This document shows positions 1-48,968 of a DNA stretch of 48,968 bases, piece by piece. Below the pieces are notes generated by a model. The model was not told where the DNA came from, did not search any database, and saw nothing but the letters and a program-made list of their open reading frames with translations. Positions within the stretch are counted from its first letter, which is position 1; each line of letters starts with the position of its first letter. A program made the translations under genes and the position numbers. The DNA comes from Planococcus sp. A6 (lineage in GTDB: Bacteria > Bacillota > Bacilli > Bacillales_A > Planococcaceae), in contig NZ_JAPEHT010000006.1 in the NCBI RefSeq assembly GCF_028823615.1, positions 1 to 48,968 on the forward strand, given 5' to 3'.

Positions 1-684
1 ATCGGCTTCGCGTTTGACGGAAATACGGAATTCATCCGGACGCGATGCTTGGGACAAACTGTATTGGCGGTTGAAAAGGAACTCTTCTCCAGGGATTGCG
101 AGGCGGACCGTGATGTATTGGCCAGCTTCATAGCTCGGCACATTCTTGCCATCAGCCGGTTTTAAATAGAAGGAAGTGATATTTTCACTTTCTTTCACTT
201 TGCGTGCAATCGTGAAGTCTTTGAAGAAGCTCCAGCCGTTATCCTGGGTTTCGGATTTTTCGTACATGCCGTTCTCAATGCTGATGAAGACATCGGCGAT
301 GACGCCGTATGCTTCTGCCCAAGCGTTGATGACCTCATCTGTCGCGGCATCGCCGAGCACTTCTTTAATCGCTTTCAGCAAATATTCACCGACGATTGGG
401 TAATGTTCCGCTTTGACGCCGAGACTGACGTGTTTATTGGCAATCTGGACGACTACTGGAAGGATCGCTTCGAGATTATCGATGTGCACAGCAGCGGCAT
501 ACACCGTATTGGCAAGCGCCGTTTGCTGGCGGCCTTGTTTTTGGTTGGCTTGGTTAAAAATATTTAAGAGTTCCGGATGCGCTTCGAACATATTGCTGTA
601 AAAAACGGTTGTAATGGTTTTTCCGTGTTCAGCTAATACAGGGGCAGTGGATTTGACGATGGTTCTTGTTTGTTCGGATAACAT
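1..684 (-). CDS. hmp: Flavohemoprotein (nitric oxide dioxygenase), 3' part outside the window
   Basis: Reading leftwards from ATG at 684 there are 228 open codons to the window edge. The protein begins MLSEQTRTIVKSTAPVLAEH, a typical flavohemoglobin globin domain, with the proximal haem His in the segment NKHVSLGVKAEHYP near residue 86. From about residue 150 the ferredoxin-reductase-like FAD domain starts, with the FAD-binding stretch FNRQYSLS. The family oxidises NO to nitrate using O2 and NAD(P)H in the cytosol. AGGAGAG lies just upstream of the start. The gene diverges from nsrR, and an NsrR-type operator sits in the shared promoter region, which implies induction by NO. The NAD-binding domain is beyond the left edge. 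Confidence 0.95.
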   Translation of the reverse strand, partial: MLSEQTRTIVKSTAPVLAEHGKTITTVFYSNMFEAHPELLNIFNQANQKQGRQQTALANTVYAAAVHIDNLEAILPVVVQIANKHVSLGVKAEHYPIVGEYLLKAIKEVLGDAATDEVINAWAEAYGVIADVFISIENGMYEKSETQDNGWSFFKDFTIARKVKESENITSFYLKPADGKNVPSYEAGQYITVRLAIPGEEFLFNRQYSLSQASRPDEFRISVKREAD

Positions 685-739
685 AGTCAATCTCTCCTTT
701 TGTTTTCTATAATCCCACTATAAACCGAAAGGGATTTTA

Positions 740-762
740 AAGATATATTTAAAATACATCTT
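740..762. promoter_or_regulatory. NsrR-type operator between hmp and nsrR
   Basis: A near-perfect 11-1-11 inverted repeat (left arm AAGATATATTT, right arm AAATACATCTT, one mismatch) matches the known NsrR operator pattern upstream of hmp genes. A possible hmp -10 (TATAGT on the minus strand, 717-722) lies just downstream, so the operator covers the -35 side of that promoter. Assignment rests on motif similarity plus the adjacent nsrR gene. Confidence 0.75.
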
Positions 763-900
763 TAAAATTTAGACACATTTCATTTCACAGAAAAGTCACA
801 CATGGAATAATGGGCTGAAAAAGCCCCGATTCTGCAGATGCGTTTCCTTTCCAGAAATTATGGCGGCGCGTATAATAAACGTGCAGGGAAGGTGAAACCA

Positions 901-1335
901 ATGAGATTGACGATGTATACGGATTATTCATTACGCGTACTCATCTATTTGGGAACAAAAGAAGATGGCAAACTGACAACCATACAGGAAATTTCCGATG
1001 CTTATCATATATCGAAAAACCATTTGATGAAAGTGACGTTCGAACTCGGCAAAGCAGGATTTATCGAGACGGTCAGGGGCAGGGGAGGCGGTATTCGTTT
1101 GGCGGACCGTCCAGAGAACATCAATGTCGGCAAGGTCGTCCGTAGAATGGAAGAAGATTTCCACTTGGTGGAATGTTTCAACCCGGAGACCAATATGTGC
1201 CCGATTTCCCCGATCTGCGGGCTACGTGGTGTTCTTGGCAAAGCGCTGCATGCGTATCTGTCAGTATTGGATGAATACAATTTGCAAGATCTTCTATTTA
1301 ATAAAGAAGGATTACGCGATTTATTGCGCACGTAA
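901..1335 (+). CDS. nsrR: Rrf2-family NO-sensing repressor NsrR
   Basis: A 144-residue Rrf2-type winged-helix regulator starting MRLTMYTDYSLRVLIYLG at ATG 901, preceded by GGAAGGTG; an upstream in-frame ATG at 838 would add an unrelated tail. Three cysteines fall at residues 92, 100 and 106, exactly the spacing of the [4Fe-4S] ligands of Bacillus NsrR, and Asp8, the fourth-ligand position, is present. NsrR represses NO-responsive genes, and nitrosylation of its cluster relieves repression. Its position divergent from hmp with a matching operator between them supports direct, probably autoregulatory, control. Confidence 0.92.
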   Translation: MRLTMYTDYSLRVLIYLGTKEDGKLTTIQEISDAYHISKNHLMKVTFELGKAGFIETVRGRGGGIRLADRPENINVGKVVRRMEEDFHLVECFNPETNMCPISPICGLRGVLGKALHAYLSVLDEYNLQDLLFNKEGLRDLLRT

Positions 1336-1336
1336 A

Positions 1337-1366
1337 AAAGCCTCCGCTATCGGAGGCTTAGTTTTT
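1337..1366. terminator. Bidirectional terminator between nsrR and ydaG-like gene
   Basis: A 9-bp GC-rich stem (1339-1347 with 1351-1359, loop CTA) is flanked by A6 on the left and a T-run on the right, so it can end transcripts from both convergent genes. Confidence 0.85.
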
Positions 1367-1787
1367 ATAATTCGATTGTTTGTGGATCTTTGCCTTTGCG
1401 GTTCATTAAACGGACACGCGTTGGCGTAATTGCCAGGATGATCAAGTTCGGGTCTTCTGGGCCGTCGAACCAGCCGGTCAAGTGTTCGTTCCACACTTTG
1501 TCGATCAGCTCACGGTCATCCCGCAGCGACATCTGCCCTTCGATTTCTAGGAAGCTATCGCCGACGCCTTCCCCTTCGTAGCCAAGCAGGATATGGGCGT
1601 TAGGATTCTTCTCGAGCTCGTCCACTTTCTGCGTCTGCTTGCTTGTAGCCGTGTACAATGTAAATTCGTCATTGAAGAAGGTCATATAACGGGAATGCGG
1701 CTTGTTGTCTTTGATCGTTGCCAAAGTCCCGATCATGCTGTCTTCCAAAATTTTCAATGCTTGTTGTTTCAATTCTTGTTGTGCCAT
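1365..1787 (-). CDS. Pyridoxamine-5'-phosphate-oxidase-like general stress protein (YdaG/GSP26 type)
   Basis: This 140-residue protein has the split-barrel flavin-binding fold of the PNPOx-like family (segments SMIGTLATIKDNKPHSRYMTFF and FTLYTATSKQTQKVDELEKNPNAHILLGYE). Length and sequence pattern match B. subtilis YdaG, general stress protein 26, a sigma-B regulon member whose substrate is not established. It is too short to be PdxH and lacks that enzyme's C-terminal motif. AGGAGAG precedes the ATG. I found no convincing sigma-B promoter in the short upstream gap. Confidence 0.85.
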   Translation of the reverse strand: MAQQELKQQALKILEDSMIGTLATIKDNKPHSRYMTFFNDEFTLYTATSKQTQKVDELEKNPNAHILLGYEGEGVGDSFLEIEGQMSLRDDRELIDKVWNEHLTGWFDGPEDPNLIILAITPTRVRLMNRKGKDPQTIEL

Positions 1788-1828
1788 TCAAATCTCTCCT
1801 TTACGGTAGTATCGTTTATCGTTTGTCA

Positions 1829-1860
1829 GGAAAACTGCGGGCGACAAGCCCGCAGAAGAA
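1829..1860 (-). terminator. Terminator of the small acidic-protein gene
   Basis: On the minus strand an 8-bp stem (1835-1842 with 1848-1855) immediately follows the stop of the 1862-2092 gene and is followed by TTTT. Confidence 0.65.
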
Positions 1861-1861
1861 A

Positions 1862-2092
1862 TCATTCCGGATGTTTTTCCTCGCTTGCTGAATCATCTTT
1901 CGTATCACGGGGATTTTTTTCGTCTTTCATGTCCTGCTTCAAGTCTTCCAAAGGGATGGAATCCACATTCATTTCTTCTTCGTGCATTTCTGTCATGGTT
2001 TCTTTATCTGTCTTCACTTGCTCAGGATTGTCCATTGGAGCTCCGTCGCTTGTTTTGCGTTCCTTTTCGTTGAAACGGTCTTTTTCTGCCAT
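1862..2092 (-). CDS. Small highly acidic hypothetical protein
   Basis: A 76-residue, strongly charged and probably disordered protein, rich in Asp, Glu and Lys, with no hydrophobic segment, cysteine or recognisable domain. I chose ATG 2092 (MAEKDRFNEKERK) because AGGAGAGGTG lies at the right distance before it; the in-frame GTG at 2101 overlaps that ribosome site. It has its own terminator. It sits between a YdaG-like stress protein and a STAS regulator, so a stress link is possible, but no function can be read from the sequence. Confidence 0.65.
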   Translation of the reverse strand: MAEKDRFNEKERKTSDGAPMDNPEQVKTDKETMTEMHEEEMNVDSIPLEDLKQDMKDEKNPRDTKDDSASEEKHPE

Positions 2093-2226
2093 CGTTAGCA
2101 CCTCTCCTTTAGCGTTCTTGTCTATCTATTCCTTAATTGGAGTGCTTTAAAACATTAGAACTTGCTGGGGATACCCGGCTGGCGTATGATTATTTAATAG
2201 GGCTAAATAAGGAGGGTGGCTATACA

Positions 2227-3246
2227 ATGACGCAACAAACGAAGGTAAACGTGGGCGGCCTGGATTTTGAATGGGATCTCCCACAAGGGCGCTTTCTTTT
2301 CGAAGGGCAAAATTCTGTGCTGTTTTGGACTTCCACTGCAATGAAAATGTTCTTTGATTCCATCGAGGAAATTTCCGGGGAAGAAGCGGCCGCTGTCGTT
2401 TTGGAGTCGACTGGGTTTCGCCAAGGCCAGGTAGTCGGGGATTATTTCCATGGGATGGATGGGATTTCGGTTTTTAAAGCTTCCGAACTCATTACCAATA
2501 CATACGCATCAGCCGGCTGGGGAGTGGCTGCTATCCATAACCTGGATGTGGAAGCGGGCACCTTGGAAGTGACGCTGAAAAATAGCTGGGAATACCAGAT
2601 TAACCTGGCACAGGGAAAAAAGACCGGCGGCAGTTTTTTGCCGGCCCATTATGCAGGGATTTTCAGCTCGCTTCTGGACCGCAGCATTTGGTATGAAGTG
2701 GTCCACTCGCAAATCGAAGGGCATGATGAATGCCTGATCCGCTATTTCCCGTCAGAAGAGACGATTGAAAAGAACATCCATACGCTGGCGCGCCGTAAGG
2801 AATCGGAGAAAATCCGCGAACTCGAACAACTGGTGGATGAAAAGACAGCGGATCTCCATGACATGATCCGGGAAATTTCTTCGCCGCTAATTCCAGTGCT
2901 AGAAGATATTGTGGTCGTTCCGCTTCTCGGACGCTATGATGAAGCGCGTGCCGAAGAGTTATTGACCAAAACGCTTGAGAATTTGCCGAAATACAAAGCG
3001 CGTTATTTGCTGCTCGATTTGACCGGGCTGAATGAAAGCTTCAACCAGCATACGGCGATGCTGATCGAAAAATTAGGGTCTGCCGCGAATTTGATCGGTA
3101 CGAAAACGGTGCTGGCCGGTATTTCACCGCATACTAGCATGACCATCACAGAAGCGGCCGTAGACCTCTCTGGCTACGAATGCTTCCGTACGCTTCAACA
3201 CAGCATCCACTTTGCTTTGGCACAGAATGGCAAGACGATTATTTAA
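2227..3246 (+). CDS. V4R-like sensor domain + RsbR-type STAS protein
   Basis: A 339-residue protein with two recognisable halves. Residues about 25-185 look like the XylR_N/V4R small-molecule binding fold (segments SAGWGVAAIHNLDVEAG and GSFLPAHYAGIFSSLL, then a single Cys in HDECLIRYF). A short coiled linker (residues about 190-225) leads into a C-terminal STAS domain of the RsbR type (SSPLIPVLEDIVVVPLLG, LLDLTGL, LIGTKTVLAGISPHTS). RsbR paralogs form the stressosome that controls sigma-B, so a sensory co-antagonist is likely; the ligand is unknown. The start at ATG 2227 follows GGAGGGTG; upstream in-frame codons encode no family sequence. A poor sigma-B-like match upstream is listed among the rejected items. 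Confidence 0.75.
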   Translation: MTQQTKVNVGGLDFEWDLPQGRFLFEGQNSVLFWTSTAMKMFFDSIEEISGEEAAAVVLESTGFRQGQVVGDYFHGMDGISVFKASELITNTYASAGWGVAAIHNLDVEAGTLEVTLKNSWEYQINLAQGKKTGGSFLPAHYAGIFSSLLDRSIWYEVVHSQIEGHDECLIRYFPSEETIEKNIHTLARRKESEKIRELEQLVDEKTADLHDMIREISSPLIPVLEDIVVVPLLGRYDEARAEELLTKTLENLPKYKARYLLLDLTGLNESFNQHTAMLIEKLGSAANLIGTKTVLAGISPHTSMTITEAAVDLSGYECFRTLQHSIHFALAQNGKTII

Positions 3247-3249
3247 TAA

Positions 3250-3293
3250 TAAAGCTTTCCCTATTAGCAAAACGCATAGGGGAAGCTTTTTTT
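3250..3293 (+). terminator. Terminator after the STAS gene
   Basis: A long imperfect stem built from AAGCTTTCCCTAT and ATAGGGGAAGCTT ends in T7. It separates the STAS gene from the TPP-riboswitch transcript. Confidence 0.85.
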
Positions 3294-3310
3294 GGATATT
3301 TTTGAATAAA

Positions 3311-3338
3311 TTGGATAAAAATATAAAGAAAATACTAT
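3311..3338 (+). promoter_or_regulatory. Candidate sigma-A promoter for the TPP riboswitch/lipM-lipA transcript
   Basis: TTGGAT at 3311-3316, a 16-bp AT-rich spacer and TACTAT at 3333-3338, about 60 bp before the aptamer. The match is moderate and the region is AT-rich, so chance similarity is possible. Confidence 0.45.
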
Positions 3339-3395
3339 TTAGTATATTGAGATTTCTTGAAAGAAATGATAAGCTCGAGAAGAACAATACATAGC

Positions 3396-3491
3396 TGACC
3401 ACTGGGGGAGCCGGAATTGACTGGCTGAGACGAGCGAATGCTTGGACCCCTTGAACCTGATCTGGACCATGCCAGCGTAGGGAAGTGGTAC
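3396..3491 (+). ncRNA. TPP riboswitch (THI element) aptamer
   Basis: All hallmark segments are present in order: GGGGGAGCC, GGCTGAGA, ACCC, TTGAACCTGATCTGG and GCCAGCGTAGGGAAG. Closing stem P1 pairs 3398-3403 (ACCACT) with 3484-3489 (AGTGGT). The same 3' strand can instead form an anti-terminator: GGAAGTGGT at 3481-3489 pairs with ACCGCTTCC at 3516-3524, which is the 5' arm of the downstream terminator. TPP binding would stabilise P1, free the terminator and switch transcription off. The genes downstream are lipM-lipA, not thiamine genes. Confidence 0.95.
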
Positions 3492-3513
3492 GTATGCTTC
3501 CTTTTGCCTGCAT

Positions 3514-3547
3514 ACACCGCTTCCCCATGGGAAAGCGGTGTTTTTTT
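3514..3547 (+). terminator. Riboswitch-controlled intrinsic terminator upstream of lipM
   Basis: The stem 3515-3525 with 3531-3540, followed by T7, lies 23 nt after the TPP aptamer. Its 5' arm is shared with the predicted anti-terminator. It ends about 45 nt before the lipM start codon, with no gene between. Confidence 0.92.
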
Positions 3548-3591
3548 ATGGGCTTTGAAGTCATGCATAAGCTGAGAGGAGTTGAGACATT

Positions 3592-4428
3592 TTGGAGGAA
3601 ACATGGGGCTATATGGAGTCGGGGCTTTGCACGCCGGCACACAATATGGCAATGGATGAAGCATTGATGAACTGGCAGCGTAAGACAGGCATGAAGCCTG
3701 TGCTCCGATTTTATGGATGGGCGCCAGCCGGCATTTCAGTGGGATTTTTCCAGAAACTGAATGGCAGCATCGATCTCAAAAAAGCCGCGCAAATGGGCAT
3801 CCCTTTGGTCAGGAGGCAGACAGGCGGAAAAGCCGTACTCCACGATCAGGAGTTGACTTACAGCGTGGTGATACCGGAACATCATCCATCCATGCCGAAA
3901 TCAGTAAAAGAAGCGTATTTGGTCATTTCCCGAGGCTTGCTTGAAGGCTACCGCAATTTAGGCATTCAAGCAAAACTGGCTGCGGAGAAGAAGCGTTCGA
4001 AAGAATCTTCAGCGGTCTGCTTTGAAGAACCGTCTTGGCATGAATTGACTGTTGAGGGTCGAAAAGCGGCAGGAAGCGCGCAGACAAGAAAACAAGGCAT
4101 CATTTTGCAGCACGGCTCGATTCCGCTTCAGCTTGATGAAAACCAGTTGTTCGACTTGTTCGTGTACCCGAGTGAAGTGGTGAAGGAAAGGGCGCGTCAA
4201 GCTTTCCGAACACGTGCCGTTGCAATCAACGAACTAATGGAAGAACCGGCAAGTTTAGAAGAAGTGCAACAGGCATTCAAGGATGGATTTGAAACGGGGC
4301 TTGGCATCCGTCTAGAAAAATTCGAACCGCCAGCTGAACTATTGGAAGAAGTGCACGTGCTCGAAGCCAAATATGCAAGCGAAGAATGGAATCACAGACG
4401 AGAAGAGAAAGGGGAACTTATGCGATGA
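3592..4428 (+). CDS. lipM: Octanoyl-[acyl-carrier-protein]:protein N-octanoyltransferase LipM
   Basis: A 278-residue biotin/lipoate A/B transferase-fold protein beginning [25 protein letters not shown], colinear with B. subtilis LipM. Diagnostic segments are [35 protein letters not shown] and [13 protein letters not shown], where Cys143 corresponds to the catalytic cysteine of LipM. The enzyme moves octanoate from acyl carrier protein to GcvH, the first committed step of lipoate assembly. The start is TTG 3592, with AGAGGAG upstream. Its stop overlaps the lipA start (ATGA), so the two are translationally coupled. Transcription is predicted to be switched off by TPP through the leader riboswitch. 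A lipoate ligase (LplA) is less likely because of the LipM-type N-terminus and the lipA neighbour. Confidence 0.92.
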
Positions 4429-5369
4429 CAAAAACAAAGCAGCGTGAACGTAAACCCGAATGGCTCAAAGTGAAATTGAACACCAATGAAACTTATAATG
4501 ATCTGAAGAAACTAATGCGGGAGAAAAATTTGAACACGGTATGTGAGGAAGCCAGATGCCCGAACATCCATGAATGCTGGAGTGAACGCCGCACCGCGAC
4601 CTTCATGATCCTGGGCGATACGTGTACAAGAGCGTGCCGGTTCTGCGCCGTCAAGACTGGGTTGCCGAACGAACTGGATTGGGGCGAGCCGGAGCGCGTA
4701 GCGGAATCGACAGAAATCATGAACTTGAAGCATGTCGTCGTTACAGCAGTTGCCCGTGATGATTTGAAAGATGGCGGTGCTGCCGTTTTTGCGGAAACTG
4801 TCCGTGCCATCCACCGGAAAATGCCAGAAACTACCGTCGAAATCTTGCCGTCCGACATGAAAGGCGATTACGAAAGCTTGCATATGTTGATGAGCAGCGA
4901 GCCGGATATTTTCAACCATAATATTGAAACGGTGCGGCGCCTGACCAAGCGTGTCCGTGCGAGAGCGACTTACGACCGTTCGCTGGAATTGCTATTGCGG
5001 GTCAAGGAAATCGCACCGCATGTGCCGACCAAATCAAGCATCATGGTTGGACTCGGGGAAACGAAAGAAGAGATTATCGAAGCGATGGATGATTTGTTGG
5101 CGCACAAAGTCGACATCATGACGATCGGCCAATATTTGCAACCGACATTGAAGCATTTGGACGTTGTCCGTTATTACCATCCGGACGAGTTCCAGGAATT
5201 GAAGGAAATCGCATTGGCGAAAGGCTTCAAGCATTGCGAGGCCGGCCCGATGGTGCGTTCTTCATACCATGCGGATGAGCAAGTGAACGAAACCGCTGTG
5301 CAGAAACGCATCAAATACATGAAAGGCGTCGAATCGACTGGCGCAAAAATCGAGCGTATCGAATTTTGA
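4425..5369 (+). CDS. lipA: Lipoyl synthase
   Basis: A 314-residue radical-SAM enzyme that inserts two sulfur atoms into protein-bound octanoyl groups to make lipoyl groups. It shows the auxiliary cluster motif with cysteines at 40, 45 and 51 ([12 protein letters not shown]), the radical-SAM CxxxCxxC at 67, 71 and 74, and the C-terminal RSSYHADEQ motif that supplies the serine ligand. The start is ATG 4425, overlapping the lipM stop by 4 nt with AAAGGGGAA upstream; an in-frame ATG at 4386 lies inside lipM and would add a non-family tail. With lipM it forms the endogenous lipoate pathway, placed here under a TPP riboswitch. Confidence 0.97.
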
Positions 5370-5416
5370 AATAATGGGGCTAGTGTATAAAAACCTTTCT
5401 TAGAGGAGAGCTTGAA

Positions 5417-5914
5417 TTGAGGAAAATACTTATTGCGGCCATGCTGTTAGCTGCTGCGCTGTTCATTACTGGCGCATGCAGCCCGCTTCTGGCGGCAAAG
5501 GAACCAGACCTCTTTGAGTATGAAGGGGCGGTAGTAGGGAATAACAGTGCTGTCCTCAATACCCTTAACAGGCTGCCGGGCGCAGAGCATTTTACAGGCT
5601 TTGAATTGGAAACGAAACAACAGCCTTATGGAATCATCGCCTCTTACGATTGGACAGAAACCGCGTCATCGGATAAAGAAACCGCGGTCCGCAATGCAAC
5701 GTATTTGTTTACGCTGATCGACAATGTGGAGCGGGTCCAATTTGACTTCGACACAGGAGCAGGCGTTGAACAATACCGCTTAACGAGAGAGCGATTGCAA
5801 GCTTGGTACGAAGTGGATTTGACCGGAATTGATGAGCAAGAGAAATTGGAAGAGCTGATCGAACAATATTTGGATGAAGACCGAAAAATTGACGCGCTGT
5901 TAACACAATCCTGA
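5417..5914 (+). CDS. DUF4825-type lipoprotein
   Basis: A 165-residue exported lipoprotein. A hydrophobic signal (ILIAAMLLAAALFITGAC) ends in a lipobox with the lipidated Cys at 21. The mature part (YEGAVVGNNSAVLNTLNRLPGAEHFTGFELETKQQPYGIIASYDW) matches the DUF4825 pattern, a domain of unknown function in Bacillales lipoproteins and anti-sigma-like proteins. It starts at TTG 5417 with AGAGGAGAG upstream, 47 nt after lipA, so it may be cotranscribed with lipM-lipA. Nothing in it suggests a role in lipoate metabolism. Confidence 0.8.
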   Translation: MRKILIAAMLLAAALFITGACSPLLAAKEPDLFEYEGAVVGNNSAVLNTLNRLPGAEHFTGFELETKQQPYGIIASYDWTETASSDKETAVRNATYLFTLIDNVERVQFDFDTGAGVEQYRLTRERLQAWYEVDLTGIDEQEKLEELIEQYLDEDRKIDALLTQS

Positions 5915-5929
5915 AAATGCATGAAACCT

Positions 5930-5963
5930 AAAAAAGCAGGGCATTGGGCCACTGCTTTTTTAT
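5930..5963. terminator. Bidirectional terminator between the DUF4825 gene and pepT
   Basis: Stem AAAAGCAG/CTGCTTTT with A-tract and T-tract flanks, placed between the convergent DUF4825 and pepT genes. Confidence 0.75.
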
Positions 5964-6012
5964 GTTGAATTGTATTGAATAGATTTCCCGGGAAATTAAC
6001 GGGTAAAGCCAG

Positions 6013-7230
6013 TTATTTCGCGGTTTTTGCCACTTCCACAATCACTTGAGTCGCTTTTTCCATGTTTTCAGCGGAGATGAACTCGAATTTGCCGTGATAG
6101 TTTTCGCCGCCTGTGAAGATGTTCGGCGTCGGCAAGCCCATATAAGATAATTGGGATCCGTCCGTACCGCCGCGTACAGGGATGATGTCTGGGGACAGCC
6201 CCAATGTCTTCATCGCTTGTTCGGCCTGATCGACGATTTCCATCACCGGTTCGATTTTCTCGCGCATATTATAGTACTGGTCTTCGAGCTCGAGTTCGAT
6301 CGCTTGTTCACCGAATTCTTTTTGCAATTCGGCAGCCACTTGTTCCATATGGCGTTTTTTCGCTTCGAATTTGTCTTTATCGAAATCGCGCACAATGTAC
6401 TGAAGCACCGCTTGTTCGACGGAACCGTTGAAGTTGTTCAAGTGGATAAAGCCTTCGTAGCCTTCCGTTTTCTCAGGCACTTCAGCAGATGGCATTTCAG
6501 CCTGGAAGCGCGTCGCGACCGTAATAGCGTTGACCATTTTATTTTTGGCGGAGCCGGGGTGGACGCTGGTGCCGTGGACTGTCAATTTCGCGCTCGCGGC
6601 ATTAAAGCTTTCGTATTGAAGTTCGCCAAGTGGGCCGCCGTCCATCGTGTACGCATAGTCGGCGCCGAAACGGGCGACATCGAATTTATGCGGGCCGCGG
6701 CCGATTTCCTCATCCGGCGTGAAGCCGACGCGAATTTTGCCGTGTTCGATTTCCGGGTGTTCGATTAAATATTCCATGGCGGTCATGATTTCAGCGATTC
6801 CTGCTTTATTGTCGGCACCGAGTAAAGTCGTGCCATCTGTCGTGATTAAAGTATGGCCGATGTAATTCTGCAAGGCCGGAAAATCAGCCGTTTTCATTGT
6901 CACTTTGTCGTTTAATAAAATGTCTTTCCCGTCGTACTTTTCGATGCGCTGCGGGTTGACGCCTTTTCCGGTGAAGTCGGTGGCCGTGTCGACATGTGCC
7001 AGAAATCCGATGACAGGGCGCTGTTCTTCCGTGTTCGCCGGCAAAGTGCCGAATAAATAGCCGTGGTCGTCCACTTCGACTTCCTCTAAGCCGATGTTCT
7101 TCATTTCTTTTTCCAATTCAGCGAGTAAATCCCATTGCCCCGGTGTAGAAGGGGTTGCGTCATTTTCAAAATCGGATTGCGTGTCGATTTTGGCGTAGCG
7201 AATCAGGCGTTCGATCAATTTTTCGATCAT
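6013..7230 (-). CDS. pepT: Peptidase T (tripeptide aminopeptidase)
   Basis: A 405-residue M20B zinc aminopeptidase that removes the N-terminal residue from tripeptides in the cytosol. Metal and catalytic segments are in the family order: [41 protein letters not shown] and [23 protein letters not shown]. Length equals the family norm. AGGAGGCT lies just before the ATG. It is monocistronic and convergent with the lipoprotein gene. Confidence 0.96.
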
Positions 7231-7302
7231 GGTAGAGCCTCCTATGTATGTAATGACTCCATTTTAACACGAAATTCGAAATACATAGAAAAACGCTGGT
7301 TT

Positions 7303-8508
7303 TTAATCTTGTTGTTTGGTGGCGAGTGACCGGATATGGGCTTGTTTGACCTGCGCCAATAAAGCGTGTTCAGTCAGCAGACGGTAACCTGTTTGCGCCA
7401 ATGCTTTTGCGCCTTTGATCAAGGCTTCGTCGCCTTCTTTTGAACGGGCGGCTTCGCGGAATTCTTCGGTATGGGCAATGAGGCTTTCAGGGCCGATTTT
7501 GATATAGCCGTGGGCAGTCGGCACTTCATAGCTGATATTGCCGGCATCGGTTGATCCGAGCCCGGAAATACGCGAATTGGCTACTTTGTCGCCTAGTGTT
7601 TCAAGTTCGGCTTTGAGAATTTCATCGAGCTCAGGCGTGACAACAAGATCCTTCACTTCATTCTGGAAACGTTCGATTTCGACACGGGCGCCTGTTGCAA
7701 GGGCAGCGCCTTCAGCGATGGCACGCACTTTTTTCGCGGTCGCGGCGGTCTTTTTCCAAGAATCTCCGCGGATGTAGAAGCGGGCAGAGGCGTATTCTGG
7801 AATGATATTCGGTGCGTCGCCTCCGTGAGTGATGATGCCATGCACCCGTGCATCATCCGGTAATTGTTGGCGAAGGGCATTGATGCCGTTGAACAATTGA
7901 AGCACGGCATCGAGAGCATTGATGCCTTTTTCAGGAGACCCGGCAGCATGGGCCGGCTTGCCGAAGAAATGAAAACTCAGCGGGTCGACAGCAAGTGATG
8001 GGCCAGTAACAGCCGAATTGCCTGAAGGGTGAAGCATCAATGCAGCATCGATTTTTTCAAGAAGTCCGTGTTTGACGAAACTTCCTTTCGCGCTGCCATT
8101 CGGTCCGCCTTCTTCGGCGGGGGTGCCCAGGACGACGACGCGCCCGCCGGTCAATTCCAAGGTTTTACTGAGCGCAATCGCGGCTGCGACACTGGTCGTG
8201 CCGATAATATTGTGTCCGCATGCATGGCCAATGCCCGGCAAAGCATCGTATTCAGCAAGAAACGCGATGGTCGGTCCTGGCTTTTGGCTGTCGCGGATTG
8301 CGTAAAAGGCGGTGTGGTGGCCAGCGACACCATCTTCCACCTGGAATCCGGCTTCTTCGAGCAATCCGGTCAACAGCCCGCTCGCGAACACTTCTTCATT
8401 GCCGATTTCAGGATTTTCATGGATGGCATGGCTGATGCGTAAATATTGTGCGCGGTTCTTGTCGATCGATTCGGTTATTGTCTCGCGCGCTTCGCTAATG
8501 ATGGTCAT
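7303..8508 (-). CDS. M20D-family amidohydrolase in the metNIQ operon
   Basis: A 401-residue member of the HipO/AbgB-like M20D family, which cleaves N-acyl amino acids or related amides. Visible metal-site motifs are GHACGHN (Cys ligand), TPAEEGG and LHPSGN, plus the dimerisation-domain segment HAAGSPEKGINALDA. I chose ATG 8508 because GAGGGGG lies 8 nt upstream; the longer start at 8544 lacks a site. It lies downstream of metN-metI-metQ on the same strand, 65 nt after metQ, and so probably under the same S-box riboswitch. That context suggests a sulfur-containing N-acyl amino acid as substrate, as with B. subtilis YxeP-like enzymes; the substrate itself is inference. Confidence 0.85.
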   Translation of the reverse strand: MTIISEARETITESIDKNRAQYLRISHAIHENPEIGNEEVFASGLLTGLLEEAGFQVEDGVAGHHTAFYAIRDSQKPGPTIAFLAEYDALPGIGHACGHNIIGTTSVAAAIALSKTLELTGGRVVVLGTPAEEGGPNGSAKGSFVKHGLLEKIDAALMLHPSGNSAVTGPSLAVDPLSFHFFGKPAHAAGSPEKGINALDAVLQLFNGINALRQQLPDDARVHGIITHGGDAPNIIPEYASARFYIRGDSWKKTAATAKKVRAIAEGAALATGARVEIERFQNEVKDLVVTPELDEILKAELETLGDKVANSRISGLGSTDAGNISYEVPTAHGYIKIGPESLIAHTEEFREAARSKEGDEALIKGAKALAQTGYRLLTEHALLAQVKQAHIRSLATKQQD

Positions 8509-8573
8509 GTAATGGTCCCCCTCGAATGGAATTTCATTTTTCAACGGCGTGCAACTGCAGAATGACTGCCTTC

Positions 8574-9407
8574 TTATTGGTAATCGACTAATTCTTCAAC
8601 CGAAACGAAAGTCGGGATTTGAGCGCCTTCTGTGTGCTCGATGACAAATTCAGCTGTGTCTTCTTCCTGGTACAATTCGACGATGCGCTGATACGCTTCG
8701 TTATCTTCTTCGCCAGCTTGTGCAGCGATTAAGTTGATATAAGGTTTTGCCGTATCGCTTTCACGGGCAATCGGGTCTTCTGTCGGGTTCAATCCGGCAT
8801 CCACTGCGATGCCGTTATTGACGATGGAAGCAGCGACGTCAGCCATAGCGCGCGGCGTATGGGCGGAAGTCATCGGGACGACTTCAATGTTTTTCGGGTT
8901 GTCGACAATGTCTTCTGCTGTTCCGGTCAATCCGGCATCATCGGATAAAGTGATGAGCCCGGATTCATCGAGCAAGAGGAGTGCGCGGCCCATGTTGGTC
9001 GCTTCGTTTGGCATAGCGATTTGGGCGCCTTCGGGAAGTTCTTCAATCGATTCGTATTTATCGGAATACAAGCCCATCGGTGCAATAACGGTAGAGCCTA
9101 TCGGTACGATGTCGACATTGTGCTCTTCGACAAACTCATCGAAATACGAGATGGTCTGGAAGGCATTCAAGTCAAGTTCGCCTTCAGCGAGTGCCAAGTT
9201 CGGGGCCACATAATCGGAGAAGGTGATGATGTCGAGTTCGATGCCTTCTTCAGCGGCTTTGTCGCCGACATAATCCCAAATCGTCGTGTCCGATCCGCTG
9301 ATGCCAAGTGTCACTTTCGTGGTTTCGCCGGCTGAGCTATCGTCTCCACATGCGCCGAGAAGCGCGGCGATGCCTGCTGTTGCAAAAAGAGCTGTAATTT
9401 TTTTCAT
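8574..9407 (-). CDS. metQ: Methionine ABC transporter substrate-binding lipoprotein
   Basis: A 277-residue NlpA/MetQ-type binding protein. The signal MKKITALFATAGIAALLGAC ends in a lipobox Cys. The mature protein has the family pattern VTLGISGSDTTIWDYV, LDLNAFQTISYFDEF, IAMPNEATNMGRALLLL and NNGIAVDAGLNP. It captures methionine outside the membrane and delivers it to MetNI. ATG 9407 is preceded by GGAGGATTTCATC; a longer reading frame from 9551 overlaps metI and lacks a site. Third gene of metN-metI-metQ. Confidence 0.95.
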   Translation of the reverse strand: MKKITALFATAGIAALLGACGDDSSAGETTKVTLGISGSDTTIWDYVGDKAAEEGIELDIITFSDYVAPNLALAEGELDLNAFQTISYFDEFVEEHNVDIVPIGSTVIAPMGLYSDKYESIEELPEGAQIAMPNEATNMGRALLLLDESGLITLSDDAGLTGTAEDIVDNPKNIEVVPMTSAHTPRAMADVAASIVNNGIAVDAGLNPTEDPIARESDTAKPYINLIAAQAGEEDNEAYQRIVELYQEEDTAEFVIEHTEGAQIPTFVSVEELVDYQ

Positions 9408-9492
9408 GATGAAATCCTCCAATGGTTTTTTTAAGTGATTGTACTGATCAATAAATCGCTTGATTGAATTTAATTGATGTGAATAAAAGGAC

Positions 9493-10143
9493 TTAGCTCC
9501 GGCGTACTCTGCGGGACATGAGGTTGCCGAGCGATTGGACGCCTTGGACAAGGACGACCAGAATGGCGACAGTCAATAGCATGACCACTGTGTCAAAGCG
9601 CTGATATCCGTAAGTGATGGCCAAGTCGCCGAGCCCGCCGCCTCCGATTGCACCTGCCATTGCGGATGCGCCGATCAAGCCGACGATGGCGATGGTCAAT
9701 GCCAGGACAAGGGAGCTGAGCGCTTCCGGGATAAGGAAGCGGAAAATGATTTGGCCGGGAGAAGCGCCCATCGCCTGGGCGGCTTCGATGACGCCTTTAT
9801 CGACTTCGAGCAATGAGTTCTCGATCAGCCGGGCGATGTACGGACCTGCATAAAATACTAATGGGACGATGGCTGCGGCGGTGCCGATCGATGTGCCGAC
9901 AATGATGCGCGTCAATGGAATGATGGCGACCATCAAGATGATGAACGGAACCGAACGGAAGATATTGATGACGATGTTCAATACGTTAAAGACTGCTTCA
10001 TTCTCAAGCAGATGCCCTTTTCTCGTGACGACCAGCAAGATGCCGAGCGGCAAGCCGATGAATAGCGAGAAAACGAATGATGCACCCGTCATGTAAAGCG
10101 TCTCCCATAAAGCTTCTAGAATTTGCGATTGATCAACCTGCAT
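9493..10143 (-). CDS. metI: Methionine ABC transporter permease
   Basis: A 216-residue integral membrane protein with five predicted helices and the ABC permease EAA loop (IEAAQAMGASPGQIIFRFLIPEAL). It forms the MetI dimer that docks with MetN. The start codon lies 11 nt inside metN, so the two are translationally coupled. Confidence 0.95.
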   Translation of the reverse strand: MQVDQSQILEALWETLYMTGASFVFSLFIGLPLGILLVVTRKGHLLENEAVFNVLNIVINIFRSVPFIILMVAIIPLTRIIVGTSIGTAAAIVPLVFYAGPYIARLIENSLLEVDKGVIEAAQAMGASPGQIIFRFLIPEALSSLVLALTIAIVGLIGASAMAGAIGGGGLGDLAITYGYQRFDTVVMLLTVAILVVLVQGVQSLGNLMSRRVRRS

Positions 10144-11164
10144 GTTGCTGCACCTCCTCTACTTGGATGTTATCGTTTCGGATCGAGGCGAGTGCGCGGT
10201 CGATTTCTGCATGAGCGCCGTCGAACTCGACAATCAAGTTGCCGTATGGAATGCCTTGAAGTTCTGTAATGTTGCCGAACAACACATTCAAATCGAGCTG
10301 GAATTCACGCGATACTCTCGACATGAACGGCTGGCCAACTGAATTCCCGGTAAACTGCACCCGGTAGATTGGGCGTGTCCCGTCGTTGTGGCGGATTTGC
10401 TCAAGCAGCGAATCCGGCAATTCATCGTTCATGACAGAACGGACGAACCGCTTCGTCGTCGCGTGCTGGGGATTGCTGAACACTTCAAATACGCTGCCTT
10501 GCTCGATGACACGGCCTTCTTCGAGAACGGCCACTTTGTCGCAGATTTCCCGGATAACGCCCATCTCGTGGGTGATGAGCAAAATGGTGATGTTGTATTC
10601 CTGGTTGATGCGTCGCAGCAGATCCAGTATGGACTGGGTCGTCTGCGGATCGAGCGCTGATGTTGCTTCATCGCACAGTAATATCGAAGGGTTCGTTGCA
10701 AGTGCTCTTGCAATGCCGATGCGCTGCTTTTGCCCGCCGGACAGTTGGTCGGGGTATTTTTTGGCCTGGTCGGCAAGCCCGACAAATTCCAATAGTTCCG
10801 CTACTTTCCGGTCGATTTCTGCTTTCGGGGTCTTGGCCAGAATCAGCGGCATCGCGATATTATGGTGTACGGTCTTCGAGTTCAGCAAATTGAAATGCTG
10901 GAAGATCATGCCGATATCTTTTCGCGTATCGCGGATTTTGCGTGCGCTTAAAGTGGAGATATCTTCTCCGTGGATGAGCACGCGTCCTGTTGATGGGCGC
11001 TCGAGCAAGTTCACCGTGCGGATCAACGAGCTTTTTCCTGCGCCGCTAAATCCGATGACGCCGTAAATTTCCCCGGTTTCGACGGTCAAGTCAATGCCAT
11101 TGAGCGCATGTACTTGTTGTTTGCCCGATACATAAGTTTTCTTGACTGCTTCAAATTGAATCAT
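10133..11164 (-). CDS. metN: Methionine ABC transporter ATPase
   Basis: A 343-residue ATPase with Walker A GFSGAGKSS, Q-loop MIFQHFNLL, signature LSGGQKQR, Walker B ILLCDEATSALD and H-loop LITHEM. Residues about 260-340 form the C-terminal NIL/C2 domain, where methionine binding inhibits MetNI transporters. It is the first gene of the operon and is preceded by an S-box riboswitch on the same strand. Confidence 0.96.
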   Translation of the reverse strand: MIQFEAVKKTYVSGKQQVHALNGIDLTVETGEIYGVIGFSGAGKSSLIRTVNLLERPSTGRVLIHGEDISTLSARKIRDTRKDIGMIFQHFNLLNSKTVHHNIAMPLILAKTPKAEIDRKVAELLEFVGLADQAKKYPDQLSGGQKQRIGIARALATNPSILLCDEATSALDPQTTQSILDLLRRINQEYNITILLITHEMGVIREICDKVAVLEEGRVIEQGSVFEVFSNPQHATTKRFVRSVMNDELPDSLLEQIRHNDGTRPIYRVQFTGNSVGQPFMSRVSREFQLDLNVLFGNITELQGIPYGNLIVEFDGAHAEIDRALASIRNDNIQVEEVQQHAG

Positions 11165-11232
11165 GGTGTCCCTCCTGTGGCTGCAAATAGCGATTCGAAT
11201 GAGTGCGAACGAACACTTTCTTGAAATAACAA

Positions 11233-11275
11233 CAAAAAGCCCTCTTTTTTCTTATACGCAAGAAAAAAGAGGGCT
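11233..11275 (-). terminator. S-box-controlled terminator upstream of metN
   Basis: On the minus strand a long perfect stem (AGCCCTCTTTTTTCTT pairs with its complement, 11239-11274) is followed by T5. It lies between the S-box aptamer and the metN start, as expected for a SAM-off switch. Confidence 0.92.
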
Positions 11276-11295
11276 CCAAAATATGAAACCATCTC

Positions 11296-11410
11296 ATTCT
11301 CATCTTCCAAATGCTAGAGCATTTGCAGGAATTAGCACAGTTTTCGCTGGTTTGCGAATCTGCTGCCGAAACGTCATAGGGCCTGTCCCTCGGTTTCTCT
11401 GGATAAGAAA
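11296..11410 (-). ncRNA. SAM-I (S-box) riboswitch of metNIQ
   Basis: Reading the minus strand, the aptamer contains CTTATCCAGAG, GAGGGACAGGCCCTATGA, CGGCAGC and the closing strand GATGAGA. The two ends (11402-11408 and 11298-11304) pair as P1 with one G-U. High SAM would favour the downstream terminator and switch off methionine uptake. Confidence 0.93.
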
Positions 11411-11440
11411 GTGATGTAAGCTATTCAATTCGTGATTCCT

Positions 11441-11469
11441 ACTTTATTTCGAAATAGCGAAAAAGTCAA
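11441..11469 (-). promoter_or_regulatory. Promoter for metN S-box transcript
   Basis: On the minus strand TTGACT (11464-11469), a 17-bp spacer and TAAAGT (11441-11446) lie about 35 bp upstream of the aptamer. The -35 is strong and the -10 is moderate. Confidence 0.6.
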
Positions 11470-11537
11470 CAGCTTTGACGTATTTTTTTTCGGGAGATAA
11501 GCTACTTATAGTAGTTAAAATTTTTAGAAAAATATGC

Positions 11538-11567
11538 TTGACTTTAGCCAGGGCTGTCCCTTATACT
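11538..11567 (+). promoter_or_regulatory. Promoter for metY S-box transcript
   Basis: TTGACT at 11538-11543, an 18-bp spacer and TATACT at 11562-11567, about 30 bp before the S-box aptamer. Confidence 0.65.
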
Positions 11568-11595
11568 TTTCAACAAGCAAAAAAATAACTGAATA

Positions 11596-11710
11596 CTCTT
11601 ATCACGAGAGGCGGAGGGAATAGGCCCTACGATGCCCGGCAACCAACAGGCTCATGTCTGGAAAGGTGCTAAATCCTACAGTGCGCATTTGCGTCGCTGA
11701 AAGATAAGAG
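11596..11710 (+). ncRNA. SAM-I (S-box) riboswitch of metY-metX
   Basis: A canonical S-box: P1 strands CTCTTATC (11596-11603) and GATAAGAG (11703-11710), with internal conserved segments GAGGGAATAGGCCCTACGATG, CCCGGCAACC and AAGGTGCTAA-type joining sequence. It is followed by a terminator at 11731-11762. High SAM should terminate transcription before metY. Confidence 0.96.
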
Positions 11711-11730
11711 GAGGCAAATCCGTAACTAAC

Positions 11731-11762
11731 GGCCCTCTTCTTTCTGAAGAGGGTCTTTTTGT
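11731..11762 (+). terminator. S-box-controlled terminator upstream of metY
   Basis: The stem GACCCTCTTC-type (11733-11740 with 11745-11753) followed by T5 is placed between the aptamer and the metY ribosome site. Confidence 0.9.
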
Positions 11763-11811
11763 GTCCTCCTCAAAACGAACAAAACTATTACAAAAACAGG
11801 AGGAATTGACA

Positions 11812-13101
11812 ATGACAAACTTCAAACCAGAAACTCTTCTATTACACGGTGGCCAAGAACCGGATCCAGTGACAGGCGCTCGCGGCGTACCGGTTCATAA
11901 AACGACTTCTTATGTATTCAAAGATACCGAGCACGCACAGAACCTATTTGGCTTGAAAGAAGCGGGCAATATCTATTCGCGCATCATGAACCCGACAGTT
12001 GATGTGTTCGAGCAGCGCGTCGCACTTCTTGAAGGCGGTACTGCTGCGGTGGCTTTGTCATCAGGAATGGCAGCCATTGCATTCTCAGTGTTGAATATAG
12101 CTGAAGCTGGAGACGAAATTATCGCCGACAGCAATTTATACGGTGGAACCTATAACCTATTCGCCAACACATTGCCGCGCTATGGCATTAACGTAAAATT
12201 CGTCGATGCGACTGACCCTGAAAATTTCCGCGCAGCGATCACCGACAAGACGAAAGCTTTGTTCGGAGAAATTATCGGGAACCCGAGCCTGAACGTATTC
12301 GATGTCGAGCGGGTAGCTAATATCGCTCATGAAAACGGGGTTCCGCTGTTGATCGATAATACATTCGCATCGCCTTTTGTCAGTAATCCGATCGAATTCG
12401 GTGCAGACGTGGTCATCCATTCGGCCACGAAATGGATCGGCGGGCACGGGACGACGATCGGCGGCGTAGCAGTTGATGCCGGACGGTTCAACTGGGACAA
12501 CCCGCGCTTTCCGAATTACACGGAGCCGGATGAAACCTACCACGGCATCCGTTTCGGAATTGATGTGCCGGAAGCGGCATTCGCGACGAAATTACGCGTC
12601 CAGCTATTGCGCGATTTCGGCCCTTCACTCAGTGCGGACAGTGCCCATGCACTGCTTCAGGGACTTGAAACATTGCATCTGCGGATTCCGCGCCACGCGA
12701 CGAATGCACAAAAGGTCGCTGAATATTTGAAAGACCATCCGCAAGTCGAGTGGGTCAATTACCTTGGCCTTGAAGGACATCCATCCAAGACACTTGCTGA
12801 TAAATATTTGAAAGACAGTTATGGTTCGATCGTCAACTTCGGCATCAAAGGCGGACGGGAAGCTGGCCGCAAAGTGATCGACGGCGTCCATTTATGGTCG
12901 CACGTGGCGAATGTCGGCGATGCCAAATCATTGATCATCCACCCGGCGTCCACGACACACCAGCAATTGTCAGCAGAAGAGTTGAAAAATAGCGGCGTAA
13001 CGGAAGAATTGATCCGTTTGTCTGTAGGATTGGAAAACCACGAAGATTTAATCGCTGATTTGGAGCAAGCGATCCAAGCGGCAGTACTCGAGAACGCGTA
13101 A
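11812..13101 (+). CDS. metY: O-acetylhomoserine sulfhydrylase (homocysteine synthase)
   Basis: A 429-residue PLP enzyme of the Cys/Met metabolism family. It makes homocysteine directly from O-acetylhomoserine and sulfide. The PLP-lysine is K207 in SATKWIGGHGTTIGG; other family segments are YSRIMNPTVDVFEQRVALLEGG and SSGMAAIAFSVLNI. The ~430-residue length fits MetY rather than the shorter MetB/MetC (~380). ATG 11812 has AGGAGGAATTGACA upstream. It is cotranscribed with metX, which makes its substrate, under an S-box riboswitch. Confidence 0.95.
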   Translation: MTNFKPETLLLHGGQEPDPVTGARGVPVHKTTSYVFKDTEHAQNLFGLKEAGNIYSRIMNPTVDVFEQRVALLEGGTAAVALSSGMAAIAFSVLNIAEAGDEIIADSNLYGGTYNLFANTLPRYGINVKFVDATDPENFRAAITDKTKALFGEIIGNPSLNVFDVERVANIAHENGVPLLIDNTFASPFVSNPIEFGADVVIHSATKWIGGHGTTIGGVAVDAGRFNWDNPRFPNYTEPDETYHGIRFGIDVPEAAFATKLRVQLLRDFGPSLSADSAHALLQGLETLHLRIPRHATNAQKVAEYLKDHPQVEWVNYLGLEGHPSKTLADKYLKDSYGSIVNFGIKGGREAGRKVIDGVHLWSHVANVGDAKSLIIHPASTTHQQLSAEELKNSGVTEELIRLSVGLENHEDLIADLEQAIQAAVLENA

Positions 13102-13113
13102 GGAGGGATCCGG

Positions 13114-14133
13114 ATGACGACAGTATCCATCGGCCAGCTAAAACTTGAATCAGGTCAACTATTGCGTGAAGTGGAATTGGCGTATGAACGCGTCGGAGAA
13201 AGTTCTGCGCCGGCGATTCTGGTTTGCCACGCGCTGACGGGCGATCAATATGCAGTGGGTACTGCAGATCAACCAGGTTGGTGGGCAGGGTTGATCGGCC
13301 CAGGAAAAGCGGTGGATACCGGGCAGTTCCAAGTCATCACGTTCAATGTGCTCGGGGGCTGCAGCGGTTCGACCGGCCCGCTTTCGGTCAATCCGGAAAC
13401 CGGTGAACCTTACCGATCGTCATTTCCTGAATTGACCATCCGGGATATGGTGAGAGCGGAGCGGAAAGCCCTTGAACTACTGGGCATCAACCATTTGGCA
13501 GCGGTGATCGGTGGTTCTCTCGGGGGCATGAAAACCTTGGAATGGGCAAAGCTTTATCCAGAGTTTCTGGATACGGCCATTGCACTTGCCGTAACACCTT
13601 ATTATGGAGATTATGGTGTCGCATTCAATCACATCGGCATCCAGGCAATCGAAAACGATCCCGAGTTCCAGTCAGGTAATTACCATCCGGAAACCAGGCT
13701 GAAAGGATTCGAAATCGCGCGTATGGCCGGCATGGTGACGTACCGGAGCAGCCAATTATTCAATGGCCGCTTCGGCCGTTCGCGCTGCGGGGAAGAGTTC
13801 GAAGTTCAGTCTTATCTGGATTATCAGGGGCGCAAATTGGCGGGGCGCTTTGACCCGAATAGCTATCTCGTTTTGCTGAAAGCCATGAACACACACGATG
13901 TGGAAGAAGTGGAATTAGCCGCAGAGCTGCTATCGATTTCCTATAGCCACGATCTATTATATCCGGGAGAATTGATGATTCCTTGGGTCGAAAACCAGCC
14001 CAATGCGAAATGGGAGAAAATCGAAACGGATTTCGGCCATGATGGGTTCTTGGTGGAATTCGAAAAATGGGCACACCACGTAGAGGCCCAATTACAGAAA
14101 ACGGTGAATGCCAAAAGCCATGTATTAGCATAA
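13114..14133 (+). CDS. metX: Homoserine O-acyltransferase (MetX)
   Basis: A 339-residue alpha/beta-hydrolase acyltransferase that activates homoserine, most probably with acetyl-CoA given the adjacent metY. The nucleophile Ser135 lies in VIGGSLGGMK; the acid Asp is in YSHDLLYP and the His in FGHDGFL. It begins 12 nt after metY with AAGGAGGG. MetX-fold enzymes can use acetyl- or succinyl-CoA, and sequence alone does not settle this. The protein is slightly shorter than the usual ~360-380 residues, lacking part of the lid or C-terminus. Confidence 0.93.
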   Translation: MTTVSIGQLKLESGQLLREVELAYERVGESSAPAILVCHALTGDQYAVGTADQPGWWAGLIGPGKAVDTGQFQVITFNVLGGCSGSTGPLSVNPETGEPYRSSFPELTIRDMVRAERKALELLGINHLAAVIGGSLGGMKTLEWAKLYPEFLDTAIALAVTPYYGDYGVAFNHIGIQAIENDPEFQSGNYHPETRLKGFEIARMAGMVTYRSSQLFNGRFGRSRCGEEFEVQSYLDYQGRKLAGRFDPNSYLVLLKAMNTHDVEEVELAAELLSISYSHDLLYPGELMIPWVENQPNAKWEKIETDFGHDGFLVEFEKWAHHVEAQLQKTVNAKSHVLA

Positions 14134-14137
14134 ACTT

Positions 14138-14176
14138 GTTCATCATAAAAAGTATTGAAGAAGTCCATGATGAACA
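14138..14176. other. Inverted repeat after metX
   Basis: TGTTCATCAT at 14138-14147 is complementary to ATGATGAACA at 14167-14176, loop 19 nt, immediately after the metX stop. No T-run follows, so it may be an RNA-stabilising hairpin rather than a terminator. Confidence 0.4.
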
Positions 14177-14272
14177 ACAAATTAAAAAGTTGATGACCTT
14201 TTCTACATTCTAAAATCAATGACCTCTATAAGCTTCGGAAAATACAACTTTTTAGCTTCTCCACAAGATATC

Positions 14273-14311
14273 AAAAAAGATCGAAGCCTACATGGCTCCG
14301 ATCTTTTTTTG
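14273..14311. terminator. Bidirectional terminator between metX and the HTH gene
   Basis: Stem around GATCGAAGCC/GGCTCCGATC with A6 before and T7 after, placed between convergent genes. Confidence 0.8.
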
Positions 14312-14318
14312 CGTTTCG

Positions 14319-14549
14319 TCAATCCTCGTCTTTAATATCGATATCATCGGGGATTGGCGTAGCGCGCCACTCTTCCAGCTCAAGTTTGGCGATTTCGAGC
14401 TGTTTGAAATGGCTCTCGAATTGGGAGGTGTTGATCAAGTATTGTTCTCCGTCATGGACTGCGCGAATCCGGCCTTCAAGTACGTAACGGTTGACTTGCT
14501 CTTCCGGCATCGACAAAAAAACGGCAGTTTCCGGGACTGTCATATACAT
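14319..14549 (-). CDS. Small helix-turn-helix (excisionase-type) DNA-binding protein
   Basis: A 76-residue protein whose first ~50 residues (MYMTVPETAVFLSMPEEQVNRYVLEGRIRAVHDGEQYLI) match the HTH_17/excisionase-like winged helix, followed by an acidic tail. Such stand-alone domains act as small regulators or recombination accessory factors. No integrase or prophage gene is nearby, so a housekeeping regulator is more likely than a true excisionase. AGAGGAGG precedes the ATG and a good promoter lies upstream. Confidence 0.75.
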   Translation of the reverse strand: MYMTVPETAVFLSMPEEQVNRYVLEGRIRAVHDGEQYLINTSQFESHFKQLEIAKLELEEWRATPIPDDIDIKDED

Positions 14550-14572
14550 GCGATCGCCTCCTCTTTTCTTCT

Positions 14573-14601
14573 ATTATAATGCTATTTGAACCCTATCTCA
14601 A
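14573..14601 (-). promoter_or_regulatory. Sigma-A promoter of the HTH gene
   Basis: On the minus strand TTGAGA (14596-14601), a 17-bp spacer and a perfect TATAAT (14573-14578), about 25 bp before the start codon. Confidence 0.75.
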
Positions 14602-14727
14602 ACCATCCGTGCCATGGTATGTTTAGGAGTGTGAATGAATTTTCCATAATCTAGTACAAGCATGGTTATTTTCCAACTATGCTTTAAAACATTTCAAACT
14701 TTAGAGAGAGAAAGCGGGGGAAAGCTG

Positions 14728-15591
14728 ATGCAAATTAAGGCATACATATGGGTGTTATTCGCGGCGATGCTTTGGGGCACGACAGGGACAGCACAGACGT
14801 TTCTGGTGGGGGAAGCCCATCCGTTGACGATTGGTGCAGTTCGCCTTGCAATCGGCGGTTTCGGCCTTTTGGCATTTGTGTGGATTTCAGGAAAGCTAAA
14901 AGGCGTAAAGATTCCGTGGCTTTGGGTCGGGCTTTCCGCATTATGCATGGCCTTGTTCCAGCCGTTCTTTTTTTCGGCCGTGCAATTGACGGGAGTTGCG
15001 ATCGGAACCGTCGTGGCAATCGGCAGTGCACCCGCTTTTTCGGGAATATTGGAAGCGCTCATCTTGAAGCGCAAGCCCGATCGCGTATGGGTATTTTCAA
15101 GCGTCTTATCGGTCGCTGGCTGTATTTTGCTTTTTGCGAACCGTGACAGTTATATCGTCGATCCACTCGGCGTGATGCTTGGGCTGCTAGCAGGATTGGC
15201 ATTTGCAGGATATGCCATGTTCAGCAAAAATGTCCTGGGCCTCATGGAAGTAGTACCCGCGGTGGCTGTGATCTTTTCACTCAGCGGGCTTGGCTTATTG
15301 CCGTTCCTGTTTTTCCTGGATACCGGCTATTTAGCAGTACCGCAAAATATAATGATCGCGGCATATTTGGGCCTTGCGGCGACAAGTCTTGCTTATTTAT
15401 TATTCTCGAGTGGATTAAAAAATATTCCTTCCTCCTCTGCGGTCACCCTATCGCTAGCAGAGCCGCTGACTGCTTCTGTATTGGGAGTTGCCGTAGTCGG
15501 TGAAGCTTTAAGCGGACAGTCTTGGGTCGGTGTGGCGCTGTTGATCGGCGGCATTGCGCTGCTCGCATTCGGCAAAAATCGCAAAGCTTAA
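14728..15591 (+). CDS. EamA/DMT-family transporter
   Basis: A 287-residue membrane protein with ten predicted helices arranged as two EamA repeats (first ~residues 5-135, second ~145-285). Typical signatures are AAMLWGTTGTAQTF near the N-terminus and SLAEPLTASVLGVAVVGEALSGQSWVGVALLIGGI in the second repeat. Drug/metabolite transporters of this type export amino acids or other small metabolites; the substrate is not readable here. ATG 14728 follows GCGGGGGAAAG; the ORF upstream of it has no family sequence. It precedes the two-component genes by 80 bp. Confidence 0.88.
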   Translation: MQIKAYIWVLFAAMLWGTTGTAQTFLVGEAHPLTIGAVRLAIGGFGLLAFVWISGKLKGVKIPWLWVGLSALCMALFQPFFFSAVQLTGVAIGTVVAIGSAPAFSGILEALILKRKPDRVWVFSSVLSVAGCILLFANRDSYIVDPLGVMLGLLAGLAFAGYAMFSKNVLGLMEVVPAVAVIFSLSGLGLLPFLFFLDTGYLAVPQNIMIAAYLGLAATSLAYLLFSSGLKNIPSSSAVTLSLAEPLTASVLGVAVVGEALSGQSWVGVALLIGGIALLAFGKNRKA

Positions 15592-15632
15592 GAATTTCTT
15601 CAGAATTTGAATGGTCTTCGCTTAAGAATTTC
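15586..15632 (+). promoter_or_regulatory. Direct-repeat region upstream of the response-regulator gene (candidate operator)
   Basis: A perfect 13-bp repeat GCTTAAGAATTTC occurs at 15586-15598 and 15620-15632, and a third AGAATTT lies at 15602. The AGAATTT units start at 15591, 15602 and 15625, i.e. spaced 11 and 23 bp, on about the same helix face. TATACT at about 15637-15642 is a possible -10 without a good -35, as at activator-dependent OmpR-type promoters. Autoregulation by the downstream regulator is inference. Confidence 0.5.
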
Positions 15633-15671
15633 ACATTATACTTAAGCCAGAAATGAAAAGAGGTGGGACGT

Positions 15672-16364
15672 GTGGAACAGCTGACAGTCATGGTGGCAGA
15701 TGATGACCAGGAAATCCGGGAAGGCATCAGCATCTATTTGAAAAATGAAGGCTTTTTGGTAGTAGGGGCTGCAGATGGACAGGAAGCGCTTGATTTGCTG
15801 GAAACGACGCAAGTGCATCTGGTCATCATGGATATCATGATGCCGAAACTTGACGGCATCCATTCAACATTCAAGATTCGTGAAAAACGTAATATCCCGA
15901 TCATCATGCTGAGTGCCAGAAGCGAGGATTCCGATAAGATCCATGGCTTGTCAATCGGTGCGGATGATTATGTGACCAAGCCTTTTCATCCGATGGAATT
16001 GATGGCACGGGTGAAATCGCAACTCAGACGTTACGTGAAGCTTGGAGATTATGGGCAGTCCGGCCTTGCACTAGAAATCGACGGATTGCGGCTGGATTCG
16101 GAGTCGAAAACGGTTACGGTAGACGGTGTAGAAATTCGCATGACACCGACGGAATTCAATATAACTGAATTATTGATGCAGCATCCAGGCCGTGTCTTTT
16201 CCATCGGTGAGATCTACGAGCGGGTCTGGCGTGAGCCAGCATACAATGCAGAAAACATTGTCGCTGTACATATCCGCAAAATCCGGGAGAAAATCGAAGC
16301 GGATCCGAAAAATCCAAGGTATGTGAAGGTGGTGTGGGGCATTGGCTACAAAATGGAAAAATGA
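15672..16364 (+). CDS. OmpR/PhoB-family response regulator
   Basis: A 230-residue regulator. The receiver domain (1-115) has acidic pocket Asp10/Asp11, phospho-acceptor Asp54 (VIMDIMMPKLDG) and Lys103 (VTKPF). The C-terminal winged helix (about 130-230) ends DPKNPRYVKVVWGIGYKMEK. It starts at GTG 15672, with AGAGGTGGG upstream; the GTG at 15663 overlaps that site. It is the partner of the histidine kinase at 16502. The signal and targets are unknown; the repeats upstream suggest autoregulation. Confidence 0.92.
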   Translation: MEQLTVMVADDDQEIREGISIYLKNEGFLVVGAADGQEALDLLETTQVHLVIMDIMMPKLDGIHSTFKIREKRNIPIIMLSARSEDSDKIHGLSIGADDYVTKPFHPMELMARVKSQLRRYVKLGDYGQSGLALEIDGLRLDSESKTVTVDGVEIRMTPTEFNITELLMQHPGRVFSIGEIYERVWREPAYNAENIVAVHIRKIREKIEADPKNPRYVKVVWGIGYKMEK

Positions 16365-16500
16365 TCTTTGGTCTGTCGCTGCGATTGCGGTTGCTGTAAT
16401 ATGCCTCGCCTACTGCTCTTCTTTTATTTTGGACTTTGTCATCAAGTCACCGGAAGATCTGCTTGCCACACTCCGCCACTTAACAAAAGGAGACCTATAA
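16342..16500 (+). CDS. Possible 52-residue single-span membrane protein between regulator and kinase
   Basis: An open frame begins at TTG 16342 inside the end of the response-regulator gene, with AAGGTGGTG 8 nt upstream. It ends at TAA 16498-16500, one base before the kinase ATG. The product, MATKWKNDLWSVAAIAVAVI followed by CLAYCSSFILDFVIKSPEDL and ATLRHLTKGDL, has one clear membrane segment (about residues 10-32) and a short charged tail. It fills the entire gap between the two genes. It could be a real small accessory protein or the decayed remnant of a kinase N-terminus. I do not recognise a family. Confidence 0.45.
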   Translation: MATKWKNDLWSVAAIAVAVICLAYCSSFILDFVIKSPEDLLATLRHLTKGDL

Positions 16501-16501
16501 T

Positions 16502-18649
16502 ATGAAGAAATGGATGTGGCTTGCAGGCATTTCCTTGTTGTTTTTGTGCGTATGGACCGTCATGGAAAAAGGATCGGGTTATTTTGGCAAGGCATATACG
16601 GACACAGAAGAGTTTCACCATGATTTTGCCAGGTTTACGGAGGGTCTGCTGCTGTTCGAGCTGGCCCCGCCGACATCCACTGTCGATCAATCGGTCGCTT
16701 CCTGGGAAATCGACCAATACCGCATGGATCATAATTCCCTGACTGACCAGATTCAGATGGTCCGGGATCAATATGCGGATGCGATTTCAGCGGCGGAGGA
16801 AGAAGGCGACAGCTCTTTAGTGGAAGAATTGGAAGAGCAGCGCGGAGAGGAAATTTCGGCTGTGCGTGAAAATTTTTCCGACGACGAAGCAGCGAAAAAA
16901 GCGATTATCGAACAACGCGAAACGGATTACGAGGAAGCGCTCCGGCAGTTGGCAGAACAGCAAGGGCAATTTGAAGGCCAAGCTTCAGGGTATGTTTATC
17001 AATTACGGGATTTGGACAGCGGAGAAGTATTCACCAAAGGCACAATTAGCGATGAGCCTTATTTCGAACAAATGTATTCTGCACAAGAGCCGCTTTATTT
17101 CAGTAATGGTTATTGGAGTTTTGACTTTCCGTACGACGATGCTAACAGCACGCTGGCCGATAACCGCTTTTCAGGAGTTATTCAAATACCTGAAAAAGGA
17201 GTAGCAGGTGCTTCGGTGATTAGCGGGATAAACCAATTCCGACTGCTCAAGTTCTTTCTGTATTTCCTATTGGCTGCAGTAGCAGCTAGTGCATGGTGGC
17301 TGTTCAAAAAGCGGCCGGTCCAGATAGCGTGGTATACCGGATTAACCAGCTATCACAACTGGCAAAAACTCGCTGTCGAGTGGAAGCTTATCGGATTCAT
17401 CGTATCGGCTGCGTTCGCTTTGGTAGCTGCAAACCATTTCGCGGCGTTATTGACAAAGCCGTGGGAAGGGGGGAGTGTCTCTCTTCCAAGTGTCTTCATT
17501 GCGCTGGCACTCGCAGTTCTGTTCTGGGCGCTGACTATATTGCAGGCAATTTGGCTATGGCAGCATTTCGGCAAATGGAGTTGCTTTAAAGAAGAAATTC
17601 TGCAAAGTTTCACCGCCTCCCAGGTTTATTCGGCGAAAGATGCGTTTCTCAACCGCACAATCGGCTTCCAGATGGCCTGGGTGCTAGCAGTAGTGTTTTT
17701 ATGGGGCGCCGGAACAGCACTCATGATATTGCAACCGGTTTTAGTCATTGTTTGGCTGCCGGCTACAGTATTGCTCGGGCTGCCATCGCTGCTGTTTTTA
17801 ATGACGCGTTTTGGGTATTTGAACCGGCTTCTTCAAGGTACGGAACAGCTGGCTGCCGGAAGCTTGGGAGCGGAATTGAAAGTGAAAGGCAAGTCGCCGC
17901 TTAGTAGACATGCCCAACATTTGAATGTGTTGCGTGAAGGGTACAAGGCATCGGTGTCTGAACGGGCAAAAAGCGAGCGCTTGAAAACCGAATTGATCAC
18001 CAATGTCAGCCATGATCTCCGCACGCCGCTCACTTCGATCATCACCTATACGGATCTATTGAAGAACGAGGATCTGGGAGATGAAGAACGGCGAAAATAT
18101 GTCGACATACTTGATAGGAAATCAGAGCGTTTGAAAGTCCTTATCGAAGATTTATTCGAAGTTTCAAAAATGGCCAGCGGAAACGCAGAACTCTCAAAGC
18201 AGCGCTTGGATATGAAGCAATTGGTCACACAAGCCTTGGCAGAGCATGAGGAAGCGGTGCAGGAAGCTGAACTTGACGTCCGTATCACAGCGCCGGACCA
18301 TCCTGTGCATGCTTCGGTTGACGGCCAGAAGTGGTGGCGCCTTCTCGACAACTTGATCCTGAACGCCACCAAATATTCATTGCCGGGAAGCCGTGTCTAT
18401 ATTGGTCTGACAGAACAAGCCGGTGAACTGGCCATGACGATGAAAAATGTCACGCGCTACGAACTGGGGGATAATACGGAGGAATTGCTCGAACGCTTCA
18501 AGCGCGGGGACACTTCACGCCAAACAGAAGGCTCAGGGCTTGGACTTGCCATTGCCCAGTCTATCGTGGATCTCCACGGCGGGCAGATGAAACTAGAAGT
18601 GGATGGTGACCTGTTCAAAGTGACCGTTCTATTGCCGAATCATCAATAG
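16502..18649 (+). CDS. Sensor histidine kinase with multi-helix membrane region
   Basis: A 715-residue kinase. TM1 (about 5-20) is followed by a ~220-residue extracytoplasmic domain with an acidic coiled-coil stretch, then about five more membrane helices between residues 240 and 440, then a HAMP-like linker. HisKA has the phospho-acceptor His504 in NVSHDLRTPLTS. The ATPase domain shows an N-box (NLILNATKYS) and G2 box (EGSGLGLAIAQSIVDLHGG), while the G1 DxGxG region is unusual (TRYELGDNTEELLERFKRGD). It pairs with the response regulator upstream. The many membrane helices suggest sensing at or in the membrane. Confidence 0.92.
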   Translation: MKKWMWLAGISLLFLCVWTVMEKGSGYFGKAYTDTEEFHHDFARFTEGLLLFELAPPTSTVDQSVASWEIDQYRMDHNSLTDQIQMVRDQYADAISAAEEEGDSSLVEELEEQRGEEISAVRENFSDDEAAKKAIIEQRETDYEEALRQLAEQQGQFEGQASGYVYQLRDLDSGEVFTKGTISDEPYFEQMYSAQEPLYFSNGYWSFDFPYDDANSTLADNRFSGVIQIPEKGVAGASVISGINQFRLLKFFLYFLLAAVAASAWWLFKKRPVQIAWYTGLTSYHNWQKLAVEWKLIGFIVSAAFALVAANHFAALLTKPWEGGSVSLPSVFIALALAVLFWALTILQAIWLWQHFGKWSCFKEEILQSFTASQVYSAKDAFLNRTIGFQMAWVLAVVFLWGAGTALMILQPVLVIVWLPATVLLGLPSLLFLMTRFGYLNRLLQGTEQLAAGSLGAELKVKGKSPLSRHAQHLNVLREGYKASVSERAKSERLKTELITNVSHDLRTPLTSIITYTDLLKNEDLGDEERRKYVDILDRKSERLKVLIEDLFEVSKMASGNAELSKQRLDMKQLVTQALAEHEEAVQEAELDVRITAPDHPVHASVDGQKWWRLLDNLILNATKYSLPGSRVYIGLTEQAGELAMTMKNVTRYELGDNTEELLERFKRGDTSRQTEGSGLGLAIAQSIVDLHGGQMKLEVDGDLFKVTVLLPNHQ

Positions 18650-18665
18650 ATGAACGAATACTAGT

Positions 18666-18699
18666 AACCGCCGGTGGGATTCCTGCTGGCGGTTTTTTG
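18666..18699 (+). terminator. Terminator after the histidine kinase
   Basis: Stem AACCGCC..GGCGGTT with a T6 tail directly downstream of the kinase stop. Confidence 0.88.
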
Positions 18700-18770
18700 C
18701 CAAGTTCGGAAAAAGCGCAATGCCCTTTAAAAATTAAGTTGGCATTGGCGCTGGAATGGCGCTAGATTGC

Positions 18771-18795
18771 GTTTAGGAAAAATATAAGGGGGGAT
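18771..18795 (+). promoter_or_regulatory. Candidate sigma-B promoter of the TM-helix-repeat channel gene
   Basis: GTTTAG (18771-18776), a 13-bp spacer and GGGGAT (18790-18795) each match five of six positions of the Bacillus sigma-B consensus (GTTTAA, GGGTAT) with correct spacing, 41 bp before the start codon. Confidence 0.45.
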
Positions 18796-18835
18796 ACTAA
18801 AAATGAACCATTAAATTGTAAAGGAGATGAAACAT

Positions 18836-20086
18836 TTGAATGATGTAACCAATTCATTCCAGAATGTCGGGAATACCATCATCAATTACATCCCGAATAT
18901 TCTCGGCGCCCTCTTATTGCTTGTTGTCGCGTGGCTCGTCGCTACGATTGTCAAAGCGATTTTCTCGAAAGGGCTGAAAAAAGTCGGTGCTGACAACGCC
19001 ATGGTCAAAGGCCATATGGCTAAAACGAAGGAAGACGCGGATGACAAACTGGACTCTATCGGAAAAATTCTTTATTATTTGATTTTCATCCTGTTCATTC
19101 CAAGTGTATTGCAAGCGCTCGACATGCATAATGTCGCCCAGCCGATCTCGAACATGATGGACAAGTTCCTGGCATTCCTGCCAAACCTGTTCATGGCCCT
19201 CTTGATCTTGGTGATTGGCTACTTTATCGCGAAGTTCGTCAAGAAGTTGGTAGAGAGTTTATTGGCCACGATGAACATCGACAAATGGTTCAATAAGATG
19301 ACCAATAAATCCGGAACGAACGAGCGGGTGGCTCCAAGCGACCAAAATACGCTCGCTAAAGTTTTGGCGAATGTGGTCTTTGTCATCGTGCTCATCCCGA
19401 TCGTAACGGTAGCGCTTGAAACCTTGAACATCGAATCGATTTCACAACCGATCGTATCGATGCTCAACCAAGTGCTCGGCATGATCCCGAATATCTTTGT
19501 CGGCATCATCCTTATCCTTGCTGGTGTCTTCATCGCGAAATTCGTCGCTGATTTGCTGATTGGCCTATTGAACGGCACAGGGATCAACCGCTTCTCTTCA
19601 TATTTGAGCCCTGACAAGAACAAAGAGCCATCATTCGACATTGCCCAGATTATTGGTAAAGTCGTACAGGCGATCATCATCATCTTCTTCGTGGTCGAAG
19701 CCATGAATGTCTTGAAGCTCGATGTGTTGAATTCCATTGGCAGCGCAATCATCGCGTACTTGCCGCTATTAATCAGCTCGTTGATCATCCTTGGGCTCGG
19801 GCTCATTGGAGGCAGTATGCTCGGGAATTACATCACGCGCGCTTCGGGCAATAGATTGTTCGGCGGCATCGTAAAATACGCAATTTTCATCATTGCGATT
19901 TTCATGACGCTCGACCAGTTGAACTTTGCTTCAAACATTGTCAACTTGGCCTTCCTGTTCATCATTGCCGGCCTTGCAGTTGCTTTCGCCATCGCATTCG
20001 GAATTGGCGGCCGCGACTTTGCGAAAAACCAATTGGCTAAAATGGAAAAGAAAATGAAAGAAGAAGACAATAAACCGAATATGTAA
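18836..20086 (+). CDS. Conserved TM-helix-repeat protein (mechanosensitive-channel-like, CmpX type)
   Basis: A 416-residue membrane protein built from four related modules around residues 20, 100, 205 and 300, each with the pattern (I/L)PN(I/L)..ALL.LV.G.FIAK.V. This is the conserved TM-helix repeat found in CmpX-like members of the mechanosensitive channel clan. No beta-domain typical of MscS follows, so channel function is inferred from the family only. Start TTG 18836 is chosen because AAGGAG lies 9 nt upstream; the ATG at 18827 touches that site. A sigma-B-like promoter lies upstream, in keeping with an envelope-stress role. Confidence 0.82.
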   Translation: MNDVTNSFQNVGNTIINYIPNILGALLLLVVAWLVATIVKAIFSKGLKKVGADNAMVKGHMAKTKEDADDKLDSIGKILYYLIFILFIPSVLQALDMHNVAQPISNMMDKFLAFLPNLFMALLILVIGYFIAKFVKKLVESLLATMNIDKWFNKMTNKSGTNERVAPSDQNTLAKVLANVVFVIVLIPIVTVALETLNIESISQPIVSMLNQVLGMIPNIFVGIILILAGVFIAKFVADLLIGLLNGTGINRFSSYLSPDKNKEPSFDIAQIIGKVVQAIIIIFFVVEAMNVLKLDVLNSIGSAIIAYLPLLISSLIILGLGLIGGSMLGNYITRASGNRLFGGIVKYAIFIIAIFMTLDQLNFASNIVNLAFLFIIAGLAVAFAIAFGIGGRDFAKNQLAKMEKKMKEEDNKPNM

Positions 20087-20095
20087 TTCGTCTTC

Positions 20096-20130
20096 TGATG
20101 CGCCTGGCATATGCCAGGCGTATTTTTTTG
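20096..20130 (+). terminator. Terminator after the channel-like gene
   Basis: Stem CGCCTGGCA/TGCCAGGCG with a 4-nt loop, followed by TATTTTTTT. Confidence 0.88.
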
Positions 20131-20391
20131 TCTTCACATACAGCGGAGAGAAGAAGCTTCCGTTAGGGAATGAATAATTAATCATCAATATACATATTAT
20201 TTTACAGAAAAACCCTATTTTAGTTTGAAGTAATTATATATTTATATAATTTTTTATGTTTGAAAAACAGTTTGGAAAATGATTTTTGTAAAAGAATATA
20301 AGGGATAAATAGCATAGTTAAGCGAATGGATAAACAGGAATATAGTTCAAAAGGTTATTAATATAATTGTTTAAATTTTATAAAAATTCAG
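20131..20391. other. AT-rich intergenic stretch
   Basis: About 260 bp of very AT-rich sequence upstream of the carboxylate-uptake operon. I see no ORF, repeat or RNA motif in it; it may serve as an upstream promoter (UP-element-like) region. Confidence 0.5.
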
Positions 20392-20421
20392 TTGACTATC
20401 ATTTATGCAAGCGGTTACAAT
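20392..20421 (+). promoter_or_regulatory. Sigma-A promoter of the carboxylate uptake operon
   Basis: TTGACT (20392-20397), an 18-bp spacer and TACAAT (20416-20421). The -10 is overlapped by a cre-like site. Confidence 0.7.
20406..20419. promoter_or_regulatory. Catabolite-responsive element (cre) over the -10
   Basis: TGCAAGCGGTTACA matches the CcpA consensus TGWAANCGNTNWCA at all but one position and overlaps the promoter spacer and -10, a position where CcpA represses. Confidence 0.7.
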
Positions 20422-20473
20422 CAAGGGAGTTATTATCATAATAATTTTTGAAGGGGGATCGCTTGAATAAAAT

Positions 20474-20489
20474 CTGAGCGAACGCTCAG
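20474..20489. promoter_or_regulatory. Perfect palindrome downstream of the promoter (candidate repressor operator)
   Basis: CTGAGCG-AA-CGCTCAG, arms of 7 bp without mismatch, about 50 bp after the predicted transcription start and 47 bp before the first start codon. Such sites are typical of TetR-family (FadR/PaaR-like) repressors of acyl-CoA metabolism; the cognate regulator is not in the window. Confidence 0.6.
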
Positions 20490-20535
20490 TCTGGGGTGTA
20501 TGAAAAGAGAAATTACACAAATTGGAGGGGAAAGC

Positions 20536-20805
20536 ATGAAAGCTTACAAAAAGGAAGTCCAGTTTACAATTTGGATGACGGCGGCGTTCATTCTAGTAGG
20601 AAATGTCGGCTTGATTTTTTCTATCTTTCCGGTAGATGCCATGCTATTCGGGTTTCCGGTCATGTACATCGTGCCTATTTTGATGGGCTGGTTCGGCGTT
20701 TTCCTGTTGACACTTGTGGCAGGGAAAATCGGCAACCGGATCGATGATGAGATCGAAAGAGAAAATGACACGCTCGGCAATGCCGACGAAGCAAAGGAAG
20801 TGTAA
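20536..20805 (+). CDS. Small membrane subunit of a sodium:solute symporter (DUF485/DUF4212-like)
   Basis: An 89-residue protein with two membrane helices (about 12-32 and 40-65) and a charged C-terminal tail. It matches the small two-helix proteins encoded just before acetate/carboxylate-type symporters. ATG 20536 follows GGAGGGGAAAG; the in-frame ATG at 20500 has no ribosome site. The next gene starts 3 nt after its stop. Confidence 0.82.
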   Translation: MKAYKKEVQFTIWMTAAFILVGNVGLIFSIFPVDAMLFGFPVMYIVPILMGWFGVFLLTLVAGKIGNRIDDEIERENDTLGNADEAKEV

Positions 20806-20808
20806 GCG

Positions 20809-22455
20809 ATGGAGCAAAGTTGGCAACTGGACAATCCAATACTTGGGCTTGTGGTCGTAGGTGCAACATTCGTTTTGTTTTATATCGTAGGTTTCATCTC
20901 GAACCGCCAAAGTAAGTCGGCTAAAGAGCTGTACGTGGGCGGGTCAAACGTCGGAGCGATCACGAATGGCTTGGCGATGGCTGCTACATATATGAGTTTG
21001 GCAACATTTTTAGGTATTACCGCTCTTATTTTGCAATTGCAGGTTCCGTTTATTATGTTGTGGATTCAATTGATCTTGGCGATTCCCTTGATCACGATTA
21101 TTTATGGAACAAGTTTACGCCGTATGGGTGCATTTTCACCGACTCATTTTATCCGTGACCGTTACGGCACGACGGCTTCTATCATTGCTGCATTGTTCAT
21201 GATCTTAGTATCGATTATGTATGCACTTGGCCAGATGATCGGCATTGCGATTACGTTTGAGACATTGCTTGGCATTCCTTATATTACAGGGTTGTTCATC
21301 TTTGGTATCTTGATCGTCGGCTACATCACGATCGGTGGCATGGCAGGGGCAACGAATAATGCTGCGATCCAGATGGTCATCATTGCCTTGATGTTCATCG
21401 TCCCGCTTGCGGCGATCATGAAAGCGATCGGTGCTTCAGGATGGTATTTCCCGCCATTGCTTTATTCGGACATGGTTCCGGCAATGATGGACGCATTACC
21501 TTCATTCTTTGATTACCAATTTTCACCGAAATGGTATTTCTCCATCATCCCTGCGCTGACGATTGGGGCGCTCGGATTGCCTCACTTGGCAATGCGCGTC
21601 TACACGGCTTCTTCATTGAAAAGTGCGCGCTCTGCGATGGTTTGGTTCGCGTTCATTCTCGGGCTGGTCTTCTCGGCGACTTATGCGATGGGCTTTGTCG
21701 GGGTCTTTGCGACAACTACGCAAGGCGTGACGATTTCAGATGCAGATGCGGATAAACTAACGATTATTTTGAATATGGTCTATAACCCTGAATGGGTAAC
21801 AGCGCTTGTTATTGCCGGTGCAATCTCCGCTGGCCTCTCGACCTTGAGCGGGAACTTGCTGGCAATCGGTGCATTGATTTCACAAGACATCATTTCTACA
21901 TTGAAACCGAACATTTCGCAGCGCTTAAACTTGCGTATTGGCTTTATCGCAATTTTTGCAGGAGGGATTGCGAGTATCCTGCTTGCGATTAACCCGCCAG
22001 CATTCCTTGTCGTCAGTATTCTCTGGGCGTTCGGTTTGGCAGGGGTCACCAATGCGCCGCTGATCATCGTCGGTGTCTGGTGGAAAGAAGCGAATAAATT
22101 CGGCGCGATCGCAGCCTCTGTCATCGGCGGTGCTATCTATATCATTGTATCTCCATTCGTTTTCCCGAGCATTGTGTTGACGGGACATGGAGTGACTGAC
22201 GGCATGGGGCTATCGGGTGCAATGCTTGCGGTACCGATCAGCTTTATCTTGCTGATTGTCGTTTCTTATATTACGAACCGCATGCCGGGACTTTCCGGGA
22301 AATTGACGAAACAAGCGGACATCGAATTGATCGAGCGTATCCATGGCTGGAAAGATATCAAAGCTTACCGCTATAACAGCACGCTCGGTGCGGGAATCAC
22401 AGTGATTGTTTCTGCGGCAGTGGCAATCTGGGCGTTAATGCCTTGGGGAATGTAA
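20809..22455 (+). CDS. Sodium:solute symporter family carboxylate transporter
   Basis: A 548-residue integral membrane protein with about 13 helices of the SSS family. Segments SKSAKELYVGGSNVGAITNGLAMAATYMSLATFLGI and GALGLPHLAMRVYTASSLKSARSAM match ActP-like acetate/short-chain carboxylate symporters. It probably drives Na+-coupled uptake of a small carboxylate, fitting its operon partners: a small subunit before it and a CoA ligase after it. The exact substrate is unknown. Confidence 0.9.
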   Translation: MEQSWQLDNPILGLVVVGATFVLFYIVGFISNRQSKSAKELYVGGSNVGAITNGLAMAATYMSLATFLGITALILQLQVPFIMLWIQLILAIPLITIIYGTSLRRMGAFSPTHFIRDRYGTTASIIAALFMILVSIMYALGQMIGIAITFETLLGIPYITGLFIFGILIVGYITIGGMAGATNNAAIQMVIIALMFIVPLAAIMKAIGASGWYFPPLLYSDMVPAMMDALPSFFDYQFSPKWYFSIIPALTIGALGLPHLAMRVYTASSLKSARSAMVWFAFILGLVFSATYAMGFVGVFATTTQGVTISDADADKLTIILNMVYNPEWVTALVIAGAISAGLSTLSGNLLAIGALISQDIISTLKPNISQRLNLRIGFIAIFAGGIASILLAINPPAFLVVSILWAFGLAGVTNAPLIIVGVWWKEANKFGAIAASVIGGAIYIIVSPFVFPSIVLTGHGVTDGMGLSGAMLAVPISFILLIVVSYITNRMPGLSGKLTKQADIELIERIHGWKDIKAYRYNSTLGAGITVIVSAAVAIWALMPWGM

Positions 22456-23022
22456 ATGGTAAAGGGAGTGGCAAAGTTGGTTGGAAAAATGATAAGCCTG
22501 GATGATCCATCTTACCGGTCATTCCTGGAATTACCGAAAACCGAAACGGTGAGCCGGATGTTGCTGCTCATCGTGGGAGTAGGCTACGGCGCGATTTCAA
22601 TCGCGTCGCAAGCCTCGTACATAAGCAGTTTCGATTCCGCTTTATTGCAGAATTTTCTCGTCCCGGCCATCTTCATCATTTTTGGGATCTTGACGGCATT
22701 TATCACGAAAGTTGGAATGGCGGCGCTGCTGTGGGCGGGATCTAAAGCGCTCGGCGGAACGGCAAAATACCGAGCTATCAGCTTGGTGGCCCCGGTGGCC
22801 CTTCTTCCAGGCTTGCTCGGCGCGCCTCACCTGGCTGGTCTTGGCGACGGTTCATTGTGGGTTAATCTCTTCCTTGTCACCGGCGTGGTGTGGATGTATC
22901 TGGTCAGCGTGAAGATCATACAAGCCGTACAAGGGTTCAATGCAACGAAAGCGTATTTGTCTGCTGGAATGGCATTCTTGTTTTTGGCAAGCGTCTATTA
23001 TTTGGTCATCCCTGCGAGTTGA
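22456..23022 (+). CDS. Yip1-like membrane protein in the symporter operon
   Basis: A 188-residue protein with five hydrophobic helices and an N-terminal SFLELPKTETVSRMLLL segment, resembling the Yip1/DUF1282 membrane-protein family. Start ATG 22456 directly follows the symporter stop and has GGGGAA upstream; TTG 22477, with AAAGGGAG, is an equally good alternative start. Position between the transporter and the CoA ligase suggests an accessory role in uptake, but no function is known. Confidence 0.75.
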   Translation: MVKGVAKLVGKMISLDDPSYRSFLELPKTETVSRMLLLIVGVGYGAISIASQASYISSFDSALLQNFLVPAIFIIFGILTAFITKVGMAALLWAGSKALGGTAKYRAISLVAPVALLPGLLGAPHLAGLGDGSLWVNLFLVTGVVWMYLVSVKIIQAVQGFNATKAYLSAGMAFLFLASVYYLVIPAS

Positions 23023-23043
23023 ATAGGAAAAGGAGGAAATTAG

Positions 23044-24615
23044 ATGAATGTGGAACAATTGATTGCACCTGAACAATACAATATTACTTCCGAGTTGGAA
23101 GCATACAAAAATGATACCGAACGGATTGCGGTTCGCTGGTTCGATGCGGATAACAACCGTCTCGAACTCTCATATCAGGATCTTTTCTCCAAAATGAATC
23201 AATATGCACAAGCCTTCATGAAATTAGGGCTCGAAAAGGGAGATCGCGTATTGATCATCCTGCCGCGTATTCCGGAAGCGTATATTACGTACTTGGCGTG
23301 TTTGCGTGCAGGGCTAGTCGCGATTCCGTGTTCTGAAATGCTGCGCAAAAAAGACTTGAGCTACCGCATGGAGCATTCTGGCGCAAAAGCGATTATCGCA
23401 CATTTTAAAACGACAGCCGAAACGAATTCCATTGATGAGAAATACGCTGCGCTGGACAATAAATTGATTGTCGGCGGAAAAGAAGAGGGATGGCAGTCAC
23501 TGGAACAATTGGCTTCTGCAGAATCAGAAGAATTTGAAGCAGTCGACACGAATCGTGAAGACATGGCGTTTCTATCGTATACCTCCGGAACGACCGGCAA
23601 CCCGAAAGGTGTCGTGCATGTACACGGTTGGGGCTACGCGCACGTCCGGACGGCTGCGACTGAATGGCTCGGCGTGCAAAGCGGCGACATCGTTTGGGCA
23701 ACGGCAGCTCCAGGTTGGCAAAAATGGATTTGGAGCCCGTTCCTTTCGACGATTACGCTTGGGGCTACGGCGCTCGTCTATAATGGCGGGTTTGATGCAC
23801 TGAAATATTTGGATATTCTGAAGGAAGAAAAAGTCAATGTGCTGTGCTGTACACCGACTGAATACCGTATCATGGCCAAAGTCGAAAACCTGAACGATTA
23901 TAAATTGCCTCATCTGCGCAGTGCAGTTTCTGCTGGAGAGCCGCTCAATCGCCAAGTGATCGATGCTTTCCAGGAAGCTTTCCAATTGAATGTGCGTGAT
24001 GGCTACGGACAGACAGAAAACACCTTGCTTGTGTGCATCTTGCAGGACATGGACATGAAACCCGGTTCCATGGGCAAACCGACACCAGGAAATCCGGTTG
24101 ATATTATCAACGAAGACGGGCAGCCAGCCGCGCCAGGAGAAGTCGGCGATATTGCCGTACACAAAAGTTGTCCCGCGCTGTTCCGTGAATATTACCGGGA
24201 CCCGGAACGGACGAAAGCTTCGTTCCGCGGCGATTGGTATTTGACCGGTGACCAGGCTTCACGCGATGAAGATGGCTATTTCTGGTTCGAGGGCCGCAGC
24301 GACGACATCATTATTTCTTCTGGCTATACAATAGGGCCGTTTGAAGTGGAAGATGCGCTCATGAAACATCCAGCCGTACAGGAATGTGCAGTCGTAGCAG
24401 CGCCGGATGAAATCCGCGGCAATATCGTCAAGGCATTTGTCGTATTGAGAGATGGCGGCAAGCAGGACGAGACGATGGTCAAGGAATTGCAGGACCATGT
24501 CAAAGGAATCACCGCACCTTATAAATACCCGCGTGTCATCGAATTTTTGACGGAGCTCCCGAAAACGACTTCCGGAAAGATTCGCCGCGTGGAATTGCGT
24601 AAGATGAACGCTTAA
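23044..24615 (+). CDS. Acyl-CoA synthetase (AMP-forming), medium/branched-chain type
   Basis: A 523-residue ANL-superfamily ligase. Motifs are in order: phosphate loop YTSGTTGNPKGV, GYGQTEN, YLTGD, the hinge region GRSDDIIISSGYTIGPFEVE and catalytic Lys in SGKIRRVELR. It activates a carboxylate to the acyl-AMP and then the CoA thioester. The sequence resembles the AcsM/MbcS (YtcI) branch rather than true acetyl-CoA synthetase, which is over 100 residues longer. Placed last in the operon, it would trap the imported acid as a CoA ester. Confidence 0.9.
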   Translation: MNVEQLIAPEQYNITSELEAYKNDTERIAVRWFDADNNRLELSYQDLFSKMNQYAQAFMKLGLEKGDRVLIILPRIPEAYITYLACLRAGLVAIPCSEMLRKKDLSYRMEHSGAKAIIAHFKTTAETNSIDEKYAALDNKLIVGGKEEGWQSLEQLASAESEEFEAVDTNREDMAFLSYTSGTTGNPKGVVHVHGWGYAHVRTAATEWLGVQSGDIVWATAAPGWQKWIWSPFLSTITLGATALVYNGGFDALKYLDILKEEKVNVLCCTPTEYRIMAKVENLNDYKLPHLRSAVSAGEPLNRQVIDAFQEAFQLNVRDGYGQTENTLLVCILQDMDMKPGSMGKPTPGNPVDIINEDGQPAAPGEVGDIAVHKSCPALFREYYRDPERTKASFRGDWYLTGDQASRDEDGYFWFEGRSDDIIISSGYTIGPFEVEDALMKHPAVQECAVVAAPDEIRGNIVKAFVVLRDGGKQDETMVKELQDHVKGITAPYKYPRVIEFLTELPKTTSGKIRRVELRKMNA

Positions 24616-24619
24616 AAAG

Positions 24620-24650
24620 CAAGCCGCGCTGAAACAAGCGCGGCTTTTTC
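24620..24650 (+). terminator. Terminator of the carboxylate operon
   Basis: Stem AAGCCGCGCT/AGCGCGGCTT with loop GAAACA and a T5 tail. Confidence 0.9.
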
Positions 24651-24744
24651 TATGCTGTTTAAGATGTCCTGCTTTCGTCAATATATATAGGTAGACGGAC
24701 ATGAAGGAACTTGGGAGTCCGGGTGTGTTTTGAGGGGGCAGCAT

Positions 24745-25346
24745 ATGGAACAGTGGATTACATCGGTAATGGAAAATTACGGCTATTTCGGGATTTTCCT
24801 GCTTATTTTGTTGGAGAATGTCTTTCCGCCGGTGCCTTCTGAAGTAGTTCTGACGGCTGGGGGATTTATGACATCGACGACCACCCTCACTGTGTGGGGA
24901 GTCATCCTGTCAGCCACGGCAGGGTCGGTTTCATGCTCTATGGGCTCGGGCTTTTGTTGGATGTTGAACGGCTGGAGCAAATTATCGGCAAACACGGCAA
25001 TTGGCTGCGCCTCAAAAAAGCAGACCTTTACAAAGCAGATCGCTGGTTTGATCGCTTCGGTGTTTTTGCCGTATTCATCGGTCGGCTGATTCCGCTTGTC
25101 CGCAGCCTCATATCGATTCCAGCAGGCATGTCCAATATGAAGTTCGTTTTATTCTTGGCTTTTACGACAGCCGGCACCTTGATTTGGAACACTGTGCTTG
25201 TCTATATCGGTCGGGCGGTCGGGGAGAACCGGGAAGAAATCCTGGAACAATTGGGCATTTATTCGAATATCGTCTATGCCTTGCTCATTATCGGTGCCAT
25301 CGTCGGGTTTTGGTTGTTTAAGAAAAGGCGCGGCGCAGGACAGTGA
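24745..25346 (+). pseudogene. DedA-family membrane protein, frameshifted
   Basis: Two adjacent frames encode one DedA protein. The first, from ATG 24745 with GAGGGGGCAGC upstream, gives MEQWITSVMENYGYFGIFLL and PPVPSEVVLTAGG up to SATAGS near 24928. The second continues GFMLYGLGLLLDVERLEQII through the family motif GRLIPLVRSLISIPAGM to the end at 25346. Compared with family members (..AGSVLGGFxLYGLG..) the junction lacks about three residues plus one base, consistent with a ~10-bp deletion between short CGG repeats. DedA proteins are implicated in membrane homeostasis (undecaprenyl-phosphate or lipid translocation). As read, the gene gives a truncated product. Confidence 0.85.
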
Positions 25347-25392
25347 TTCTTTACAATAGGAAAGTTAATCAGGAGAAGGGTGGAGGAGTTTC

Positions 25393-26343
25393 ATGAAACC
25401 GATTTTATTCATTACCCAGCAATTGCCGAAACAGGCAGTAGCGGATTTGCACGATGTCTACGAAGTGCGCATGTGGCCCGAAGAGGAACGCAATGCGCCG
25501 CGTGAAAAATTGCTTGAAGAAGCGAAGGAAGCGAAGGCGCTTTGGACAATGCTCGGCGATGAAATCGACCGCGAGCTATTCGAGTCGGCGCCGAACTTGA
25601 AAATCGTCGTGAATTTGGCAGTCGGTTATAATAATATCGATCTCGATGCAGCGAGAGAACATAAAGTAATCGTCACCAATACACCAGATGTCTTGACTGA
25701 AACAACGGCTGACTTAACATTTGCTTTGATGCTGGCCACGGCCCGCCGCTTGGTCGAAGCGGAAAAGACAGTGAGAAACGGCGAATGGCAAGCTTGGACG
25801 CCGATGGGATTGACTGGCCAGAACGTGCACGGCACCACTGTCGGAATTGTCGGCATGGGACGCATCGGGGAAGCGGTGTGCATGCGGGCGCAAGGCTTCA
25901 ATATGGAAGTCATCTATCATAACCGGACGCGCAAAAGCCTGGAAGAAGCCCAATATGCGGAACTTGATGATTTACTGAAGCGTTCCGATTTCGTTGTGAT
26001 CCTTGCGCCGCTTACCGAACAAACGAAAGGCATGATCGGCGAACGTGAGCTATCCTTGATGAAAGACACTGCGATTCTCATCAATTGCGGCAGAGGCGGG
26101 ATTGTCGATGAACAGGCCCTTTATGAAGCCTTGAAGAATAAATCCATATGGGGAGCGGGGCTTGATGTGTTTGAACAAGAGCCGCTGCCGCTGGACCATC
26201 CGCTTCAAACGCTCGACAATTTGACCGTTACGCCACATATCGGAAGCGCAACGGTGCAGACGCGCTATGCGATGATGCAATTGAACAAAGAAGCGCTGCA
26301 AGCTTGCGCAAACAGCAAACCCGTCAAGAACCGGGTGTGCTGA
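25393..26343 (+). CDS. D-2-hydroxyacid dehydrogenase (glyoxylate/hydroxypyruvate reductase type)
   Basis: A 316-residue NAD(P)-dependent enzyme. The Rossmann motif is GIVGMGRIGEAV; the catalytic Arg lies in NLAVGYNNID, the Glu in DVFEQEPLP and the His in TPHIGSAT. The substrate segment NTPDVLTETTADLTFALMLATARR matches the glyoxylate reductase/GyaR-YvcT branch. It reduces glyoxylate or hydroxypyruvate, or works in reverse. It starts at ATG 25393 with AAGGGTGGAGGAG. Confidence 0.88.
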   Translation: MKPILFITQQLPKQAVADLHDVYEVRMWPEEERNAPREKLLEEAKEAKALWTMLGDEIDRELFESAPNLKIVVNLAVGYNNIDLDAAREHKVIVTNTPDVLTETTADLTFALMLATARRLVEAEKTVRNGEWQAWTPMGLTGQNVHGTTVGIVGMGRIGEAVCMRAQGFNMEVIYHNRTRKSLEEAQYAELDDLLKRSDFVVILAPLTEQTKGMIGERELSLMKDTAILINCGRGGIVDEQALYEALKNKSIWGAGLDVFEQEPLPLDHPLQTLDNLTVTPHIGSATVQTRYAMMQLNKEALQACANSKPVKNRVC

Positions 26344-26344
26344 A

Positions 26345-26375
26345 AAAACAGTCCCGTAAAGCGGGGCTGTTTTTA
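26345..26375 (+). terminator. Terminator after the hydroxyacid dehydrogenase
   Basis: Stem ACAGTCCCG/CGGGGCTGT (one G-T wobble) followed by T5. Confidence 0.82.
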
Positions 26376-26495
26376 TATGCATTCGGGGATGAAGCTTCAA
26401 GGAATGTTGAATTTTTTTGCGCGTTGGGGTAAAATAGGCTAGGTTTTTCCTGTATCAAGGAAATGTGCCAAATCGAAAATCAGGAGGTATGATTC

Positions 26496-27458
26496 ATGCA
26501 AAATCATACACATAATGTCTTACTGTACTATCTATACACCCCGATTGAAAATCCCGAAGAGTTCGCTGCCGAGCATTTAGCTGCCTGTAAGGAAATCGGA
26601 TTGAAAGGCCGCATTCTCGTATCGGACGAAGGAATCAACGGCACATGCTCCGGCACGATCGAGCAAACTGAACAATACATGGATATGGTGAAGAGCGATC
26701 CGCGCTTTGCTGACATCGTCTTTAAAATCGACGAAGCAGATGGCCATGCTTTCAAAAAAATGCACGTCCGTGCTAAAAATGAAATCGTCCACCTTGGACT
26801 TGAAGAAGATATTAACCCAAATGAATTGACCGGCAATTATTTGGAGCCGGCAGAATTTTATAAAGCCATGCAAGACCAGGATACAGTGGTCATCGATGCA
26901 CGCAATGACTACGAGTACGACTTGGGCCATTTCCGCGGCGCGGTGCGTCCCGACGTTGAAACCTTCCGTGATTTGCCGGAATGGATCCGTGAAAACAAAG
27001 AGCAGTTCGAAGGCAAGAAAATCCTGACCTATTGCACAGGTGGCATCCGCTGTGAAAAATTCTCAGGCTGGATGAAACGCGAAGGTTTTGATGACGTCAA
27101 CCAGCTTCACGGCGGCATCGTCACGTACGGTAAGGACCCGGAAGTACAGGGTAAGCTTTGGGACGGGCAATTGTACGTCTTTGATGAGCGCATCGCCGTG
27201 CCGGTCAACCGTGTCGAACACACAATTGTCGGGAAAGACCATTTCACGGGTGAGCCTTGCGAGCGCTACGTCAACTGTGCGAACCCTGAATGCAATGCGA
27301 AAATCTTGGCTTCAGAAGAAAACGAGCACAAATACATGCGTTCATGTTCAGACGAATGCCGCGAGCATCCACGTAACCGCTATGCTTTTGAGCATGGTTT
27401 GACTGGCGAAGAAGTAAAACAGCGCCTGGATGCATTAAAAGAAACTGCACAATCATAA
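26496..27458 (+). CDS. trhO: tRNA uridine(34) hydroxylase (rhodanese-domain protein)
   Basis: A 320-residue protein of the YceA/TrhO family, which hydroxylates U34 of certain tRNAs on the way to (c)mo5U. An N-terminal acylphosphatase-like domain (residues 1-100, with [13 protein letters not shown]) is followed by a rhodanese domain with Cys180 in the motif CTGGIRCEK and a C-terminal cysteine-rich region ([19 protein letters not shown]) as in the longer Firmicute forms. AGGAGG precedes the ATG. Confidence 0.93.
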
Positions 27459-27465
27459 GTAACCC

Positions 27466-27503
27466 AAAAAGCCTGAACGGCATTATCCGTTCAGGCTTTT
27501 CTT
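27466..27503. terminator. Bidirectional terminator between trhO and the zinc-ribbon gene
   Basis: Perfect 14-bp stem AAAAGCCTGAACGG with its complement, loop CATTA, with A and T flanks. Confidence 0.9.
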
Positions 27504-27509
27504 TATGGA

Positions 27510-27638
27510 TTAATTTTCTAGTTCTTCTGCACAATCGTGGCAGATCAATTCGCCGTCGATATAGACACCGTCCAAAAATCCATCGCGGCAATAGACATCT
27601 TTGCCACAGTTACTGCAAGGGCCAATGAGTTCACGCAT
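27510..27638 (-). CDS. 42-residue zinc-ribbon-like protein
   Basis: A small gene with product MRELIGPCSNCGKDVYCRDG, FLDGVYIDGELICHDCAEEL, EN. Two CxxC pairs (Cys8/11 and Cys33/36) are separated by 21 residues, a zinc-ribbon arrangement, with an extra Cys17. Its ATG overlaps the stop of the upstream MerR-type gene by 8 nt, so it is probably translationally coupled; the ribosome site is weak. A bidirectional terminator directly follows. No function is known, but the coupling suggests a role linked to the regulator. Confidence 0.65.
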   Translation of the reverse strand: MRELIGPCSNCGKDVYCRDGFLDGVYIDGELICHDCAEELEN

Positions 27639-28425
27639 GCTGCAAGGCATTCGCGTGCACGTGCATCGCGTCTTTCAGATAGTCGGATAAACCGTCGCCG
27701 TGCTGGTCGATGGTCCGCGAAAAGCGGCTGTCGTTCGCATAAAGATTGGCCAAATTGCGGAACATATTCGGCGTGCATTCATAGAAGCGGTCAAGCAGAT
27801 GGTAATACGCGGCCATTTCTTTCTGGACTTCCTGTGCATCGACCGGTAAATCCATAAGGCTGGCAACAGCGCTGTAGATGCGGTTCGCTTCACGGTCGAT
27901 TTCTTCCAGGTTCTCGGCTTCTTTCTGTGGTTTTGCTGCCTCGGGTTCCGAAGCTTCCAGGACAGAAGTCTCTTCCTTGATGTTTTCAAGGTCGTCCTTG
28001 ACGGATACTTCAATTTCGGGCTTCTGGTACAAGTCGATGCGATCCGGCGTATGACGGAGGGAGAACGCAGAAAAGCGCTGTCCGTTGCTGAGGGGTTCTC
28101 CTGATGAAAACTCTTCTTGTGTTGCGCGTGCGTTATCGATCAATTGCTCAATGCGGAATTTTTTCTGTTCAAGCAATTCGATATGGCGCGCCATGGCATA
28201 TTCTGCATCATAGCCATTTTTTATGATTTCCTGGATTTTCTTCAATGAAAATCCGAGTTCTTTAAGGAATAGGATTTGTTGCAGCAATTTCAAGTCGTCA
28301 TCGCTGTAATAGCGGTATCGGTTCGATCCTTTATTGCTCGGTTTCATTAAATCAATGCTGTCGTAATGGTGCAGTGTCCGTACGCTGACGCCTGCGATTT
28401 TTGCCACTTCTTGTACTTTGTACAT
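27631..28425 (-). CDS. MerR-family regulator with TipAS-type effector domain
   Basis: A 264-residue regulator. The N-terminal MerR HTH (MYKVQEVAKIAGVSVRTLHHYD, residues 1-70) is followed by a dimerisation helix (about 75-120), an Ala/Glu-rich linker (about 155-175) and a C-terminal domain resembling TipAS of Mta/TipAL (YYHLLDRFYECTPNMFRNLANLYANDSRFSRTID..GDGLSDYLKDAMHVHA). TipAS domains bind peptide antibiotics and other drugs and switch on resistance genes. Start ATG 28425 follows AGAGGTG; the GTG at 28434 overlaps it. A strong promoter lies upstream. Confidence 0.88.
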   Translation of the reverse strand: MYKVQEVAKIAGVSVRTLHHYDSIDLMKPSNKGSNRYRYYSDDDLKLLQQILFLKELGFSLKKIQEIIKNGYDAEYAMARHIELLEQKKFRIEQLIDNARATQEEFSSGEPLSNGQRFSAFSLRHTPDRIDLYQKPEIEVSVKDDLENIKEETSVLEASEPEAAKPQKEAENLEEIDREANRIYSAVASLMDLPVDAQEVQKEMAAYYHLLDRFYECTPNMFRNLANLYANDSRFSRTIDQHGDGLSDYLKDAMHVHANALQHA

Positions 28426-28445
28426 TTCAATCACCTCTACTCTTG

Positions 28446-28474
28446 ATTAGACTATGACGAATGGTCAGTGTCAA
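28446..28474 (-). promoter_or_regulatory. Promoter of the MerR/TipA-like gene
   Basis: On the minus strand TTGACA (28469-28474), a 17-bp spacer with dyad TGAC-N5-GTCA, and TCTAAT (28446-28451). The spacer is normal rather than the 19-20 bp of MerR-activated promoters, so the protein may repress rather than activate here. Confidence 0.65.
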
Positions 28475-28493
28475 CCGTTTCCGGGTAATTTTA

Positions 28494-28529
28494 TTGCAAA
28501 GGCGCCCGAATATGACCGACTTTGCAAAG
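28494..28529. promoter_or_regulatory. Inverted repeat upstream of the lysine-degradation operon
   Basis: TTGCAAAG (28494-28501) and CTTTGCAA (28520-28527) form an inverted repeat with an 18-bp spacer; the second half extends to the palindrome CTTTGCAAAG. A candidate operator between the divergent MerR gene and the operon, with no known cognate factor. Confidence 0.4.
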
Positions 28530-28630
28530 TTATGGAAGGAAGTTATGAAAGCATGTAGGAGTTTTCCGTTTTGTAGGGAATAGAGTAAATAGTGAAAGCG
28601 TTTACATTCATTGCGGAAAGGGGTAATTCG

Positions 28631-30112
28631 ATGAAACTGACGAATTTTGTAAATGGGGAGTTCCAGCAGGAGGTAGGCGCTGATTTTGTGCCTGTCATCA
28701 ACCCGGCAACAGGCGAAGAGTTGGCAGCGGTACAGCGGTCAACTGCCGAAGATGTAGAGAGAGCGGTGAAAGCAGCTAAAGCAGCCCAGAAAAAATGGGC
28801 GCTTGTCCCGGCACCGAAACGAGCGGATTATCTATATGAAATCGGGCGCTTGATGAAACAACGGAAAGAACAGCTCGCGGCAGTACTGACGAAAGAAATG
28901 GGGAAAGTGATCGAAGAAGGCCGTGGCGAGGTTCAGGAAGGCATCGATATGGCGTTTTATATGGCAGGTGAGGGCAGAAGGTTATTTGGCGAGACGACGC
29001 CTTCGGAACTTGCGGATAAATTTGCAATGAGTGTCCGTGCGCCGATCGGTGTCGTTGGGCTCATTACCCCCTGGAATTTTCCTGTGGCGATCGCAACGTG
29101 GAAATCTTTCCCAGCGATCGTGGCGGGCAATACATTCATCTGGAAACCTGCGACTGAAACGCCAATGATGGCTTATGAAATGGCCAAAATCTTCAAGGAA
29201 GCCGGCCTGCCGGATGGTGTTGCGAACATAGTTTTCGGTTCCGGTTCAGAAGTCGGGACGGCGATGATCGAGCACCGTGATATCCGGGTCATTTCATTTA
29301 CGGGCTCGACGGATACAGGACGTAAAGTAGCAGAACTAGGCGGTCGCCATTTGAAGAAAGTATCTCTTGAGATGGGCGGGAAAAACGCGGTCATCGTTAT
29401 GGACGATGCGGATTTGGACCTCGCAGTCGACGGTATTTTATGGAGTGCATTCGGCACAGCTGGCCAGCGCTGCACCGCCTGCAGCCGTGTCATCGTCCAT
29501 CGGGATGTCAAAGAACAGCTGCAGCAGCGTCTGCTCGAAAAGATGGACAAATTGACGATTGGCGACGGCATGGATGAATCCGTTAAAATCGGGCCGGTCA
29601 TCAATAAGAAAGCGTTGGAGAAAATCCATTCTTATATTGAAATCGGCAAAGAAGAAGGCGCAGAACTCGTCAGGGGCGGCGAAATTTTAACGGGCGGCCA
29701 TTACGATCAAGGCAACTATTACGCACCGACATTGTTTGCGGGTGTAACGCCAGGAATGCGTATTGCACAGGAAGAGATTTTCGGGCCGGTCATTTCCTTG
29801 ATTGAAGTTGCAAGTTTTGAAGAAGCGATCGAAGTGAACAACGGCGTCATTTACGGCTTGTCGAGCTCAATTTTCACAGCGGATGTCAACCGGGCATTCA
29901 AAGCGCAGCGCGATCTTGATACAGGAATCGTCTACATCAACGCTGGAACAACTGGGGCTGAAATCCATTTGCCGTTCGGCGGTACGAAAGGCACCGGCAA
30001 TGGCCATCGCGATTCAGGCGTCGCGGCACTCGATGTTTTTACCGAATGGAAAAGCGTCTATGTGGACTTCAGCGGCAAATTGCAACGGGCACAGATCGAC
30101 AACGAAGCATAA
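28631..30112 (+). CDS. Aldehyde dehydrogenase (probable 2-aminoadipate semialdehyde dehydrogenase)
   Basis: A 493-residue NAD(P)-dependent aldehyde dehydrogenase. Cofactor and catalytic segments are [37 protein letters not shown] (general base Glu) and [12 protein letters not shown] (catalytic Cys). Start ATG 28631 follows GAAAGGGG. The next gene encodes a lysine 6-dehydrogenase whose product, 2-aminoadipate 6-semialdehyde, is a natural substrate for this enzyme class, so oxidation to 2-aminoadipate is the best inference. The sequence alone does not exclude another aldehyde. Confidence 0.88.
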
Positions 30113-30126
30113 AGGGGGCGGCGGAG

Positions 30127-31293
30127 ATGAAATTTGCGGTACTCGGAGCTGGATTGATGGGGAAACAAGCAGCGCGTGATTTACTTCGCAATGAGCAGGT
30201 GGAGAAAGTGTTTCTGGCGGACCGGACCACGGAAAAAGCGGAAGCGTTCCGCCGGCAATTGGACGATCCGCGGCTTGAAATCGCTAAGATGGATGCAAGC
30301 CGTGATGACGAACTAAAGCAAGTCATCTCACAGGCAGATGTCGTGATCAATGCGCTGTTCTATACCTTTAATGAGAAAGTGGCAGAAATTTCCATCGAAT
30401 GTGGGGTTCATTCCGTCGATCTCGGCGGGCATATCGGTGGCGCGACGGATAAGGTGCTCGCCATGCACGAGCAAGCGTCCAGTCAAGGCGTAACCGTCAT
30501 TCCGGATCTTGGCGTGGCACCTGGGATGATCAATATTTTAACCGGGTGTGGTGCGAGCCAGTTGGACAAGGTCGAATCGATCCGCATTTATGTTGGAGGC
30601 ATTCCGCTCCATCCGGAACCGCCTCTCGAATACAAACACGTTTTCTCACTCGAAGGCGTTTTCGACCATTACACGGACCCGTCGCACGTCATCCGTGGTG
30701 GAGAACTGGAAGAAGTCGAGTCGCTATCGGAAATCGAGCCGATCGCGTTCGAAGGGTTCAATGAGTTGGAAGCATTCCATACATCAGGCGGCACATCGAC
30801 CTTGACGAAGACGTTCCACGATGTGGATTCACTGGAATACAAAACGATCCGCTACCGGGGGCATGCCGAAAAGTTCCGTTTGCTCGTCGAATTGGGCTTG
30901 ACGAACCGTGAAGGAAAAGTGACCGCCGGCGGGCATGAAGTGTCACTCCGCGAAGTGCTGCTGAAAGTGCTCGAGCCGATTACAGAACTTGGCGACGAGA
31001 AAGATGCGGTGCTTTTGCGCGTCACAGTTTCCGGTTTGAAAGAGCAAGAGGAATGCACATACCGATATGAAATGGTGACCATTCGCGACGAGTCAACCGG
31101 TGTGACGGCGATGGCGCAGGCCACGGCCTACAGCATTTCTGTTGTCGCGCAGATGATTGCGGATGGGCGTATCCAAAAACACGGCGTCTATCCACCGGAG
31201 CAGATTGTGCCGGGTGCTGAATACATCGCGGAAATGAAGCAGCGCGGTGTAAACATTCACGAAACAGTACAGCGGGCAACGCATTACAACTAG
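30127..31293 (+). CDS. lysDH: L-lysine 6-dehydrogenase (saccharopine-dehydrogenase-like family)
   Basis: A 388-residue NAD-dependent enzyme beginning [20 protein letters not shown]. Conserved blocks [32 protein letters not shown] and [17 protein letters not shown], together with [10 protein letters not shown] and [12 protein letters not shown], closely recall Geobacillus lysine 6-dehydrogenase, which deaminates the epsilon-amino group of lysine to give aminoadipate semialdehyde. The broader family includes saccharopine and carboxynorspermidine dehydrogenases. It begins 14 nt after the aldehyde dehydrogenase gene with GGGGGCGGCGG-type site, second in the operon. Confidence 0.78.
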
Positions 31294-31308
31294 CAAGGAG
31301 GGAACAGC

Positions 31309-32499
31309 ATGGATTTTGAACATAGCGAAGAACAAAAGATGCTGCGCAAAACCGTCCGGAAGTTTGTTGATGAAGAAATAATGCCGCATATAAAAGACTG
31401 GGACACAGAGGGACATTTTCCAGAATCGATTTGGAAGCGCTTGGCCGATCTCGGTTTGATGGGCGTGTGTATTCCGGAAGCATACGGTGGAAGCGGCATG
31501 GATTATAATGCACTGGCCATTGTCTGCGAAGAGCTGGAGCGTGGCGACACCACATTTCGCACGGCCGTTTCTGTCCATACCGGCCTGAATTCATTATCGC
31601 TTCTACAATGGGGCACAGAAGAGCAAAAACGGAAATTTTTGGTGCCGCAAGCAAAAGGCGAAAAAATCGGCGCGTTCGGGCTAACAGAGCCAGGAGCCGG
31701 GTCGGACGTGGCGGCGCTTTCGACGACCGCCAAACGCGACGGAGACGACTATGTGCTGAACGGCCAGAAAACCTGGATTTCACTCTGTGACCAAGCGGAT
31801 CATTTCCTCGTTTTTGCCTATGTTGATAAAGAGAAATCGCATAAAGGAATCAGCGCTTTCATCGTAGAACGTGACCGTGAAGGCTTTTCTTCCAAGGCGA
31901 TCAAAGGGAAATACGGCATACGTGCCGGCAATACAGGCGAATTATTCATGGAAGATGTGCGCATCCCGGCAGGTAACCGGCTCGGGGAAGAAGGAGAAGG
32001 CTTCAAGATTGCGATGGCTTCACTCGACAATGGCCGTTTCACGGTCGCTGCAGGCGCATGCGGCTTGATGATGGCCTGTTTGGAAGCAAGTTTGGATTAT
32101 TGCAAGACGCGCACGACCTTCGGCAAGCCGATCGGCGAGCACCAGCTGGTGCAGCAAATGCTCGCCAATATGGAAGCGGGCTACCAGATGAGCCGCTTGC
32201 TCGTTTACCGGGCGGGCGAATTGAAGAACAGCGGCAAGCGCAATACGCGTGAAACTTCGCTCGCTAAATGGCAGGCGTGCAATTTTGCCAATAAAGCGGC
32301 GGACGACGCAGTGCAGATCCACGGGGCTTACGGCTATTCGGATGATTATCCGGTCGCTCGCTACCTGCGCAATTCCAAAGCGCCGGTCATTTACGAAGGC
32401 ACCCGGGAAATCCATACAATCATGCAGGCGGATTATGTACTCGGCAAACGGGAAGACAAAGAATTGAACCGCATGCTGCCTGCCTGGCCATTCGGGTAA
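31309..32499 (+). CDS. Acyl-CoA dehydrogenase
   Basis: A 396-residue FAD enzyme with the family blocks FGLTEPGAGSDVAALSTTA, WISLCDQADHFLVFA, KTRTTFGKPIGEHQLVQQMLANM and QIHGAYGYSDDYPVARYLRNSKAPVIYEGTREIHTI (catalytic Glu in YEGT). It introduces a double bond into an acyl-CoA. Following two lysine-degrading enzymes in one operon, it may act on glutaryl-CoA or another late intermediate, but the glutaryl-specific Arg cannot be confirmed by eye. AAGGAGGG precedes the ATG, 15 nt after lysDH. Confidence 0.9.
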   Translation: MDFEHSEEQKMLRKTVRKFVDEEIMPHIKDWDTEGHFPESIWKRLADLGLMGVCIPEAYGGSGMDYNALAIVCEELERGDTTFRTAVSVHTGLNSLSLLQWGTEEQKRKFLVPQAKGEKIGAFGLTEPGAGSDVAALSTTAKRDGDDYVLNGQKTWISLCDQADHFLVFAYVDKEKSHKGISAFIVERDREGFSSKAIKGKYGIRAGNTGELFMEDVRIPAGNRLGEEGEGFKIAMASLDNGRFTVAAGACGLMMACLEASLDYCKTRTTFGKPIGEHQLVQQMLANMEAGYQMSRLLVYRAGELKNSGKRNTRETSLAKWQACNFANKAADDAVQIHGAYGYSDDYPVARYLRNSKAPVIYEGTREIHTIMQADYVLGKREDKELNRMLPAWPFG

Positions 32500-32576
32500 A
32501 GCTGGATTCCGCGCCTAGAAGTTCGACTTCTTTTCAAAAAAATAAAAAGAACGGGAGTAAAGCCCGTTCCTTCAAC

Positions 32577-32607
32577 CGACTGCCGAGTAGTATCCGGCAG
32601 TTTTTTT
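32577..32607 (+). terminator. Terminator of the lysine-degradation operon
   Basis: Stem ACTGCCG/CGGCAGT with a short loop, followed by T7. A weaker hairpin (AACGGG..CCCGTT) lies just before it at about 32550-32571. Confidence 0.82.
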
Positions 32608-32663
32608 ACGTAAAAATATCTTCTTCTTTCGGGACAAGCAAATTGAGTTTTCCAGGTTGGACA

Positions 32664-33476
32664 TTAATCGATGCCGGTGTCTTCTGTGCGAATGTCGATT
32701 TCTCGTCCCTGCAGATGGATGATGTGCTCAAGGTCTTCTGCAGTAAGATTGGGTTTGGATAATGAAAACCATTCGCGTATAGCGGCGAATGACGAACTTT
32801 GGATGATGAAAATATCCAACAGCCCATCGGCGGGGTCGATGCTTTGCATCGGAAATAAATGGGTGCCGATGGATTTTCCGTTCATGGCTAGCACCAAAAC
32901 GGCTTCTTCTTCATATGCTTGCCCGTCGATCACCAGTGACACATTAAACGGTTCTGCTTGTCTCATCGACTGCATCGCGCTCATGAAATAGCTGAGCTTG
33001 CCATAGCGTTCCTTCAAATCGGGGTCGATATTGAAGGAGGCGTCTGTGATCAAGCCGATACCTGCGAAGTTCAAAAACGTCCCTTCGTTGATAGTCGCCG
33101 TGTCGACTTGTTGCATTGCGCCTTGGCTTAGACTTTTTGCTGCCTCGTCAAGGTACAAAGGAATGTTCATCGTGCGCGCAAAATCGTTGCACGTTCCGCT
33201 CGGCAAGATGCCGAGGGGAGGCGGGTTGTCGATTGAGCTCAGTGCATGTGCAGCCAAATGGACTGTACCGTCGCCGCCTGCGACAAATAATGCGTCGGCG
33301 CGTTCGGCGGCGGAACGGCAGACCGATTCCAGTTCTTCCGGGGAGTCGGTCTTGATCAGTTCCAGTGTTTTCGAAGATGCGGCTAGTTGCGGCACAGCCA
33401 ATCCCATGACCGCATCTAACGTGGACGCACCTGCTTCGGCATTATACAATAATACGGAATGCGTGAATCCGGCCAT
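32664..33476 (-). CDS. Diacylglycerol/lipid kinase-like protein, C-terminus shifted out of frame
   Basis: A 270-residue member of the DAGK_cat/YegS-BmrU family, with nucleotide-binding GGDGTVHLAA and GTCNDFARTMNIPLY. The reading frame stops at 32664 after IDIRTEDTGID. The expected C-terminal family sequence (..QKTPASINVQPGKLNLLVPKEEDIFT) continues in another frame to a stop at 32606, so about 20 C-terminal residues plus a short lost segment are out of frame. Start ATG 33476 follows GGAGG; the ATG at 33491 overlaps that site. The family phosphorylates diacylglycerol or related lipids; activity here is doubtful because the truncated strands belong to the C-terminal sandwich. Confidence 0.75.
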   Translation of the reverse strand: MAGFTHSVLLYNAEAGASTLDAVMGLAVPQLAASSKTLELIKTDSPEELESVCRSAAERADALFVAGGDGTVHLAAHALSSIDNPPPLGILPSGTCNDFARTMNIPLYLDEAAKSLSQGAMQQVDTATINEGTFLNFAGIGLITDASFNIDPDLKERYGKLSYFMSAMQSMRQAEPFNVSLVIDGQAYEEEAVLVLAMNGKSIGTHLFPMQSIDPADGLLDIFIIQSSSFAAIREWFSLSKPNLTAEDLEHIIHLQGREIDIRTEDTGID

Positions 33477-33570
33477 GCGTAAGTCCTCCATTCTTCATCA
33501 TTACTCAACCATTCCACTAATGAAGGGCCAGTAAACGCATCAGCGGAATTCCGTAAAAAGGAGTGCTCAT

Positions 33571-34749
33571 ATGACGAAAAAATTATATTACGACGATTCA
33601 TATTTAAAGGAAACAATAGTTTACGTGACCGAATCGGCAATAGATGAAAGTGGCCAGTATGCAGTACTCGACCAGACTTGCTTTTATCCAGAAGGGGGCG
33701 GGCAGCCGGCAGACCACGGAATGATCGGGACGGCCGCAGTGCTCGATGTGCAAAATCGTGACGGGGAAATTCGCCATTACCTGGACCGGCAGCTAGAGCC
33801 TGGCGAATACAAGGCGGCGCTGGATTGGCAAAGAAGATGGGACCATATGCAGCAGCATGCCGGTCAGCATCTTTTGAGCGCGTTATTGGAAGATCGCCAT
33901 GGCTACCGGACCACCAGTTTTCATCTTGGACAAGAGCGGGTGTCGATCGATTTGCATCAAGCATCCATCGACCAGGCAACATTACGGCAAGTGGAACTTG
34001 AAGCCAACCGGATTATTCAAAGTCATTTGCCAATCCGTACGCGTTTCGTAAATGAACAGGAGCTCGAGCAATTGCATCTCCGGAAGCCGCCCGCTGTCAA
34101 GGGCGACATCCGCCTGGTGGAAATGGAAGGCATCGATTTAAATGCATGCGGCGGCACACATCCTGACAATACCGCGGGAATCGGGCTGTTGAAAATTCTT
34201 GGGACAGAAAAAGCGAAAGGCGGCACGCGTCTCTATTTTCTATGTGGAGAGCGAGCGCTCGAACATTTCAGCAAATTGAGCGACACGAGCGATGCATTGA
34301 TCGGGAAACTGAATGCCCCGGTCGCTGAACTGGTGCAAGCGGCAGATGCTTTATTATCAGAGAAAATTGCGGCCGACAAGGAAATAGTGGAGTTGAAAAA
34401 ACAGCTTCTGCTGGCAGAGGCAAAAGCGTTAACGCCGGAAGGGGGCGTCGCGATCCGGAATTTCGGCGACCGGCCCGTCAAGGAATTGCAGCAGCTGGCG
34501 CGCCTGGCGACTGAAGAATACCCGTCTGTCTGCCTGTTGTTTGCAGCACACACAGAAGGCAGCATACGGTTAGTATGTGCCCGCGGCAATGAATCTTCCG
34601 CCGATATGAGAGAGACCTTGAAACGCTTGCTTCAAGAAACAGATGGCAAGGGTGGCGGAACCGCTGCACTTGCGCAAGGCGGCGGCAATACAGAAGAGCC
34701 GTTCGAACGCTTCCAGGAAATTTTCAACGAAATTCATGCGAATGGCTGA
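33571..34749 (+). CDS. AlaX-type alanyl-tRNA editing protein with DHHA1 domain
   Basis: A 392-residue stand-alone trans-editing factor. The editing core has the zinc motifs HAGQHLLSALLE (HxxxH) and CGGTH, plus the N-terminal CFYPEGGGQPADHG segment. A C-terminal DHHA1 domain (about 270-390) ends with the Gly-rich GKGGGTAALAQGGG. AlaX proteins hydrolyse Ser- or Gly-tRNA(Ala); the long form with DHHA1 is common in Bacillales. AAAAGGAG precedes the ATG. Confidence 0.9.
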   Translation: MTKKLYYDDSYLKETIVYVTESAIDESGQYAVLDQTCFYPEGGGQPADHGMIGTAAVLDVQNRDGEIRHYLDRQLEPGEYKAALDWQRRWDHMQQHAGQHLLSALLEDRHGYRTTSFHLGQERVSIDLHQASIDQATLRQVELEANRIIQSHLPIRTRFVNEQELEQLHLRKPPAVKGDIRLVEMEGIDLNACGGTHPDNTAGIGLLKILGTEKAKGGTRLYFLCGERALEHFSKLSDTSDALIGKLNAPVAELVQAADALLSEKIAADKEIVELKKQLLLAEAKALTPEGGVAIRNFGDRPVKELQQLARLATEEYPSVCLLFAAHTEGSIRLVCARGNESSADMRETLKRLLQETDGKGGGTAALAQGGGNTEEPFERFQEIFNEIHANG

Positions 34750-34814
34750 ACGTAAGCTGTAACCTTTTGGAGGCGTAAAGGGTCTAATGGGTAAATGGCA
34801 CGGGAAAGGTCGTG

Positions 34815-36959
34815 ATGTTCGTGAAATGGAGCAGAGCCTGGTGGATAGCGGCGATTCTTTTGGTATTTTCAGGTATAGCTTTTGTTATGCTGACAGAAAA
34901 TGTAGCCATCAGCGGATCCTCCACAGCCCTTTCTGAATCCGGCTGGCGGGCCAATTTCTCAGCGCCGCTCGATGCGGATGCGATCGAAAAAGGCGCCGTT
35001 TACCTTACGGGTGCAGATGGCCAAAAGCTCGATCTCGATATGCAGTTGGCGAATGGCGGCCGGACGCTTGAAATTCCGGACATCGCAAGCGGAGACTATA
35101 CGCTTCATGTCACCAAATCTGCCTTATCGAGCAGTTTCCTGAAAAGCCTTTCGACAAACCAACTCGAGTTCACGATACAAGACGAAGTCCAAAACCTGGC
35201 GGGGGAAGAGGAACTACGTACTTATTTTACGCGATTGCTGAATCTCCAAAAAGACAATCCGTTTTACCGCGGCTTCGGTGAAGGAGTGGAAGAAGCGGAG
35301 GACAGTGCATCAGGCGAGTCGGGCGGAATGGGAGGCGGCGAACATTCGTCCACAAATAACCAGGTCGAAGGCATTGATGAAGGGGATATTGTGCAAACGG
35401 ATGGCGATTATTTATATTCCGTCAGCGAATCGCGTGTGATGATTTCCGATATCAGAGACCCGGAAAACATGGAGCTTGCAGCAGTCTTGGAGTTTGACGG
35501 GGAAACGTATCCAGAGGAATTATTCTTATCCGGCGATACGCTTGCCGTCATTTCAAGCCGCTTTTCGCTCATGGAAACCGAAGGAGATGCGGAAATGGAA
35601 AGCTTTATGCCTTATTCCGGCATCACAGCTGTCTTTCTCTATGATGTAACTTCACCTGAGAACCCGGAGCTGATCCGCGAATTTGGCAATGAAGGCACAT
35701 TCAATAATGCGAGGCTATCAAATGGTATCCTGTATTATGTCAGTAATGTGTTTCCGAATTACTGGATATTGGAGGAGCAGCCTGATATCGAACTGCGTCC
35801 AAGATTATTCGATTCCGCGCAAGGCGGGGAGCTCGAACCCCTGCCTTATGACGACTTGACCATCCTGCCGGGAACGATGGAAGGGAGCTATAGCGTCATC
35901 ACCTCCGTTAGCCTGGAAGCACCCGCTTCAAACGAAATTTCTACAAAAGGCTTTTTAGGCGGCAATGAACAAATGTATATGAACGAACAGCATCTCTATT
36001 TGACGGCTTCTGCGTTTGAGACGGCTGAAGGAGAGTTTGAAGATACTGCGCTTTGGGTGCCGCAACAAGCGGATACAGAAATCTTCAAATTCGGCTTGGA
36101 CGGCATCTCGGTGGAATTTATCGCTTCGGCCCGTGTGCAAGGGTCTCTATTGAACCAGTTTTCAATGGATGAATTCGAAGGCCATTTCCGTTTGGCGACA
36201 ACAGAAGGAGTCGCCTGGACACCGGCTTCCGAACCGAAAAACCACCTGTTCATTTTGAACGAACGATTGGAACAAGTTGGTTCAGTGGAAAACTTGGCGC
36301 CAAGCGAACGCATCTACTCGGTCCGCTTTATCGGCAGTAAAGCCTATATGGTGACTTTCCGTGAGACCGATCCGCTGTTTGCGATCGACGTTTCAGATCC
36401 TGCCGCTCCAGAAGTATTGGGTGAATTAAAAATTCCTGGATTTTCTAATTACTTGCATCCGCTTGATGACAAGCATTTGATCGGGTTTGGCTACGATACA
36501 AAAATCGAGCCAGTCAAAGGGGGCGGCGAGCCGCGCATCGTGACGGGCGGGATGAAGATCTCGCTGTTCGATGTCAGCGATATGGGGGATCCCAAGGAAA
36601 CCGATACGGAAATCATCGGCGGCCCTGGGACCTATTCTGCTTTGCAATACGACCACAAAGCCTTATTCCGTAATGAACAGCAAAGCTTATTCGGTTTTCC
36701 GGTATCGATCTATAAAGGAGACGGCATGGAGTATATCGAATTTCAGGCAGAAGGGGCTTTAATTTACTCGATCACCCCAGAAGGAATCGAGCTATCAGCC
36801 GATTTGACCCAAGCATCCGACCAGCCCTATGAAGACTGGAATACATCGATCCAGCGCCTGGCTTATGCAAAAGACGCCTTGTACACAGTGGGGAATACTG
36901 AAGTCAGAAGCTATAGCTTGTCGGATTTCGAACCACTTGGCACATTGCCCCTGCAATAA
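34815..36959 (+). CDS. Membrane-anchored beta-propeller domain protein
   Basis: A 714-residue extracytoplasmic protein. Residues 1-30 form a signal anchor (WSRAWWIAAILLVFSGIAFVML), then an Ig-like SbsA-type domain (about 30-120), and from about 165 the Beta_propel domain (NNQVEGIDEGDIVQTDGDYLYSVSESRVMISDIRDP), continuing to the C-terminus with repeated blade strands. Function is unknown in the family, though it is widespread in Bacillota and archaea. ATG 34815 is preferred over GTG 34812; AAAGG lies 5-6 nt upstream. Confidence 0.82.
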   Translation: MFVKWSRAWWIAAILLVFSGIAFVMLTENVAISGSSTALSESGWRANFSAPLDADAIEKGAVYLTGADGQKLDLDMQLANGGRTLEIPDIASGDYTLHVTKSALSSSFLKSLSTNQLEFTIQDEVQNLAGEEELRTYFTRLLNLQKDNPFYRGFGEGVEEAEDSASGESGGMGGGEHSSTNNQVEGIDEGDIVQTDGDYLYSVSESRVMISDIRDPENMELAAVLEFDGETYPEELFLSGDTLAVISSRFSLMETEGDAEMESFMPYSGITAVFLYDVTSPENPELIREFGNEGTFNNARLSNGILYYVSNVFPNYWILEEQPDIELRPRLFDSAQGGELEPLPYDDLTILPGTMEGSYSVITSVSLEAPASNEISTKGFLGGNEQMYMNEQHLYLTASAFETAEGEFEDTALWVPQQADTEIFKFGLDGISVEFIASARVQGSLLNQFSMDEFEGHFRLATTEGVAWTPASEPKNHLFILNERLEQVGSVENLAPSERIYSVRFIGSKAYMVTFRETDPLFAIDVSDPAAPEVLGELKIPGFSNYLHPLDDKHLIGFGYDTKIEPVKGGGEPRIVTGGMKISLFDVSDMGDPKETDTEIIGGPGTYSALQYDHKALFRNEQQSLFGFPVSIYKGDGMEYIEFQAEGALIYSITPEGIELSADLTQASDQPYEDWNTSIQRLAYAKDALYTVGNTEVRSYSLSDFEPLGTLPLQ

Positions 36960-36975
36960 AAATGATGGATAAGAG

Positions 36976-36998
36976 CGGATCTCTTCTAAAGAGATCCG
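36976..36998. other. Perfect hairpin after the beta-propeller gene
   Basis: CGGATCTCTT and AAGAGATCCG form a 10-bp perfect stem with a CTA loop, 17 nt after the stop. No T-run follows, so it is a weak terminator or a stabiliser. Confidence 0.5.
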
Positions 36999-37002
36999 AT
37001 AC

Positions 37003-37027
37003 GTTTGCACTGACAGAAAGAGGGAAT
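37003..37027 (+). promoter_or_regulatory. Candidate sigma-B promoter of the alcohol dehydrogenase gene
   Basis: GTTTGC (37003-37008), a 13-bp spacer and GGGAAT (37022-37027): four and five matches to the sigma-B consensus with correct spacing, 40 bp before the start codon. Confidence 0.4.
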
Positions 37028-37067
37028 AACAGAAATATTCTGACATCAATAAACGGGAGGGAAAAAC

Positions 37068-38207
37068 ATGAAGGCAGTAACGTTTCAAGGAACGAAAGAT
37101 ATGCAAGTCAAAGAAGTCAAAGACCCGGAACTCCAAAAACGTGATGACATCATCGTAAAAATAACTTCCACCGCCATTTGCGGTACAGACCTGCATATCT
37201 ATCAAGGGGCATTGCCTACCACCAAGAATACCGTCATCGGCCATGAGCCGATGGGCATTGTCGAAGAAGCGGGACCAGACGTCACCAAAGTGAAAAAAGG
37301 CGACCGAATCGTCCTTCCATTTAATATTAGCTGCGGCCAGTGCTTCTATTGCTCACACGAGATGGAAAGCCAATGCGACAATTCAAACGGCAATCCCCAT
37401 TTTGATACGGGTGCCTATTTCGGGTTGACGGAACGCTATGGCGATTATTCAGGCGGACAGGCTGAATATTTGCGCGTGCCCTACGCTAACTTCATGCCAT
37501 TGGTCATTCCAGAATCTTCAGAGCTCGAAGATGAACAGGTCCTGTTCCTGTCAGACGTACTGCCGACAGCCTGGTGGAGCGTCGAGAACGCAGGCGTCAA
37601 AGAAGGCGACACGGTCGTCGTTCTCGGCTGCGGACCAATCGGCCTCATGACCCAGAAGTTTGCCTGGATGAAAGGGGCGGCACGGGTTATTGCGGTAGAT
37701 GAATTGCCGTACCGGATGGAAAAAGCGAAAAAGATGAATAATGTGGAAATCGTTGACTTCAGCCAGCATGATAATACGGGGGCGCTGATCCACGAAATCA
37801 CAAAAGGCGGCGCACGAGTTGTCATTGATTGTGTAGGAATGGACGGCAAGAAATCGACTGCGGAAGCCGTTCAGCAAAAGCTGATGCTGCAAGGCGGGAC
37901 GCTAAGCGCGATCGATATCGCGAAAGATGCCGTCAGCAAATTCGGGACCATCCAATTGACGGGGGTCTACGGATTGACCTATAATCAATTCCCACTCGGC
38001 AATTTGTTCGAACGCAACGTAACGATGAAGATGGGGCAAGCGCCGGTCATCCATTTGATGCCGATGCTCCTCGACAAGATCGAAAAAGGCGAGTTCGATC
38101 CGCGTGAAATCATTTCACACATCGTGCCGCTCGATCAAGCGAGTGAAGCGTACCGGATTTTCAACGACCACGAAGACGAGTGTACCAAAGTCATTTTGAA
38201 ACCATAA
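37068..38207 (+). CDS. Zinc-dependent alcohol/polyol dehydrogenase
   Basis: A 379-residue medium-chain dehydrogenase. Catalytic zinc ligands lie in AICGTDLH and GHEPMG; the structural zinc is bound by four cysteines in SCGQCFYCSHEMESQC; the NAD fold is VLGCGPIGLM. The sequence resembles the glutathione-independent formaldehyde/alcohol dehydrogenase branch common in Bacillales. The substrate is not certain. CGGGAGGG-type site upstream. A sigma-B-like promoter suggests stress control. Confidence 0.88.
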   Translation: MKAVTFQGTKDMQVKEVKDPELQKRDDIIVKITSTAICGTDLHIYQGALPTTKNTVIGHEPMGIVEEAGPDVTKVKKGDRIVLPFNISCGQCFYCSHEMESQCDNSNGNPHFDTGAYFGLTERYGDYSGGQAEYLRVPYANFMPLVIPESSELEDEQVLFLSDVLPTAWWSVENAGVKEGDTVVVLGCGPIGLMTQKFAWMKGAARVIAVDELPYRMEKAKKMNNVEIVDFSQHDNTGALIHEITKGGARVVIDCVGMDGKKSTAEAVQQKLMLQGGTLSAIDIAKDAVSKFGTIQLTGVYGLTYNQFPLGNLFERNVTMKMGQAPVIHLMPMLLDKIEKGEFDPREIISHIVPLDQASEAYRIFNDHEDECTKVILKP

Positions 38208-38218
38208 AATATGCCGAT

Positions 38219-38250
38219 GAAACGCTCCGGTAACCGGAGCGTTTTAATTT
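38219..38250 (+). terminator. Terminator after the alcohol dehydrogenase
   Basis: Stem AAACGCTCCGG with its complement around TAA, then TTTTAATTTT. Confidence 0.85.
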
Positions 38251-38298
38251 TGCCTTGCCTGCGGTATGATGGTACAGAAGAAAAAGGGGGGAGACCAG

Positions 38299-39054
38299 AT
38301 GGCCGAAATATCGGAAGTCAGAAGAGAACTTGCGCTGGATTGTTTTCTATTGGCCGGAAAAGTCATGATGGAAAGCGGCGCGGAGACATACCGGGTGGAA
38401 GATACGATGATCCGGATGGCGGTTTCGCAAAATATGATGGATTCCCATTGCTTTGTGACTCCAGCGGGCATCATGTTTTCCCCGAGCAATGATTTGCCGA
38501 CGCGCTTTGTCCGCATCCATGGGCGCCGTACCGACCTCGAACGGGTGGCACGTGTCAATGCCGTATCGAGGCGTCTCGTGGCGGGCCAGCTGACATTGCA
38601 GCAGGCGTATGAAGAAATGACGGAAATCGAAAAAAACCATTACTTGTTCCCTCTGTGGCTGCAAGTGCTCGCAGCTGCAGTTGCCAGTGCCTGCTTCCTG
38701 ATTTTGATGGGCGGTGGCTGGGCGGACATTCCGTTCGCTTTTGTCATCGGGGGAATTGGATTTTATATTGTGGAAATGGTACTTGTGAAAACAAGGGTCA
38801 AGTTTTTCGCGGAATTTATCGGAGCGGTCGCCATCGGTACTTTAGCGGTGCTCGTTGTGAATAGTGGATTCGGGAACGATCCCGATACGATCATCATCGG
38901 TTCGGTCATGCCACTGGTGCCCGGCTTGCTGATCACCAACGCCGTCCGCGACATGATGGCCGGCCATTTTGTATCGGGCCTATCGATGGGTGCGGAAGCT
39001 TTTCTGACGGCATTCGCCATCGGGGCCGGCATCGCTATCGTATTGTCATTTTAA
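38299..39054 (+). CDS. ThrE-type threonine/serine exporter, large (YjjP-like) subunit
   Basis: A 251-residue protein: a soluble N-terminal half (residues 1-115, with KVMMESGAETYRVEDTMIRMA) and about five membrane helices after residue 118, including GSVMPLVPGLLITNAVRDM. In Corynebacterium both parts are one ThrE protein; in Bacillota they are split. It exports threonine/serine, or small acids in YjjPB. ATG 38299 follows AAAGGGGGGAG. The partner subunit starts 12 nt after its stop. Confidence 0.87.
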   Translation: MAEISEVRRELALDCFLLAGKVMMESGAETYRVEDTMIRMAVSQNMMDSHCFVTPAGIMFSPSNDLPTRFVRIHGRRTDLERVARVNAVSRRLVAGQLTLQQAYEEMTEIEKNHYLFPLWLQVLAAAVASACFLILMGGGWADIPFAFVIGGIGFYIVEMVLVKTRVKFFAEFIGAVAIGTLAVLVVNSGFGNDPDTIIIGSVMPLVPGLLITNAVRDMMAGHFVSGLSMGAEAFLTAFAIGAGIAIVLSF

Positions 39055-39066
39055 GGAGGAGATCGA

Positions 39067-39534
39067 ATGAACTGGCCTTTGGAGGCGTTTCTAAGTTTTT
39101 TGGCAGCCGGCGCATTCGGCATCATTTTCAATATCCCAAGAAAGACGCTTATCAGTTGCGGGCTTGTCGGGATGAGCGGCTGGCTTTTCTACCGGAGTTA
39201 TTTCCTCATGTTTGATGACCCGATTCAAGCAACCTTCGCCGGCGCCTTTATTGTCGCGATCGTTGCGCACATCTTGGCGAAGATCTTTAAAATGCCGATG
39301 ATCATTTTCAGTGTCGCCGGCATCATTCCGCTCGTTCCTGGAAGCCGTGCATACAATGCGATGCGCAATATCGTAGAGAATGATTACATGGAAGCGGTCG
39401 ATTTCGCTGTACAGGCATTGATGATTTCGGGTGCCATCGCCATGGGCCTGGTGTTCGCGGAAGTGCTCATGCAATTATATTTCAAGCATCAAGCAAGACG
39501 GACTCAGAAAAAAATGGGCTTTACACAGGAATAA
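39067..39534 (+). CDS. ThrE-type exporter, small (YjjB-like) subunit
   Basis: A 155-residue membrane protein with five helices and the family segment AGIIPLVPGSRAYNAMRNIVENDY. It completes the split ThrE/YjjPB transporter with the preceding gene. AAGGAGGAG lies before the ATG. Confidence 0.87.
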   Translation: MNWPLEAFLSFLAAGAFGIIFNIPRKTLISCGLVGMSGWLFYRSYFLMFDDPIQATFAGAFIVAIVAHILAKIFKMPMIIFSVAGIIPLVPGSRAYNAMRNIVENDYMEAVDFAVQALMISGAIAMGLVFAEVLMQLYFKHQARRTQKKMGFTQE

Positions 39535-39545
39535 TCCATAACGAA

Positions 39546-39582
39546 CAGGCAGCCTCATTTGTGGGCGGCCTGTTTTTTTGTG
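39546..39582 (+). terminator. Terminator after the thrE-like pair
   Basis: Imperfect stem AACAGGCAGCC/GGCGGCCTGTT followed by T7. Confidence 0.8.
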
Positions 39583-39604
39583 CAGGATCTGACAATAACG
39601 CCTC

Positions 39605-39893
39605 AATCCGATACTAACCCCAGGAAGCGATTCCCCACTAGCCGGCAACTTGTAAAAAAGCAGACCCATGTAAACACGTTGCAATCAACGAAATATATGA
39701 GCTGCCAAGCGCGACGGGTGAGCCGACGCAGTAGGAGAAAAGCTGCACCCAATAATCGTATGAACCGGCTTGCTCAACTTTTGCTACGCTCAAGCATCGC
39801 AGATGAATTGGCTCAATTTACTTTCGCCAATTCATTGTAGCCAAAGGCCAACCCAAAGCGAGGCAGCGAATATCCGTGTGATGCGAACTCCAA
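39605..39893. repeat. Structured intergenic repeat, copy 1
   Basis: A ~289-bp non-coding element. Its first ~125 bp (39607-39731) and last ~55 bp (39838-39893) are repeated with about 80-85 percent similarity in copy 2. Shared blocks include ACTAGCC, CAACTTGTAAAAAAGCAGA, GTGAGCCGACGCAG, AAAGGCCAACCC and ATATCCGT. The middle (39732-39837) is unique and contains a 9-bp hairpin TGAATTGGC/GCCAATTCA (39804-39812 with 39826-39834). Open frames across it look spurious. Confidence 0.85.
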
Positions 39894-39909
39894 ATTTCTA
39901 AATATCCAC

Positions 39910-40119
39910 TATCCGACACGAACCCCGGGAAGCGATTTCCCCACTAGCCAGCAACTTGTAAAAAAGCAGATTCCCGTAAACACCTTACAATCAGTGAAAT
40001 GTATAAGCTGCCGGGCGCACAGGGTGAGCCGACGCAGCAAGACAGGTGTTCTTCCTGTCTTGTGGCTAAAGGCCAACCCCAAGCAAGGCAGCGGATATCC
40101 GTATGATGTGAACTCCAAT
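39910..40119. repeat. Structured intergenic repeat, copy 2
   Basis: A ~210-bp second copy in the same orientation. The outer blocks match copy 1, but the ~107-bp middle is replaced by a short 9-bp hairpin CAAGACAGG/CCTGTCTTG (40038-40046 with 40054-40062). The ends are complementary (TATCCG at the left, CGGATA near 40092), suggesting a folded RNA or DNA with a variable apical arm. Confidence 0.85.
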
Positions 40120-40159
40120 AATTTTAAATTCCTATACTAAGTTTTCAATCCTAACAGAA

Positions 40160-40196
40160 CAAAAAACCCAGACCACGGAATTTCCGCAGTCTGGGG
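40160..40196 (-). terminator. Terminator of the EAL-domain gene
   Basis: On the minus strand stem CCCAGACTGCGG/CCGTGGTCTGGG followed by T6, shortly after the stop at 40205. Confidence 0.88.
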
Positions 40197-40204
40197 GAGA
40201 GAGA

Positions 40205-42183
40205 TTATTTTAACCATTTTTCGAGTTCCTGGGCGTTCATCGGGTGGCTGATGATATAGCCTTGGATGCTATTGCAATCCATCACCCGAAGCAATTCCAG
40301 CTGCTCGTTCGTTTCGACGCCTTCAGCGATCACTTGGAAATCAAGTGACTTGCCGAACTGGATCATGCCTTTAATCATTTTCTGCATTTTTTCCTGCTTC
40401 GTGATCGACTGGATGATGGTCCGGTCGATTTTCAATGAGGAAATCGGCAATAACAGCATATAACGGAAAGAAGCATAGCCTGTCCCGAAATCATCGAGTG
40501 CAAATTGCACGCCTTGCTGGTTCAGGCGGTTCATTTGCTGCATGATCGGGCGTTCCGCTTCCGCTTCAAGCGCGAACTTCTCCGTAATCTCGATCATCAA
40601 GGAATGGGGATCGCAATTATTTGCCTTCATTTGCTCGATCAGCATGCTCGCCATATCCTTATCGCGGAATTCGCGGATGGAGGAGTTGATGCTGATGCGC
40701 AAATTGATCCCTTTTGCTTTCCAATCTTTCAGCTGTGCACAAGCGGTCTCCAACACGAAGCTGCCGATTTCATGGATCATGCCATTTTCTTCCGCAATCG
40801 GAATGAGTTCATCAGGCGTCACGACGCCGATTTCATCGTCATTCCAGCGGACGAGCGCTTCGACGCTTTCGACATTGCCAGTCGAGAGATTGACTTGTGG
40901 CTGATACAACAATTGCAGGTTTTTCCGGTCCAGTGCATGGACAAGGCGTTTACGTGGTCGTCTGCCGTCAACGTGGAAATGGCGCTGCCACCGCGGTCTT
41001 TGACTTTCTTGATTGTCGCATAGGAAGCTTTGATCAAGTGGACGAAGCTCTGCTGATCTTCCGGGTATTTCGTGATGGCGCCGCTGACGGTCAAGGGAAC
41101 TGCCGTGCCGCCGATATAGATCGGGTGCTGCTGCAAATAAGGCAGGAAGCCTTCGATGAACCAGTTCGGCAATGGCGTGATCAACGCAAATTCATGAAGC
41201 CCTGCGCGTGTAATCAATGAATCGGAGAAATACATGCGCAAGCGTTTCGTGAATTCGATGAGCAATTCATTTTCCGTATCCGTATCCGATACATCACGCA
41301 AGGTGTAAAAGCGGTCGATGTCGAGGAACAGGAAAGAGAAATGGCGGCCTTCCTTGATGTGTTCCGCGACGGCCTGCTCAAGGCGGTGGCGGTTTTCAAG
41401 CCCTGTAATCGGGTCGATAAAAGCAATTTCCTCCAGGTGCTTTTGGGCATGCTTTGTTTCCGTGATGTCTTTTTCAAGGAAGATGTAATACGCATCCTCC
41501 TCTGATAATTGCATGGGAATCGCCGTCAAGTCGACCCAATAAGTTTCACCATCTTTTGTCGCTTTTTTCGCTTCGCCGTTCCATACATGTCCATCTTTCA
41601 AGCTTTCCAGGATCGAATCAACAAACTCGAGGTCTTCTTCGCTGTCATGGAACATCTGCCAGACAGGTTTGCCGAGTACGCGTTTCGGGGTCCATTTGCT
41701 GAGCTTGAGGAAATGGGGGTTCGCGTAAGTGACCAGGAACTCCTGGTCGAAATAAGTCATCATGAACGAATCATCCAGCCCATGGCGAAGGTGGCTTAGT
41801 TCCCTTGCGGCTGAGCCAGCGCTTACGCTATCATCGATTTCATAGATGGTCAGAAGGAAACGCTCGCCATGCGATGTGAACGCTTTCGTGACGACCGTAG
41901 AATAGTTTTGCCCGCCACTGCCAAGGCCGATTTCCATGTTCTCAAACCGGACCGGGTTTGTGCTTTCCAACAGCATTTCCCAAGGCTGCTTGTGGAGTGC
42001 GGCTTGTTCTGGATTCATATAGGAAAAGGGCTGGCCTTTAGCGGTCTCTGTATTTAGTTGAAAGATGCGTTCGGCATGCCCGTTGAACCAAGTGATGAGT
42101 CCTTCTTGATCGAAAATGATGATGGGGAAGGGAATATGGTTATATGCTAGGGTTTGTGCCAAAAAATCCTGCTTTTCACTCAT
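40205..42183 (-). pseudogene. PAS-PAS-GGDEF-EAL signalling protein, single-base frameshift
   Basis: The first frame (from ATG 42183, AAGGAG upstream) encodes two PAS domains (about 10-120 and 130-250) and a GGDEF-fold domain (about 260-420) up to ADDHVNA. The EAL domain lies in the next frame, from LVHALDRKNLQLLYQPQ to the stop at 40205. Restoring one C near 40948 (GCCTT to GCCCTT) joins them as DDHVNALVHALDRKN. The cyclase motif is degenerate (RAGLHEF in place of RxGGDEF), while the phosphodiesterase motifs are intact (EALVRW, DDFGTGYAS, KIDR, AEGVET). An intact version would be a c-di-GMP phosphodiesterase with PAS sensing. The indel could be genuine or a sequencing error. Confidence 0.88.
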
Positions 42184-42450
42184 TAACTGACGCTCCTTAA
42201 CCGTTTTGTACTTTCATTATAAAGAAGAAAAGGTCTTTCGTCACCACTTTACAAAAATATAATACGGGAATTTTAGCACAGAAACCATACTATCCTTTTT
42301 AACCCACTCGTGAGAGAATAGGCATGATTCGATTGAAAATTGAGGAAAACAACCAATTTGTCCCGATTACAAAGGGTTCTAACGATAAAAACAGCTGAAT
42401 TAGCCAATTCGTCACGGATTGGCTTTGTTAAATGGAAGGAGTGCTGGCGA

Positions 42451-43333
42451 ATGGAACGGCTAAAGGGAGTATCCATGATACTGATAGGGGCGATGCTTTG
42501 GGGAGCGACCGGGCCGCTCATGGAATGGACGCTCGACGTCTACCCGATCACTGTGTCCTTTCTATTGACTATTCGGCTTATTGTCGCTGGCATCGTGCTG
42601 CTGTTGTTCTTGAAAATGAAGCAGGTGCAGGTGACGTCGATTTTTCGGCAAAAGATATGGACGCGTCCTTTATTGATCTTTTCAGTAGCCGGCATGCTCG
42701 GTGTCCAATACAGTTTCGTCGCAGCGATCGATACGAGCAATGCAGTCTTTGCCACATTGATGCAGTTTCTGGCACCTGTCTATGTCATTGTTTTCATTTC
42801 CATGCGCCTTCGCAAATGGCCGCCGGTCTATCAAGTGCTCGGCATGGTCGGTACGCTCGCTGGCTTATTTTTATTGTTGACGGACGGGCGTTTTGTTTTG
42901 GGGCGTTCTGGTCGGTTTGGCTTTTACATTCTACACGCTTTATCCGGCCAGGCTGATGCAGGAATGGGGCGTCTTGCTCGTTGTCGGCTGGTCCATGCTG
43001 TTCGGCGGCATCTTTCTAGGGCTCATCAATCCGATTTTCCTGTCGGATGAATGGGAGCTATTGGCAGACCCGACGCTCATTTTGGCGATCATCGCGATTA
43101 TTGTGGTCGGCACGATGGCATTTGTGCTGTTTCTCAGCAGCATGCGATTCATCTCGCCTGTAGAGACGAGCATTTTATCCGCGATGGAGCCATTGACGGC
43201 GATGGTCATTTCGCTTGTCTGGTTCGGCCATTTTCTATCCCCATTGCAAATCGGTGGAGCTTTTCTCATGTTGGTCTTCGTCACTTGGCTATCTTTTGCG
43301 GGCAGTGAAAAAACTGCCGATGACCGCTCTTGA
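42451..43333 (+). pseudogene. EamA/DMT-family transporter, frameshifted
   Basis: The first frame, from ATG 42451 (AAGGAG upstream), encodes five helices of an EamA transporter (MERLKGVSMILIGAMLWGATG .. LFLLLTDGRFV). The second frame continues from about 42893 with FWGVLVGLAFTFYTLYPARLMQEWG to the stop at 43333. The junction lacks the usual ~8-10 residue loop between the two EamA halves, pointing to a short deletion (two bases modulo three) near the repeated GTTTTG at 42890-42899. As read, the second half would not be made in frame. Confidence 0.85.
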
Positions 43334-43335
43334 GT

Positions 43336-43372
43336 AAAGGCATGCAGCAAAATGCTGCGTGCCTTTTTCATT
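43336..43372 (+). terminator. Terminator after the EamA pseudogene
   Basis: Stem AAAGGCATGCAGCA with near-complement TGCTGCGTGCCTTT, then T5. Confidence 0.85.
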
Positions 43373-43499
43373 TTCGAAAGCAAAAAAGATTCATTATAAT
43401 GCATGACAAAAAAAGGGATATCTCTACCTGATATCTGAAAATTATGGCATACTAGTTTTAAATAAAGTTCGAGTTTCGAAATGTTCAGGAGGCACCCTT

Positions 43500-45224
43500 A
43501 TGAAAACCGTTTTTTCTTATACCAAACCATATTCATTTCTGATCGGCGTCGCTTTGTTCTTGATGCTCTTGGAGTTGGTCGTCGAGCTTTTGCAGCCATT
43601 GGTCATTGCGAGCATCATCGATGACGGCATCGTGGCAGGGGACCAGGATACGATCATTCGCTTGGGGCTTGTGCTCATGGGCTTGTCATTAATCGCTTTT
43701 TTATCGGGTGTCGCCAATTCATATTTCGCTTCCCATGTATCCCATAGCTTCTCTTTTGATGTCCGGCGCAAAGTTTATGAGCGCGTCCAGTCTTTCTCGC
43801 TGGCGATGTTCAATAAATTTCCAGCATCAGGCCTCATCACACGGCTGACGAGTGATATCCAGCTGATCCAGCAAGTGCTGTATATGAGCTTGCGCATCAT
43901 GCTGCGCGCGCCGTTGCTTGTCATCGGCAGCATGATCATGGCGTTTGTCGTCAATGCACAATTGGCGATTTATTTGATCATCGTCTTTCCAATTTTATTG
44001 GCATTTTTGTATGTCATGGTACGAAAAGGCGTCGTCTATTTCAGCTTTGTGCAGCAGCGGCTTGATAAAGTCAACCGCATGGTACAGGAAAACCTGCAGG
44101 CGGTCCGGCTGATCAAAGCCTATTTGCGTGGCAAGTATGAAGCGAATCGCTTTTCGGAAGTGGCGGGTGCGCTCAAGACCGATACGGTCAAAGCATTCCG
44201 CATCATGGAAATCATCTTGCCGATCCTGCTGTTCGGCATGAACGTGTCTCTACTCGCGGTTGTTTGGTTTGGGGCTTTTGAGATCCGGAGCGGAGACGCG
44301 CAAATCGGTGAATTGGTCGCCATTGTCAATTACGCGATGCGTATGACCGGCGCATTTTCGATGTTCTCATTCATCATTATGGCGTTTGCGCGTGCCATGG
44401 CATCTACTGGCCGCATTGAAGAAATCCTTTTGGCGGATGATGGCGGCGAAGAATCGAATGGTGCAACTGTGCCGGTTAGAGAAGGGACTGTCCGTTTTGA
44501 CGATGTGTCCTTTACGTATCCGGGCACTTCGCGAAGAGTGCTTGAAAACATCAGCTTTGAACTGGCGCCACGCGAGAAACTGGCCATTATGGGCGCCACG
44601 GGATCCGGAAAAACTTCTTTATTGCAGCTGATTCCGAGATTCTACGAAGCGACAGAAGGGAGCGTATCGGTGCACGGCCGTGACGTCCGCGAGTGGGACC
44701 TTCAGGAACTACGCAAGACGATCGGGCTTGTGCCTCAGCAGTCGATGCTCTTTACCGGCAGCATTTCCAATAACCTGTCCTGGGGCAAAGAGCATGCGGA
44801 GCTTCCGGAACTTACAGAGGCCGCAGAAAAAGCCCAAATTGACGAGACGGTCCAGCGATTCCCGAAAGGCTATGAAACGCGCGTCGGCCAAAAGGGCGTC
44901 AATTTATCCGGCGGCCAGAAGCAGCGCTTGTCAATCGCACGGGCATTGGTCCGCAAACCGGCGATCTTGATTCTCGATGACAGTACCAGCGCGCTTGATG
45001 TGAAGACCGAATCTGCACTGTGGGCCGAGCTCGACAAAGAACAAGCGACGACACTGCTGGTGACGCAGAAAGTGCGGACGGCGATGCGTGCAGACCGCAT
45101 CCTGCTGTTGGAGGATGGCATCGCTTCAGCTTACGGCACTCACGAGGAATTGCTGGATAGCTCTTCTTTGTATCGTGAAATTGCGCTGTCCCAGCAAGCG
45201 GAGGAGGTGGATGAATATGTTTAA
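43500..45224 (+). CDS. Heterodimeric ABC exporter subunit A (YfiB-like)
   Basis: A 574-residue half-transporter: six membrane helices (residues 1-310) and an ATPase domain with Walker A GATGSGKTS, canonical signature LSGGQKQR and Walker B ILILDDSTSALD, in which the catalytic Glu is replaced by Asp. That makes its own ATP site degenerate, as in heterodimeric exporters such as BmrCD or TM287/288. Length and N-terminus (MKTVFSYTKPYSF) fit the YfiB branch, multidrug or lipid export. The partner gene overlaps it by 8 nt. Confidence 0.92.
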   Translation: MKTVFSYTKPYSFLIGVALFLMLLELVVELLQPLVIASIIDDGIVAGDQDTIIRLGLVLMGLSLIAFLSGVANSYFASHVSHSFSFDVRRKVYERVQSFSLAMFNKFPASGLITRLTSDIQLIQQVLYMSLRIMLRAPLLVIGSMIMAFVVNAQLAIYLIIVFPILLAFLYVMVRKGVVYFSFVQQRLDKVNRMVQENLQAVRLIKAYLRGKYEANRFSEVAGALKTDTVKAFRIMEIILPILLFGMNVSLLAVVWFGAFEIRSGDAQIGELVAIVNYAMRMTGAFSMFSFIIMAFARAMASTGRIEEILLADDGGEESNGATVPVREGTVRFDDVSFTYPGTSRRVLENISFELAPREKLAIMGATGSGKTSLLQLIPRFYEATEGSVSVHGRDVREWDLQELRKTIGLVPQQSMLFTGSISNNLSWGKEHAELPELTEAAEKAQIDETVQRFPKGYETRVGQKGVNLSGGQKQRLSIARALVRKPAILILDDSTSALDVKTESALWAELDKEQATTLLVTQKVRTAMRADRILLLEDGIASAYGTHEELLDSSSLYREIALSQQAEEVDEYV

Positions 45225-47040
45225 TGCAATCCGCCGGCCTTTTGGCTATGAGCCGGTATTGACGAAAGAAGATTTAAAGAAATCCCCCGATAAAAAGAAT
45301 GAACGCGCGAAAAACTGGAAGTCCACCTTGCTGCGAATCTGGAAGCTGGTCGACGAACAACGGACGCTATTGATCATCGTCCTGACGCTTGTGTTCATCA
45401 GTTCTGCGATGGCACTGCTCGGGCCGCTTTTGATCGGTTATATCATCGATACCTATATTGTGCCGGGTGCATTTGAAGGCATGGGCATGATCATCGGCTG
45501 GCTTATCATGGTCTATGTGCTCCATTCGGTTTCTCTCTATTTGCAGAACTACTGGATGGTCGGCATCGCCCAGCAAGTCATCTATCAAATGCGCGCGGGG
45601 CTGTTTGGCCATCTGCAACGCTTGCCGGTGTCGTTTTTCGATAAGCGCCAGCACGGCGAATTGATGAGCCGTATGACCAATGATATCGAAAACGTTTCGT
45701 CGACGCTCAACACCTCGTTCATTCAAGTGTTCTCGAGCATTTTGACGCTGGTCGGGACGGCAGTGGTGATGGTGTTTCTCAGCCCGCTCCTCACCGTATT
45801 GACATTTATCATCATCCCGATTATGTATTGGGCCGTTCGCTGGATCACAAAACGTACGGGCCCTTTGTATAAAGAACAGCAAAAAGCGGTCGGGGATCTG
45901 AACGGCATGATCGAAGAAACCATTTCGGGACAGAAAATCGTCAAAGCCTTTTCCCAGGAAGACCGCGTCATGGATGAGTTCCTCGTCAAAAGCGAACGAC
46001 TCCGCCGCACCGGCTTCTGGGCTTGGACGTATGCCGGATTCATTCCGAAAGTGATGAACTTCCTGAACAATGGCAGTTTCGCGCTCGTTGCAGGTGTCGG
46101 CGGATTGCTCGCCTTGAACGGCTCGGTCACCATTGGTGTGATTGTTATCTTCACTGAGTATTCACGACAGTTCACGCGCCCGTTGAACGATTTGGCAAAC
46201 CAATTCAACACGGTGCTCTCGGCCATTGCGGGGGCTGAACGCGTATTTGCCATCATGGACGAAGCAGAAGAAGCAGACGATACGAAAAACAATGCCGATA
46301 AGCGGCTTGAAGGAAAAGTCGAATTCAATAATGTGTCCTTCAAATACGAAGGCGCGGAAGAAGAATGGACGATCCGTAATCTGAGCTTTACGGTGGAAAC
46401 CGGGCAGACGGCGGCATTTGTTGGTGCGACAGGCGCAGGCAAAACGACCGTCATGCAGCTTTTGGCGAGATTTTACGATGTCGATGAAGGGGAGATCCGC
46501 ATCGATGGAACGCCAATCGGGGCGATGCCGCGAGAAACTTTGCGCAAGCAGATTGCCTTCGTCTTGCAGGACCCGTTCCTGTTCGAAGCTTCAGTCAGCG
46601 ACAATATCCGCTACGGCAAGCTTGATGCGAGTGACGAAGAAGTGGTGGAAGCGGCGAAAAAAGCCAATGCCCATGACTTCATCTCCAAACTGCCGGAAGG
46701 CTACGATACGGTGCTGTCTGGCGACGGTTCGATGATCAGCCAAGGGCAAAAGCAACTCTTGTCGATTGCCCGCGCGCTCATCGCTGATCCGGTCATCTTG
46801 CTGCTTGATGAAGCGACAAGTTCGATTGATACCGTGACAGAGCTGAAAATCCAGGAAGCACTTGAACGCCTTATGGAAGGGCGCACGAGTTTTGTCATCG
46901 CTCACCGCTTGAATACAGTGAGGAAGGCGGATTTCGTCTATGTCATGGAACTCGGCAAATTGGTCGAATCAGGCAGCCAGGACGAATTGCTGGAAAAAGG
47001 CGGCTTGTATGCCACCATGCTGGCAGATGCTAAATTATAA
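45217..47040 (+). CDS. Heterodimeric ABC exporter subunit B (YfiC-like)
   Basis: A 607-residue half-transporter with an N-terminal cytosolic extension, six membrane helices (about 50-350) and an ATPase domain with Walker A GATGAGKTT, a degenerate signature ISQGQKQL and canonical Walker B LLLDEATSSID. The defects are complementary to the first subunit: together they make one consensus and one degenerate ATP site. Start ATG 45217 is 9 nt from AGGAGG; ATG 45211 is too close. It overlaps the end of subunit A. Confidence 0.92.
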   Translation: MFNAIRRPFGYEPVLTKEDLKKSPDKKNERAKNWKSTLLRIWKLVDEQRTLLIIVLTLVFISSAMALLGPLLIGYIIDTYIVPGAFEGMGMIIGWLIMVYVLHSVSLYLQNYWMVGIAQQVIYQMRAGLFGHLQRLPVSFFDKRQHGELMSRMTNDIENVSSTLNTSFIQVFSSILTLVGTAVVMVFLSPLLTVLTFIIIPIMYWAVRWITKRTGPLYKEQQKAVGDLNGMIEETISGQKIVKAFSQEDRVMDEFLVKSERLRRTGFWAWTYAGFIPKVMNFLNNGSFALVAGVGGLLALNGSVTIGVIVIFTEYSRQFTRPLNDLANQFNTVLSAIAGAERVFAIMDEAEEADDTKNNADKRLEGKVEFNNVSFKYEGAEEEWTIRNLSFTVETGQTAAFVGATGAGKTTVMQLLARFYDVDEGEIRIDGTPIGAMPRETLRKQIAFVLQDPFLFEASVSDNIRYGKLDASDEEVVEAAKKANAHDFISKLPEGYDTVLSGDGSMISQGQKQLLSIARALIADPVILLLDEATSSIDTVTELKIQEALERLMEGRTSFVIAHRLNTVRKADFVYVMELGKLVESGSQDELLEKGGLYATMLADAKL

Positions 47041-47047
47041 CGAAAAC

Positions 47048-47087
47048 TAAGCAGAAGGCGGGGAGATCCCGGCTTCTGCTTTTTTAA
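47048..47087 (+). terminator. Terminator of the ABC exporter operon
   Basis: Stem AAGCAGAAG..CTTCTGCTT with an inner GC-rich arm and a T6 tail. Confidence 0.87.
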
Positions 47088-47183
47088 TGGAAATGAAGAG
47101 CCACGGGAAGAAACCTTAATTTCGGGAATCAGGTGGCGGCAAGCGCTTTGGGCGGTTATGATAAGAAGAAAAAGGAAGGCGGG

Positions 47184-48038
47184 ATGGAAATGGAATTGTC
47201 CCTGTCGATTGCGTCGTTTCCGCTGGATGCGGAGACTGCCGGGGAAATGGAGCGGCTGATTGACGGCGAGCCGGAACAGTGCCGGACCTTGCTGCAAAGT
47301 GAATTATGGCAAAAACAGTTCGCAAAAGGATTTGCGGTGCTCGCTTACACCGATAGCGGAGAGCTGGTGGCCTGTGCGGCGGCAGCGGATTTGGTCGGCT
47401 TGCATCATTACGAATGGTCGGCATTTGTCTCGCCGGATTACCGCCGCCTTGGGCTGGCAACAGCTTTGGCTGACGGCGTGCAGCATTCCCTCGTACAGCG
47501 CGGGGCGGAAAGTGAACTCGCGGCATTCACGGAACATAGCGCATCAGATAGCTGGTTAGAAGGACTCGGCTATCATTGTACTTTCCAGGAATTGCAGTTT
47601 GAAGCGCAACCGCTTTCTACGTACCAACTTGCTGAAACGGTCGAAATTATTCCGTACGAAGAGCAATATTCACGCGAATTGGTGGATCTTCTGCGCGCGG
47701 CATTTGATGAATCTGTTCTTCCGGTGCTTGAGCACAACCTGGAAGATACGGAGCGCCATGTTTATTTGATGCGGCAGGAGGGCGAGCTCGTGGCGACGGC
47801 TACATTGAGCAGTGAAGACCAGGCGTTGTGGGTGACAGCGCTCGCAGTGTCACCGGATACCCAGCGATCAGGCTATGGCCAAGCATTTCTGAAGTGGTCG
47901 CGGCATTTAGCGCATCAGAAAAAATTGGCGCGTGTGCTGGTCGAAGTGGAAACGGAAAATGTGGCGTGGCCGGTTTATGAAAAGGCGGGCTTTACAAGGT
48001 TATCGACCATTTCCTATTGGCAGCGCCCGCTGCAATAA
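47184..48038 (+). CDS. Tandem GNAT acetyltransferase
   Basis: A 284-residue protein with two GNAT folds. The first (residues 1-140) has ADLVGLHHYEWSAFVSPDYRRLGLATALADGVQ; the second (150-284) has ALWVTALAVSPDTQRSGYGQAFLKWS and ends NVAWPVYEKAGFTRLSTISYW. Both acetyl-CoA-binding loops (RRLGLA and QRSGYG) are recognisable. The acceptor is unknown. Start ATG 47184 follows AAGGAAGGCGGG; an in-frame ATG at 47133 has no site. Confidence 0.87.
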   Translation: MEMELSLSIASFPLDAETAGEMERLIDGEPEQCRTLLQSELWQKQFAKGFAVLAYTDSGELVACAAAADLVGLHHYEWSAFVSPDYRRLGLATALADGVQHSLVQRGAESELAAFTEHSASDSWLEGLGYHCTFQELQFEAQPLSTYQLAETVEIIPYEEQYSRELVDLLRAAFDESVLPVLEHNLEDTERHVYLMRQEGELVATATLSSEDQALWVTALAVSPDTQRSGYGQAFLKWSRHLAHQKKLARVLVEVETENVAWPVYEKAGFTRLSTISYWQRPLQ

Positions 48039-48040
48039 AA

Positions 48041-48072
48041 AACTGCCCGGCGATAAACCCGCCGGACAGTTA
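48041..48072. terminator. Bidirectional hairpin between the GNAT and YusW-like genes
   Basis: Stem AACTGTCCGGCG/CGCCGGGCAGTT-type around ATAAACC, with A-tract on the left for the minus-strand gene. Confidence 0.7.
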
Positions 48073-48083
48073 TACTTTAGTGC

Positions 48084-48602
48084 TTATTGATTTGTTTGTT
48101 CGTAGTTTTTATCGGAGCCGTCTGCATAGTCTATTTCGATTTCAATTTTCTTGAAGCCAGGATCGATACCGAAAGCTTCGACAACTTGACTGATGACTTC
48201 ATCATCCGGTGTGTCAGGGGTTAAGTTTAATTGGGACATGCCTTGTTCCATTTCATTGAAAGCTTCATCGCCTGTCAGGTCAACACCGTCGACTGTGTTC
48301 TCATATTCGGCTTCTACCTGGCCGCGCTCTTCTTCGTAGCTGAGGTCTAGGGCGTCATCTTGGTCAGGCATATCGACCTCAACGGACAAGTCAGTGAATC
48401 CGTATGTTTCGCCGTCCTTAGTTCCTTCAGTTCCGCCGCTTGGAGAAGCATCTTCAGTCGATTCCGCTTCCGGTGCTGTCGTTTCTTCAGCAGCATCGTC
48501 TGTAACAGGCTGCGTGACTTCTTCGTCATCGCCGCAAGCCGCTAGGGCAAGTGAAGCGGACATGATAAGAACTGGAAAGATCATTTTTTTATGGGTGATC
48601 AT
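48084..48602 (-). CDS. YusW-like lipoprotein
   Basis: A 172-residue lipoprotein. The signal (MIFPVLIMSASLALAAC) ends in a lipobox, then an acidic Thr/Glu/Asp-rich linker (about 25-65) and a YusW-like domain (YGFTDLSVEVDMPDQDDALDLSYEEERGQVEAEYEN and AFGIDPGFKKIEIEIDYADG). Function is unknown. ATG 48602 follows AAGGGAG at about 10 nt; the longer frame from 48668 has no site and overlaps the divergent region. Confidence 0.82.
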   Translation of the reverse strand: MITHKKMIFPVLIMSASLALAACGDDEEVTQPVTDDAAEETTAPEAESTEDASPSGGTEGTKDGETYGFTDLSVEVDMPDQDDALDLSYEEERGQVEAEYENTVDGVDLTGDEAFNEMEQGMSQLNLTPDTPDDEVISQVVEAFGIDPGFKKIEIEIDYADGSDKNYEQTNQ

Positions 48603-48685
48603 AATAGAAAAACTCCCTTTCAAATTTATGTTTACCGTTCTATTCCCGAAATTATGGGGAGTAAGCAATGAAAAATGTAAAAAAG

Positions 48686-48697
48686 TATCGTACGATA
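48686..48697. promoter_or_regulatory. Perfect 12-bp palindrome upstream of kynA
   Basis: TATCGTACGATA, self-complementary, in the divergent region between the lipoprotein gene and kynA. Possible operator. Confidence 0.4.
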
Positions 48698-48730
48698 GGA
48701 AGCACTAGCAGAGTCGAGCATAAGCTGAGC

Positions 48731-48748
48731 TTGAATGGAGCCATTCAA
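48731..48748. promoter_or_regulatory. Inverted repeat abutting the kynA start codon
   Basis: TTGAATGG-AG-CCATTCAA, perfect 8-bp arms, ends at the base before ATG 48749 and contains the only ribosome-site-like GGAG. It could be a repressor operator or an RNA hairpin that hides the ribosome site. Confidence 0.5.
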
Positions 48749-48968
48749 ATGGATAAATACAAAAACGGGCAGAATATCGCCGCTGCAAACGAACAAAATA
48801 TCCGCACGGATTTCAAGGAAAGCATGACTTACGGTGATTATTTGCATCTCGACAAGCTGTTGTCTGCACAGGACGGCGTCAGCGGACACCACGATGAATC
48901 GCTTTTCATCATCATCCATCAAGTATCCGAACTATGGATGAAGCTGATCTTGCATGAGTTGTCGGCGG
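48749..48968 (+). CDS. kynA: Tryptophan 2,3-dioxygenase, 5' part (cut by right edge)
   Basis: The first 73 codons contain [22 protein letters not shown] and [27 protein letters not shown], a very strong match to the N-terminus of tryptophan 2,3-dioxygenase, including the haem-pocket His in IIIHQ. The enzyme opens the indole ring of tryptophan to N-formylkynurenine. I start it at ATG 48749, where family similarity begins; an in-frame ATG at 48668 with a good GGGGAG site would add 27 unrelated residues and cannot be excluded. Confidence 0.9.

Follow-up and report, generated by a model that had tools for sequence, protein, structure and literature searches.

Cofactor riboswitches are usually regarded as giving feedback control over the cofactor that they sense. 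In Planococcus sp. A6, a leader of the TPP class is followed by lipM and lipA, two genes of lipoate assembly. TPP and lipoate work in the same 2-oxoacid dehydrogenase complexes, and here the sensor of one cofactor appears to govern the synthesis of the other. The locus raises the question of whether this leader is a working TPP switch on lipoate synthesis, and what such wiring would be good for. The window analysed, which means the whole stretch of DNA, is 48,968 nucleotides long (contig NZ_JAPEHT010000006.1, positions 1 to 48,968). The features discussed are collected in Table 1.

Table 1. Features of the lipM-lipA locus and TPP sites of the same genome
Feature	Position	Strand	Evidence and remarks
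Probable own promoter of lipM	TTGAGA 3347-3352; extended -10 TGATAAGCT 3367-3375	+	by eye; 17 bases between hexamers
TPP riboswitch aptamer (THI element)	3394-3500	+	cmscan RF00059, 78.6 bits, full model 1-105/105
Antiterminator	3480-3489 with 3516-3525; 3492-3497 with 3510-3515	+	folding, -23.6 kcal/mol alone; pair counts
Intrinsic terminator hairpin	3514-3541; U-run 3541-3547	+	folding, -17.9 kcal/mol, one bulged A; pair counts
lipM, predicted octanoyltransferase-type LplA/LipB family member	3592-4428	+	278 aa, start TTG; PF21948 128 bits, PF03099 71 bits
lipA, lipoyl synthase	4425-5369	+	314 aa, start ATG; TIGR00510 403.7 bits; PF16881, PF04055
TPP site before tenA, then thiM-, thiD- and thiE-like frames			tenA by model, rest by resemblance and order
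TPP site before thiT			
TPP site before YkoF-type gene			
TPP site before NMT1-type substrate-binding gene with thiamine-binding protein gene			
TPP site heading a nucleoside-deoxyribosyltransferase-like gene	G000:C196, locus L323 11189-14980	-	outside the window

The leader of lipM matches the TPP aptamer in full

The initial annotation, made from the letters of the DNA, placed a complete THI-box aptamer upstream of lipM with no thiamine gene between them, and both statements were borne out. The match to RF00059 covers the full length of the model and lies over its gathering score (78.6 against 54.3 bits). The CUGAGA core and the ACCUGAUC...GCGUAGGGA core, whose residues we take to be those contacting TPP, are both intact in the Rfam alignment and in an alignment of 20 aptamers. 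Across the latter, the pyrimidine-side and pyrophosphate-side cores show little or no variation, in leaders of lipMA and of thiamin genes alike. The aptamer is separated from lipM by 91 bases, which leaves no space for a further gene, and this gap measures 72-98 bases in the 26 genus genomes with the arrangement, again too little for a thiamine gene. Members of RF00059 typically, though not by definition, precede genes for thiamin synthesis, salvage or transport; here the next genes are lipM and lipA. By its sequence, the lipM leader is a standard TPP riboswitch, an ordinary switch whose target pathway is new.

The downstream genes are assigned to lipoate assembly

LipM is predicted to be of the octanoyltransferase type. 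Both PF21948 and PF03099 match over their cut-offs, and the four NCBIfam ligase models that match LipM all stay below their own. Cys143 is invariant in 11 of 11 aligned sequences and is also found in three separately encoded LipM proteins (L062, L065 and L285), and the ligase 2ars has no Cys at the aligned place. We take Cys143 to be the catalytic Cys that is absent from ATP-dependent ligases. LipA lies over the equivalog cut-off of TIGR00510 (310.25 bits), and its closest solved relatives are lipoyl synthases. LipA also carries the two Fe-S cysteine motifs and the C-terminal RSSY of such enzymes.

The TTG start of lipM lies 44 nt past the U-run of the terminator, and the lipM stop and lipA start overlap in ATGA (4425-4428). 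A DUF4825 gene (5417-5914) starts 47 bases past lipA; of the 8 named loci in the window's subclade, 4 have it. It may be co-transcribed with lipMA.

Terminator and antiterminator compete for one strand

The antiterminator arm is the 3' strand of aptamer stem P1, and the antiterminator competes with the terminator. Its first helix consists of 10 pairs including one G-U and is extended by the second helix. A 9-bp antiterminator (3481-3489 with 3516-3524) had been proposed at the outset, which corresponds to the inner nine of these ten pairs. Folding also agreed with the proposal of a terminator that shares its arm with the antiterminator, as the hairpin at 3514-3541 overlaps the 3510-3525 strand. 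Sequence and folding thus give an expression platform that the aptamer could switch.

The terminator was not listed by a consensus promoter and terminator scan of the window, probably, in our opinion, because that scan allows no bulge. A bulge-free version of the hairpin occurs in some close relatives (L047-L049). The same scan gave no promoter before lipM. The probable promoter in Table 1 was read by eye, and its columns are conserved in an 11-sequence alignment of the window's subclade and upstream sequences. A 21-base box, ACTATTT(A/T)GTATATTG(A/T)GATT (3334-3354), sits upstream of and over the likely -35 and hardly varies within the window's subclade, unlike the sequence around it. This box may be a promoter element or an operator. 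An upstream operator common to all TPP-lipMA clades was considered and rejected, since the box was not seen in the upstream sequences examined from the other TPP-lipMA clades.

When the window leader was folded stepwise, P1 was present up to 3521, the antiterminator appeared at 3524-3536, and the aptamer together with the terminator prevailed from 3539. In this folding model, the order would be that expected of a kinetic OFF switch. The best fold of the full leader without ligand is already aptamer plus terminator (-58.6 kcal/mol). The finished, ligand-free leader thus prefers the OFF state, and any switching would need to be kinetic.

The arrangement is conserved in one lineage of the genus

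LipM (E<=1e-30) and LipA (E<=1e-80) were searched in 46 genomes of the genus Planococcus. LipM was matched in all 46 and LipA in 45, once in each genome. The two genes are adjacent in 26 genomes and lie apart in the other 20. Our own TPP model, built from 20 aptamers, detected an aptamer ahead of lipM in every one of the 26 adjacent pairs; given this recurrence, chance occurrence of the aptamer is not an issue. In the genomes with separate genes, the 1-1.5 kb searched ahead of each gene contained no aptamer at E<=10, be it lipM (20 of 20) or lipA (19 of the 19 found). The initial annotation had considered that the arrangement might be a recent deletion confined to this genome; aptamer-lipMA in 26 of the 46 genus genomes makes it a conserved arrangement.

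The two lineages also differ in the genes themselves. The lipM-lipA operon of the 26 genomes is of a type common to Halobacillus and its relatives. In the 20 genomes with separate genes, LipM is 46-51% identical to that of the window, and in 19 of them the separate LipA is 74-77% identical. From these identities, it looks as if one lipM/lipA pair was displaced by the other within the genus. In one of the 26 genomes (G019, C1:2684333-2685094), the first 59 residues of LipA have no in-frame match, which may be a sequencing error or a broken gene.

The aptamer recurs before lipMA beyond the genus

A scan of Planococcaceae for TPP leaders and their downstream genes had been suggested. In the family set of 261 genomes, which also served for the order, operon-type LipM (E<=1e-118) was found in 28 genomes, namely the 26 of the genus and 2 of another genus. 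Both of the latter have the aptamer and an adjacent lipA, so the leader precedes lipMA in all 28. Most loci from the genome searches extend only 1.5 kb past the match, and aptamers were counted within that reach.

In the Jeotgalibacillus family, LipM was matched in 12 of 12 genomes and lipA is adjacent in five. All five pairs have one TPP aptamer before lipM and a second after lipA (L280-L284). The other seven genomes show neither lipA nor an aptamer in the examined stretch around lipM. The order in Jeotgalibacillus is therefore TPP-lipM-lipA-TPP, with two leaders in series, and in L105-L107 tenA and thiM come next. LipM reached the threshold in 20 of the 43 genomes from the Peribacillus deserti family; two of these 20 carry the aptamer, one being P. 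deserti itself. The gap between aptamer and lipM is about 70-107 bases in the direct cases, and 171 and 190 bases in two loci of the Peribacillus family.

For the Oceanobacillus massiliensis family, the count was 36 of 159 genomes with LipM at the threshold, and the aptamer was found in 1 of the 30 loci scanned. In O. massiliensis (L138 1899-4782), the TPP leader is followed by a short-chain dehydrogenase gene resembling 3-oxoacyl-ACP reductase (PRK08642, 413 bits) and then by lipM-lipA, and the aptamer lies about 1.0 kb upstream of lipM. Among the relatives, O. massiliensis is thus one that does have a gene between leader and lipM. A fatty-acid-type reductase adjoins octanoate-using genes in this species. 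The intervening gene could be oarX, which we take to be a thiamin-regulated dehydrogenase.

The best 80 of 155 named LipM relatives were also analysed; this set overlaps the unnamed one, and the counts are not additive. A lipA match lies downstream in all of these 80. At the Rfam cut-off, a TPP aptamer is directly upstream in 22 of these best 80 of 155 loci, behind a dehydrogenase gene in one and divergent with tenA in one; none was found in the remaining 56. Planococcus citreus DSM 20549 (L099) has the leader. Most lipMA operons elsewhere have no TPP leader, which indicates that the pathway can do without one.

The union arose at least twice and was retained

The LipM tree has 85 rows. The fewest changes of TPP state on it are 3, with Oceanobacillus counted. 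When four long-branch rows were dropped (L109 and L139 among them bear the TPP leader), the fewest changes were 2 without Oceanobacillus and 3 with it. The AU test was made on the set without these four rows and without Oceanobacillus. There, grouping the 21 directly TPP-bearing rows into one clade was rejected (p-AU 6.9e-7). A single origin of all TPP-lipMA unions is thus rejected, and at least two unions are implied. That of Peribacillus deserti is a separate one. The Planococcus and Jeotgalibacillus rows fall together on one side of a branch, but its support is 0, so there may have been more than two unions.

The neighbourhoods differ between clades. In the 8 named loci of the window's subclade, pepT is downstream in all 8 and a STAS-like gene is upstream in 6. 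The other 14 directly TPP-bearing named loci have no pepT, STAS-like or DUF4825 gene within the examined flanks. The unit of aptamer, lipM and lipA stays together across clades while the flanking genes change.

The most serious alternative, which we still consider unlikely, is that lipMA was inserted behind a leader of thiamin salvage, so that the switch acts on lipMA although lipoate control was never what it was selected for. Several loci look like traces of such an event: in Jeotgalibacillus, lipMA is flanked by two TPP leaders, the second of which leads tenA, thiM and then a thiD-like frame; in Scopulibacillus, it adjoins a divergent TPP-tenA gene; and in O. massiliensis, it comes after a TPP-led gene. 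Because lipMA adjoins other TPP-led genes in these three, its capture from a thiamin neighbourhood is a plausible origin. Such a history may account for the origin but not easily for the retention. Both rival helices are kept down to about 59% LipM identity while the flanks differ, the union arose at least twice, and tenA in the window genome keeps its own TPP leader elsewhere. That the leader is the remnant of a lost thiamin gene was rejected for the direct cases, where the gap before lipM is too short, and was kept as an origin story.

Conservation and covariation of the expression platform

Terminators and antiterminators were scanned in 36 leaders, 28 of them in the family. In 20 of these 28, the antiterminator overlaps the 5' arm of the terminator by 11 or 12 bases. 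One subclade, made up of seven genus genomes (L055-L061), has an overlap of 0-3 bases and no antiterminator that clearly overlaps the terminator arm, and in the L048 leader the best-scoring stem differs from the antiterminator. Outside the family, the overlap is 2 and 7 bases in two leaders of the Peribacillus family and 5 bases in the Oceanobacillus leader. For Jeotgalibacillus (five leaders, L280-L284), no terminator came out of the scan, since the hairpin stops two bases short of the U-run; this hairpin was read by eye.

Covariation was analysed in 19 distinct platforms. Near-identical sequences had been thinned, and the L055-L061, Peribacillus and Oceanobacillus leaders were left out. In the terminator, 92.8% of cells are paired, against 38-58% in slid controls, and its covariation score was reached by 0 of 500 shuffles. 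In the antiterminator, the values are 96.4% against 31-61%, and 3 of 500 shuffles reached the score. Pairs changed on both sides are no more frequent than by chance, with 3 in the terminator against 2.1 in shuffles (171 of 500 reach this) and 2 in the antiterminator against 1.7 (324 of 500). The same holds for further pair types, which were reached by 416 of 500 shuffles for the terminator and 466 of 500 for the antiterminator. The covarying changes are clade-wide, and each may be a single event. At columns 14-45-74, most sequences have U-A-U and four sequences of one clade have C-G-C. By this swap, one shared base keeps both rival helices paired; the change is probably one event and is suggestive, not conclusive. 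Taken over these alignments, the terminator appears to covary, and the antiterminator is mostly kept, with weak covariation. This is consistent with the early impression that the leader is not decayed.

These data bear on the possibility that aptamer and terminator stand together by coincidence without coupling, or form an ON switch. The missing terminator in the standard scan, the OFF state as best fold even without ligand and the unclear platform geometry in the subclade of seven would fit it. We nevertheless regard it as improbable, since the 3' strand of P1 serves as an antiterminator overlapping the terminator arm in 20 of the 28 family leaders, as expected of OFF switches, and stepwise folding yields the expected order. 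A change of ligand, by which the aptamer would respond to lipoate, octanoate or a thiamin precursor and no longer to TPP, is very improbable. Product sensing would be the classical logic for lipMA, but the Rfam match is full-length and over the cut-off in 22 of 22 direct named cases and in the window, and the ligand-arm cores have hardly changed. A role of this type of LipM and LipA in thiamin metabolism, which would make the regulation ordinary and at which their repeated position near tenA might hint, is hardly conceivable, because at the thresholds used they are the only lipM and lipA found per genome, they replace the separately encoded pair of sister genomes, and LipA scores as a lipoyl synthase.

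A predicted OFF switch on lipoate synthesis

We consider it very probable that a TPP-sensing, transcription-terminating OFF riboswitch controls lipM-lipA, which is the only de novo lipoyl route detected in the genome. With TPP bound, P1 would hold 3480-3489, the terminator at 3514-3541 would form and transcription would stop before lipM. When TPP is low, 3480-3497 would pair with 3510-3525, the terminator would not form in time, and lipM and lipA would be made. LipM would then move octanoyl from ACP to GcvH, and LipA would insert two sulphurs. What the sequences show is the aptamer, both helices, the gene order, conservation and covariation, whereas TPP binding, the size and direction of the effect, the leakiness of the switch and a change in lipoylation are inferences. 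The TPP-lipMA leader is genuine and conserved, has the build of a functioning switch and falls outside the usual TPP regulon. Its conservation suggests that the supply of one vitamin sets the production of lipoic acid.

The OFF logic means more lipoate synthesis at low TPP, which is the opposite of simply matching the two cofactors. thiC (TIGR00190) was found in 0 of the 46 genus genomes and in 13 of 14 control genomes. Because thiC was not detected in the genus, TPP probably reports the outside supply of the vitamin or its precursors. Low TPP would then stand for a vitamin-poor setting, in which lipoate would be made rather than salvaged by an LplJ-like ligase. PF21948 detects two proteins in all in the genome, LipM and one LplJ-like ligase with a C-terminal domain. 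The gene of this ligase lies on a contig that bears none of the genome's six TPP sites, and a salvage ligase without a TPP leader fits a read-out of vitamin supply. We favour such a read-out over the matching of two cofactors. In its general form the idea is tentative and may well prove wrong: TPP would serve as a read-out of general B-vitamin supply, by which thiC-less Planococcaceae and relatives choose between making and salvaging a second, chemically unrelated cofactor, and would have been recruited for this more than once. The absence of thiC is common to both lineages of the genus, with and without TPP-lipMA, and so does not by itself explain why only one carries the wiring. To shut off an essential cofactor when another vitamin is plentiful would be risky, unless the switch leaks or lipoate accompanies thiamin. 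The locus offers a natural case for the study of cofactor coordination or vitamin-supply reading, in which congeners without the wiring can serve as controls.

Comparison with known systems

The leader resembles the terminator type of RF00059 in Bacillota, with the same aptamer, P1 as the switching strand and an antiterminator opposed to a terminator; it differs in its target, lipoate assembly. For 564 TPP sites in 249 genomes, one survey gives thiamin biosynthesis and the transport of thiamin or its precursors as targets (PMC3766115), and 'lipoate', 'lipoyl' and 'lip' have 0 occurrences in its main text. The available text of PMC2258182 has 0 occurrences of 'lipo', and in that of PMC12452182 'lipoate' is used only for gcvH. 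The initial annotation did not know a TPP-lipoate link as described. In agreement, no report of a TPP switch on lipoate genes was found among the matches listed in the literature searched, which was mostly open-access.

The enzymes are familiar. LipM, LipA and LplJ-type salvage ligases are alike in the LipM-LipA-LipL assembly of Bacillus subtilis and Staphylococcus aureus (PMC5049849). By their locus numbers (1494 and 0829), lipM and lipA lie far apart in S. aureus, whereas here they form one operon under a TPP leader. The acetoin dehydrogenase cluster of Pelobacter carbinolicus groups thiamin and lipoate genes with a complex that needs both cofactors (PMC3543383); unlike in Planococcus, the available text mentions no TPP riboswitch for its lipoate genes. 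In Shewanella, lipoate synthesis is under cAMP-dependent control (PMC4398509), also by a non-lipoate signal, but there the signalling runs through cAMP and not through an RNA switch for another vitamin. The locus is also a warning that labelling a gene as thiamin-related merely from a preceding TPP switch can mislead.

Other riboswitches in the genome

The genome has six TPP sites, and that of lipM is the only one on lipoate genes. The TPP-led operon at L323 contains nucleoside-deoxyribosyltransferase-like, thymidylate-synthase-like and methyltransferase-like genes and a gene for a HAD/NUDIX protein, which presumably resemble the genes for the thiamin antivitamin bacimethrin. The same contig also bears a TraG-type conjugation gene. 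Within the window, two divergent SAM (S-box) riboswitches lie 186 bases apart, at 11297-11409 on the minus strand and 11596-11710 on the plus strand.
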